Below are positions 1 through 64,000 of a stretch of DNA of 64,000 nucleotides, in pieces; positions within the stretch are counted from its first letter, which is position 1, and the number at the start of each line of letters is the position of its first letter. The stretch comes from Glandiceps talaboti (lineage: Eukaryota > Hemichordata > Enteropneusta > Spengelidae), in the NCBI RefSeq assembly GCF_964340395.1, contig NC_135551.1, positions 13,278,003-13,342,002 on the forward strand, written 5' to 3'. Under the pieces are notes generated by a model. The model had not been told where the DNA came from and did not search any database. It saw only the letters and a list, made by a program, of their open reading frames with translations. The position numbers and the translations under genes are program-made.

Positions 1-2
1 CG

Positions 3-254
3 TTAATTGATCCAGTGATCTATGCGATCGTCAGCTCAAATTTTCGGCAACGGCTTAAAGATACATTTAGATGTTCAAAACGGACAAGACGCCAGCGTGT
101 GTATATGGAGAATGTGACCCGCAGGATCGAGCAAGGTCAAGGGCCATATGAGATGCGTACTCAACGTGGTGGTCATCGTGTGCAAGAAATGCCGCCGGAG
201 GCCGCGGCCGACCTTCATCCCGTTTCTGTACAATACGACAATTGGATGTTGTGA
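3..254 (+). CDS. C-terminal end of a rhodopsin-class (class A) GPCR, partial
   Basis: The open frame enters from the window edge and starts LIDPVIYAIVSSNFRQRLKD, a classic transmembrane-7 signature: the (N)PxxY equivalent DPVIY, then a helix-8 start (NFRQRLKDTFRC) with a possible palmitoylated Cys. A basic cytoplasmic tail of about 55 residues follows, ending at TGA. Class A receptors signal through heterotrimeric G proteins at the plasma membrane. The ligand class cannot be told from the tail alone. Upstream exons or the rest of the gene lie outside the window, so the 5' limit here is only the window edge. Confidence 0.8.
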   Translation, partial: LIDPVIYAIVSSNFRQRLKDTFRCSKRTRRQRVYMENVTRRIEQGQGPYEMRTQRGGHRVQEMPPEAAADLHPVSVQYDNWML

Positions 255-2110
255 CGTGATTGTAACTAATTTATAACGTGAGGAAATGATTACAGTAGGG
301 CCAATAATTGTGCTACCAGCTGGTGATGTATGCAGGCACAACAATAACAGTTGTCTCATGGTTTCTCCTTCAAGCGTTTTCCTCAGTGATCTGAAATCAG
401 AGATTGTTTGTCATGAAAGATTTTAATCAAATTAATCCTGAAATTTGTGATTAGAAGAAAATCCGTCCACCTTAAGCTTTAAGCGCACAACTTATTATTT
501 TTGTTAATAATTTGTTTTGTAAGTATAAGAGTCAGGTTATCATGAGTAGTGTGTCTGTTGTATCCAGTAAGTACGATTTGGAGCACTTCTTTATCAATGG
601 CTTATCATTGTTCTGTGTTTGGTGTTAGTATTGATAACTCTGATAATGCAGTTTTACTTAATAATGAGTCAGCAGTTGTAAATAATGATAATGATAATGT
701 TAGATTTTATATAGCGCTTTCCCACTCTGTGCTCAAAGCGGTTTACAATTATTACCCATTGCGCGAATCTATATCGGCACAATGACCCATTAATTCCTCA
801 ACTCCCTGGGGAGCATGCAATCCATGGCAGTCTTTATAAGTGCATATGATCAAAGCATTCACATTTCAACCTCTATCCTACCAGGTCCCCAATTATACAG
901 CTGGGTTGACTGAGACACAGTCGTGGTTCAAAATCTTGCCCAAGGACTTTAGCCACTCAGAAACAAAGGCTAGCCGCACCACTGTATGTTGGGCATTCCT
1001 GACAAATTTGAATACTGGAAAATTTGTGTTGATTTTTACTTTAAGTCAACATTTTATTTCCGTTATTGGAAAATAACAATTGTTGGAATATTCCAGCGCG
1101 TGATATTCATTTTATTTATCCTTCAAGATCAGTGTAACACGAAGCATAGTTCCAAGCGTAGGGTTATTTTTCAAGGAGTAAATATTCATTTTTGTCAGTC
1201 AGAGGAAACTCAATTTTGTATCAGTTGTTTTATTATTACAATATGTTATGATTATATTGACTGTTGTTCCAAGTTATTATTAGTAAAAAAAATATCCTTT
1301 TTACAATTCACATACCACTTTATACGTTTTAGGTTGCGAATTACACAAAGCAAAGTCATTGATAGTGCGTATGCTCATGAAATGATACGTTTTATATGCC
1401 ACAGTCAACACAAGTAACAGATTTTTGTTTAAATCTTCCTTGTTACATCTGACAGTTATGTTGATTTATGTTAATTAAGTGAGATGAAATATGTAATTAT
1501 ATATGCTCTTCCGCTGTAAGTTCTGTATTTTATTTTATGTAATTTGTAACAAATAATGTTATGTGAGACGTATAGAAACATATCGTCTTGAATGACAAAT
1601 TGAAACGTAAGGTTATGGTCACTCAGTCTCTGGTTTGGTAGTATATTTCAAGAACTTGATCTCCAGGGACAAACGGAGGTAACCCGTAAAGAAAATTATT
1701 TTCGTCATGGAAATAAGGAAGACATTATACTTGATTCAATATGTCTATTTGTGACCATAATCTTGTTTTATTTGTGTGTTTTTAAATGAATGCTAGATCT
1801 GTAATACGAGATGTTTTGTCTTCGGTTGAATAATAATAATTTGATTGATATTATATGAACCAAACGAAATTGACTCGGGCTGTCTCATCTGTTTTTCGTT
1901 ATGTAATCAATTGTTGGGGTTTATCTTTCTGGGTTGTCTAATATGCCTTTTTGTTATTTTTGAAAATAGTCACAAATTGTGTATTTTATTCAGTGACATT
2001 TTCTTTATCTTGCATTAGTGAATGTCCTTATGTATATCAAGGTACAGATTACGTTGCAGTAATTACGTTTTACTTTCACTTTTCAAAATAAACACCTGGT
2101 CTTTTTCGAG
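255..2110 (+). other. Probable 3' UTR of the GPCR gene
   Basis: AT-rich stretch directly after the GPCR stop, without credible coding potential. The first well-placed AATAAA downstream is at 2087-2092, which would give a UTR of about 1.85 kb. A second AATAAA-like signal lies near 2643. No repeats or RNA genes recognised. Confidence 0.4.
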
Positions 2111-5100
2111 TTTTTAAAAAAAATAATATATTAAAAATGCTATATTTCTTAAAAACTTGGATACAAAAAAATATCGTTTTGCAGTATTTTCACTTGGAAA
2201 GTGTAAGTTTTGAACAACAGAACCAATCACAAGGAATCATGTTCGATATTTCAGTTTACATGGTTAATATATTTTGCATAACTGTCTTATACATTATTTG
2301 TTTGTATTGTCAATTTAAATGATAAGTCAACTCTCGGTTTTTCCATTGCGATCCCTGTAACAAACAAAAACATCTTGACGCACCCACCCCTTTGTATTTA
2401 CATGATATTAAACATATATTTTTAAAAAAATCATGGCAACGGGTTTGCTTCCTGGTGAGATATGTATTCATTGCAGCGAATGAAAACCTTTCATTCTGTG
2501 ACCCATCTCATGCACATGGCATGCAATTCATCATTACCTCTAAACTGATTGTCTGCTACAGGGTTTATCACACATCACCTACATACAGCTGATGTTTGAA
2601 CTGTTCATTCGTTCTTTACAAATATCAATGTGCCAGCCCCAAAATAAAAACTTGTTCTGAATGAAAAAGTGGTATGGTTTTCGAAATTATGGTATTGTGT
2701 TAATGAAATGGTTGTATCTAATTGTATTAATAACAACTATGAAAATATTGAAAATTGTTTTAAATTAGTAGAAATACATTGAGTTGTATTCGATTCTGTA
2801 TTTTCGTGATAAACACAAACAGGTATATGTACCACAGATGGCATTACCAGAACATAATTTCTGCTGCTTTCTGTCAATAATATAATTGCTAAATTTGTGC
2901 AGATAAACTTTGACGGAAAGTTATATTCACTGTATGTAATGGGGTACCCACGAATTTATGCTGTGCATGTGCCGAAATTAATACTCTAATGATATGATAT
3001 ATTTGATATTATTTGATAAAAAGTCTTATTAATAAATGGAATTAATTTGCATATCATGAAGTAGACGAACGAACCTGGAAAGTTGGGGTGTTTTCATGCC
3101 ACACATTTCGATTTTACCTACATACAGGGAACCTTGAACATCCTAGCACTATAGGATGTGCACATCCTAGTGCAAGAAGGATGGCACTGAAACGTACACT
3201 GTGTGACAGTTGTGTACCAGTTTTGTGCCTCACAGCCCCGTTACAGGGTATATTTTTCAGCAGCCCTGGTGCATGGTTGTGAAAAATATGCCTGTTGAAT
3301 GGATGTGAAATACCGCCTCTATATATGCAACGACCGTTTCCATATCACAGTACGTACTAGTACCATATAGGTGACTGTGTACTGCACACCTTGCACACAG
3401 TTGTACACATCCATGTAAAAGCTATATGGTGGGATAATACTCTGTATCAAACCTTTTGTTCATATCCGACTAGTATTGCTCACACATGCACAGATAGCTG
3501 GTACATGGTTGTGGGAAATACTGCTGTTACAGCAATATTGACATTACTGGTGCATGGCTATTGGAAATACCTACGTTACAGCTATGCTCACATAGCTTGT
3601 ACATGGCTGTGGGGGAAAACCTTGTGTACGTGCATGTTATTAAAACCTACAAGTGTGTTACATTGCTATTTCTAACATATATGCATGTTACAATGACGAT
3701 ATGGCATACCAGTTACACATCTGTCAAATCTAGGTACATGTATAACGTTACACCCAGTGTGCTGGCCAGAGCTGTTATACGGATATTTTTCGTATAGCTC
3801 GTACAACCTCAGTGGCTTCACTGAGCTAATACAGTTTATGACCAAAAACTGCACAAGTTGTAGTTGGGGTACCATTCGTCAATCATACAACCACAATATA
3901 TTCACTGAAAACTTAAAATACCAGTAATTAGACAATGTACATGATCAGCACTGGTCGATATGCTGAAATCGTGATCGCCGTTGAGGCCGCTGATTTCTGG
4001 GCGTGGAACCAAGAATCAACTTGATACAGGTATAAAAATACGTTACAGCTATGTTTACCCACAGATGATGCAATACTGTTCACGGTGTATCATATCTCGA
4101 GTAAGTTATTTTACCTAACAAAACATGTTTTTTTTTAATCCCGTTCTAGTTGTAGTCCCAAACAAGAAGCTGTTGAGTGGGCCACATACCATCGTCAACC
4201 ACAGCCTCTTTTAATTACAGCACCGTACAAACGATTATTTCGCAGTGTCGCGGAAGAAATAACCCCGGTTTGCGAGAATGGGACACAGTGCGATTTTAAC
4301 AGTGTGACGTCATTATATTACAGCGTCAGGTCAACGGTTTTGATGTGGTATTTTTATTTCTTTATATTTTATTTATTTAACTTGGACTATAGCCAGGTAG
4401 TCCACACAGGTGACAAACGCCTATAAACAGGCGTGGCCCACACAATAACTGAACTAGCCAAAATGCTAGAAACTATTCGTACATGAGCCAATCCAGTCCT
4501 AAATATATTGTGTATGAACACAACTATAGAAACAACAGTTGTGTAATATGTACGGAAAATGTCGCGCAAAGTCCACCTGTAGGGAAAGTAAATACGAGAA
4601 AAAACATCAGATCTCCACATATTGTATTTCCATAAGCAATAGACTTGCGCAAATACACGGTCTATTTTCAATTTTTATTTGAAATGATACTTTGAAATAC
4701 AAATGGTTCTTCTTCTTTTGTGTGAAATAGTCACCCGAGTGCAGTACTTGCGAAACAGTGGTAAGATCGCATATAGCCCTCTGCTTGTAATGGGTTTGGG
4801 TAAGAAATCTTATTAGCGACGATCCAAATATCGCTACGCGTTAACGAAATAGCTGCTAAGAAACAAATTCTCTGTAGTTGAGATACTATAAGCTATGTCC
4901 AACAACGAAATCCAATATAAGGATGTTAGACTCTCTTATAGTCCTCGGAGCTTCGCATCGCTAAATCTTGGTTGTTTTGTATGTACCGATATCTTCTACT
5001 ATCCAGGGACTGTGCGCCCTCATCGATCACATAGGGATAACCATTCGTTGACATGTTGCAGCGACCATGGAAGTATAATCCACATTTGGGTCTATATACT

Positions 5101-5249
5101 TCCATGCTGCGACGCTCCGTGTAGACTATCGCGAATTTGTTCTTCATGATCATTTCGCGTGAAAGAAAATTAAATGTAATCAACATTTTCTCCCTTATTT
5201 TGTCATGTGTCGTAACGTAGCTTTATTAGATTCCGTAAGTGGACATAGT
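2111..5249. other. Intergenic, no gene recognised
   Basis: Mostly AT-rich unique-looking DNA. From about 3250 to 3640 there is a weak, degenerate tandem pattern of roughly 55-60 bp, built on variants of 'tggtgcatggctattggaaata' shortened here to its core CATGG...GGAAATAC, probably an old minisatellite. No open frame in this interval shows a recognisable motif or splice-bounded exon. Confidence 0.35.
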
Positions 5250-6020
5250 GAACACATATTGCCTGGCCATGAGGGCTATAGCACCCGTTTATTACACCCG
5301 AGGGACTGTGAGTTACCAGAATCACATGCTATTTCCCGAGGCCAAAGGCCGAGGGAAATAGCATGTGATTCTGGTAACTCACAGTCACGAGGGGGTAATG
5401 AACGGGTGCTATAGCCCGAATATAGGCCAGGCAATATGTGTTTTATAATATACCTCATGCTGTGAACTCGCGGTGGCAGACGACATCGTCAGAAGCTGCC
5501 ATTTTGACCCGCTGTGAACGCGCGGTGATCACGTGACTATGTAAAAATTGATGGGACTATTTCCCCAAGGGAAGTAGTCATTCTATTTTCCTATCACGTG
5601 ACTGATTCTAGCGAATCATGGCACAGTATTATCACTAGGTATATTATAACTTCTATTATAATATACCTAGTGATAATGCTGATAATAGAATGACTACTTC
5701 CCTTGGGGAATAGTCCCATCAATTTTTACATAGTCACGTGACCACCGCGCGTTCACAGCAGGTCAAAATGGCAGCTTCTGACGATGTCGTCTGCCACCGC
5801 GAGTTCACAGCATGAGGTATATTATAAAACACATATTGCCTGGCCTATATTCGGGCTATAGCACCCGTTTATTACCCCCTCGTGACTGTGAGTTACCAGA
5901 ATCACATGCTATTTCCCTCGGCCGTTGGCCTCGGGAAATAGCATGTGATTCTGGTAACTCACAGTCCCTCGGGTGTAATAAACGGGTGCTATAGCCCTCA
6001 TGGCCAGGCAATATGTGTTC
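5250..6020. repeat. 771-bp palindromic foldback element made of nested palindromes
   Basis: The two halves, about 5250-5640 and 5650-6020, are near-perfect reverse complements. Each outer end is itself a long hairpin: 5250-5343 pairs with 5349-5442, and 5829-5922 with 5928-6020, so the same ~95-bp arm occurs four times. Termini read GAACACATATTGCCTGGCC inward on both sides. A one-half copy, including the hairpin, lies at 16916-17302. The structure suits a foldback-type or MITE-like non-autonomous DNA element. No protein is encoded; the four 60-aa frames in it are translations of the arm. I could not find a convincing target-site duplication. Confidence 0.85.
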
Positions 6021-7202
6021 AGTATTATATACAACTACAGAGAATTTGTGTCAAAGCTTAGCATTGATAAAGGTGGAATGTCAATGTCTGACATAAAAGC
6101 AATATATATAAATCTCAACATATTAATTGGATAAAAGGATATTGGGATCCCATATAAGTTATCCATAGAAATTGTTTATGGAGAGAGAATTAGAAAAAGT
6201 TGATGGTATTGAATTACTTCTGAGATGTAACTTTAATATTAAAACGTTACAGGTGAAGTTTTCTTTAGAAATATGTTACTGGTATGGTCAGAATTCGACA
6301 TTATAAGAACAATTTTGAATAACCATGATATCTTATTTGCTGGAAAATCGATAATTTTCAAAAAAAAAATTACAGGCTGGAATAATTTATGTTGAACAAC
6401 TTTTCCAGGGAAATGGACAGTTGTTGTCATGGGAGCCAGGGAGGATATAAGAAAAATGGGAGTACCACAGTCATCAATTCTACAATGGTTTGGTGTCACG
6501 TTCTCAAAGCAGTTCCAAAAATATGGAGAGTGAATGTTGATGCAACAATGATTGATCATGATTTTGAAATACCTGAGACACAAATTTTGGTCAAGTTTGG
6601 TACAGTATCAACCGAAATTAAAAAAATTGTTATACTAGAAATGTCAATATATGGAACGTAGACCATTATTTTATTCCTCCCAGATCAGAAATGTATTTTA
6701 CGTTTATACTATTTGAACATATTGACTGTGTCATCTGGGATTTATCAAGAGACAAAGAATTTATGTTATAATTGAATGTATATCTATAGCTATTTATTGT
6801 TTATGGTTTCTAGTATGCACATACATTAGTTGTTTTATAAGTGTATGGCAATTTCAGTACAGCAGCGTGGCTCATGATTTCATTTAGCTGTTGAAAATAA
6901 GGTGAACCTCTATTCACTTTGTAAAAATGATGACCCCCCCCCCCTTCTTTGAGTCCCAAGTGACCCTCCCCTCTGATTTGCCCCCGCCCCCGGCCGTAAA
7001 AACAGATCGCTCCCTTGAAAGTGAACACCTCCAGAGCTTCTGGGGGGTGGGGGAGGATACCCATAGTACCCCCCAAGAGGTGCACATATCATAGTCTAAC
7101 GTTCTTTCCCCCACTTCGTACTGGCAATTTACTATCAGACTTTTATTTTTAACATTTCAATCAAACACCAAAGCAACACCATTTTAGCTGTAACATATGC
7201 AC
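6021..7202. other. Intergenic; possible short coding fragment near 6385-6535
   Basis: Plus-strand frame around 6395-6535 reads FPGKWTVVVMGAREDIRKMG and continues to KQFQKYGE before a stop. It looks protein-like but I do not recognise it, and it lacks clear splice sites; it may be an exon relic. The rest is AT-rich, with a C-rich stretch at 6935-7080. A possible unrelated repeat boundary cannot be excluded. Confidence 0.25.
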
Positions 7203-7211
7203 ACTATACAT
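7203..7211 (+). repeat. Left target-site duplication (9 bp) of the 11.4-kb element
   Basis: ACTATACAT, identical in the same orientation to 18609-18617. Extending either side by one base breaks the match, so the duplication is exactly 9 bp and fixes the element ends at 7212 and 18608. Confidence 0.75.
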
Positions 7212-7532
7212 ATGGAGCGTAATCCACGTCAAAAGTCGAACTCGTCAAGTGATAAGTCAGGTACATCAAGTGACAAGTCAGGTACATCAAATGACAAGTC
7301 AGGAGCGTCAAGTGATAAGTCAGGTCCGTCAATTGACAAGTCAGGAACGTCAAGTGATAAGTCAGGTCCGTCAATTGACAAGTCAGGAGCGTCAAGTGAT
7401 AAGTCAGGTCTGTCAATTGACAAGTCAGGAACGTCAAGTGATAAGTCAGGTCCGTCAATTGACAAGTCAGGAACGTCAAGTGATAAGTCAGGTCCGTCAA
7501 ATGACAAGTCAGGAACATCAAGTAATAAGTCA
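7212..7532 (+). repeat. Left terminal inverted repeat: 21-bp minisatellite x14
   Basis: After a unique 33-bp lead (ATGGAGCGTAATCCACG...) come 14 units of a 21-bp motif such as TCAAGTGATAAGTCAGGTCC(G), with alternating A/B variants giving a 42-bp higher-order period. It is the reverse complement of 18288-18608, with scattered substitutions. Because 21 is a multiple of three, all frames stay open; the plus frame encodes SSDKSGP/SIDKSGT heptads. Confidence 0.85.
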
Positions 7533-7775
7533 GGTCTGGATGATAGTCAAACTCTTGAAAAAACAACAAGTCAATGCATCTGGCGGATGAATCAATCTAT
7601 ACTATTACCAAACTGGTACCCCTTAGGATGGCTGATTGTCAACTCAACTACGTCACGACGCGTCATACCCTACGTCATATTTCGTCATAGAAGTTTTCTT
7701 CAGATTCTAACAAGTAAGCTGAGGATCACAACGGTAATCGACCCGGAAGCAGTAAGACATGCACCACGACAGTGA
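7212..7775 (+). CDS. Repeat-coded N-terminal ORF (MERNPRQ + SDKSG heptads) of the transposon's plus-strand gene
   Basis: The ATG is the first three bases of the element. The frame reads MERNPRQKSNS, then about 14 heptads SSDKSGx/SIDKSGx (residues 12-107), then a non-repetitive 80-residue tail ending at TGA. Low complexity, Ser/Asp/Lys/Gly-rich, no signal peptide or membrane segment. It may be a leader exon joined to the domain in 7759-8100; a splice joining them is possible but not obvious. The same N-terminus opens the minus-strand gene at the other end of the element (18608). It could equally be untranslated terminal-repeat sequence that stays open by its 21-bp period. Confidence 0.35.
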   Translation: MERNPRQKSNSSSDKSGTSSDKSGTSNDKSGASSDKSGPSIDKSGTSSDKSGPSIDKSGASSDKSGLSIDKSGTSSDKSGPSIDKSGTSSDKSGPSNDKSGTSSNKSGLDDSQTLEKTTSQCIWRMNQSILLPNWYPLGWLIVNSTTSRRVIPYVIFRHRSFLQILTSKLRITTVIDPEAVRHAPRQ

Positions 7776-8100
7776 CGATACGTCTTGTGTACCATCCCTA
7801 CTGGAACGAGAGGAACTTAGGAAGGTGGGACTGGGCACGCGAAAAATAACGTTTGATGGGGATGGTGGTTTCGAACATTTGCAGGAAACTCTATACCGTC
7901 ATTATCCTAAACTGGCAGATGGTGGTGGATTTATAATATACAGGAACATGCATTCTGGTGGCAAACTACTAACCCCTCTACCCATGCCTAGCAGTGGCTA
8001 TTCGGTACCTTATTTTAGGGACGAGTCCGTGTTAAACTTGGCACGCTGTAGCTTATGTGAGACCCCTGCAAAAGAATATGCAGATAGATCACAGCGCTAG
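7759..8100 (+). CDS. Small N-terminal domain of G2E3-like/HECT-type proteins, exon of the transposon gene
   Basis: 113-residue frame. Residues ~24-92 read GLGTRKITFDGDGGFEHLQE..., then LYRHYPKLADGGGFIIYR and a GYSVPYFRDESV end. The pattern 'F..L...L...FPkL.dgGGFel.R...GYtvpyLr' is one I know from invertebrate and fish proteins annotated as G2/M-phase-specific E3 ligase-like, N-terminal to zinc finger and HECT parts. The start codon is uncertain; an upstream exon may supply it. After residue ~95 the similarity fades and the frame stops at 8100; a GTAAGT-like donor at 8115-8120 (GAG|gtaagt) suggests that the original exon ran on slightly, so the copy may be decayed here. Downstream exons at 8765 and 10667 fit the same gene. 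Confidence 0.5.
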   Translation: MHHDSDDTSCVPSLLEREELRKVGLGTRKITFDGDGGFEHLQETLYRHYPKLADGGGFIIYRNMHSGGKLLTPLPMPSSGYSVPYFRDESVLNLARCSLCETPAKEYADRSQR

Positions 8101-8764
8101 CAGCGCTCACTGTGAGGTAAGTGGAATTTGTGAAATGAATTAATAGGTATTAACAAGGAAATAGATTTTAAAACAAATTTATACAAAGAAAGACTAATAC
8201 ATAAGGGGCACATAGCTAACATTTACAGATTGATCTTATGATAGGTTGAAGCTTTGAAAATACTGGAATGATGATTTATTTTTCTTAGACACTCATTTCA
8301 GCACACATCAGATTTGGCAAAAGAGATATTTTATTTGGTTTGTGTGTATCGATTATATTTTAACTAACCTTGGCCATATCTCGGTGTTTAAGGTATGGGA
8401 ACCCCAGCAATAGAAAGGTGGAAAGCTGGCACAGTGACAAGAGAACTTGTGTACCTTTTACATACATACCACCTTAAAAAAATTTGATATCAGCATTTAA
8501 CAAATACTAATATATACTAATATAAAAACTTTTATTGCCAGAAATTTATAGACTTACAAAATACTCTAAATTTATCCACAAATATACAAAATATCAAAAT
8601 TTACACAAAATGGATATTGTAAAAATAGTTCCTAGGAACTAGTCAAGCTTGTGGCCCTAAGGAAGACCTGTATAGCTTGATAAATGTTTGTAACTACTGT
8701 TTTTTAATTAAACATTAAATAATCAAATAAGATTTAATTATTTGTATTTTTTTTTCTGCTTTAG

Positions 8765-8890
8765 GAAGAGCGAGAAAGTAAGGCAGCCAAAGTATCCTGT
8801 GTGAATTGTGGAAAGGAAGTTACTATAGGCTGTTTGAAAAATCATCAAAAAGTTTGTAATGTAGATGTTGATAATCTGTCCATCAGTGAG
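8765..8890 (+). CDS. Zinc-finger exon (UBZ-like CxxC...HxxxxC) of the transposon gene
   Basis: Acceptor TTTAG at 8760-8764; frame reads EERESKAAKVSCVNCGKEVT then IGCLKNHQKVCNVDVDNLSISE. Cys-x2-Cys-x11-His-x4-Cys spacing suits a UBZ- or C2HC-type single zinc finger, which in E3-associated proteins binds ubiquitin. A GTGAGG donor at 8891 could end the exon; the frame stays open to 8989, so the end is uncertain. It lies between the G2E3-like domain and the HECT C-lobe, in the order known for such proteins. Confidence 0.5.
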
Positions 8891-9000
8891 GTGAGGACCA
8901 ATCTGACGTTGAACCAAACACTGGAGTTAGTGACACAGGGGTACTGTATGAATTTAAGCTGTTGGTTTCATGTTTTTTGTCACCTTTAATGTTATTTGGG

Positions 9001-9500
9001 TACTATACATTAATAGTAGTACAGCTTTACCATACATAGTACTAGACATAGTAGTACAGCTGTACCATGCATAGTACTATAATAGTACAGCTGTACCATA
9101 CATAGTACTACTAGTATACATAGTAGTACAGCTGTACCATACATAGTACTACTAGTATACATAGTAGTACAGCTGTACCATGCACAGTACTATAATAGTA
9201 CAGCTGTACCATACATAGTACTACTAGTATACATAGTAGTACAGCTGTACCATACATAGTACTAGACATAATAGTAGTACAGCTGTACCATACATAGTAC
9301 TATAATAGTAGTACAGCTGTACCATACATAGTACTAGACATAGTAGTACAGCTGTACCATGCACAGTACTATAATAGTACAGCTGTACCATACATAGTAC
9401 TACTAGTAGTATACATAGTAGTACAGCTGTACCATACATATAGTACTATAATGATACAACTGTACCATACAGAGTACCATACATAATAGTACTGCTGTAT
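9001..9500. repeat. Minisatellite with palindromic core TACAGCTGTA
   Basis: About fifteen to sixteen occurrences of GTAGTACAGCTGTACCATAC followed by ATAGTACTA variants, with spacers of 4-20 bp that separate units of about 30 and 34 bp. The core GTACAGCTGTAC is self-complementary and each unit can form a small hairpin. It lies in what would be an intron of the plus-strand transposon gene. Confidence 0.9.
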
Positions 9501-10666
9501 AGCATGAGTTATAATACCAGTTTGAAACTTGTTTCACATTCACTCACCAAGCATTTGTCTTGAGTTGCCTCAAGGGCCTAAGTAGAAGTACATTTATGAT
9601 AGATGAATAATAAATTCACTACTTCTTGCCTCAAAGCATGCAGTTGCGAAAAAAAAGAGCCCAGTTTAATTGATTATTACAGTGGGTCTGTTAGTCCGTC
9701 CATAATGCATTTCTCAGACATGCAATATCCAGTTACTTTTAAGCCAGGCGCAAAGATGACTTGTCATATGGGACATGTGCAAGTCACTTCAGTTCACAAC
9801 ATACACAAGTGTCCAAGTGGCATGCCAGCCATGTTTGTTGTTAACAATGACTTTTTATGGCATAACTCGAAAACTTGAATACATAGAGACTACATTATAG
9901 TGTCTATCCCTAAATTATTAGGTGTAAACTTTCATTGGAGACCCTGACCTTTGACCTTGGCCAAATGGGTCAATTATCTAAATCCAGTCCTATCCCACAT
10001 GTCACAGATACTTTTATAATGCATATAAAATTTATTAAAAAGTTTTCCTATTTATTACTAATGTCATTTAAAATCATGATAGAAGTAAAGCATGTGAGGG
10101 AGTGCATTTTTGATGAAGACTTGTGAGTCCAAACTTAATGTCATTTTTTGCTTTTGATACAGTAATTGGGTCATTGGCTCATATATCAGGTACAAATGTA
10201 TATTATTCACAAACACAAGTTCTCTTTGACAACTTTGATTGAAATACAGACATGCTTTGAACAAATAACCTTTACATCTCCAGTTTATTCAAATTTTGAT
10301 CATTCTGTCAGATCCGGTTTAACTGAAGAAGGATATGTCAAGTCATTAGTTCAAAACATGCCTGTTTCAGATTCTAAAGTGGAAGAAGAAAACTTGTGTT
10401 TGAATCGCCATGCTTCTATGATGAACATACACTTATGTCATTGTCATTACACATCATCACCCTTCAACTAGTAAGGACCTTCCTGGAAGGTAATGGGTTC
10501 TGAAATAGCATAGGTTAAGTACCAATATAGCCAGACTTAACATATATCATGGAGTATTGGTTAATTGTGGGCAACCGTAAGGACTAAGAGCTAGTTTACT
10601 CAGAAATTAGTTAACATATCATAAAAAACTGTTGCATATAACATATTTTATTCTCTTTTTTCCCAG

Positions 10667-10893
10667 ATACCAAACCCTCTATCCATGATGTTTTGCAGTG
10701 TATAACAGGCGACAGGAATATGCCCTGGAAAATTTTCATATGGTTCAGTAGCATACCAATATCTACATTGCCAGACCCTGGTGTTTGTACCAAGGAAGTG
10801 CAGCTTCATGTCAGCCATGAGTCTTACCAAACTTTGAAAAACTCCTTTGATACAACTGTCACATTCCAATGTGTAGGTTTTGGGTGGTATTAA
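10667..10893 (+). CDS. HECT-domain C-lobe exon (E3 ubiquitin ligase type) of the transposon gene
   Basis: Acceptor TTTTTTCCCAG ends at 10666. The frame reads TKPSIHDVLQCITGDRNMPW, then a segment containing STLPDPGVCTKEVQLHVSHE, SYQTLKNSFDTTVTF and a GFGWY end at TAA. This matches the HECT C-lobe pattern 'LLqFiTGs..lP......lPtA.TC...L.LP.y.sye.lk..f..A....GFG'. The Cys in GVCTKEV aligns with the catalytic thioester Cys. The HECT N-lobe, which should lie between 8.9 and 10.6 kb, is not visible, so the gene is probably damaged or its exons are too diverged for me to see. A protein-like frame at 10290-10470 may belong to it. Confidence 0.55.
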
Positions 10894-11039
10894 CACATAT
10901 TTTCTTGATCTACTTTTCAGCTGTGGAATTAATATGTTAAGATGATTTTCAGACAACATACACATGCAAAGAATGCTAGTAAGGTGCTGATTAAAAATAT
11001 GCCTCATTTTGTGGTAAAATTCTTTAAATATTCACGGGT

Positions 11040-11815
11040 GCAACTTTAATCACAGTTGTAGTAAGTTACCAGAAATAGTGTATTCACTGGACTGGTGTAA
11101 GTTTAATCACAGTTGTACTAAGTTACCAGAAATAGTGTATTCACTGGACTGGTGTAAGTTTAACCACAGTTGTACTAAGTTACCAGAAATAGTGTATTCA
11201 CTGGACTGGTGTAAGTTTAATCACAGTTGTACTAAGTTACCAGAAATAGTGTATTCACTGGACTGATGTAAAATTAATCACAGTTGTACTAAGTTAACAG
11301 AAATAGTGTATTCACTGGACTGGTGTAAGTTTAATCACAGTTGTACTAAGTTAACAGAAATAGTGTATTCACTGGACTGGTGTAAGTTTAATCACAGTTG
11401 TACTAAGTTACCAGAAATAGTGTATTCACTGGACTGGTGTAAAATTAATCACAGTTGTACTAAGTTAACAGAAATAGTGTATTCACTGGACTGGTGTAAG
11501 TTTAATCACAGTTGTACTAAGTTAACAGAAATAGTGTATTCACTGGACTGGTGTAAGTTTAATCACAGTTGTACTAAGTTAACAGAAATAGTGTATTCAC
11601 TGGACTGGTGTAAGTTTAATCACAGTTGTACTAAGTTACCAGAAATAGTGTATTCACTGGACTGGTGTAAGTTTAACCACAGTTGTACTAAGTTACCAGA
11701 AATAGTGTATTCACTGGACTAGTGTAAGTTTAATCACAGTTGTACTAAGTTACCAGAAATAGTGTATTCACTGGACTGGTGTAAGTTTAATCACAGTAGG
11801 TAGTAAGTTGCCAGA
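11040..11815. repeat. 57-bp minisatellite, ~13.5 copies
   Basis: Head-to-tail array of a 57-bp unit containing GTGTATTCACTGGACTGGTG and TAATCACAGTTGTACTAAGT with few differences (ACC/AAC at one codon, GTTT/AAAT at another). The period is 19 codons, so one frame stays open through most of the array (YSLDWCKFNHSCTKLPEIV); I regard this as an arithmetic effect, not a protein. Confidence 0.95.
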
Positions 11816-13224
11816 AATGTAATTTTGCATCATTTTTAGAAACATAGATTGCAAGAGGAATGCATTAGTTGTTTCCATAATTTCTAACATTATCTTTTTT
11901 TCTCTACAACACACAACACACAAAACTCAATCCAGTGTCTACCTATGATCAATGTAACCTTAGAAATTTAGTTGTGTTTTCTCCAATTCAATGTATTGCA
12001 TAAACTTGAAGTATCTTTCCATTTTTGATGTCATCAATCCTCTCTAATGCTTCTCACTACACTGATTACAGATTAGATTTAGGGGCTAAGTGACAATATC
12101 TTGGAAACAACAAAGGGTTACTGCTTCGGTTCTACATTAAGTCCAGAGAGTCGATTCATATGCTGCTAAAAATTATATCATTGCACTTTGAATTGTTTTA
12201 GAACAGGTGTGAAAACTTATGATTGAGGTGACAACTTCTGATGATGAGTTACTTGTCAAAGACTTTAATCAGTTAGATAGTTGGGACAAAATTAGCCTTA
12301 ACTTTGATGCATTTAATAGGTTAATTTCAGTAAGTCCTTTCAAAAAGTATTTAGTTTTTTGAGAAGTTTTGAGAAATTTTGAGCTTACTTATAATAAAAA
12401 TGTTCTCAGAAAATTCTTGTGTCCTTTACTGTCATAATAATTTTAGGATACTGACTTACAGGGAATGAAAACATTACATGTACTCCAAAGCATGCACTAT
12501 GAAAATCAAAACATACATACATCTGCAAGTTATACTTGGTCATCATGAAATGTTTATTCATTTTATTAAAATATACGTGTATACCATGATACATTTTTGT
12601 TAAAATAATGTTACATGTTCACAATAAATGACATGACAGCACTATCACAAAGTACAATTACTATCCGTGGTACTATATCACTGTCAAAGCCATCTATAGA
12701 CCTGACGTCCGTTCAAACCCCCCAAAAGCATCAAATTCTATGAATATCTAGATCGATATAGGATCATACCACAATGACTGCGCGATAAACCTGCACAGAT
12801 CTTCTGCTGCATTGAATGTCGTAAGGTAAGCCCCCTAGGTGCCCTATGAGAGTAACGACACATAAGGATCTGAATCCACTTTTTTGGCTGAAATACTGAA
12901 AGCAATATTTTTGCCTGAGAGTTGTGCATAATCATTGATAAGGTTGGACAGAATATAGGTCAATAAGAATTGCACACAACACTTTTCATGATTGTTCAAG
13001 AGTTATCAGTGGAAATACCACTTCGTTCCATTACTGTATCAGACAGCTGAATACAATAATATATTCATATTTCCCTGTCTTTTTGTTGTCCTTCAGTCAG
13101 TGTCTTGACATCAAACATAACATGACCTTGACCTTTTTGAATACTCCATTAGTTTGTCACCAATATTCAACCATTGGTACTTTATCATGACAGGAAAGAG
13201 TTAACTATGTTAACTACATATATA
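11816..13224. other. Interior of the 11.4-kb element without clear gene
   Basis: AT-rich. A 47-codon plus-strand frame at 12220-12363 (MIEVTTSDDELLVKDFNQLD...) looks protein-like and ends near a GTAAGT (12330), but I do not recognise it and it lies after the HECT stop. Nothing else supported. Confidence 0.25.
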
Positions 13225-13411
13225 TATATATATCAATCCCATTACTTGATGATTCTGCAAGTGGGTCGATCAACATGCACAATTCTCTATATTTCTCCTC
13301 TTCAAGTGGTATTGTCACATCAGGAATTGTTACACTTACAAGTTCTGGTACATTTGTTGGAGTTCCCAATCAACACCATATTCCAAATCCTGTCAAATGA
13401 AAATTGAAAAT
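13225..13411 (-). pseudogene. C-terminal part of the transposon integrase gene (broken)
   Basis: Minus strand, preceded by an acceptor-like TTTGACAG at 13412-13419. The translated pieces DLEYGVDWE and PELVSVTIPDVTIPLEEEKY ... LIDPLAESSSNGIDIY match the tail I know from animal integrase-core proteins ('EYGVDW...VPEv.vPl.e...L...vDPL.es..yGID.Y'). The pieces are not in one continuous frame. This is the 3'-most remnant of the minus-strand gene; the intervening integrase middle part has not been found and a 60-bp minisatellite now fills the interval. Confidence 0.55.
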
Positions 13412-14097
13412 GAGATAATGGAAACCTGACTTTGCCAAACTTACTGTTGCAAAAGAATTTGGTCTAAATAGAAGAAAATTAAGTTAATAGTTTCAAAATA
13501 CAACCCTGCCAATAGGTGTTGTTCTGTCCATATGTATGTAGGACGGTACTGTATATGAATGTCAATACTACATACTTATCAAAAATAATAAAACAATTAT
13601 AGTAAAACAACTCACTGGATATATGACACAGAAGTGTTGCAAATAAAGAATTAATAAAGATTTCTGCACATCATGAAGTATTGAGGCAAAACAATTGAAT
13701 TCCATCACACATACAATCTATATTTTAACACTTAATTAGCAAACTGAGACTGTGACAGAAAGGTAGGTGTGAGTATCTAGGAACATTTTGAAGGAATAAT
13801 ATGTGAGATTGAAATACATGCAGGATTAAATGTTATGCCAACTAACATATGCAAGATTAAATAGGAACATTGTATATCATGTCCATGTTGCAGGGTATGT
13901 TTTGCTACTGCTCACATGGTTGTCAAAAGTATACCTACTACACAGATATGCATTTCATCTCTATGCATAGACTGTTATACACATCTCTGAACCATAGATG
14001 CATGTATGTTTTGTTGAAATACAAGTTGCTAAACAGGTTGAATTAAAGTATGTCTCAAGTCTTGTGCACACCAAAGCAGTTATTGGGATATGTTATC

Positions 14098-15725
14098 CAA
14101 AGCTGCTACAACAACTATGGGCTAATACAGTTATGTCTACAACCCTGTATTAGGTATGTGTGTGGCTATACCACCATAGGGCTAATACAGTAATGTCTAC
14201 AACTCTGTACTAGATATGTGTGTGGCTTTACCACCATAGGGCTAATACAGTTATGTCTACAACCCTGTATTAGGTATGTGTGTGGCTATACCACCACATG
14301 GCTAATACAGTTATGTCTACAACCCTGTATTAGGTATGTGTGTGGCTATATCACCACATGGCTAATACAGTTATGTCTACAACTCTGTACTAGGTATGTG
14401 TGTGGCTATACCACCATAGGGCTAATACAGTTATGTCTACAACCCTGTATTAGGTATGTGTGTGGCTATACCACCATAGGTCTAAATGAGTTATGTCTAC
14501 AACTCTGTACTAGATATGTGTGTGGCTATATCAACATAGGTCTAAATGAGTTATGTCTACAACTCTGTACTAGATATGTGTGTGGCTATATCAACATAGG
14601 ACTAAATCAGTTATGTCTACAACTCTGTACTAGATATGTGTGTGGCTATACCACCACATCGCTAATACAGTTATGTCTACAACTCTGTACTAGGTATGTG
14701 TGTGGCTATACCACCATAGGTCTAAATCAGTTATGTCTACAACCCTGTACTAGATATGTGTGTGGCTTTACCACCATAGGGCTATACAGTAATGTCTACA
14801 ACTCTGTACTAGGTATGTGTGTGGCTATATCAACATAGGACTAAATCAGTAATGTCTACAACTCTGTACTAGGTATGTGTGTGGCTATACCACCATAGGA
14901 CTAAATCAGTTATGTCTACAACTCTGTACTAGGTATGTGTGTGGCTATACCACCATAGGTCTAAATCAGTTATATCTACAACTCTGCACTAGATATGTGT
15001 GTGGCTATACCACCATAGGACTAATACATGCAGTTATGTCTACAACTCTGTACTAGGTATGTGTGTGGCTATACCACCATAGGTCTAAATCAGTTATGTC
15101 TACAACTCTGTACTAGATATGTGTGTGGCTATATCAACATAGGTCTAAATCAGTTATATCTACAACTCTGTACTAGATATGTGTGTGGCTATATCACCAT
15201 AGGACTAATACATGCAGTTATGTCTACAACTCTGTACTAGGTATGTGTGTGGCTATACCACCACATGGCTAAATCAGTTATGTCTACAACTCTGTACTAG
15301 GTATGTGTGTGGCTATACCACCATAGGTCTAATACAGTTATGTCTACAACTCTGTACTAGGTATGTGTGTGGCTATATCAACATAGGACTAAATCAGTTA
15401 TGTCTACAACTCTGTACTAGATATGTGTGTGGCTATACCACCACATGGCTAATACAGTAATGTCTGCAACTCTGTACTAGGTATGTGTGTGGCTATACCA
15501 CCACATGGCTAATACAGTTATGTCTACAACTCTGTACTAGGTATGTGTGTGGCTATACCACCACATCGCTAATACAGTTATGTCTACAAATATGTACTAG
15601 ATATGTGTGTGGCTATACCACCACATGGCTAATACAGTCATGTCCACAACCCTGTACAGGATATATGTGTGGCTATACCACCACAGGGCTAATACAATTA
15701 TGTCTACAACCCTGTATTAGGTATG
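14098..15725. repeat. 60-bp minisatellite, ~27 copies
   Basis: Units carry GTATGTGTGTGGCTATACCA, CCA(C/T)A(T/G)GGCTAATACAG and TTATGTCTACAACTCTGTAC. Variants (CACATGG, CATAGGT, CAACATAGG; AATACAG or AAATCAG) mix along the array, and a few units are 59 or 65 bp. With a 60-bp period the frame CGYTTxxLIQLCLQLCTRYV stays open for up to 200 codons; I treat this as a by-product. Likely an intron or spacer of the minus-strand integrase gene. Confidence 0.95.
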
Positions 15726-15829
15726 TTTTGTCAGTTTCCCTAAGTAGTCTTATTAACACACTAACACTAACAGGGTTGTATAGATATATTTATACTTACT
15801 TGTTCTGTGGATAGGAAGACCTCCCTTCC

Positions 15830-15957
15830 AACTGTACCACTGGAATTTGCAAAGGCTAAAAGACCACTGGCCCATACAGTTTAAAAACATGACTTTTCTG
15901 GAGTAACCATCAATTCCTCCATGAATAATAAAACGCCACCTATAAGTATATAACACA
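15830..15957 (-). pseudogene. rve/DDE integrase core exon (WRFIIHGGIDGYSR), broken
   Basis: Minus strand; acceptor TACTTATAG upstream (15958-15966), donor GTAAGT downstream (15824-15829). The frame begins WRFIIHGGIDGYSRKVMFLN, the diagnostic core of an animal integrase/transposase group ('LWHIDGNHKLIRW.fvIHGGIDGySR...fL'). The Asp in GGIDG is a catalytic DDE residue. The rest of the exon keeps recognisable family residues but not in a continuous frame, so this copy is a fossil. Its upstream neighbour exon is at 17539-17583. Confidence 0.65.
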
Positions 15958-16135
15958 ATAATGGCTTGATTGAAATACTCAAAATTATGTAAAGGAACAC
16001 TAAAATGGATCATAAATGCTAAGCAAGAATACATATTGCACAAAAACACCACTAGCATACATGATATAGATATAAATGCTAGGGCAAATAGATGTAAATA
16101 CTAGGGCAATCAATTGGGCGGCTTTTGCATTCAAG

Positions 16136-16136
<1 letters not shown>

Positions 16137-16231
<95 letters not shown>
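16137..16231. repeat. (CA)n then (CAGA)n microsatellite
   Basis: About 29 CA dinucleotides (16137-16195) followed by eight to nine CAGA tetranucleotides. A shorter CA tract is at 16777-16807. Confidence 0.98.
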
Positions 16232-16232
<1 letters not shown>

Positions 16233-16771
16233 CCCAGACACCACACCATGATATAGCACTAGCAATTGTTCAGTTGTGCTAACAAGTGACTAAAATCAAC
16301 ATCACTACAAAATATTCTTCCCAATGTTTTTGACTTCTAAGTTTCTTTAAATTTAAGTCAACCACACATATAGGCAGACAGACAGATATTCATGGGCAAG
16401 ACTATTTATCATGTCTGTAGCATGAATGCATCGTACCTGTTTTAATCATAGACAGTGTCTATGATTTAATTCAGCTGTGCTAAAATTTCCAAGCAACCGC
16501 AAACCAAGGTTAAACTTTATGCATTGACACATTGACATTGAGATGTTAAGTAGCCCACAACAGATTTAAACGATTACATGACATTAATAAAACAATAACT
16601 AACCTTTCATTTCTAGGCCTGGTCAAGGCATTTTCCCACACCATGAATCACGTATTTTGACCCAAAATTCACATCTCTGTTGTGATCATTTTCATTTGAA
16701 CAATTTGCAATCTACACACCCTGACCACCATATACTAGGCCAATCAGTCTGTCAGTTTTCAATTTTATGTC

Positions 16772-16807
<36 letters not shown>

Positions 16808-16915
16808 TTCACCATGCTTATAAGTTATAGCACAAGTGAACCTCTGTTCAGTAATGCTAATAATTAAATATTAAATAATAATAATACATACACACACTAT
16901 ATATGTATATATATT

Positions 16916-17302
16916 GAACACATATTGCCTGGCCATGAGGGCTATAGCACCAGTTTATTACACCAAGGAGACTGTGAGTTACCAGAATCACATGCTATTT
17001 CCTGAGGCCGAAGGGCGAGGGAAATAGCATATGATTCTGGTAACTCACAGTCATGAGGGGATAATGAACGGGTGCTATAGCCCGAATATAGGCCAAGCAA
17101 TATGTGTTTTGTAATATACCTCATGCTGTGAACTCGCAGTGGCAGACGACATCATCAGAAGCTGCCATTTTGACCTGCGGTGGTCATGTGACCATGTAAT
17201 AGTTGATGGAACTATTTCCCTAGGGAAACAGTCATTCTATTTTCCTATCACGTGACTGATTCTAGCGAATCATGGCGCAGCAATATCACAAGGTATATTA
17301 TA
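16916..17302 (+). repeat. Half copy of the 771-bp palindromic element
   Basis: Matches 5250-5650 from GAACACATATTGCCTGGCC through the internal 95-bp hairpin to the AAGGTATATTATA at the dyad centre, with about 5-10% differences. The mirror half is absent. It lies between (TA/CA)-rich DNA on the left and a GA/TA-rich stretch on the right, nested in the 11.4-kb transposon, so it arrived or expanded after it. Confidence 0.9.
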
Positions 17303-17538
17303 AATATAATTATACATATATATATTTAAATGAACAGTTAGTGTGTCAGAGGACAAGAGAGCATGAGAGAGAGAGAGAGAGAGAAAGAGCCTAACACAGT
17401 TTGTATGTTTTCTCTCTCTATGTTTATAATAATAATTAATCATCATCATCATCATCAAGACACAACAAAACCATAAAAACTATGTATCAAAAATAATTCC
17501 ACAATAAACAATAAAGTAATATTTTAAAACTTACCGAA

Positions 17539-17583
17539 TAAGTTTGTGATTTCCATCAATGTGTCATAGAGCTAAAGGTGAGT
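17539..17583 (-). pseudogene. Integrase exon with the HIDGNHKLIR motif
   Basis: Minus strand, acceptor TTTAG, donor GTAAGT. In the frame that joins the 15830-15957 exon it spells the family's HIDGNHKLIR, placed directly before WRFIIHGGIDGYSR as in intact relatives. The first catalytic Asp is in HIDG. The copy is not intact. Confidence 0.65.
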
Positions 17584-17719
17584 GCACGTGATATGGCCTT
17601 CTGCGTACTGAACGTACCTCAAGTGCCCATATCAGAACACTGTGCGTATCAACTCTGTGGCATCTCTAACCCTTCTTTGTTGTAAACGAAGATTTCTCGA
17701 GCGAAGAAAACCAATCATT

Positions 17720-17985
17720 CGTCTACAGCCACACCTCACAGTTAGGAAAATCTCTTTGTATTTCACGGACTTTCTCGTCTAATTCTTCATCAGTTAATAG
17801 TCCTGAGTCGGCTTGAAATCAGTGTGGCATGATACAGTTCGTTGGCCATGGTATTCTTGAATGAGTTGGACAACTTCGTTATTACACATACCTATGGCAT
17901 TCAACTGACACAGTAGACATACACGACTTTGAACTCGGCCTACTACTTCAACATCGTTTTGAAGTCATTCCGCAAAATGCCTAAA
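17720..17985 (-). pseudogene. N-terminal part of the integrase gene (broken)
   Basis: Minus strand. Two protein-like pieces: VVGRVQSRVCLLCQLNAIGM ... VVQLIQEYHGQRTVS, and SGLLTDEELDEKVREIQRDF PNCEVWL. The second fits the region 'lsDeELDe.VreI..dyPncG.R' found about 60 residues before the HIDGNHKLIR motif in this integrase group. Together with the exons at 17.5, 15.9 and 13.4 kb it shows the order N-terminus to C-terminus along the minus strand. Several breaks in all. Confidence 0.5.
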
Positions 17986-18014
17986 CTGGCAAAGATGTGC
18001 GAGCGCACACATGA

Positions 18015-18197
18015 TTACTGGATGTAAGACGGGTAATGTTTTTTTTCCGGGTCATGACCTAGGTCATATAACTTGTCACGAGCATACCTAGCTTTGTAGA
18101 CATTGGTATTACGATTTCCAAATGCGTTCTGTAAAGTAGTCGTCAGTTGACGTGTATTCACTTCCAAGCAAGCTGGGGTGCTTTGTGCAGACTTCAA
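18015..18197 (-). CDS. Unrecognised 60-codon frame near the start of the minus-strand transposon gene
   Basis: Reads QSTPACLEVNTRQLTTTLQN then AFGNRNTNVYKARYARDKLY to a stop. Composition is protein-like and it lies between the repeat-coded N-terminus (18608-18225) and the integrase N-terminus (17985), so it may be an intervening exon. No family recognised; could be chance. Confidence 0.2.
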   Translation of the reverse strand: MKSAQSTPACLEVNTRQLTTTLQNAFGNRNTNVYKARYARDKLYDLGHDPEKKHYPSYIQ

Positions 18198-18224
18198 CGT
18201 ACGCTTTGATTTAACTGCACTCTA

Positions 18225-18608
18225 TGAATTGTCAACTGTCCACATTGAATTATCAATTGCCAAAAATGATACAACGTCCGTACAAATTGACTTATCACTT
18301 GACGTTCCTGACTTGTCATTTGACGGACCTGACTTATCACTTGACGTTCCTGACTTGTCAATTGACGGACCTGACTTATCACTTGACGTTCCTGACTTGT
18401 CAATTGACGGACCTGACTTATCACTTGACGTTCCTAACTTGTCAATTGACGGACCTGACTTATCACTTGACGTTCCTGACTTGTCAATTGACGTTCCTGG
18501 CTTGTCATTTGATGTACCTGACTTGTCACTTGATGTACCTGACTTGTCACTTGATGTACCTGACTTATCACTTGACGAGTTCGACTTTTGACGTGGATTA
18601 CGCTCCAT
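18225..18608 (-). CDS. Repeat-coded N-terminal ORF (MERNPRQ + SDKSG heptads) of the minus-strand transposon gene
   Basis: Mirror image of the ORF at 7212. Begins MERNPRQKSNSSSDKSGTSS at the first base of the right terminal repeat, runs through about 14 heptads, then leaves the repeat into ICTDVVSFLAIDNSMWTVDN before a stop. Frame conservation of both copies is compatible with translation, but the period of 21 alone would also keep the frame open. Confidence 0.35.
18288..18608 (-). repeat. Right terminal inverted repeat: 21-bp minisatellite x14
   Basis: Reverse complement of 7212-7532, the same total length of 321 bp and the same number of units, with differences in the variant order of a few units (units 3-5 and one CCAGG change). 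Retention of equal length in both ends suggests recent insertion or gene conversion between ends. Confidence 0.85.
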
Positions 18609-18617
18609 ACTATACAT
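18609..18617 (+). repeat. Right target-site duplication (9 bp) of the 11.4-kb element
   Basis: ACTATACAT, identical to 7203-7211. Confidence 0.75.
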
Positions 18618-20989
18618 ATGATACTGCAACATCGTTCAGTTACATGGTTACAAGTTAGCCAAGCATTCAAGGCCAGAACGTCAACTGAACTACAATTTTT
18701 ACAGTAGATATTGACCACACGATTGACACCCAGACTAGGTATGTACATACAGACCATCCCAAGTTTAAGTGCTGCGAAGATCTGAGGACAGTAAGATACT
18801 CTACCGATGATGTAAAAGCGAACCGGGTCAATGATTTTTTGAACTTTGACCTTGACAAGTTAGAAAGCAAAATCAAATATTAAAAGACGAATACCAGTAA
18901 GTTGCCTGGTAACAAACTTTTCGGTTATGTACTGTACGTAAATGCTTCAATCCACCCCTCTCAAAATTCAGCCTTCCACCCCTACGTAAAGTAGTTTTGT
19001 CTTGCAGTCAAACAAAATATTCAAATTAACGTAAGCGTGTGTTGTTGTCGCTGGCTTCTGATCGGGTACTACTCGTAGTCGAATATACATTGATTGATCT
19101 TTAAACGCAAATACTATCAGCCATGCACAAATGAGAAGCATTTCCTCACCTCAATTCTGACTGCTAATAGGAAGCTCCTACAATGTGGGCACGTAAATTA
19201 CGCGAATGATTTCGTTGGTGTTTCGTACAGAGCATCCCCTGTACCGTTCACATGTCTGCTGCTGTAAACTGCCTTACCACTACTAGTACTAGATCACTGA
19301 TGACTATAACGTGATGACGAGGATAGCAAATGATTTGTCTATACCGCCATAGAAAGTTGTGATTACAGGTAAGTTGTACACCCCTTTCGTTTTCTTCAAA
19401 TTGAATACATATACGTTAATTTGCAAGGTCACTGTCCATGTCAGCCGCTCGATCGACTCCACCAATTTGACAAGCCATGCAACAGTCATTCATGGCTGTA
19501 TATTAAGTTTACAAATTTGTAACACTCTTACTATGGGTCTATTATTAATTATTACATACATCTACATCGTTGAGATCAAGATATATATTACATATATATT
19601 ACATTAAGTGAACTTAAGGAGATAGAAATTGCTATAAGCACATAGAGGGACTGTCATAAATCATCAACAGGACCGTTCTTTGTTCCGGGACGTTCTTTGA
19701 TACATTTATAGTAGTATAAGTTACTATGATGGAGGTTTTACGAACACCCCACAATGGTCGGATTTACACACCAATAATGCTGGTGGCTAAGTGTATAATA
19801 TTTCCAAGTTTTACTTTTTGGTCGTGAACAAATTCATGAATCCTCACATAGTGATGCTCCCCAACTGTAATCAAATGTGAACTTTTCGACTCATAGATGA
19901 ATCTTCACCCAGATTGAACCCACAAAGTATATTTGATTTTGCACCGTAGTTTGTAACGATACACATGTACAGTACGAATAACCTAAAATTCAATAATATG
20001 CTTTTCTCATGTTAAGTTATCAAATTATACCCTGCCTAAGTAGTGATATTCGTTATTTGATGCCATCTCAATCACCCATACCTATTTGTAACAAGAGGTT
20101 GTTTGTAATATTTTGTCACCCATATCCCCAAAACTAAATAAAATTATAAAATTAAAAATATTTAGTCTTCATGGTCAAATATTGCAGACTTTTATTACCC
20201 CCACCAGTGTTTTATTTAAGGGCGGTAAGTAGGTAAAATCTACCGGGGTTCCCACATCATTTTACCGGGGTTCCCCACCAAAATTATGATACATTGCATG
20301 GGAAGCACTACCAGTTTTACCTCTTTCCCCCTTTCTGTTACCGGGGTTCCCAAACCTTAGCAAAAACATTGGCCACACAAGTGATAGTTCAGCAAATCTT
20401 GGCAAATTTATTACTTTGAGTCCTACCGACATTTGTATTTAGTCATGAAAGAAAAAAGTTATTAAAATTTAATAATTCCAGATACATGTACATGTAAATA
20501 AGATGGTTAATTTCAATTCGCAATATTTTGCTGTCATATCTCAGGGTCTTTGAGTTAAATAGGCCCATATGAAATAAACTGTAACTGTAAAAATCCAACC
20601 TATTCTCAGTTAAAATCAAGAAAAAAAATCTAGCGGTCATCATATGCATTTTTGAAAGTAGATCAAAGTGATATCAAAATTTAGTCATTTTAGAATCCAA
20701 TATGGCCACAGACTAGTAGTCTGTTAACTGTATACGAACATCAAAAATTGACAAATACCAAGACAACAAGACAATGAACACTCAAATTTCTTTAATTATT
20801 ATTTCACATGGACCAGGAACAACTTTCATATCGTAAAATGTGGAGAGAAATGATGTTTTATTTTTCAGGAAAATTTTTCCCTAATATGCATTCTACTATT
20901 ATTAGCTTACAAAGCTTTTTGTGCCACAAGAAACTTGTTCTGTATCAGTGTCTGTTTAAATTATGGGGAGACATAAAAACACATGCTAC
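18618..20989. other. Intergenic, with a dispersed-repeat copy at 20215-20371
   Basis: No exon recognised. At 20215-20371 lies a repeat containing GGTAAAATCTACCGGGGTTCCC and ending TTACCGGGGTTCCCAAACCT followed by TAGCAAAAACA; the same family is seen at 46635-46775 (plus), 26938-27000 and 8385-8440 (minus, partial), and 34488-34535 (partial). Family unknown, SINE- or MITE-sized. Confidence 0.5.
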
Positions 20990-21762
20990 CACAGGGAGTA
21001 GCGAGCATGTAACTGATTGATTGATCGATCGATCGATCGGTTGATGTATTGATTGATTGATTTATTATTTGGTTGAATGATTGATTGATTGATTGATCAA
21101 TTTTTGTGGTGCAATATAACTTACTTTATGTGTGATATTGATCAATTGACTCATTGAGTTTTAAAACTATTTCTTATTCTTTCCCTGGTTACTTTGCTCT
21201 CAACTGTTGATCTCAGACCACTAAAAGTCTGAGGCTGTATGTAATTCTCTCCTTGCTTTATTGACTAAATAAAGACGCCTTGTCCATTCTTCTAATCTTA
21301 TCTTAATTAAAACACCTCTTATCTCTTCCTTACTAGTTTATGCATGATCGAGTGTTTGTCCAGTGTGATAATCTCCCAGCAGATGAGAGATAAAGCAAAC
21401 TGTTAATGTAAGTGATCTCCTGCCAGTTTTAAGATAAGAGGTGTTTTAATTAAGATAAGATTAGAAGAATGGACAAGGCGTCTTTATTTAGTCAATAAAG
21501 CAAGGAGAGAATTACATACAGCCTCAGACTTTTAGTGGTCTGAGATCAACAGTTGAGAGCAAAGTAACCAGGGAAAGAAAAAGAAATAGTTTTAAAACTC
21601 AATGAGTCAATTGATCAATATCACACATAAAGTAAGTTATATTGCACCACAAAAATTGATCAATCAATCAATCAATCATTCAACCAAATAATAAATCAAT
21701 CAATCAATACATCAACCGATCGATCGATCAATCAATCAGTTACATGCTCGCTACTCCCTGTA
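20990..21762. mobile_element. 773-bp foldback (MITE-like) element with 7-bp target duplication
   Basis: Arms 20990-21324 and 21432-21762 are nearly identical reverse complements (over 95% by eye) around a 107-bp loop. Ends read (C/T)ACAGGGAGTAGCGAGCATG inward. ATGCTAC stands directly outside both ends (20983-20989 and 21763-21769). The arms contain degenerate GATT/GATC tracts that pair with AATC/GATC tracts. CAGGG-type termini with a 7-8 bp duplication point to the hAT class. No coding capacity. The high arm identity suggests a young copy. Confidence 0.8.
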
Positions 21763-21916
21763 ATGCTACTAGGATACATGTACAGTACCGGTACTTACAA
21801 TTTTTGGTGTCCGACTTTCAAAATATATCTCATTTTCACACATCTGTCATACACAATGAAATAATACAGTTGTAAATTTGTGATATTTCCTTTTTTTATT
21901 TATTTTAATCACAGAA

Positions 21917-24128
21917 ATGTCTGTCCTGTTTCTGATTGAAGAGTGGAACAGGGTTGGTACGTCTGCTGCAGTGATAAATTGTCAACTGGCAACTAGCATA
22001 TCAGATACACAGAAGACATACTGTGCTGTTCTACGAATCAATGACGAGCAACGTGAAGATGCAAATTGTAGCAAGGTTGAACTAATTCCTCCTTGTTTAG
22101 ATGAAGATGTCATAGACACACTCGGAGAAACACCACCAAATTTCACATGGTTTCTCTCACCACAAACTTACTTTACAAAACTTAAAGGAATTCAAACGGT
22201 AACGACAATCGTTCAACATGTTCATTCAGCGACAACAACTTCACTCATTGCATCAGTGCTGAGGAAACAGTTTTACCCAAATGCCAAAGTGATTCTGATA
22301 AATCATACGATCCCCTCGCCGGAACTGAAAGAAAAACATTTACAGTTTGCAAAAAGAGTTGATGCTGTTTTTTCTGTTGGTCCAACGGTATTTGAATTTT
22401 TCAAAAGTTACTACAGTACAAACAAAATTACAACAATGCATGAACTTTATATTCCAAAGCCAGATAAGTTATTCTTTGATATCAATGTTGAACTCACATC
22501 GCAAGATGCCATCCAACAAATTTTATGCGTTGATTTAGACGTGGAAGATCTAAGTACAGGATTACTTGCTGCAGCTGTAGGAATCACAGCCAAACAATTT
22601 GAATTTATGAGTGTAGACGTTCCAAAATGGTGTGTTCGGGTACCACAAGAAGCAACACCAAGCAATGTGAAGAGTTTTCTCATTGAGCATAGTAAAAGCC
22701 AGTGGGTAGACCCAGAAGTCCGACTTCCATATAGCTCTCAAGAAGATTTGTGCAGAGATTTACAGCAAAGTCATGTCTGTGTGGTAGCACCAGAAGAAAC
22801 TGCAGGAATAATGGTGGCTTTGGAAGCCATGGCAGCAGGGTTGCCAGTCGTTGTGTCAAAAATGAGCAGTTTTGCACACTTCCTAAGGCAGTATTGTGAA
22901 CAACATGCTGAATACTTCATCTATGACGAATCGGATGCTGAGACTTTATCTAAGTGTATTACTAAGATGCTGCGAAGAAAAGAAGCACCATTAAAAGCCA
23001 AGTGTTTGAAGGAATGCTATCTGGAAAATCCAAAAATAGATGAAACACACACCAAATTCAAGTCTTACATAAACGAAATATCTACTTCATCTACGTCAGG
23101 TATGCAAGTTTTGAATCTTAGCTATCACTGTTACTCAAAATTATGATGTATCCACACATCGCATCGTTAACTCTATAAGCTAACACTCACCACCAATGAG
23201 GACAGAAGAATAATACATTTCTAACACTAGAAGTCTAAGTGGCACTCATACATGTATTTCAAAGTTTGCAACAGATATAAAACACTATAAAGTAAAAGAA
23301 AGCACATATTGCTGTATATAAGGAAGAAAATTTGAGAATAAGGATACATCTTAGCTGTTCTGTAAAACAGACAATTGCTTCACTCATAAACCATATACCA
23401 TCGACAAGCTATGATGTATTTACATTGCTTGGTCACACTGCAACCACACTTTAATATGTGCACTCTACAGGTACATAGAAGTTGATGGTCATTCCTTAGT
23501 GACAACACTTCTCGTACTGCAGTCGTCCACTTCACACATTCCACTATCATTCTCTTATTTATTTATTTTTATACGAGCGCCCTAAATGTGCCAAAAGAAC
23601 ATTATTTTCTCTAGATACGTTGCAACTTGAGAAATTACATTTTCTGAGATACTTGATATGTAAACTGCTTCTCCAACTTCACACTAGTTAACATTTATGA
23701 CATTTCATTCATTTTAACTTTATCATTAAAGTTATTTGATAATATAAAAAGTAAAAAAAAAAAGTTTAAAATGAGGAAATATATGCTAATCGTTTTAAAT
23801 GTAATACATGTATCTGTATTTTTCAGCGTCAAAAGAGGCCACAAGTAGTAGTCCTTCTAAGATGGTACCTGATGATGGTATTGGGTCAGAGTATAGTCAA
23901 TCTACCAGACATTCATTCCAGCAAGATGGTCAGGGTATGTATGTATACTGATATGTATCACCATAACAGATTTTACAACCCATCAGAAGTAAGGCATTTT
24001 AAATGTGTGCCACACCCAGTTATTAGCTGCACCCATATCAAGTGTAAAAGTATACTATATATATTTATTATGAACCCAGTACATGGTGGCTGTAAATATA
24101 ATCACAATCTGTAAACAGCATTAGCATA

Positions 24129-24178
<50 letters not shown>

Positions 24179-27100
24179 TATATATATAACTTGGTGAGTA
24201 TCAATCTGCTAAGACAGTGCTCTATACCGCAGTGGCAGAGCGTAATAGTTTTGGTAGTACTGGAACTCTTTCTTGGTTGTTACTCGGAGTTTGACGCATA
24301 GTGCGATCATCAGACAATTCTGAGGCTTACTCTCTGGGTGTGCAGACAAACAAATTATCATGCACGCGCGGAAATCTCTCCTCTTTGATAAAACCAAACC
24401 ATGGGTAAAAAAGAATAATAATGGGTCATTTGACGTCACAATGGGAAGCAACGACGGGGCCGAAATATGAGAACTGGTCGGAATATTCATGCTACACAAA
24501 TTAGCCAAAATATATGGTAAAGAAAACATAGGCCTCTATATAGGGACGACGGACTCGCCGCCTTCAAGAACATCACCGGAAGTAAATCAGAAAGTATCAG
24601 AAAAGATATAACTAAAACCTTCAAAGCCATGGGGTTAAAAATAACCATACTCACCAATCTGAAAACCGTCAACTTTCTAGACATAACGCTCAACCTCAAC
24701 AACGGTAAATATTACCCTTACAGAAAACCCAACGACAACCCCATGTACATACACACGCAGTCTAACCACCCACCCAGCATCATCAAGAACATATCGTCAG
24801 CCATCGGCCGTAGAATTTCCGACATATCATCCGACGAACACATCTTCAACCAGGCAGCCCCACTGTACCAAAATGCACTAAAAACCAGCGGCCACAAAGA
24901 GAACATCACGTACACCAGCACCTCGACGCAGAAAAACAAGAAAAACAGAAATAGAAACACCATCTGGTTTAACCCACCATACAGCAAAAACGTAGCCACC
25001 AATGTAGGCAAACGATTCCTCAACCTAATCGCTAAACATTTCCCAGCAGACTCTAAGTTACACAAAATATTCAACATAAACAATGTCAAAGTCAGTTATA
25101 GCTGCACGCCAAACATGGCTACCATAATCAAAGCGCATAACGCCACCATCTCCAACAGCGAAACTAAACCCACTCAAAAACCCTGTAATTGCAGACAGAA
25201 AGACACCTGCCCTTTGAACGGCGAATGCCAAACGGAAAACATCGTATACCAAGCCACCGTCCACGGAAAACAAACAAAAGTATATATCGGTCTAACAGAG
25301 AACAACTTCAAACAGAGATACGCCAACCACAAACAGTCATTCAAACATGAAAAACACGAAAACAGCACAGAACTATCAAAACATTTTTGGAAACTGAAAA
25401 GAAACAATGAGTATTTTTCCGTATCCTGGTCCATCAGCAAGACAGCCCAAGCATACACCAATAAAACAAAACGATGCAACCTGTGTATATCCACAAGCAA
25501 TCCAACCACCCACCAAACATCACCAAGAACCTACCCGCATCGATAAGCAGACGTTTAACCACCATCTCGTATGATGCTGAAATCTTCAAACAGTCAGCAC
25601 CATTGTACTACAACGCACTGAAGGACAGCGGTTACACAGAGAAAATATCCTACACTAACAACCCACAAGCAACTAGAAAAAGAACCCGCCAGCGTAACAT
25701 CATCTGGTTCAACCCACCATTCAGCTCTAACGTCAGAACAAGCATTGGGGGAATATTTCTAAAACTCATCAGGAAACATTTCCCAAAGAAATCAACCCTA
25801 CACAAGATCTTCAACCAAAATACAATGAAAGTCAGTTACAGCTGCATGCCAAACGTCGCCAACATCATCAAAACACATAACAACAAAATCGCGAACAACA
25901 ACACAACGACCAAAGAGAAATCCTGTAACTGCCGAAATAAAAGTACATGCCCCCTACAGGAAAGCTGCCTGACCACCAGTATAATCTACAACGTTGAAGT
26001 AAAAAGAGAGGAATGCAACCAACCCCCCAAACTGTACATCGGCCTGACTGAACATGCCTTCAAACAAAGATACAATAACCACAACCTAACCTTCAGATAC
26101 GAAAAATACGCAAACAGCACTGAACTTTCGAAATACATCTGGCAGCTGAAAAGAAATAAAAAAACGTTCAAAGTAGACTGGTCTATATCACAGAGAGCAC
26201 GCCCATACAGTAACGAAACCAAACGATGCGACCTCTGCCTAACTGAAAAACTCTGCATCCTCAACGCCGACAAACAAACACTTCTCAACAAAAAATCTGA
26301 ACTCATCTCAAAGTGCCGACACGAAAACAAGTTCTACATAGCGAACTTCAAAAGTAACATCACCTGACAAATCTGAGGACCCCTTGTATGCATAGAAACA
26401 ATACACAATTAACTGCCAATAAATTCTTTCACACCTTACACATATAAATACAGTAACACAACGAGTAGCTGACAGTTGTCTGATGAACGCATTGAGCGTG
26501 AAACTCGGAGTTACAACCAAGCACCTCAAGTTCCAACCAACCTACTTTGATTATTCCCGCCCTGCTTACCCAAGCATCGAGCACTCTATTCTACGAGTTT
26601 GATACTATTTACTATATATATATATATATACCACTACTTACATATTGAAATTTATTTCAGAAATATCAAAGTCCCATTTATCAATTCACCGCAACAGATC
26701 TTTCAGTCAGATGTCAGATAGTGCATACAGCATGGGGTATATGTATGATGAAAACCAGTCTCGTCAATTTCCTCCGCCAGGTGGTTGTGGTGAGTTCATA
26801 GTTAATAAATGTGTTTATACAGAGGATGAAGCTAAACTGGCCATGCTGCACTTGTCACTTGTCTCATACATATGCAAATGCAATCTACATACATCCATGT
26901 ATATGTATGACATATATGTAAATGTATGCAGTGTTCTCGCTTAGGTTTGTGAACCCCGGTAACAGAAGGGGAAAATCACTTAAAATTTTGTGTATGCTTC
27001 AATACCTAGTACAGCAATGTTGGTGGTGAACCTTAGTGTGTGAAATTTGCATAGATTTTCTGACTGCGGCTCCCACCATGTATGTATATTATGTCAGATG

Positions 27101-28628
27101 TAACTACGACAACAACGAATGGACTATACATGTATGTAGACCAAGCTAGAAACTGAAATTGTATTTGTGATATGATGACATAATCTATCAGTGGATAGAT
27201 GAGTGTATAACCATTGATGTGAATACACTGATCGTAGGGCAGCGTCTCTGATAGCGAGGTAAATACACTAACAGTACTTAGGGAAGTGTCTCTGATAGTA
27301 TAAACACACTCAGTGTCTCTGATAGCGATGCAAACACACACAGTAGGGCAGTGTCTCTGATAGCATAAACATTCAATAGGGCAGTGTCTCTGGTAGTGAT
27401 GTACATGTAAACACACTTACAGTAGGGCAGTGTCTCTGATAGCGATGTAAACACACTTACAGTAGGGCAGTGTCTCTGATAGTATAACCACTCAATAGGG
27501 CAGTGTCTCTGATAGTGATGTTCATGTAAACACACTTACAGTAGGGCACTGTCTCTGATAGCGATGTAAACACACACACAGTAGGGCGGTATCTCTGATA
27601 GCATAAACACTCAACAGGGCAGTGTTTCTGACAGTAATGTACATGTAAACACACTAACAGTAGGGCAGTGTCTCTGATTGTGATGTAAATAAACTAACAG
27701 TAGGGCAGTGTCTCTGATAGTGATGTTCATGTAAACACACTTACAGTAGGGCACTGTCTCTGATAGCGATGTAAACACACACAGTAGGGCGGTATCTCTG
27801 ATAGCATAAACACTCAACAGGGCAGTGTTTCTGACAGTAATGTACATGTAAACACACTAACAGTAGGGCAGTGTCTCTGATTGTGATGTAAATAAACTAA
27901 CAGTAGGGCAGTGTTTGATAGCATAAACACAAAATAAGACAGTGTCTCTGACAGCGTAAACACACTCACAGTTGGGCGGTGTCTCTGATAGTGATATGTA
28001 TGTAAACACACTCACAGTAGGGCAGTGTCTCTTTGATAGTAAGTTTCAATGTGCAGTGAACATTACCTCTCAAAAATATAGACTAACTAAAGTGCAAGTC
28101 TGTTTACATATTACAGCTGTACGAGCTGAAGTGTATTTGGAAATTGAGGAATTAAGTATGGATCGACAGAAGAAAAAGATTCAAGCCGAGATACAAACAG
28201 AATGCGTCAAGATGGAAAAAATGGAACTAGACATGGCCAAATCGAGGTTAGAAAGAACAAGGACAGAGTTTGAAACAGAAAAACTCAACAAGAAAAAAAA
28301 TGTATTACAAGAAGTTCAGAATCTTTATGAACTTGAGAGGCAAATCATCATTGACCGAAAAGATCCTGATGTAATAGATCAATTGGATAAAGCCTTCAAG
28401 AAACTAAAAGCAAGAATTGATGAAATAGAGTCAGGATCTTTATGGTTCGGTATAAGCTTTCGGACTGAGAAAGATATGCAGTTTTTCTGTCAGAAATATG
28501 AAGCAGGTTACGTGGATGATATATTGAGTGGTATTCTGATCACAAGGAAGATGAGGTCCCTAGCACAGGAAGCTGGCTGTACTATGAAGATAAGGCTTCG
28601 GATGAACAAGAATACTAGAGTGACTTGA
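21917..28628 (+). CDS. GT4-type glycosyltransferase fold + coiled coil + TRADD-N-like domain protein, 643 aa
   Basis: Four coding exons: 21917-23099, 23827-23934, 26661-26789, 28117-28628; all have AG/GT borders and sum to 1932 nt (643 codons plus stop), so the frame closes exactly. Residues 2-385 are a GT-B/GT4-like fold: an N-lobe start SVLFLIEEWNRVG, and a C-lobe with PEETAGIMVALEAMAAGLPV (residues 292-311), the E...E donor-binding region (E294, E303) followed by EAMAAG. The N-terminal loop, usually GG(L/I)S in relatives, is VGTSA, so catalytic competence is uncertain. Residues 395-475 are Ser-rich linker, 480-575 a charged coiled coil, 580-640 (GSLWFGISFRTEKDMQFFCQ ... GILITRKMRSL) resembles the TRADD N-terminal-like domain of animal immune/apoptosis proteins. 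Start chosen because the acceptor (TTTAATCACAG) precedes the first ATG by two bases; an upstream non-coding exon is likely. Inferred role: cytosolic sensor/effector or scaffold in immunity. Function is not proven. Confidence 0.75.
24128..24190. repeat. (TA)n microsatellite at the left edge of the Penelope-like element
   Basis: About 30 TA dinucleotides; a shorter TA tract (26612-26631) stands at the right edge of the element. Confidence 0.95.
24276..24317 (-). ncRNA. Degenerate hammerhead motif in the inverted 5' terminal copy
   Basis: On the minus strand: CTGATGA, a possible stem II CGCA/TGCG, then CAAA in place of GAAA, a stem III ACT/AGT, a GTA triplet and ACAAC. The G expected at position 12 of the core is C here, so activity is doubtful. 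It shows the left end is a copy of the element's 3' end in inverse orientation. Confidence 0.6.
24539..25480 (+). pseudogene. Penelope-like polyprotein, copy 1: RT C-motif to GIY-YIG endonuclease, truncated both ends
   Basis: Frame reads YRDDGLAAFKNITGSKSESI, then LKITILTNLKTVNFLDITLN (RT palm/thumb), YIHTQSNHPPSIIKNIS, a zinc-knuckle-like CNCRQKDTCPLNGEC (Cys-rich linker), and KVYIGLTENNFKQRYANHKQ (GIY-YIG: YIG, Arg in KQRY, His). It breaks off in RCNLC where intact relatives continue TEKLxIL. The RT before motif C is absent in frame. The linker Cys residues match the known Zn-binding CCHH-type linker of Penelope-like proteins. Confidence 0.8.
25477..26367 (+). pseudogene. Penelope-like polyprotein, copy 2: RT thumb to GIY-YIG endonuclease and stop
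   Basis: Starts mid-protein at PVYIHKQSNHPPNITKNLPA, equivalent to residue ~75 downstream of YRDD in copy 1, and runs through IIWFNPPFSSNVRTSIGG, the Cys-rich linker (CNCRNKSTCPLQESC), LYIGLTEHAFKQRYNNHNLT and the C-terminal RCDLCLTEKLCILNADKQ to TGA. At protein level it is roughly 55-60% identical to copy 1 by eye, so the two are different subfamilies, not a fresh tandem duplicate. Confidence 0.8.
26475..26517 (+). ncRNA. Hammerhead ribozyme (type I, minimal) in the Penelope-like 3' region
   Basis: All core parts are present in order: stem I GTTGT (26475-26479), CTGATGA (26480-26486), stem II ACGC/GCGT (26487-26490 with 26496-26499), GAAA (26500-26503), a 3-bp stem III ACT/AGT (26503-26505 with 26509-26511), cleavage triplet GTT ending at 26512, and stem I closing strand ACAAC (26513-26517), which pairs perfectly with GTTGT. 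Short stem III is typical of ribozymes in Penelope-like retroelements, where tandem dimers are thought to assist folding. Confidence 0.85.
27215..28045. repeat. Compound minisatellite in intron 3 of the GT4/TRADD-N gene
   Basis: About 20 units of 40-60 bp containing CAGTAGGGCAGTGTCTCTGA followed by TAGCGATGTAAACACAC or TAGCATAAACACTCAA. Higher-order blocks of about 120-180 bp repeat (e.g. 27500-27670 and 27700-27880). No coding meaning; a long open frame that runs from 27972 into exon 4 arises only because no stop interrupts the intron end. Confidence 0.9.
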
Positions 28629-29300
28629 TTGGTCAATGTAAGATCACATGACATAAAAAATGGAATGTGGTTGGTTATTAACTTAACTCCACTGCAGTAC
28701 AGCGCGACAATACTGCAGATTGGTGAAGTCCAAAGGAGAGGGCACTGCCATGGGATTATACTGCAATCTGATTGGTCATCTGTCAGGTCATGTGAGAGAA
28801 CATAAAACTCTGTTATTGGTCAGCTAGAGTCTGAAATATGACAGTCTGTATGTCATTCGTGGTTCAGGATTCAAAGAATGGAAAGACAGTGAACTGCTGT
28901 ACTGTAATCTTATAGGTATGGAATTTCTTTGCCTCACTTCCATGAGTGTATGCACACTTATTAATCAAATCAAATTTTTTCAAAAGGGCCCAGAATATTT
29001 TCGTAAAATATCCATAACGATCAAGTGATCAAGGTCATAGTAGACGAATCGAAATCCCGTATTCATTTCCAATTTATCATTCCAAAGTAACTATATTTTA
29101 CTGTTCTAGATGCTTATGTTTTGGTCTTTCAAAATTTAAATTCAAGTTTTCCACTTTCTCTTACAAGTTAATGATGGTAACAATAGAACTGTCTCATTCT
29201 CTGCATGATTTGGGATTCAGCTGTAATCTACTACCATATATTCACACTATTATCATGTTTCTCAAGGTTGTCTTACTATACCTCTTGATTTTACCCCCAG
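28629..29300. other. Probable 3' UTR/intergenic after the GT4/TRADD-N gene
   Basis: No gene recognised. Several near-repeats of ATTGGTCA occur at 28630-28850. No clear AATAAA within 300 bp. Confidence 0.3.
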
Positions 29301-29302
29301 AT

Positions 29303-30153
29303 TCACGATGGAACAGCCGAGACACTGACAACTGCTATTAAGGAATTTGCATATGAGAATAACATTATTCTAGAAGAGACTTGCGGCACTTTGAAGTGAT
29401 GGGGCTCCAGTCATGATTGGAAACTTCAAAAGAAGGGTGGTGTTGCCAAAATAGTGAGTGAGTATCAAATTCAACATTTTCAGTGTTATGAAGTTGTCAA
29501 GAACTATTAATAATAACTGTTAAATGGAACATGTGTAAATGTATGTATACTGTCAGAAAGCTCATTCTCTCTTTTCATTGCATTGCATTTTTTTTTTCTT
29601 TATTCAGATATCTCCATTTATTTATGGTATCATCACACCACTGTGTGGCACACAGATTAGTGTTAGCTGACAGTCAAGCTGCAAATGCTGTTCCATACAT
29701 CAAAAAGTTCAATGACATCCTTGACACATTGTACAGATTTGATGAGAATTCACCAGTGAGGTTAAGTGCCTTGAAGCAGATACAGGTGAGTTATTCTAAA
29801 ATTGAGTGTAACCGGAACCACACAATTTTTATTGGGTCTAGTCAGGATTACAAGCTCTAACATTTTCAGGTTTCTTTATTGTTTCTTTGGGGAAAGAGAT
29901 GACGAGAAATTCTTAATTTTTTTGTAGTTGTTATTTCCAGCTTTTTTTTAAAGTTCAATCCTCAGGTACTGAGTCAGAAGTATTCCACAATCTCTGTTGA
30001 AGATATGCTGAGGGTGTGGAAGACGTTGCCAGGGATCTTCCAAACCAGACACAATTCGTCATTTCAGTCCAACTTGAAAATGGTAACAAAAGTGACAGAA
30101 ACATGCCCTAACCTAGCTAAACATGCAGAGGTGGCTCTGGTGATTCCTGTTTG
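29303..30153 (+). pseudogene. Decayed hAT-superfamily transposase (ZNF862/KIAA1586-like)
   Basis: Three pieces in order on the plus strand: 29303-29390 DGTAETLTTAIKEFAYENNI; 29623-29785 HHCVAHRLVLADSQAANAVP then YIKKFNDILDTLYRFDENSP VRLSALKQIQ; 29968-30153 SVEDMLRVWKTLPGIFQTRH ... LAKHAEVALVIPV, the start of the hAT dimerisation region. The HCVAHRLxLA motif is diagnostic of this hAT-derived group. A stop and missing middle segments, and loss of the region after VIPV, show it is dead. Terminal repeats not found. Confidence 0.7.
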
Positions 30154-32730
30154 AGCTGTTGGTAAGCAAAGTACTTCAGCTCAACAACTTCAATCTTTAA
30201 TAATAACATAATTCATCATGGCAAAACAGAGGAGTGTCACACAAAAAGAGGGGTGCTGCATGAAAACAGAGGGGTGCTGCACCCCTCAAAAACCCTCGTG
30301 GAGAACACTTATAATAGACTATTTTATAACAAGTCTTCATTGAAGACAAAGTGGCATTCAACTACAATACATTTATAGTTGACAATTTTCAGCTTTTTCA
30401 CACATGGATTGATTTCAAAGAATTCAGGAAAAGTCACATATCTTACTTGTCACATTACAATGCAGAAAGTAAAAAACAACAACTTTTGGCTCTGCCCCTA
30501 AGGGTCCAATGTACATGATTTAAGAAGCACTGTTGTATTATCAGTAATTAGCATATCAGATATATTGGTAATTTCATAACAAGTAATTTTCATCTTTATT
30601 TTTTCTCTTTCTAGCTACATAGTGTGTACAATACAATACAAAGAAGTTGTATGTTCCTATTGGAGGCTAGGTTAATCATTTCCAGGTGTTTTGTAATAAG
30701 TGCCTGCTCTGGATTTTGATCCGAGTTACGTTTACACCAAGGATATCCTAAGATGTAAGAAAACAACTCTTATGAACACAGTACAGTGAATTGCTCAAAC
30801 TTGAAAGAATATATCTTATAGTCCATTTGTAGCGTTTTTGAAGTATTGATGTGTCTGACGCCTACAATACAACTGAAGAACCTCTTCTCATCTACTAGTC
30901 TGAAATTGACCTGAGCTGTAAATGCTAGGGTAGGCGAGTGTTAAAGGGGAACAAAGTGAGGGTTTTACCTAAGCAGGAAATTCTCATGCTTGCAAAGCTC
31001 AAAAAAATCACACAACCTTAAAACTAAATTGGCATACCTGGAATTGAAGAGTCCTACTGTAACTGTAGACTGGGGAGGTGAAGCATTATGGGTAAATAAA
31101 CAATCATAGAAGCTACACAGTTGGCTTCAACATTGTTTGGACAAGATTTCAAAAGGTGTGACGGTCCTAAAATTGTTTACGTACTCATGATGTATCCCTC
31201 GTTTCTGAGAAAGATTTGAGTTTAACAGCTCTAAGAGAGGTTGCATGTAGCAGATTCAGCATGCCAAGATTCACCGGCACAAACGCTGCAGGTTCAAAAT
31301 AATTTCCATATGAAAAGATACCTTACTTGAGGTGTGAACTGACTGTCAATCGGTGATTGCTCTGACAAATATCACTGTTTGCCCAGGTTTCGATCCCACA
31401 GGTTTGCGGGGTACAAACATTGTGATCTTTTGTTCCACTTGATCGGTAGTTTATTCAGTGTCTGGGTGGTCATAAGCCATTAATTCGGTAACATGGAATT
31501 TGTCCGCATTCAGGGGATTAGCCTAGATACATGGTTTGTGCCGGCCAATCCCGTCATGCAGTGGAAAGTGTGTTTTCATGGCTTGTAAGAAGAGGAAATT
31601 TGGCTAAGACAAAATCAGTCTCATGCCAGTGATATGTTAGTACTAGCCATGCAATTACAAGATGCCAACATGTTGGCCCAGTCATAATGGAATTTTGAGC
31701 CATGCTGTACAGAGTAGGGAAGTTTTTGCTCTCCTTTCCCTCCATTGCTGGTAACACACTATAACATATGTATGAAGAAAGTGGAGAACATCTATCTAAA
31801 TACATTCAATGACATGAAACTGCAGTTTTAGAAAGTTTCTTACACAGTGGTCATGATTTCGTATTACAAGTGAACATTACCATAATGAGAATTTAGTGGA
31901 CAAACAAGTATCATGCAGTTGAATTTTTCAGTAACAAATGAATAACTAAATCTTTTGATCTTATTCTTTCAGATTTAAATATGGGATGCAGTTTAGCGTT
32001 ATTTCTGCCCAGTGACACCAGGCCAGAGTGATGAAGTGATTAAGGGAACCAAACATTTAATGTCTCATACACTTGGACATAGTGACACACTTTATCGATG
32101 TGATATTTGTTATTACAGAGGACAGATTTGATTGGTGACTCAAGGACCATGAGTTTTGGAATTACCTGTTAATTATAATGCTACAATTGAAGATATATTT
32201 AGGGAAGTTTATGTGCCAGTCTGTCTATTTGATTGTTGTATGTGAGTAGGAAAACTTGATGAAGAAGGGATGGGAAACACAAACTGTACACAGACTTGGA
32301 ACAAAACATTCACACATTTATACCACCACTGTCACTCTTTGGCCAGAAAAAAATGTAACATGATGCATTCCTGTCACAGGTCATGATTATATTTTTATTT
32401 CTATTTTATAAAAATACAAAACATAGCAGTTAACTAGCTTTTTTGACATATGAATCAGTGATGTGTCAATCAAACTTTATGTTTCAAATGTTCCATCCAC
32501 CAAACACTTTCAGATTGAAACTACATGTACTTGAGAGTGAATGTCAGTTAGATTACAGTTTGACCTCCAGTGCGTACACATGATTTGCATTAGGAACTGT
32601 GTTGCTTCACCTAACTGTACGTGAAATATCAACTTTCAGAGCCATTGTTTCTTGTCTGAATACACTCTGTCATGTCATACATCACATATCATAATAAAGG
32701 CATCTCTGTATTGTAATATTTCTTGAGTTT
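30154..32730. other. Intergenic between hAT relic and MSH2
   Basis: No exon or repeat with clear identity. The minus-strand AATAAA-type signal near 32391-32400 (TTTATT on plus) could end the MSH2 transcript, giving a 3' UTR of about 330 bp. Confidence 0.3.
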
Positions 32731-35700
32731 CTAGCATCCACGAGCCAAAATGTCCTCAACATACGGATTATTCTTGGCTTTCACATCACTTTTCAGCTTG
32801 TCTATTTCTTCAAGGGCCTCTTTGGTTGTCATGGTAGCCAATGGAAGAGCCTTCACTTTCGATAGGAAGTCTTTAATGATTTCCTCCCCATCCTGTCATA
32901 GAGAATAATGCAAAACAATCTCTCAAGACCACAAGAATTCACAATTTACCAAGGTGCTGGTAATCACGTTTACAGCTACACGTACAGGAAGATGTCACTT
33001 TTATTAACATGTGTTAATCTTCTATGTCATACGATTTATACAAATAAATGCAAAAACCATAGAATGGATCAAGAGCGGCCATCTTTACATGTTGTGGTTT
33101 TTACGGCTGTTGATATTTTATGTCAATTTGTTTTAGTAACTAAAGTCTCACTTCAGATTATGATTTAGGTTTATGTACAGAAAATATTTTGTTTGGCAGA
33201 GCTGTAGAGAGATTAGACTGCACCCATAATGGCTGATTTGTCAGTCTATAGGAAAACATGGTCCTGAACAAAAAGAGAGATCCCATGTTATTGTATGGCT
33301 CCACTGACAAGATAACACTAATGAGAGAACCTGGGATTGAAGCATTGCCCTTCAACTTTAAGGATAGCATTGGTTGAATTTCAAACTAGTTTTGTGACTA
33401 CGCTACGATGACACGTCCCTTGGTTAGTTAGCTTTACCAAAGACTAGATTTGGACTGATAAAAACAAGACAAAATATTCTAAAGAAGAGAGATTCACAAT
33501 TAAAGCACATGGGCCAGTATTGTGAGAGGGAGAACACAAAACGTAAAACCTGAATGGATAAAAAATTGATAGTCTAAGAGTCCTTACCTCTTTCGCCAGT
33601 CTTCTTTTCTTAGCAGCTGGTTCATCTTGGCCTTCCAGACCAGAATCAGATAAAGATATACTTTGATAGTCTTCTAACTCTGCTGCTTTCTGTTTAGCAA
33701 AATCTATCACTTTCTGTGGAAAATGTGCCAGTTCAGCTACGTGTATACCAAAACTCTGATCACACACACCTAGAATCAGGACAGAAATCTTCAAATTGAA
33801 GTCTTCAACTTTCAGATGTAAACTGTGATAATACACACTGTACAGTGAATGTAACATCGGCGCATAGTATACACTAGTGCATCAGAAGGCAATGTAAGAA
33901 ATAAGAATGCTCCAGGAAATGAAGTCATTTTCATAAACTATGGGTTCTGTAGTGTCATTTCGCGATTTTACATCACCTACAATTACTTGCAATTTCAGTG
34001 AAACATCAAGTTGATCTTGTGCCTTTATAGGGTATCTTTAGTGTGGGCCATTGCATGATGAAAGTCAGCAGAAATAATATATTCATGGTTTGACAATGAA
34101 TATTCATAAGAGATGTTTTACACTGAAGAGAATAGGCAGTCAGGACTCATGAATATTCAGTATGCAACTGTGATTATAGTATTTCTGCAAACTCTCATGA
34201 TGCAATAGGCGACAGCAAAGATACCTATAAACATAAAGGAGCATGATCAACTTGATGTTTCTCAGAAATAACCTGTAATCCTGTGTGATGTAAAATCATG
34301 AAAATACTCCAGAACCCATAGTTTATGAAAATGTCTCTATTTCCTGCAGTGGCATTCCACTTTATAAGTTGTTTGAGATTTTACAAATTCTGGTAAGGTT
34401 AATTTTGTAGAGATTATGGTATACAGTACGAAAATAAGGTAATACTATTATTTATACTCATCACACACACACTACTGTTTCCAAATTCCATATACCCGGG
34501 TTCCTAAACCTCAATGTAAACACTGTAATTAGCATAATGATGCCCAAACCAAACCTAAATGTCATTTGTCAGGAAAATATAATGTTTGAGAAATTTAACA
34601 CCAGGTAATATGTGTTTTATTGTTATATGTATATGGTACATATAAAATGAAACATGCATTGATTTTGCGTGTAATGAAAAATTTACAAAAACAATATTGT
34701 GTAGAGGACTCCTAACACGAGATTGATGCGTCAACAGAGAACTTAAATTGATTCATTAAGAGTGCGGGCTGCAGTTGGGTAATTTCGGACACATTACCTG
34801 GTTTGACTTTATATAATAGAGTCAATGTATCACCAGTAGTCAGGGCAGTGACATGTCTGTTATTCACTGTAGATACCAAGTCAGCTAGTGATGTCAACTC
34901 GTGAAAATGAGTGGCAAACAAACAAAAACACTTGATTTTAGTTGCTATATACCTAGAAGAGGAAAAGATATATATACTTAGGATATAATTAATCCACTCT
35001 CTACCAGGAGAGTTTTTAATTATACACAAAAAACTATGACTGTAAGTTGAGCAACATAACATTAAACTTTTGTGTACAAAATTACAGTATTCTCTAAGGA
35101 AGCACACATGCTACAACACATTGTTGGTGAATGTAACAGATTCTATGTATTATAACAAGACAAGGGTGTTCAACTGAAAGCTTTCTCTCTCCCTATGCCA
35201 TTCATTATATAAACTATTTGACCAATCATGTATACTTTGGACAGTCCCTTCAAATATCTGTCAACAGTGTAGGATATATACAGAAACCCTTGATGTACCC
35301 CCCCCCACCCCCACCCCCATCAACATTATTAGGCCTGAAATACACTTATCAACCTAGTAAAAATAGTAATAATTAGAATAGCACTTGTATCACAACCAAA
35401 GGTTTTAAATCGACGGTACCTGAAATAGATTATTACTGCCATGGCTCATCTTGAAAATAATGAACATTCAATTTCCTGGTCGACACCACAACTTCCACTC
35501 CATGCAATTCACATGCATTATTATAAGCGTGTTTGAGAATAAGTCGACCTTATTGTTCTATGTTGACTCTCTAGCATGACATGAAATGCTATTGTGGGTG
35601 CTCAGAATTACATGTACTTATGACTAACATGAACAGGTGAAACATCACTGGTAAGTAATTATAGAACCCTTGGTTGTGACACAAGAACTAGTTATTACTT

Positions 35701-37477
35701 TATATGGCCTGTTTGGAGTTGACTAAAATCTATCTACCATTTCTGATCATCTGAAAATTTTTCAAGCAGTGATACACTCTTCCTAATGCTGACAAAGCTT
35801 TATATCACATGGTCATATGATACCAATACTTACTCTGATATAGCCCATGCAAGACCGAAGCCATCATATGTACTTGTCCCTCTACCAAGTTCATCAATGA
35901 TAACCAGTGAACAATCAGATGCTGACTGAAACAGAATCAACAATACACATAATTGCATTGGAGTATCAATTTACTGCTACACATACAGTCTCGCTAAGAT
36001 TCACAACACAAATGTGTGCAGGGACTCTCATGCACATACAGCTCTTATTTATTTACCGACTCACCCGTAAAATGGAGGCCGTTTCCAGCATCTCTGACAT
36101 GAATGTTGATACTCCTTTGAGTTGACTATCGCCAGCACCAACTCTGGCTAGAATGCAGTCTACGATGGTTACAGTAGCTTCACTACAGGGTACAAAACAA
36201 CCCAGCTGTGCCATCAATACCACCACTCCTACCTGGTGTCAAAGGTTAAAGGTTAAATGTTAAAGATCAAATAAAACATAACAGAGACAGGAGTCAAATT
36301 GATGTACATAATGAGTACATGCATGCAACTATCGCAATAATAGTATACAACTATACGAAAGACTGCGTTTTGACTCTATGTTGATTTTAATCTACAGATG
36401 TGATTCCGTGTTGATAATCATTGAGCCATCATAATCCTTACACACTAATCTCATTTTAATACACAGTTGGGTTTTTTCTGGGATTAACTCATAGGCTTTT
36501 CCATATTTATCCTAGTATCACCAAATATTTTTTCTCCTTTATAATTTATAATTTTTATAATTTCCTCCTAATATTTTTTTAACAACTGCTTATTACTGTG
36601 ACTCGATTTTTAACACTAATAAGTTTCAGTGTCCAGAAATATCATAAAGTTCAACCAATCTACAAGTTGAATACAAGCATGTTGCTTCTATTACAGCGCC
36701 CTCTATGGCAAACCTTTACTGAATTGACCACTCACTTGTCTGATGTATGTAGATTTACCGCCCATATTAGGACCAGTGATGATATGAAACATCTCCTTAT
36801 CTTTTTCAAAATTAGCATCATTGGGGATGAAAGCTACATCATCTTGTACTTCTATACAAGGATGTCTGGCTTCCTCCAATCGGATTACACCATCTCCTTT
36901 GCTCAGTACAGTAGGACGAACATATGGGATTGGTGCATTGGCTGACACACAGGCAAAACTATACAACAACAAAATGTGAATGTACCTGTTAAATGTACCA
37001 CAGTTTGTAATTATAATAAACAGCAAAGACTGAAGAATATATGTAACTCAGAATTAACGAGTGTCGAAGAAAAGGGTTGTACATACATACATACATACAT
37101 ACATACATACATGAATGCATGCACAGACACTTGGACATGGGCCATTCCTATAGCCCCCCCCCCCCCCCCCACTGGTGTGGAAACAGTGAAACTATCAAAA
37201 GGCTGTGATGAAGCTGTTCAATATGATGAGAGTGCATTAGAATAGAAAGTGAGCCACTGTGTGGTACCATAGAGTTATTGACAACACTTTACCATTGTTG
37301 AGCTATGAGTAAACCTGCATGTATTTGATATATTACATACCTGACAAGTACGTCAAGTTGTGATACCATGTCATTGAGTTGTTGTAATGGTTCTACATAT
37401 CCAGCTATAATACAAAATGGAAAAAAAACAATGAATCTGTAGTGATTTTTGTACTACTTGTATATCCAGAAATCGAC

Positions 37478-37526
<49 letters not shown>

Positions 37527-40500
37527 CAGAGAGAAAGAGACACAGACACAGATGGACAATAAGTCAGGCAAAGATTGAATAACAATGAGACATACATGTC
37601 GTGTTATATACATAAACAGAGACAAAGAAAGAGGTAAACAGGAATATGTAAAATTAGGGGTTATACAGCATGTAGACCATAGCAAAGAAACATTACATAG
37701 ATAAAAATATATCAAGTCTATAAAACAATCTTTTGATAAGGACTTGGAAAAGAAGCATTGCACATCAGTCACAAATGTTTACCTTTCTACAACCCCCCCC
37801 CCCCCCCCTTCTATCAAAGTCCCCCCCCCCCCCAGCCCACAATTTATCCATACATTCTTAACTCCGATATTGTGTGCTCCGTCAGTGGAAATCTCTAACC
37901 TGCAATGTTGACAATTTCCGTGACAACAGCTTTCTGTGTTTCATTGTACGAGTTCTTCGCTGCCATGTACTCTTCATTAGTAGATCTAAGTGTAGTGTTA
38001 GTAAACCTCACTCCGTTCTTGTTGGTATCTATGGTGATATACTTCTTGTTATTTCTTATAATCTTCTCTTCCTGCAAATGATACAATTCTTTCATTAGTT
38101 GGAAGCCAAATTTCTATATTTTTTGCTAATCAATAATATGTATAAAAACAAATTTGAATATACCTCACTCATTGCACTCCTAAAAACGGGGTAAAAAAAG
38201 AAAGGATAAAAAGGATGGATAAAAAACAAAATAACAGTTATATTACTTATGTCACGTGATTATTATATCTATCATGTCAAAAAATTCACTAACCTTGCGT
38301 GTTACCCTGAAGAAATATCCTAGTTGAGAATTGGACTCTAATTTGAGTATCTTGTTTGCTTCAACACCAAGGTCTCTAGCGGATTTAGTCAACTCTCTCT
38401 TGATTTTGTCTTCCAATTCATCGATCTTCTCTCTCAATGCTGTAGCAGAGAGTGTCAAAGGGAAAGAATAATATAACAGTGAAACAACTGGACAAGAAAA
38501 CTTGATACACAGTTGTATTAAAGCTAGGGAGTTTGGCTTACGTTAGGACTGGTTTAGTTTATAACTGTAAATACATGTACTGGACTTGGGACAGTGTTAA
38601 CATGAACCAGATTTATACTGCCAAAGACAGGAGGTCCACTCTCCTGCATGTGGCTAAAACGAAAAAATCAGACATTGACAGCAAAAAAAACATAACATAT
38701 TAAATAAGGGACGATAGCACAATGTCACACAAGCTCAACAAGCAAACTTCATTCATTTGGGAGGGGAGGGGGAGGGGGTCTGGCAGCAATGTGATTGCTG
38801 AACTTCATTTTTACACTTCTAACGAAATTTTGAAAACTTTCACGCTTCCAGTGATAACGACTTCTGTATTCACTACTGAGATGTTGATAAATTGATAAAA
38901 TATTACTTCAAAATGTGCTGGGTTTTTGGGTTTACTATTTAAATACAGTGCTGGGTTTCCGGTAGTATTTTGATGTGTATACTTTATGTCCTTAACAGTA
39001 AACAGGTTCACAAGTTTATCCATGATTTTACATTGCATCGATTGTAGTGGTGTGACTGCTACAGTTTTCATCATAGTTTACATCATATATAAACGTGTGA
39101 TGTCGCACTTGTGAACGTTCATTCTGGGGAGGGGATTTTGTCCTAAACAAATGATGTTCTTTTACTGAGCTTGTGTGACATCATGCAATTGTCCCTAAAT
39201 AAATACTAATTTGGTAGGAGACTTCAGGTCATACTCACCTTGTAAATCAGGATCAAAGTCAGGTTTTATCATGTATTCATGCTGCTCAATCAAGTTCATG
39301 TCCAAGGTAGATTCTATCATCTCTTGAAACTTTGCAAAGTCTAGCAACAGCTCCTGTTAAATATTAAATCAATTCAAGACAATAGCAATCAAGTTAATGA
39401 CCAAATTTGATAGCATCACTAATTTCTTGAAAGCTACATCTAATTCAGGAAATTATAACTGTTGTAACTGAAGAACGTGCACTGAAATACACTACTATGC
39501 TTTTGGCAAATTTTCATATACATATGAGACTTTACAATATCTTTAGCAAAAGACAGAATATTTCTGAAGTCATACTGACTGTGCACAATAATGATACAAT
39601 AAAGTTCGAATGACCAGCGTGAAAAGAATAGACACAACTGTGATTTTCAAGACAAGACACCCGTATATAAACAATTACACTCTTTGAAAAGTTCAAATCA
39701 AACAATCAACAACAAGTGTGGTATCTGATGTAACTTTTTATATAGAGGGGTCGAATCAATTGAGTTTATCTTGAAAATCACAGTTGTGTCTATTCCTTTC
39801 ATGCTGAATTTCAGTGTAATTCCGCTACAGAAAAAAAAGCAAGGTCAGAGGTCAATCCGTGAACTTTGACACTTTTACCTTAAAAGGATTTGAGAACACC
39901 TCCATCAGTAGAGTTTTGTGTTGGCCATCATGTTTTTCTAAAGCTTCCACAAGATATGGGAAGTAATCAATAGCTTGATAGATACGATAGCAGTCTTGTA
40001 AGGTGGCTTTCTTTCTTTGAAACTTCTTGGCAATTCTTTGGAAATCTGGGATTCTCTTCAGTTGTTCGTCTTGTAGAGTCTGTCTCAACTCATTGTCTTC
40101 AAAGAATGCCTCTACAATATTCAACCTTTCCTCTGAAACAGAAAAAAATATCACAGAAAAACCACAACATAGCCATGAGAATACTGCTGTTTTTGGTCTA
40201 CTGTTACTTGTTCCCAAAAAAGATCATCACTTCCGACAAGATGCGAAACTTTACCCAAATCTACTCATAAACAAATAGGCTGTAGATAATACATGTAGGA
40301 AAGCGAGCTAAATTGTAAAGGCATTGCCATCTAATCTCTGCATCTGGGCTTCCCATTCAACCATCAAGATTAATTGAGTGTGTGTATGTGAGGGTGGGGA
40401 TGGGATAGGGGTGGGGGTGGGATGGGCAGTATTATCCAGTATCATAAGGTGTCATCTTAGATTCATGTGATGCTTACATATATACCTAAATATTTATCAA

Positions 40501-40651
40501 AAATGTGAATTTTAGTGAGTACACGTCTGTGTGCATGTGAGTGTGTGCCTGTATATGTGTATGTGGGTGTGTACATGCATGTGCATGTGTGTATCTGTAG
40601 AGGGTTATTTCATTAGATTATGTGATCCACATGATATACTCCACCCCCCCC

Positions 40652-40686
<35 letters not shown>

Positions 40687-43600
40687 CACCACTACCCTTT
40701 TGCTTTTTAACCAAAGAGAGGTAGTTTAATCCACTCAACCAGTAATCTTTGGGCTGCTGTCATATTCATTAAGTGTGTATATGTATTGGGGTGGGGGTGT
40801 CAATACTTGGGATGTTAGCAATACTTACCTATTTTATTTTTATCCATGAGAGGTTGTTTGACCCACTGAGCCAGTAACCTCTGACCTTGAGCTGTCCTAC
40901 ATTTGTTTAATAATCCAAGTAAACACATGGTCTTGTTACCACCTAGGAGAGAGAGACAAAATAACATGTATATATTTATCAATGGGACTTGCATTCATAT
41001 CTACAAAATGTTCATGCCTTATAGCTTATCATTCAAATTTCCTGGTTAGGTTTTCCCTCGGGAGTAAAATGGGTGACTTTGAAAACTGGCATCAGAGTCA
41101 GTCAAAACGCTACCTACCACCCCCATCCCTACCCCGACCCTCTGCTGTGTTCTGGTATATTGAGGTCATACATTAAGATAACAAGTCACCTGTTCAAGCA
41201 TGTCAGAGTTATGGCTTTGGACATGGAAAATTCGCAAATAAAATGGCTGCCAGGCAGCCATATTGGATCGTATCACGTCAACAATGAATATGCACATGTA
41301 TGTTATAGAACACTGTCCTAATTCCAACTTTCAATGAGATCTGTTCAAGCATGTCTGAGTTATGGCTTTGGACAGGGAAAATTCCCAAACAAAATGGCCG
41401 CTAGGCAGCCATATTGGATCGTATCATGAAACAAATTGACGTGCATATGTATGCCATAGTATCTTGCCCCTGTACCAAGTGTGAAAAATTGGTCCAGGCA
41501 TCTCCAAGAAACGGCTCCGGGCGGACGGATCCCAATCCATAGGTCGACTAATAACATACATCATTCTCATAGCTAGATAATAATTAATTATATTATAATT
41601 TATTCAAATATGTTGAGAATTTCGAGATGCATGTCCCTGATGGACACAGAATTAAAGTACACGAACCAGCAAAACAATAGCAAATCTTATCACTTACCAT
41701 CTAGACTACTTGGTAAGAGGTTGAGTGCCCTCACAGCTGCAGCATCTAGTCTCATGTACTGATTCAGGTCAAAGGTCATGAGTTCAAACTGTCCAAAGTT
41801 GCTTTCGTCGCTAAGCAACTACGAAGAACAAAAAGATGAAAATGCATTTTTTTATTTCTGTCATTAGTTTCTTCTTTATAAAAAGATATGCTATAGTCTA
41901 GAAATGGTGTGGATGATTTGCAGTAAGAGGGCAAAAATCTATGCATTGTCTCATGACACCTAGAACTGAGATCATTACAATACTAATTGTATGGCTGATA
42001 TGAAGACCAAGAACAAAATTTACAACAAACTTTGTGTTACAGTGATTTTGGCATTATGACCTGTAGTGAAGAGAATAACAAAACTTACCTCTAAATATTT
42101 AATCAGGGCTGACAGTGCAGACATAGCATGAACTTTCTCCATTTCAGCTACGAACACAAGATACAATACATTTTTAGAACATATTTGTATAGGTGTGACA
42201 ACATACTCTTCCATACAATATTATAAGTAAATCATTAGGCCCTAAAAAAAAATTGCCACGACAGTGGTCCAATTACGCTCAATATTAGAATAGGTATATA
42301 TATATTTTTTTCATGTCCAGATCAGGTAGTTGATATGTTTTCCGTTGTTTTCCAAATGGTCTCTGTGTTATTGGTTTCTTCTCATCAGAGGTGCAACCAT
42401 TACAGATTGGATGTCTTATAGTTTTATATTGTCATTTTAAAGTTATGTCAATTTCCGCATCCTCTCTTTCTCGCAAGACTTGACAATTTTCGTATTTTAT
42501 TTAATTTTTCTCGAATACATCAAAAAAAATGTTTAGGGTCGGCAGTAAAAAACTAGGTGGGTGGTCAGGTAACCGGAACCAAACAATCTTTTTTCTTAGA
42601 CCTTATATCCATAAAAAAAATTCAAAACACTTTCTAGTTGCAGCTAGTGCAGCTTTAACAAAAACACTGTAGAAATGGATGTTGCCAACTCACGTAATGC
42701 ACTACTGTTTGTCTGGTCTTCTTTCTTGGACTTCAACAGTCTGTTCAAATCTTGAACGTTGTCCTTGACACTGAACTCAGCTGTAGATAAATGAACACAG
42801 AGTAAAAGAACTGACAGAGCATAAAAACTGACACACAGAGCATAAGAACTGACAGACAGAGTATAAGAACTGACACACAGAGTATAAGAACTGACACACA
42901 GAGTATAAGAACTGACACACAGAGTAAAACAATGCTGTAATAATGCTGTACCTTTCTTTCTTTCGGTTATAAGCAAACCACTTCTTTCAAGGATTTGTTT
43001 AAGTTTGTTCATTTCTGGTCCGCTGTCTCCAGAGGGCAGTACACACTCCTTGGGTCCAATCTGAACGATAAGTGCCTATGTATGTAATAATTAATAAATG
43101 AAATATTAATCAACAATAAGAATTGTACACTCTAGTGACACCCTATCAGAAGTCATTTGCTAAACATCTTCAAACCAAGAAATTACACTATTTTTACTGG
43201 GTACTAGTATTACTTTTTTTTAAATTCTATATTATAACATGGGAAAAATTAAAGTCTGCAAACTAGGACCTCCTAAGCTACTGTACACAACACAAACAAT
43301 TTGGCAGAATGACAATTTTGGATGTGTTAGGCACACTTTAATGTGGCAGATGGTGCATGGGGAAAGTAGACACTACTTGTACATAACTTATCTGACTGGC
43401 CTGCCACATTCTGTTGGTGACAGCTGGAAATCCCAGGATATAGAAATATGACAACTTATAAAGTATGTTACCGGGACCTACATGGGTGTACTTTCAGGAA
43501 GTATTTTTCTGCATATATTCAGCTAAAATAAATCCAGCACTGAACAACTCATGCCTACAATTAGTTAAGTATATAATACATACAGTATTACTGGAACTTG

Positions 43601-46600
43601 TCATTTGCCCATCTCAGTTGACACTAATGGTTAGACATCTAGTACAATATGATGACTAAATGACCCAGATCTTTTTTGAAATACATTGATGTCACAAAAT
43701 TATCTCAACATCAAAAAATTTATAATACTCACCTCAAGATTGGAGAACTGCTCATTATCTGGGAATTCACACACTCCCATTTTCCTAAGTGTAGCATCAG
43801 CATAGGCAACACCAATAACTCTCTGTCCATTCTCATTACCCAACTTGAGCGATATAACACAAGCTGAAGATGACATCTCATTGTTACCAAATAGAATTTC
43901 TTCAAACTGTGTTAGGTTTCCAGGAGATGCCTAACAAACAAAACATTATACATGACATAAATTTATGAATGTAAACACAATTTCAGATAAAAAATGCCCC
44001 CTGTAGTTGAAAAGTTGTTGTGACAATTGAGGTTTGTTTTATGGTAATTCTTAGTTCTCATTTTGTCAAAAATATACAGTTCTTTATATAATACCAAAAC
44101 TTAACCCTCTCGGTCAATTTGACACTTATTGCTAATACATTGTTATAATAATACTGTACAAAACTTATATATATTGCCATAAACCCAGACAGAGTCTGCT
44201 CAGAGGTGCTTTACAACAACACAACAAAGTGCATTCAAAGCATGGCAGGTTCAAAATCATGATCAACAGCAACTTCCTGTGACTCACACAAAATGTGTCA
44301 TTCCCCATTCCATACTATATAGTGATTCAAGAAAATATATTCATTGGTAAAATCCAAACAAATGCAATAAGGGTGCCAGACTGCAAACAGGCAATTGAGA
44401 ATACAGCGCCCTCACTCAAATTGGGGGTATCATCACCTCATTGTACCATTTCATAAGAGCTTTGTCCTTTGATATTCTGTAGAAGTGTAACTCAGGGATG
44501 TTTTTCATATTGTTCAGACATCAAGGAAAGTAGTAGTGTTCTATGATTAACTGAATAACCTATACCATACATACCCCCAAAGTACACACAAACAGGAAGT
44601 ACAGTGCCACCATGGCAAATTTTGGAAAGGCCTATTGATAATGTACTGTTGTTTAACAAACAAATGCATTGCCTACCTTGTATTCTACAATCCATTCATT
44701 GTTCTTACCAGAACCTTTATTCTTGTAAACCTCAACCCTGTATTGTCTGATGAGTAGCAAGTCTCTCACCAAAGATTCAAAGTTCATTTTACTAAGAACC
44801 ACAGACTCTAACTTTTTTGAACCTTAGATGAAGAAAAAAAAAAGAAGAAAATGTTATGATATATTTTTTGGTAAAAAATATAGAAGAGCTGTGACATTTC
44901 ATTTCACAGTTGTTATAATACTTTATTAATCCAAACCACTGAAATTTGGAAACTGAAATATGGTGGCTACTTGTGTGTCCTTGTGTTGAAACAAGACAAA
45001 ACTGCAGTAACCAGGGAAAAAATCTGTGGTAGGGTTCAAAAGAACATCACCATTTGCATGCACAGTTTTGGATCATTTTTAATAGTCAAAAATCTAGCCA
45101 ATGATGGGTTGTGTCAAACCCAGACTGCAGTGCTATAAGGCTCACCAGCTAACTGCCACTGATAACCTTTGCTATAATCATCACATGAGAATAACAATAG
45201 CAGAGTCCCTTTAGGATATTGATATCCTAGTTCGTATACAGTATCGTTACCATTTATATCATGAATAAGCCTTTGGCTATCAATTTAGTATAGTGTGTAC
45301 AATACCTGTGCCAAGATATTTGATAACTCCAATGGTCTTAAAAACCTCTTTGGCTGCAAACAATGCATCAGTTCCATGACATGTGTAGTATTCCTATTGA
45401 CAGGAAATACATATAATGGTTGCTTTATTTTGATAAAATAATATATGCATTTCTACACATTTCACAATAAAATGGGAGAGAAACCTCCTAAATGTAGAGG
45501 AACTATAAACACTAATAAAACCTCATGCAGAATGTGTGTATAAAATGTACCACACATACAAAATAGGTGAAGTGTTTCAGCAAGGCACGGTCCCATTATC
45601 ACTATGTTTTACGACCTTTGTACATTTTTTGTAAATGAGAATAGGGAAATGTAAAATTTACACAACATTCTACATATTAAGTTATTGATTTGAAGAGGAA
45701 TCCCACCATAGAGGAAGAAAGGGTAGGCAGTTGTTATCAAGATACTGAAGACTTGACTATTGTCATAAAAATTGCAGCGTTCTCTTTGAACAAAGTACCA
45801 AGGGTGTTGTTTCATTTCTCAGAACCCTTTTGTTAAAAATTATAAATTCAAGAAATCCATACTTCAGACCCTTCCATGTTGTTATGCAAAATGATATAGT
45901 AACAACCATGAGACTCTGCATAGTCACTATCATCAAGTACAGAAGTTGGTACTCATCACAGAGCCCTCTATGGTTAACGGGCTGTAAGGCTGTAAATTGC
46001 TTCTCAACCTGACTCTGTATAGTCAACAGTGTGTCCTCTAAGCCAATTCGACGCGCCACTGACACACACAATTTCTAGTGATGCACCAAAACTTAGTCTT
46101 CCCCTATCTCTTACTATGTGGTGACTCACAAGGAATGCCAATTTTTCCCATTTTGACTCACAACAACAAAATTTGGCTATCATTAGAGGGCACACTGATA
46201 GTCAAAGATACAATTTGGCTTGTCTTTATTGTCAGAGTTACTGAGAACCATATATGGTAGTTTGGGTACCTCTTGTAGGTTTAAAGAATAAATGTATACT
46301 GCACATATACAGCTAGTACAATACTGTAAAACAATGATAATAGATTATACTTCACAGAAACTATTCTGATTTGCTAAAACTTTGCTTTTAAAGATTAATA
46401 CTTACCGTCCTGTCAAATACCCTGAATGTTGTATCAGGTTTCTGTAAAGTAAACACAAGAAGAAATATTCATTACACATACCTAACTAATGTTATCAAAC
46501 CTATGCATGAAAACAATAGCAATTCATAATTAATACAATAATTTTACATGTTATTCTTCTTTTCTGCAAATTTACAAGTTACACCTTTGTCATCTACAGA

Positions 46601-48388
46601 AACCAATTTTGCCTTTGTTTTTTCTGTAGAGTATTTTTGTTAAGGGCAGTAAGCAGGTAAAATCTATTGGGGTTGCCAAACAAAATTATGGTGGATAGTA
46701 TGGGAAACTCTGCAACCTTTACCCATTTCCCACTTTCTGTTACCGGGGTTCCCAACCCTTAGCAAAAACACTGCTGTACACTACAGAGATATAATGGTTC
46801 ACTGATATACAATCACATAAATTTCTGGAATTAAAATAAATTTTCATATCATTTTCTTCCATGTCATTCAGTTATTTGTTCTTTTAGTAATTTGTTATTG
46901 CTACATTCATTTTGTGTCAACTACCTTGTTGCTGTGTGGCTTGTTTTACTTGTTGATATGGCATTTTTTTACTTGTCAACACATTGACCATTCTACAAAA
47001 TTTCGCATTTCAAGATTTTTCAGCAGTAAGTTGTCAAATTCAACTAAGTAGTTTCCTGGAGTGGTTTGTGTCATGTATGAACCCCTCATGATATCACATG
47101 GTGTTGAAATGAAATATTCTCACCTCAGACATGGAACGGAAAAAAGATATAAATCCCTGTTCCTGTACATTATCTGTAAATAAATAAATAAATATTTAAA
47201 AAAACAACAACAACAACATTGAACAATGATGCACAGATAAAGTCTATTTGTATGAATGGTAGTCGTAATTGAAGAAATATAACACTACGAGCATTCCCCC
47301 CACCCCCCCACCCAATAAAATACTCTGATCCAAGTGTCACAAATTGTAAATTGTACAACTTTCACTTTGATACTTCTCTATAGCCTATCGGGAAGATACG
47401 TTCAATAATCTACTGTCACATATAGTAAACTGTCTCATCAACTTCATGTAGTCTACCACCAGTATTGGTATGGACATATATATAGGTATACTCTACAGTT
47501 TACAGTTGCATAATACAATTCTCTGTACCTGAAATAGAATATTACAGTCTAAGGGCATGATAAAAAATAATAAACAATCGTTTCTTTTGGTCAACACCAT
47601 TGCTTCTGTTCCATGTGCTACACAAACATTACTATATGCACTTGTGAGAAGATTTGACTGTCTTGTTCTATTTTGACCATCTACTACTGTATGAGGTAAG
47701 GTATTATTGCAAGTACCAAGGATTAATTAATATATTATCTCATTCAATATTGTACTTTCACATGTAATGTATTGTCCTATTTAATATATGCACATCTCCA
47801 TGACACATCATGTAACCAGTTTACTGTCACCATGCAGCAGCCTAGTCTAGGTGCTGACAGGGACCGTATTACCATGGATCTGTTATTGAGATATGTAGTT
47901 AGTTACAAATAATACAATGTACTTCATCACTCCACTATGAAAAATCTCAAACTCAGTTATTGAGTCTTTAAAGAAAAACAGGGCACAATGAGCAGTTTAA
48001 GCATTATAGTCAGTGTGTCTTGTTACGCTTTAAGTTTAAGTCAGTACACAGTGCATACATGTAGTTCAGCATGTTCCTATTTTTTGAGGGGGGGGGGGGG
48101 AGAGAGAGCAATTACCAAGATTCGTGTACATGGTAGATACTGGAGAACTTGTGGTGATGGCAAGCTACAGCCAAAATACTAGCCCACAGTCCCTCTCTAA
48201 TTAATTCATTTGAAAGTTGTAGTTTACTTACAAGGGAACAATTTTGGTTGAGATTCACACCACTAAGCATTGTCATGCAACATTAACGTACAAACTTCTT
48301 CAATAGAAAAGAGCTGACGAAAGTGTAAAATTGCTGAAACATTGATTTCCTTACCGAGCGAGAGTTGCTGATTCGGCTGAACCGCCAT
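32731..48388 (-). CDS. MSH2: DNA mismatch repair protein MSH2, complete, 929 aa, 22 coding exons
   Basis: MutS homologue that pairs with MSH6 or MSH3 to recognise mismatches and loops in nuclear DNA. Exons (minus strand, 5' to 3'): 48388-48355, 47173-47124, 46441-46406, 45393-45306, 44822-44677, 43930-43733, 43075-42952, 42780-42694, 42147-42089, 41818-41698, 40942-40829, 40132-39879, 39353-39239, 38439-38294, 38071-37900, 37404-37341, 36958-36736, 36232-36065, 35925-35834, 34952-34798, 33769-33588, 32892-32731. They sum to 2790 nt; human MSH2 is 934 aa. [11 protein letters not shown] opens the protein; Walker [10 protein letters not shown] is residues 665-673 (K671), Walker [11 protein letters not shown] includes D744/E745, then [11 protein letters not shown] and [18 protein letters not shown]. 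All exon borders keep AG/GT and frame. Looks functional. The splice at the Walker A exon uses CCAG|GTAGGAGTGG. Confidence 0.96.
33905..34357. repeat. ~450-bp foldback element in an MSH2 intron
   Basis: Left arm (33905-34080) and right arm (34170-34357) are reverse complements at roughly 80%, e.g. TTTTCATAAACTATGGGTTC and CATCAAGTTGATC on both. Old MITE-like copy. No TSD resolved. Confidence 0.75.
35384..35690. repeat. MITE-like dispersed repeat (copy 1) in an MSH2 intron
   Basis: Ends are an imperfect 20-bp inverted repeat (TGTATCACAACCAAAGG and its complement near 35670-35690). Interior shares CCTGAAATAG..ATTA, GGTC(G/A)ACACCA and TTGTTCTAT with 47525-47780. Confidence 0.5.
36970..37340. 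repeat. Microsatellites in an MSH2 intron
   Basis: (ACAT)n at 37080-37112 and a C15 run at 37157-37171. Further tracts in neighbouring introns: (GA)/(CAGA)n 37479-37530, C-runs 37793-37836, (CA)n 40652-40683. Confidence 0.9.
41170..41545. repeat. Dimeric dispersed repeat in an MSH2 intron
   Basis: Two head-to-tail copies of ~165 bp with GTTCAAGCATGTC(A/T)GAGTTATGG, then AAATGGC(T/C)GC.AGGCAGCC and ATATTGGATCGTATCA; a third, partial unit ends CGGCTCCGGGCGGACGGATCC. The last motif is common at the end of short repeats in marine invertebrate genomes. Family not named. Confidence 0.65.
42280..42600 (+). repeat. Dispersed repeat family R1, copy in an MSH2 intron
   Basis: Shares with 56575-56850 (plus) and 54250-54620 (minus) the blocks CCAAATG(G/A)TCTCTGTGTTA, TTGGTTTCTTC, CATTACAGATTGGA and TTGTC.TTTTAA.GTT.ATGTC, and the ends GGTTCC..TTAC / GGGTGG. 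About 330 bp long, non-coding. Confidence 0.75.
42800..42930. repeat. 21-bp minisatellite in an MSH2 intron
   Basis: Five to six units of CAGAGTATAAGAACTGACACA with slight variation. Confidence 0.9.
46635..46775 (+). repeat. Dispersed repeat family R2, copy in an MSH2 intron
   Basis: AAGGGCAGTAAGCAGGTAAA ... TTACCGGGGTTCCCAACCCT then TAGCAAAAACA, matching 20215-20371 at about 80%. Confidence 0.65.
47525..47785. repeat. MITE-like dispersed repeat (copy 2), MSH2 intron 1
   Basis: Same family as 35384-35690, about 65-70% alike by eye, less complete ends. Confidence 0.45.
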
Positions 48389-48552
48389 GTTGACGATTTC
48401 AAATACCTCACAGTGAATATCAACACAGTTGTTACAGACATTGTGATTGGCTGTAATTACTGAAAGAGCAAAGGTCATAGAAAACTCACCACTGAAATAC
48501 TCGGTTACATTTCGACCATGTGGCGTAAATTTGGCGCGAGAAACGCGCATGT
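48389..48552 (-). promoter_or_regulatory. MSH2 proximal promoter with E2F-like and CCAAT elements
   Basis: On the plus strand TTTGGCGC at 48530-48537 fits the E2F consensus TTTSSCGC, about 145 bp upstream of the MSH2 ATG; GCCAATCAC on the minus strand (about 48443-48451) is a CCAAT box. No TATA. E2F control would suit an S-phase repair gene; the sites are inferred by match only. Confidence 0.45.
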
Positions 48553-48796
48553 ATAAAATAATGTGTCTTTTTACTTTGTGGTGATTTTAAAATACATTTC
48601 ATAAATAGTGAATGTACAATTTATGAGTGTTCAGAATATTATGATGTTTTAAAGGGTGTCATTGTACAAAGTGTTCAGAAAACATCTTTCTGGGTGTTCA
48701 ATGTTGAGGGCGCTCAAAATGTGCTGACGGTGCTTGGTCAGCAATTTTCACACAATAGAATTCCTGAAGAAAGCTATTTTTGTACGTTGCCAGGTC

Positions 48797-48831
48797 TATA
48801 AATACGGTGGGTGACGACGTAATCGTCAGTT
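48797..48831 (+). promoter_or_regulatory. TATA box plus initiator, divergent from MSH2
   Basis: TATAAATA at 48797-48804 and an arthropod/invertebrate-style initiator TCAGTT at 48826-48831, with the A 31 bp from the first T of the TATA box, the textbook spacing. It points away from MSH2. A short ORF follows at 48854. Confidence 0.45.
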
Positions 48832-48853
48832 GCTTGCTGTGTACCTGAACACT

Positions 48854-48952
48854 ATGGTACCGTACGGAACGGTCCAAGGTGTTTGGATGGCTGGCGCTCA
48901 CTCGCTTACTTCAACGATGTATCTGAAAAGACAAGAACGAATACGTCGGTAA
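48854..48952 (+). CDS. Hypothetical 32-aa ORF downstream of the TATA/Inr promoter
   Basis: First ATG after the putative start site; reads MVPYGTVQGVWMAGAHSLTS then TMYLKRQERIRR and stops. It could be a small peptide, the first coding exon of a longer gene (a GTAATA lies at the stop), or an upstream ORF of a non-coding transcript. No family recognised. Confidence 0.25.
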   Translation: MVPYGTVQGVWMAGAHSLTSTMYLKRQERIRR

Positions 48953-49860
48953 TACTTCGGTTCTGAGACGTTTTCTAACGTCTCAACCAAAACCCTCTCT
49001 CTGGTTAGGGTGCAAACTTTAACCAGGGGAAAACCAAAACCCCAATCGGCTTGAAGGACCTGACTGTCATAAGCGGCCGTGCAGTCACTCTTACGAGTGC
49101 TAAGCGGTGACGGTCAGGTTTGGATGGCCCCCACTTGGACAAAATCGACAGGCGAGTTCATTTTAGACATCCTCGCTTCGGTTTTGTGTTTGCGGGGGAA
49201 TTTGATCATCGATGGACGGACAGATTCGTTTTAAACTGTGTTGGTTGGAAAGAAGACCGTGAATGAAGTACGTATGTACCAACTCCTTTGATACCTGGCA
49301 AGATGGGCATCACATAGGTAGGTATGCGGTGTCGGACTCTTAGTAACAGTTTAGTCTGAAAATATTCACATGCACGTCTTCATGGAGACCAGAGCCCTAC
49401 TTGCTGGAGACGACTTTCTCCGGTTTAAAGCCTGGTGACGCGTGACCAAGCAATGTAAAGAGCTTGTGGGTGTATTTGTGTATGAAGCCAATGAAGTGCA
49501 ATCAGAACTTGGCGTTGTGCTAGTGTACATTGTGCAGGATCTATGATCTTGGTAACTATGAAAAGCTTGTTGTTTTTCTACTTTTCTACCACAATTCTAC
49601 ATACTTTGTTAGAATACCAATAATTATGTTTTATGTTTGTGGAGCCCTTGAAATTGGCCTGTTCATGTGTTCACTATGATGAATCAAGTGAAATGGACAG
49701 ATGAATATGTGAACACCATGCAGTCAATGTCATCGATCGTGTGCATAACACTCTAGCATAGGAGGAGAAGAAGGGGCGCCATATTTGTAATAAATCGCGT
49801 GACATTTGCAGTCACCGTGGGAATAATAAAGTTTTGACAACCTGCTCCAGTGACTATTTC
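48953..49860. other. Unassigned, GC-richer stretch with several hairpins
   Basis: Contains GAGACGTTTTCTAACGTCTC (48966-48985, 8-bp stem), AACCCTCTCTCTGGTTAGGGT and a long-range pairing between CCTGACTGTCA (49060s) and TGACGGTCAGG (49110s). May be part of the transcript from the TATA promoter. No RNA family recognised. Confidence 0.3.
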
Positions 49861-49876
49861 TTCAAGCACTTGTACA

Positions 49877-50890
49877 CTAAAAGGTCGCTTTCTAGACAAT
49901 TCGGGACCAGCCTGATTCGGCCCTGGTCTATTCGGTACCACTTTTTTTGTTACCCTGGACGATTCGGGACCACTACCCTGGTCGTTTCGGTACCACAACA
50001 AACATCATTAGAGTTTTATTTTTCTTATCTCTTTCGTTCATTGTTCTAAAGCACAACCAAGTTTCTACTTAGAACATTTTAGTTGTGTTCAGTTTTGTAT
50101 TTTTCAGATGATCTACGCAGCGAAAACTACGATGATATCGTTACCCTGGTCGATTCAGTACCACGATCCCTGTACTTGACAAGGCAACGCTATGATTCGG
50201 CACTATGTGACTGTTTTCATGTTTCTACTTAGAAATGTTTAGTTGTGTACAGTTTTGTTTTTTCAGATGATCTAGGCAAGCCCACATAATGACCCCTTAC
50301 TTGACAACGATTCGTACTTTTTGTGTTTGCCGCATTAGCTTTTGTTTTTGGCGGCAGATCTATCATGTTTTCATTAGCATAATGAGTTGACACGCACAGC
50401 ATAATTTTTGCGCAAGGCAGTACTTGTTTTTTTATTTGCTAAATTCTTTATTGATGACGCTGTGAACACTTAGTAAAGTATTCTAAACTCAGATACATTT
50501 ACTCCCCCCACATAGATTCGCATCTATCAATGGCTGTTTCAATTGTATGTACAGCGTTTTTGAATATTTAATGGAAAATAAATTAATTTTAACTTTAACA
50601 CAGTCGGCCACGTAATAAGGGTGGGGGGGGGATAGGCTGTGCTCAAATGTATACATTTCTACTTGTTATACATTATAATACTTGCTTTTAATTGTACAGA
50701 TGTTATGAAAATGTAGAAACTTGGTTGTGCTTTACAACAATGAACGAAAGAGATAAGAAAAATCAAACTCTAATGATGTTTGTAGTGGTCCCGAAACGAC
50801 CAGGGTACTGGTCCCGAATCGTCCAGGGTAACAAAAAGGTGGTACCGAATCGGTCAGGACCCGAAAAGACCAGCACCCAAAAAGGTCGAG
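49877..50890. repeat. ~1-kb foldback element with GATTCGGGACCA motifs
   Basis: Arms 49877-50068 and 50711-50890 are reverse complements (AAAGGTCG ends, GTTACCCTGG, GGTACCAC, AACCAAGTTTCTAC). Each arm holds several 16-20 bp repeats of ATTCGG(G/T)ACCA with CCCTGG between. A 50-bp piece of the inner left arm (50066-50114) recurs in direct orientation at 50217-50270. No protein. Confidence 0.7.
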
Positions 50891-50955
50891 TTTATTTTAA
50901 AATGCTATTTCATTAATGATTTTGTACGAAATTTCTTGCTGTTACATGTGTAAAT

Positions 50956-52155
<1,200 letters not shown>

Positions 52156-53670
52156 ATGTCGTCTGCAAGTTTGATCACTACGTACTACTTAAAAACTCTT
52201 ACGATATTCCTGGTTATTCCATTCTTCCTGTCCGGTGTGAGTCAGCAAAGGATTGTACGCCATCCAAGCGATGTCACTGTCGACGTTGGTGAAGATGTAA
52301 CACTTATTTGTACTTTTGATAGTGTAGAAGCTAACCAGACACTTGTATGGTATATGGACAACACAATTTATGCTTTTGATGAATTTGTTACTAATCGGCC
52401 TGGAGACAACACTCTACGTGTGTTAATAGATATTGATCGTAACCAAGGAGAGTACAATATCACTTTTACACGAGTAGTTCTTGACGACAATGGGTTGTAT
52501 AAATGTGGTGCCCACAATGAATCCACCGATTCTTACATCTGGTCGAATGAAGCTCAGCTGACAGTACCAGTCAACTTTAATGAACAACCGAGTGATACCT
52601 CTGTAGTTGAAGGTGAGACTGTTCAGTTACCGTGCCGTGTAAATGACATGCCTTCTGGAGCTCATGTGATTTGGCAAAAAGATGAAATTGATATTACATA
52701 TGATCACTTTATGTTAGGTCAGTATGATAGAAATCGCCTTTACGTACAATGGGATAATGCTACAGGAGAGTATAATCTTACCATCAGTAATTTCACATTA
52801 AACGACACTGGCGTTTACAGATGTGGTGTGAAGTTTGAAAATGGCGTCTACCATTGGTCAGAAACTGCAACAATGACTCTAACAGAAGATAGAAGAGCGG
52901 CCACTACTTCATATATCATGACTTCAAGATCAACGGTGACTACAGTGACTTCTATGGTAGAAACAACCACTGTTTCTTCACTCGACACACCGTCATCACT
53001 AGTAACATCTACGGTGCAAACAACCACTGTGCCTTCTAGGTCAGCAATAACTACAGTGGATTATGATGAGTCAACAACTACAGAGAGTGAATTATTAACC
53101 ACCACAAATGTTGTCACATTAAGGAAAACTAGTAAACCTAGTCCTTCAATACAACGTGACGTGGTGACATCACCAACAGCCACTAACAGCGAACCTGTAC
53201 CTGAAACACAAACTCGGGAAAGTGATAATACAGCACAAACAATAGGCGTCACACATAAACACACTACAGGTTCACAAGGAAATTCCTCAGAAGACGAAAT
53301 TGAATTTTGGATCATTTTGTCATCTCTTGTGATCGGAATGTTTGCTCTTATAGCTTTTGTCGTAATATTAATTATCATTTTCTCTCGACTGAGAAAAAAG
53401 CGGCGGCTGAAGAAGACAGAGGAGTACTCGCCCAAGACAGACATGTTTCCACTTTATGAAACAGTTGGAACGATACCTCCAAGATCATATTATGATGTCC
53501 CCAGAACGAGTCCTTACGCTGCTTTGGTCAGAGCAGATACAGAGAGTACATATGAAAGTCTTACTACTGCTGTATCCGGCAAAGACACAGGTGATAACAA
53601 GAAAGATGCCGTTAAGAAAAATACAGAAGGGCTTGCCAATGCAGAACTAGAAATTGCAAATCCAATATGA
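52156..53670 (+). CDS. Two-Ig-domain type I membrane receptor with ITAM-spaced tyrosines, 504 aa, single exon
   Basis: Signal peptide ~1-29 (hydrophobic TIFLVIPFFLSGVS). Ig 1 (~33-137): C52, W65, DNGLYKC ending at C117. Ig 2 (~142-243): C160, W173, DTGVYRC ending at C223; both V/I-set-like. N-glycosylation sites at N60, N101, N201, N207, N212, N216. Ser/Thr-rich stalk ~245-380 with repeated T(T/S)V motifs, suited to O-glycans. Transmembrane ~385-409, then RLRKKRRLKK stop-transfer. Cytoplasmic tail: Y424, Y434 (LYETV), YYDVP (Y446, YxxP SH2-type), SPYAAL (Y454) and STYESL (Y466). The last two are spaced YxxL-x8-YxxL, which meets the ITAM spacing, and each also fits S-x-Y-x-x-L of an ITIM. Intronless within the coding region, AATAAA at about 53742. 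Ligand unknown; inferred adhesion or immune-type signalling receptor. Confidence 0.85.
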   Translation: MSSASLITTYYLKTLTIFLVIPFFLSGVSQQRIVRHPSDVTVDVGEDVTLICTFDSVEANQTLVWYMDNTIYAFDEFVTNRPGDNTLRVLIDIDRNQGEYNITFTRVVLDDNGLYKCGAHNESTDSYIWSNEAQLTVPVNFNEQPSDTSVVEGETVQLPCRVNDMPSGAHVIWQKDEIDITYDHFMLGQYDRNRLYVQWDNATGEYNLTISNFTLNDTGVYRCGVKFENGVYHWSETATMTLTEDRRAATTSYIMTSRSTVTTVTSMVETTTVSSLDTPSSLVTSTVQTTTVPSRSAITTVDYDESTTTESELLTTTNVVTLRKTSKPSPSIQRDVVTSPTATNSEPVPETQTRESDNTAQTIGVTHKHTTGSQGNSSEDEIEFWIILSSLVIGMFALIAFVVILIIIFSRLRKKRRLKKTEEYSPKTDMFPLYETVGTIPPRSYYDVPRTSPYAALVRADTESTYESLTTAVSGKDTGDNKKDAVKKNTEGLANAELEIANPI

Positions 53671-54249
53671 CATAAGTATTTGATATATATTGGATTCCCA
53701 AACAAACAAACAAACAAACAAACAAACAAATATGCAGCATTCAATAAAGGACACAGTGAATACAATCAAACAATTATCACTTGGTTGCATTATTTGAACA
53801 CATTTGTTATGTCGCTTGTTCTGAAATGCTGAGTTGTAAAGTTGTTTCATTATAATTCATTAGTAGTGTCCTATAACAACAGTAAAACAGTTACACAGTC
53901 ACGGATACTGCAATTACATGTATATAATAATTATTACATGTGGTAGATTGTATAGTGGGCGATAGCAGTACTTTGATTAATTTGTTAGATGTGGTCATCC
54001 CTCATTCAAGATCTGAATGTGGTACATTCAATGTGTTGCCATTTGAGAAAAAAATATGCTCTTGGATATGTGACCCTACTGTGAGTGTCATTTCAGTTTG
54101 TGTGATAACTTCTTGATAGTTGATCAACCATCTTAGAAGCAATGTAATAGAGAGTTCTAAACGCTGGTAAGCTTCTTCTATGAGAGTGTCCCTCCCTCTC
54201 TCAATATTCAACCACCTGTTAGATTAATGAACAGTTCAAAGTTTAACCC

Positions 54250-54620
54250 AGCTGAGGCATACAAAAAAAATGTTTGGTACCGTTTACCAGACCCGCCCAC
54301 CTAGTTTTTCACACCGACCCTATTTTTTATACACATTTTAAAGAAAAATAATAAAAATCACAGAAATGGTGAAGTCTCACAAGAAATAGTGGATGCGGAA
54401 TCTGACATCAACTTAAAAAGACAATATAAAACTGTTCTTCCAATCTGTAATGGCTGTACATCTGATAGGAAGAAACCAATAACACAGACACCATATGGAA
54501 AACAATATGAAAACATGATTACCTGAACTTGACACTCGCATATGAAAAAAATACATAAAATAAAATAAAAGATCTACCTACCACATCTATCCTAAAATTG
54601 AGCGTAATTGGATCCACACA
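54250..54620 (-). repeat. Dispersed repeat family R1, minus-strand copy
   Basis: Reverse complement of the blocks described at 42280-42600; includes CAATCTGTAATGG, GAAGAAACCAATAACACAGA and GGTACCGTTTACCAGACC end. Confidence 0.75.
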
Positions 54621-54865
54621 ATGTGTTTTGTCACACCTAATAACTTGTGAAGTCTGCTATTAAAGAAATGCCCCTCCCCAGCCCCAAGAAAACATCACAT
54701 ATGCAATGTTACTTACATATGCAGATAGTAGTATATTGGTAATATTTCATTGCTAAATACAAATCTTATTACATGAATGAACACATGTAACCTTGGTTAC
54801 ACTGAGGCTTTAAATCGTTGCTTTGTGGTCTTTATCAGAACAACCACACCCCTACCCAACACATA

Positions 54866-54985
<120 letters not shown>

Positions 54986-55085
54986 TTGTTTAACAGTGAT
55001 ACCCCAAAACACCCCTATAACAATAATAGACGAGTCCTATCGGACTATCCCAGATTGCTCTTTTGTTTGTTTACCAACTTTCAAA

Positions 55086-58000
55086 ATGGCGGCGCATGAA
55101 GAAGACGTCGTGATGTTGTCTCGACTCGAAAGTTTGAAAGACATCAGGTAAAGTGTGAAATTGTTATTTTTTGATCGATGAGGCATTGTCGAATTGAGGC
55201 AAAGGAAGTTTAACAATCACAGATTTTAATATCGCCGTGTTGATTTCAGTCCAGAAAAACGTTTGTGTGAGAACAAAGGGTTTCATTGAATTGAATCATC
55301 ATATCTGACTCTTGCATGCAGTCTGTCGTTTAGTAGTACGTTCGGTCATAGTATGCTACGAAACTAAAATATGTAGTGGACGTTTCTCGGCTTAAATGGG
55401 ATCGTGTCTGAGCCGCTGATTTTTCTGTAAGTAGAATATATAGCTGAAAATACTGCTTGAAATCCAATTCCGCGCAGCACACCTGTCTGAACGTACGAAA
55501 TTTCGTGCCACTAAAAATATTTTAGCAGTTAACATATATACTCGAATACAGGCGGATTAGCTTTGGTTTTACACCCAGCAACTGTGTGGTCGTCAGAGTC
55601 GTGGAAATAGAAAACAGCATTTTCGTTTGCTGTCATGATTCGTGATTCTATCAGAGACCGTTCACAGGTGTCGGGACCAATAGATATCCCTTTGTTTCTT
55701 AATTAAGAGGTGTGAACGCGTAAATCCAATTAATTGAACACCTGTGAATGGCAAATTGTAATAAGGTGTGTATACTGCTGCAAACATGGTCCAATTTAAT
55801 AGCCTAATGCTGCATTGTTTGCCCAGATTTTAGTTTGTAATTCCTTCTTTAATGTGATCAAGCAGCTAAGCTTTGCAGGTAAAATATTTTAATGACAAAC
55901 AGGTAACTCAGAAATGCCTATCAAGCATATTGATTTTACCATTGATAAAAATTGCCAACTACTTGACCTGTTGGACACACACAAATAAATCTATCTACTT
56001 ATTGGAGGTGTGGAATGAAACTTTGAGCTGGTATTCTGTAATTATGTTTAACTTTGTTTAAAGTCTGTGAATAGACATGATCTCCTGCTCAAAATGATTT
56101 ATTTGTATTTCTGTAACATGATTTACAATGGCAATGTTTTGTTTTGTGTATCTTGTTCACACTGAAAGTATCTAAAAAAAATTGCAAGTTGAAGTGTGTT
56201 GTATTAGCCATATTAATGTAGTACAAACTTCGCAATTTCCAACACAAACAGTTTTGAGAGAGCTGTGTCTAATATCTTTCAGTTTGCTGATGATGTCCTG
56301 AGTGAAAGGACGAAAGCTTCAGACACAGTTTCCTAAAAACTGTGTGTGTTGGAAATTGAAAAGTTTTAAACTACATTAATATATCTAAAAGGTGTAGACT
56401 CAAATTACAAAAAAAATCAAATCATTCTGTAATGTTTCTTGGAGTACTTACCAATATTCTTCTCCCAAAGGTGTATTATTTGTACACTGTCAAAAGAGAG
56501 TAATTACTAGTTTTAGCAAAAGAGGGTGACTATTTTGTTTTGCCAAATTCAGAACGTACAGAATTAAATGTTAGGCCTAATAAAAAAAATAGTTTGGTTC
56601 CAATTACACTCAAGTTTAGAATAGGTTGGGTACAAAATGTAGGTAGATTTTTAATTTTTGTTTTATTTTTTTAAGTTGTGAGTGTCTAGTTCAGGTAGTT
56701 ATGAGTTTTCCAAATGATCTCTGTGTTATTGGTTTCTTCCCATGGGATATACTGTCATTACAGATTGGAAGAACAGTTTTGCATTGTCCTTTTAAGTTGA
56801 TGTCAGTTTCTGCATCCACTATTTCTGGCGAGACTTCACAAAATTTTCATGATTATATTATATTCCAGCTACATATGTAGTACATGTAGTTAAACTTTCT
56901 TGTTATAATTGTTAAAACAGTATTTTAATTTATAATTTGTATTAGGATTAAGATAGTAATGCAGCAATTTCCAATCTAAACCATAACCAATATTTAGTCA
57001 CAATTCAGTAGATATATATAAGTAATTTGACAATATATAATAGCATCATTTATGAAAAACTGTGATATTTCTTGTCAAATAGCTGTAATTACCCTTGTTA
57101 AATATCTCTAAAAAAAAAATTGGCATGAAATTAGCAGTGTTTCATACTAAGACCTGTACAGACTGCCAGTGGATGTGAAATAAATGGAGACTTGGTAGAC
57201 TACTAGTACTACCAAGAGAATATATCAAGGTGCCAACTTGGCTGTGGCACTACCTATAAACACAAATGATGAATATGTTTACCATGGCAACACACAAGTT
57301 GCATTTTATCTGATGTTTATTGAGAGATACTATCTATATCCATAACCATAACTCAGTGTTACCTGTGACTATGCAGTTGTCATAGTTATCGGCATACGTG
57401 TAGTATAGAATCATGGCTGTTCCCTGATGCTAATTCTGGGCCTTACTAGTATTTGAGTAGGGTGTAAAATGCAGTTGTGGGTGTTGCTTTATATGTATAT
57501 AGCCTATACAGACTTCACAATCCAGTCATGGTTGATATTCTAATTGCTTCCACACCCATATGTCTGTATTTTACGGTGGAGTGAATACTTCAAACAAGTT
57601 TCAAAGTGTACATTCATGTCATAGTACTGGAGTATTAATTATATTGCTCACTTTAGCCTATGGTACAACATTGTTTAAAACTTGCTTCTAAAAGCTGCTC
57701 GTGTTGCATTTAGCACTACTGTATTGATGTGGGGGACATGCTGTATATACTGTATATAAATAATATACATGTATAATATTATGTAAGGGATGAATCAGGA
57801 AACATTCATGTCAAATGCAGAAATAACATCATATGCAATTATTGTACATGTACTGCAAGATTTGCAGTGGGTGTCTATTGACCCACAGCAAGGCATTTGG
57901 ATTGGGTGTAGCAAGGTCTGATGTGTAGCCTGTCTACTGGCTGAATGTGTCAGTCTACCATACTGTTAATTGCTCATTAACTGTCTCAAGTGTAACTAAG

Positions 58001-61000
58001 TCACAGTTCTGCTGGTCTGGTGGGAAACCAAGGACATATATATGCTATGGGGTTTTATGGCTTGGCTGAGTAAATAATTCTGGATGTATATCCGCCAGAT
58101 TGTATCTTATACATTTGTAACTATTTTAATGTATGTGGCATTTGATAAAGTACTAAGTAGGATTGTGATATGGAACATGTAATCAAAATTCCAATAAAAT
58201 GTGCATTAAATTTCAAAATTTGTTGACTTGAATTACTATCATTGAAAGAATCACATATATAATGTAAAAAGTACATGTCTACCTGTGCAATGTAGTTATA
58301 GATTATACAAGGACAGGATATGACAAACTCGCTTTTTATGGCTTGAAATAACATGAAAAAACACATAAAAATAGGTATATAGGCCTGGCTTAACCTGATC
58401 GCCCTTCCTGAAATACAAGCAGATCTCGTCAAATCTTTATGTTATCTGATGAAAACCTAGATTTAGAGATAAAATGCGATGATAATGGAAAAGATGACCC
58501 CTCAATCATAGATCACATCTACTGAGAGAAAAATTGATCAGTCAAATGCTATTATGGGGTTATACTAACAACCTTTAAATGTTTACTATACCTTTGGGAT
58601 TTAATGGTGCCATATACTATATACATGTATATGTGTTGGACATTGCACTTCTACTAGGGGTACTTACATCAAATGATGCTCCTTATACCACAGGGGAATG
58701 TATTCTTATGAGTACTACCCATTATCTCACAGGGATGTATAATCTTTCAGATGATGGTTTGACATTATACTTTTCCACTTAGAGTGAATGCTGCTTATTA
58801 TACCACAGGGGCATGTAAACTTGCATCTAATTATACTCATTATACAATAGGGGCATATAATCGTATGGTATGGATGATGGCTGGGAATGGATCTTCTAGC
58901 AAACGATGCTCTTTATGCCACAGATACATATCATCTTATGAATTATGCTCAAATACCACAGAAACATGTAACTTGTAATTGCAGCCAATAGTACACATTA
59001 TACCACAGGGGCATATAAATTGTACTCTTGCAAGTGACGGTTTGGAATAGTATTTTGTGAGTTTTGCTCACTACTACAACATTGTACTTTGCTGCTTACA
59101 GCAAGTGATGCAAACTTACTGTTATTGTTGTTTTTGTATGCATAAATTAAATGTTCCCCTTTTTCAAAAGGTACATTTTGCTTAAATGAATGAAATGTAT
59201 TATGTGATTTATAAGTGGTCATTGAAATCAAAACATTCCATTTGAATCAAATCTTTTTCTATGTGATAATTTCTACCAGGTCCAAAATGCTGCAACTTGA
59301 AGAGTTAAAGAACCAGTTATTAGACCAGTTTGAAGACACTGAGAAAGAAGAAGACATGCTGAAAGAGTACAAGAAAGAAATGGAATTACTGATGCAGGAA
59401 AAAATGGCACATGTTGAAGAGTTACGACTTATACATGCTGATATCAATCTGGTAAGATTTGTCAAATACCGCAATGCTAACTTCAGTATTAAATGTTTCA
59501 GTTTTAAGAGCTTGGAGTATGTTGCTCTCCTGTTAGTCTTGTCTTTCATGAAAGGACCTGAAGTGCCTTGAAATGGACTTGGTCTTAGGTAAGGTTGTCC
59601 AGGTTATAAATATTGTATTTTTTTCAGTAATGATGAACTTCTCTCATTTTGGAAAGTCCTAATGTACATCGTTCAAAGCTATAACTTTACAAATGTCATT
59701 GAAAAATTACCGTATGTAAGCTACTGCTAATTTCAATCAATTAATCTTTATTTACTTTTAGACTACTTACATTATCCTAGGGAGTGTGGTATAATACAAG
59801 AAACATATGAATATGAACAGAAAAAAATACTACATAACTAATAATATGTAGCTACTGTATAGAGCTTAGGCGGTCTTTCTTAAAGGCCAGGGATTCAGTC
59901 TTAGGTTCTCATATCAGTGTTTTATCTATCAGTAGAGCCACAAGGATTATAATTTGTAAATAGGATCATTCTCTTGTTTGGACCAACTTTTTCTAAGCTC
60001 AGCCAGGCCACTATTTTTACATGTAACTTTTACACTATATTCTAACCCTTTTTTGAATTGGACCTCTAAAAATGTAGCACAATCTAAATAATTGTACTCC
60101 AATATCTGTAATTGAAATCATACAAAAGAAAGCCATTACCAGCTTTCAATGAAGTACATAAATCTCAGATTTTCAGCACACAATGGCAGGCCTATTGAAT
60201 TTCAAAGCAAGTTACATATTTTATAATGTAATTAAATAATTATATGGCTTGGTTATGTCATGAATCCTTATCAAAAAATGTTCCCTTTTTGTTCATTGGT
60301 TTCCAAAGAAACTAGTTTCTACATGTGTATCTATAAAATTGTTAAATAAATACATTTCTACAATGCTGTACTTGTACAGGAAATTGATAATTTAGTTATG
60401 TGTTCTCAATTGAAAATATAAATGTTATATGGTATCCTAGGAACCGTTCGACTCCTTGCTTTCATTTCCTGGAGTACACACATGCAGATAAAAAGTCTGC
60501 CTGCAAGTTTAGAAATTGAATGAATATTGGAATTAAAGCAATACATATCATATAAACGGAAAAATGATAAATGCATAATGTTAGTATGTTTATATAGATT
60601 GTCTTGCTTTCAGTCTTTTATGTATACATACATACATACTTACATACACATACACATACATACATACATACATACATACATACATACATACATACATACA
60701 TACATGATGCGCATACATACAAACACACACATACATACATACATACATACATACATACATACATACATACATACATACATACATGTACATGTTATTACAA
60801 GACACAATAATTGTCATAATTTCAAAGACATGATCAAAGGATTATAGTTGCAAAAACATTATGAAATTTGATTATCTGATTAATATGTACAATCTACATT
60901 AATATCAATGCATGTATTGAATTGTTATGGTATATTGTATCCTAGGAACCACTACAGTCCTGTGCAACAATTTGCTTTCATTTCCTGAAGTACACAAATG

Positions 61001-62237
61001 CTTAGGTCTGGCTTCATGTCTAGAAATTGAATGAATATCATAATTAAAGCAGCACACATCATATTTTAAAACATTAATGCATAATTTTGTAATATTACTG
61101 TATCCTAGGAGTCACTAAACACTTTGCAACAATTTCTTTCATTGCCATTAATCCACAGTAGTATACAAGTCTGGATGTAAGTCTAGGATGAACATCTTAC
61201 GAAAGTAGTACATGAAAACTTTATATACCCCCTGGTATGGACATGTCACAACTATCCTGATACACTGTAGTGCTTATTAGACTTCTGTTGATTATTTCAT
61301 GGACACGATAAAACAATCAGAGACACAAAGAAATCTCATAATATAGCTACAGAGGACAATGCTATACATGTATCTAAGTGTATTCGTAGATTCAAACAAC
61401 TATAAAACAGTCAGCGGCATAGAGAAAACTGATCCACTAGATTGTGCTAGATATGTGAAATTTGAAATCAAAGTGTGGAAACTCATTTGAATTTACCGAT
61501 TCAGAAGCAAATCTGAATTTCATGTATGTTTTATTTTTGTGTATTTGTAGATGGAAACGACAATAAAACAGTCAGAGACAGAGAGAAACCGATCACTAGA
61601 TTGTGCTAGAAGATTACATGATGAATTTCAACCATTAAAACAACACATAGATAACATGAGAGCCAGTCTAGGCTTAGAGAAGTTACCAGAGTTATACGAA
61701 GAAGGTGTGAAGTTAACACCTGAGTAAGTATCTTGATTGATGTAATTATGATGTTCTCAGAAGGGTTAGCCAATTGCAAATTTACTCCTAGAATCAAACA
61801 AACTTGGGTTAATTTATATGTGTATCTACTAACTGTAACAGTCATTCTAGGATTAATTTGAAATTTGTGTCAGTGATGTAGTGTTTTCATGCATTATGAA
61901 GTTCATTTTGTAGAATTTTGTTGGCATAAATTGTTGCATCTATGTTAATCTGTATCATTCTTCAAGTGCAAATGCGATGCACTGCAAGGAAGATTTAGAA
62001 AGTATAGCATGTTTTGCAACTTTTGTTCCAATTTTAAGAGTAATAACTGTAAATATACACAGTTGTCTACTATACTAACAAGGGTAAAATGATAAACACA
62101 GTACATTATTCATTATTAGTACATATTAAAGTGATAGCAAGAAATTGACTATTTTACCCATGAAGTACATAATTATTAAATTTTTATCAAACAAAGGAAA
62201 AAATGTGCTGGTTATAACTTTAAATACTTCCTTGCTT

Positions 62238-62312
<75 letters not shown>

Positions 62313-62356
62313 TACATACATACATACATACATACATGCAGACATACATACATACA

Positions 62357-62390
<34 letters not shown>

Positions 62391-63778
62391 CATACATACA
62401 TACATACACTCAAACAAATAAACAAAACCAGTCAAACACATATATATACACCAAGATCCTTCTCTCATACATGTACATGTATACACAACCAAACATACAA
62501 ATACACACACTGTCAGTCAGTCAGTCAGTCAGACAGACAGATAGATAAACAATCAAACAAACAAACAAACAAACAAGCAACATGACCAAACAGTTCTGCT
62601 TTTCACTGTAGTTATTTTGAGAGACAGAGATCTAACTATCAAAGTGATGACCAGCCTGCAGAGTCTGCTATCCAACCACCCATGACTACACCTACTGCTA
62701 CAGCTACACAACAAATACAAGTCACTAGAGTCAACAGAGCTGCCCCTGAAAGACAACAACCATCAGGTTTTAGACAACAACCTCCACCTATGAAGGTAAA
62801 CATATGTTGACTAGTCTGTAAGATATGGCATTCATGCTACGCTACCAACATGTTTTAGAAGCCTGATAGTTGCTGAACAACATAACACATCTTGCCGTCT
62901 ATTTTTTGACAATTAGATACAACTTACAGTCATTTAAAATATCAGTAACCTAAGGGGACTTGTCACTATGAGTTAAAGATGAATTGTGACAAAACCCTTA
63001 CCTGCAAGTATTTTCAAGCTAAAGAAGAGAAACAGTAGAGTCTATAAGTATACCTGAGTGTCCAAAGAAAGACAGGGAAAATAATGATTGCAATTCACAA
63101 CATTTTGACTCTAGCATAGCAAAAGCGGTGACAATGTCACTGACATTGACGTGTATTGTAACATATAGAACATTGTGATTGAGTTTATAGTAGAGTAAAT
63201 GAAAATTGATGACAAATAATATATCTTTTAAATGTACCACGGATATGATTACATGACAGAACCCCCATGACGCACGAGTGCAGATGTGGCTTTCTCAGGG
63301 GATTTTACACATGCTTGCAGCCGTACTGAGCATAGTGAGTGAGTGCAGCAGAAAACAAGTTGCAAGCATGAGTGCAAATATCCCTAAGGACCCACACTCG
63401 CACTCATGCAGAATGGGGTTTTGTTATTATTACATATGTTTATCGGAGAAAGCAAATTTCCATAAAATTGATACTGTGCAATCACACACTTTCATGTATA
63501 AAAAATGATTGCACCCTCATTTGCATATCATTTGCATACAGGTATGCCATTATGATTTTGGTGTTGTGCTACAGTACAAATATCACTAGTATCTGTACAC
63601 ACTGATAAAAGTAATCACTGGTACATATATATGTAATAAGTTATGTTATGACATTATCTTACAGTCTTGCTTATCTTGTCATCAACAAATCCACCGTAAT
63701 GCACCAATCTGCCCTCTATGCAAGGCAAAGAGTAGATCCAGAAACCCTAAGAAACCTAAGAGAAAGTTAGAAGACTAA
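55086..63778 (+). CDS. ZC4H2: Zinc finger C4H2 domain-containing protein, 234 aa, 5 exons, complete
   Basis: Nuclear zinc-finger protein of neural development; in vertebrates it stabilises RNF220 and affects Smad/BMP signalling. Exons: 55086-55147, 59280-59451, 61551-61723, 62612-62795, 63665-63778; 705 nt in frame with AG/GT borders. Protein begins [20 protein letters not shown], then a long coiled coil ([20 protein letters not shown] to about residue 110), a Gln/Pro-rich linker (residues ~145-190) and the C-terminal finger [18 protein letters not shown] followed by the basic tail [14 protein letters not shown]. Human ZC4H2 is 224 aa. The finger Cys and His residues are all present. Intron 1 is 4.1 kb and holds repeats. 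Confidence 0.95.
56212..56380. repeat. Short hairpin element with hammerhead-like core, ZC4H2 intron 1
   Basis: Arms of about 65-70 bp, 56212-56281 and 56311-56380, pair: ATTAATGTAGT..AAACTT..CAATTTCCAACAC on one side and its complement on the other. The short loop side contains CTGATGA (56287-56293), GTCC/GGAC able to form a stem, and GAAAG. Looks like a small structured mobile element. Confidence 0.65.
56575..56850 (+). repeat. Dispersed repeat family R1, copy in ZC4H2 intron 1
   Basis: Same blocks as 42280-42600, about 75% alike by eye. Confidence 0.75.
60632..60785. repeat. (ACAT)n compound microsatellite, ZC4H2 intron 2
   Basis: About 35 ACAT units in two blocks, broken near 60704 by a short GATGCGCATAC stretch. 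Confidence 0.98.
62238..62576. repeat. (CA)n, (CATA)n, (CAGT)n, (CAAA)n microsatellite cluster, ZC4H2 intron 3
   Basis: CA tract 62238-62308, CATA tract 62308-62407, CAGT/CAGA 62513-62540, CAAA 62553-62576, ending 36 bp before the exon 4 acceptor at 62611. Confidence 0.97.
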
Positions 63779-63850
63779 TCAGTCATCCTTCAAGCAGGTA
63801 TGTCATAGATCGTAATTTTAGATAGCAATGTATATTTATGCACCTCTGTG

Positions 63851-63867
63851 TTGATTGATTTGATTAG

Positions 63868-63911
<44 letters not shown>

Positions 63912-63965
63912 GGGTAGGTGGGTGGGTGAGTTGGTTGGTTGGTTGGTTGGTTGGTTTGTTTCTTG
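63851..63965. repeat. (GATT)n / (GGTT)n microsatellite downstream of ZC4H2
   Basis: GATT units 63853-63910, GGTG/GGTT units to 63960, in the probable 3' UTR or flank. Confidence 0.95.
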
Positions 63966-64000
63966 GTTTGTTGACTTAAATATTTCAGGAAAGGTTTGTA

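Follow-up and report, generated by a model that had tools for sequence, protein, structure and literature searches.

The 64,000-nucleotide window analysed here, from the hemichordate Glandiceps talaboti (contig NC_135551.1, positions 13,278,003 to 13,342,002), contains at positions 7211-18609 a real, large and probably defective transposon framed by minisatellite inverted repeats. Its two terminal arms (7211-7532 on the plus strand and 18288-18609 on the minus strand) are 322 nt long each and 96% complementary; the left arm starts with TATGGAGCG and the right arm terminates in CGCTCCATA. A 21-bp minisatellite occupies both: 14 units with a 42-bp higher order at 7243-7536 (plus strand), the first unit lying 32 bp inward of the left end, and 13.8 units at 18288-18577 (minus strand). 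An earlier note on this DNA had described a transposon with 321-bp inverted ends of 14 units of 21 bp each. The arms and arrays, together with the genome-wide recurrence of the ends in inverted pairs, bear out the transposon and the paired arrays (14.0 and 13.8 copies), with arms of 322 nt. Two further tandem arrays lie within the element, one of 57 bp (11037-11818) and one of 60 bp (14119-15726).

The same ends are found paired at ten further places in this 590-Mb genome, on several chromosomes, in a search of the kind that the note had proposed; the left end alone has at least 73 matches across the genome, inverted pairs among them. These copies and the window copy are referred to as family 1, whose internal arrays keep their periods from copy to copy. 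The terminal repeats also bound six other copies bearing a PF24764 (integrase) fragment (E2, E3, E4, E5, E8 and E11), in line with a second check proposed there. A tblastn search of E2-E10 and of the ends of E11 recovered no whole family-1 integrase, and the PF24764 matches inside family 1 in the genome-wide search are all partial.

The window copy was first read as flanked by a 9-bp target duplication. The exact direct repeat ACTATACAT does exist at 7203-7211 and 18609-18617. This sequence has four matches in the window against 1.61 expected, and the repeat alone is weak evidence because 8 of 100 shuffles reach at least four. As the ends of other copies begin with TATGG, the duplication is of 7 bp, CTATACA (7204-7210 and 18610-18616), and not of 9; the outermost T/A of the 9-bp repeat is part of the element end, TATGGAGCG. 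The flanks of other copies, for which 9-bp duplications had likewise been anticipated, show 6 to 8 bp: among the nine family-1 copies with a duplication, seven have 7 bp (E1, E3, E4, E5, E6, E7 and E11), one has 6 bp (E2) and one has 8 bp (E8). E6 and E7 represent a single insertion that was duplicated. No target duplication was seen at E10, and E9 is devoid of a right end. An empty site, also called for in the note, was obtained for one insertion other than the window copy, as a paralogous site with a single target copy at C10:7846569. In a second family (family 2, six elements), the duplication is of 6 bp, exact in five elements and with 5 of 6 bases in the remaining one.

The window copy is broken and probably non-autonomous: its integrase is present only as fragments, most of the gene being missing. 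A Pfam scan of the window open frames matched the integrase family PF24764 at E 1.5e-7 on the minus strand. One fragment, reaching the HIDGNHKLIR motif (17534-17797, minus strand), has stop codons in the aligned frame, and another covers the core (RWRFIIHGGIDGYSR, 15876-15941, minus strand). On the plus strand lie the remnants of a HECT-type gene: an N-terminal exon fragment with an open frame (7756-8097, ATG at 7759), identical to the family-2 exon at 23 of 64 residues; a putative CxxC...H...C zinc-finger exon (8765-8890), read by eye without a tool match and with approximate limits; and a putative HECT C-lobe fragment (10642-10890), a region that BLASTP aligns weakly with the family-2 C-lobe alone and in which tblastn and Pfam found no HECT match. 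With the integrase remnant on the minus strand and the HECT-type remnant on the plus strand, the two genes are convergent. The proposed pair of an integrase and an E3-ligase-like gene pointing at each other is thus retained in its layout, although only fragments of it persist in the window copy.

Better preserved relatives are located at C12:21543644-21557629 and C18:5472081-5488770, and the relatives with a whole integrase also have a convergent SAM-HECT gene. The family-2 integrase matches PF24764 with an E value of 2.9e-79, the IS481 model at 1e-13 and the IS3 model at 2.5e-9, the last two being below NCBI's cut-offs. From sequence profiles it appears to carry an HTH and probably a SAM domain; the tankyrase SAM profile matches it at 2.8e-4, and Pfam found no SAM domain in it (E up to 10) nor in P0006. 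It thus resembles a DDE transposase of the IS3/IS481 type, and in 39 sequences D213 and D270 are invariant and E305 is nearly so. Of the 19 integrase loci outside family 1, 5 have a HECT match no more than 12 kb away, where 0.07 would be expected. In other public genomes, comparison of integrase-bearing with HECT-bearing contigs gave six exact size matches (jitter null, 0.01): the two genes share contigs there. The integrase has 3039 database relatives, and the few named ones among 120 listed come from corals, bivalves and a hydrozoan; no relative was found in the viral contigs searched. Proteins whose sole annotation is 'integrase core domain' are thereby linked, as are SAM-HECT proteins, to a single kind of mobile element. 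The suggestion that such elements lie behind these proteins fits the C12 and C18 relatives, but the window copy itself is without most of the integrase. An exact-word search of the open-licence literature found no HECT-bearing transposon and no paper with both IS3EU and HECT; the pairing may still be published.

On structural grounds, the element probably belongs to the IS3EU/GingerRoot group, the comparison being with published descriptions only. This placement draws on the ends TAYGG..CCRTA, the 6-8-bp duplications and an integrase nearest to the IS481 and IS3 models. The descriptions give TA..TA termini, with duplications that are usually of 6 bp, for IS3EU/GingerRoot (PMC10045372), TAYGG..CCRTA ends and 6-bp duplications for fungal IS3EU (PMC12730594), and an integrase-type transposase without HHCC zinc finger. 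The window copy and family 1 have TATGG..CCATA ends and so the TA..TA signature, which is also seen in family 2, C13a, C19, C1a and C5. Since IS3EU/GingerRoot is described with this terminal signature, the view that no described superfamily has this set is overstated, and a new superfamily was rejected. The two-gene layout recalls TET-bearing fungal IS3EU, in which an alpha-kinase gene is opposite in orientation to the transposase. Family 1 differs in duplicating 7 bp where IS3EU usually duplicates 6, and the long minisatellite ends and the HECT-type partner also set these elements apart, although either may already be in Repbase. Inverted repeats built from tandem repeats are likewise met in Foldback-type elements (Drosophila Galileo and Tetris). 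Galileo has a 7-bp duplication. By its transposase it falls in the P superfamily, whereas the relatives here encode an IS481/IS3-type integrase.

Arrays of period 21 are not confined to family 1. Upstream of the 19 other integrase loci, 8 have an array of period 21, 2 a 22-bp array, 2 a 7-bp array and 1 a 17-bp AT-rich array; no array of this type was found at the remaining 6. Together with the window's family, the period-21 arrays form five sequence groups, and 23 of 25 between-group unit comparisons are no better than with shuffled units. Detectably related units are those of family 2 and C13a, C22 and C11, and C19 and C10; the pairs family 2-C11 (p 0.038) and C13a-C22 (p 0.042) are marginal. 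TAYGG ends occur in the six families with a located end (family 1, family 2, C13a, C19, C1a and C5), and the first bases of the C13a end are common to family 2. The arrays at C22, C11, C13:0.21M, C1:35.76M and C5:7.1M could not be placed at transposon ends because no TAYGG occurs in the 120 bp beyond the array. Period 21 is moderately enriched by Fisher's test (p 0.018 per locus, 0.052 per unit group) and less so once the left-hand 24-bp array of C22 is counted as well (0.024 and 0.067), with arrays upstream of integrase fragments left out of the control set and counts sorted by hand. Six control stretches of 3 kb, whose positions were chosen by hand rather than drawn at random, contained five arrays, none of period 21. 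Within the window, a 21-bp array is also seen outside the element, at 42795-42926. Among eight 21-bp units, a palindrome was significant in C22 only (p 0.002; p >= 0.12 for the other seven), so no claim of dimer sites is made. The period shared by arrays largely unrelated in sequence upstream of related integrases looks new. An exact-word search of the open-licence literature found no 21-bp or phased terminal repeats.

We favour, as the probable reading of these sequences, a non-autonomous cut-and-paste copy of the IS3EU/GingerRoot kind whose 21-bp arrays are tandem transposase-binding sites. A transposase made elsewhere would bind both ends of the element, excise them and join them to target DNA cut with a stagger of about 7 bp. 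The predicted sites are two helical turns apart, which would place every unit on the same DNA face, and the N-terminal SAM-like domain of the transposase may allow cooperative binding along the array. From family to family the unit sequence would change fast, with the period tending to persist; the HECT protein, as a guess, might target a protein of the host or of the transposon for turnover. In phage Mu and Tn7, transposases of the same broad fold also recognise several repeated sites per end, each of about 22 bp; these systems are bacterial, with few sites per end, against about 10 to 80 units here, and with 5-bp duplications. If the arrays are transposase sites, the recognition sequence of this transposon would evolve as a minisatellite, which would bear on transposase-end co-evolution and on the origin of animal minisatellites.

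Different repeats of equal length beside related integrases hint that spacing may matter more than letters. A more specific and tentative proposal is that, in a class of animal transposons, the ends are free in sequence and locked in period, the repeat length being held at two helical turns because the integrase, a SAM-domain protein, forms a phased filament on the array and has the SAM-HECT ubiquitin ligase as a conserved partner; it offers a testable rule, namely that the spacing of the ends is conserved and their sequence free. Common descent could also keep a period without selection. The 21-bp period would then have been inherited, functionless, from one ancestral terminal array, the units drifting and homogenising while the period was merely copied. 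The related and marginally related units listed above agree with such descent, as do the internal arrays of family 1, which likewise keep their periods; on the other hand, nearly all between-group comparisons stand at the shuffled level and yet the period is common, and the 22-bp and 7-bp arrays indicate that a period can change. This account, too, is held only tentatively.

The tandem-site reading has also to be set against three others. That the element is Mutator-like and makes a 9-bp duplication has almost no chance of being correct. Mutator elements (MULEs) make 8-11-bp duplications, and the long inverted repeats and the initial reading of a 9-bp direct repeat pointed that way; the assignment was rejected on duplication length, which the ends of other copies set at 7 bp for the window copy and which reaches 8 in one other (E8). 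The only transposase-like domain detected was PF24764, and five open frames of the window scanned with Pfam gave no MULE transposase. That the minisatellite is coding, so that the two transposon proteins would each start with a repeat of 7 residues, as the note's wording implied, is quite improbable and was not established. An ATG stands at base 2 of each end, the frame is open through the array with SSDKSGT-type repeats, and 21 is a multiple of three. However, the reading frame that opens at the terminal ATG (7212) differs from that of the HECT-gene exon ATG at 7759, although splicing could bridge them; in family 2, a candidate ATG for the integrase frame and one for the HECT frame lie inward of the array; and a 7-bp array occurs at two integrase loci. 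Across 223 units, three of the five positions that vary most are third codon positions (p 0.21) and two change the amino acid, a pattern that neither shows nor excludes coding. Finally, the repeats might act in transcription, as promoters or enhancers for the two inward genes, rather than mainly as transposase sites. The location of the arrays upstream of integrase genes is consistent with this role, which we nevertheless consider unlikely: a 611-bp family-2 copy (C20:4458021-4458631) keeps both end arrays and has no room for genes.

The inverted arms of the element (positions 7211-7532 and 18288-18609) measure 322 nt and are 96% complementary. Both are built from some 14 units of the 21-bp minisatellite that the earlier note had described, and these units show a 42-bp higher-order repeat. 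The same note took the direct repeat ACTATACAT, which is indeed present at each end, for a 9-bp target duplication; however, as the ends of other copies start with TATGG, the duplication of the window copy is the 7-bp CTATACA. Within the element, an inverted repeat of 64 nt with a 17-nt loop (positions 16939-17083) is possibly a nested small element.

A search of the same genome (590 Mb, 47 contigs) with the left end gave at least 73 matches, a lower bound as 40 of 97 candidates were scored. The paired inverted copies that had been expected elsewhere were found: inverted pairs were grouped by us into eleven elements, E1 (the window copy) to E11, hereafter family 1. The duplication is 7 bp in E1, E3, E4, E5, E6, E7 and E11, 6 bp in E2 and 8 bp in E8; none was found at the flanks of E10, and E9 lacks the right end. 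The flanks of E6 and E7 are identical (300/300 and 340/340 bases), and these two therefore represent a single insertion that was copied together with the DNA around it. When the two flanks of E6 were joined, they matched one contiguous element-free place (C10:7846569-7846735, 89% identical), which carries a single CGCACA at the junction, the seventh base being G where C is expected; farther out, the left flank shows gaps of 15 and 6 bases. Clean excision of an element would leave the same pattern as a never-occupied site. The family of the window element is thus mobile. The left end was scored as 100% identical across 350 bases at five further sites, two of which, both on C12 (end matches L020 and L033), have a common flank; this identity points to a recent spread. 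The right end of E11 has a second copy, with an identical flank, ∼28 kb away (C12:14592604 and C12:14621032), a local duplication. The internal 60-bp array differs in length between two segmentally duplicated copies, ∼14 kb against ∼0.6 kb (L010–L013; C10:6483433-6504512 and C10:6626649-6635360), and thus expands or contracts quickly.

The integrase and the E3-ligase-like gene reported in the window are both present as fragments. The integrase remnant covers positions 20-65 of the 194 of the Pfam model PF24764, and a second remnant, with stops, lies upstream of this core piece. The plus-strand gene has an N-terminal exon related to the SAM-HECT gene of better preserved relatives in the same genome (family 2; 23/64 residues), and its C-lobe matches theirs weakly (E 6e-4, a single comparison); no match of this C-lobe to HECT appeared in the tblastn and Pfam results. 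The intact integrase anticipated between such ends was not found in E2–E10 (E11 was read at its ends only), and all PF24764 matches within family 1 in a whole-genome profile search were partial. As only parts of the integrase remain, and no complete one was found in family 1, the window copy appears, as far as can be seen from its sequence, to be non-autonomous.

The family 2 elements (C12:21543644-21557629 and C18:5472081-5488770) have the termini TATGGAAAGCC and duplicate 6 bp of target; their arrays of 105 bp resolve into five 21-bp subunits. Its integrase, a 467-codon frame, matches PF24764 (E 2.9e-79) and the NCBI models IS481 (1e-13) and IS3 (2.5e-9), both below the model cut-offs; HTH_23 is likewise under cut-off (0.0011). 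A profile of this integrase and 38 relatives matched the tankyrase SAM domain at positions 6-49 (2.8e-4), a domain not found in the integrase by Pfam alone. Among the two integrase relatives scanned, P0061 has a marginal SAM (0.0054) and in P0006 none was found. The HECT gene is convergent with the integrase; its C-lobe matches HECT (6.5e-10) and its first exon SAM_1, just under cut-off (1.8e-4). Three of the four HECT relatives scanned have SAM (P0165; P0154, in which SAM is below cut-off; and P0158, in which HECT is), and P0137 has HECT only.

By our grouping, 32 PF24764 matches make 27 loci. Seven belong to family 1, and the remaining 20 become 19 if the C5 tandem pair is counted as one. 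A HECT match lies within 12 kb of five of these 19 (C12, C18, C22, C10 and C11; 0.07 expected), and the two genes are convergent at all but C11. Across genomes, on contigs >5 kb, 56 integrase proteins (among the best 120 of 3039) and 77 HECT-gene proteins share, among the matches listed, six exactly equal contig sizes (jitter null 0.01), from which we infer that the same contig carries both genes. Two of the six are only 30,226 and 27,569 bases long; another, a Pinctada chromosome, is little informative.

Arrays were searched within ∼5 kb upstream of each of the 19 loci (8 kb for C8). Period 21, or 105 (5×21), occurs at eight (C12:21.55M, C18, C13:3.85M, C11:3.67M, C22, C1:30.4M, C19 and C10), period 22 at two, both on C5, period 7 at two (C13:0.21M and C1:35.76M) and a 17-bp AT-rich array at one (C12:16.4M); no array of this type was found in these upstream stretches at the other six. 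Further arrays there have periods of 234, 109, 78 and 8. Inverted pairs of 21-bp arrays flank the integrase at C22, which also has a 24-bp array on the left, and at C13:3.85M. In family 1, family 2, C19, C1a (an integrase locus) and C5, a TAYGG end lies beyond the array at a distance of 25 to 73 bases, and at C10 this distance is 48 bases; the locus C13a has TAYGG at both ends. None was found within 120 bases of the array at C22, C11, C13:0.21M, C1:35.76M and C5:7.1M. One of 14 control arrays (window arrays outside the element, internal arrays and six hand-placed stretches) has period 21. For the enrichment, this gives p 0.018 when loci are counted and 0.052 when groups are, or 0.024 and 0.067, respectively, when the left C22 array is included. 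A 21-bp array of 6.5 units, its surroundings viewed by eye, also lies outside the element at 42795-42926, which makes the period less unique to it.

Twenty-one base pairs are two turns of B-DNA, so that tandem sites at this spacing face the same way. For this reason we favour the reading that the units would be phased, putative transposase-binding sites; as a further guess, cooperation between transposases might be mediated by SAM. The main rival is that the period was simply inherited. Five groups of units were distinguished (family 1, which is additional to the 19 loci; family 2 with C13a; C22 with C11; C1a; C19 with C10), and 23 of 25 between-group comparisons were no better than shuffled, the other two being marginal (p 0.038 and 0.042).

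The earlier note knew of no described superfamily with such features. The terminal motif and the kind of transposase nevertheless fit IS3EU/GingerRoot, as these are described in PMC10045372 and PMC12730594; the length of the duplication fits approximately, being 6 bp in family 2 but mostly 7 bp in family 1. Exact-word searches of the open-licence literature found no HECT partners or 21-bp ends for such elements, although Repbase may already record them. An oyster satellite table in PMC8268682 includes unclassified 21-bp and 105-bp satellites, plus two classed as IS3EU; a link of these satellites to such transposon ends is possible. Elsewhere in the window (24521-26367), two related open frames resemble, by eye, the GIY-YIG end of Penelope-type retroelements.
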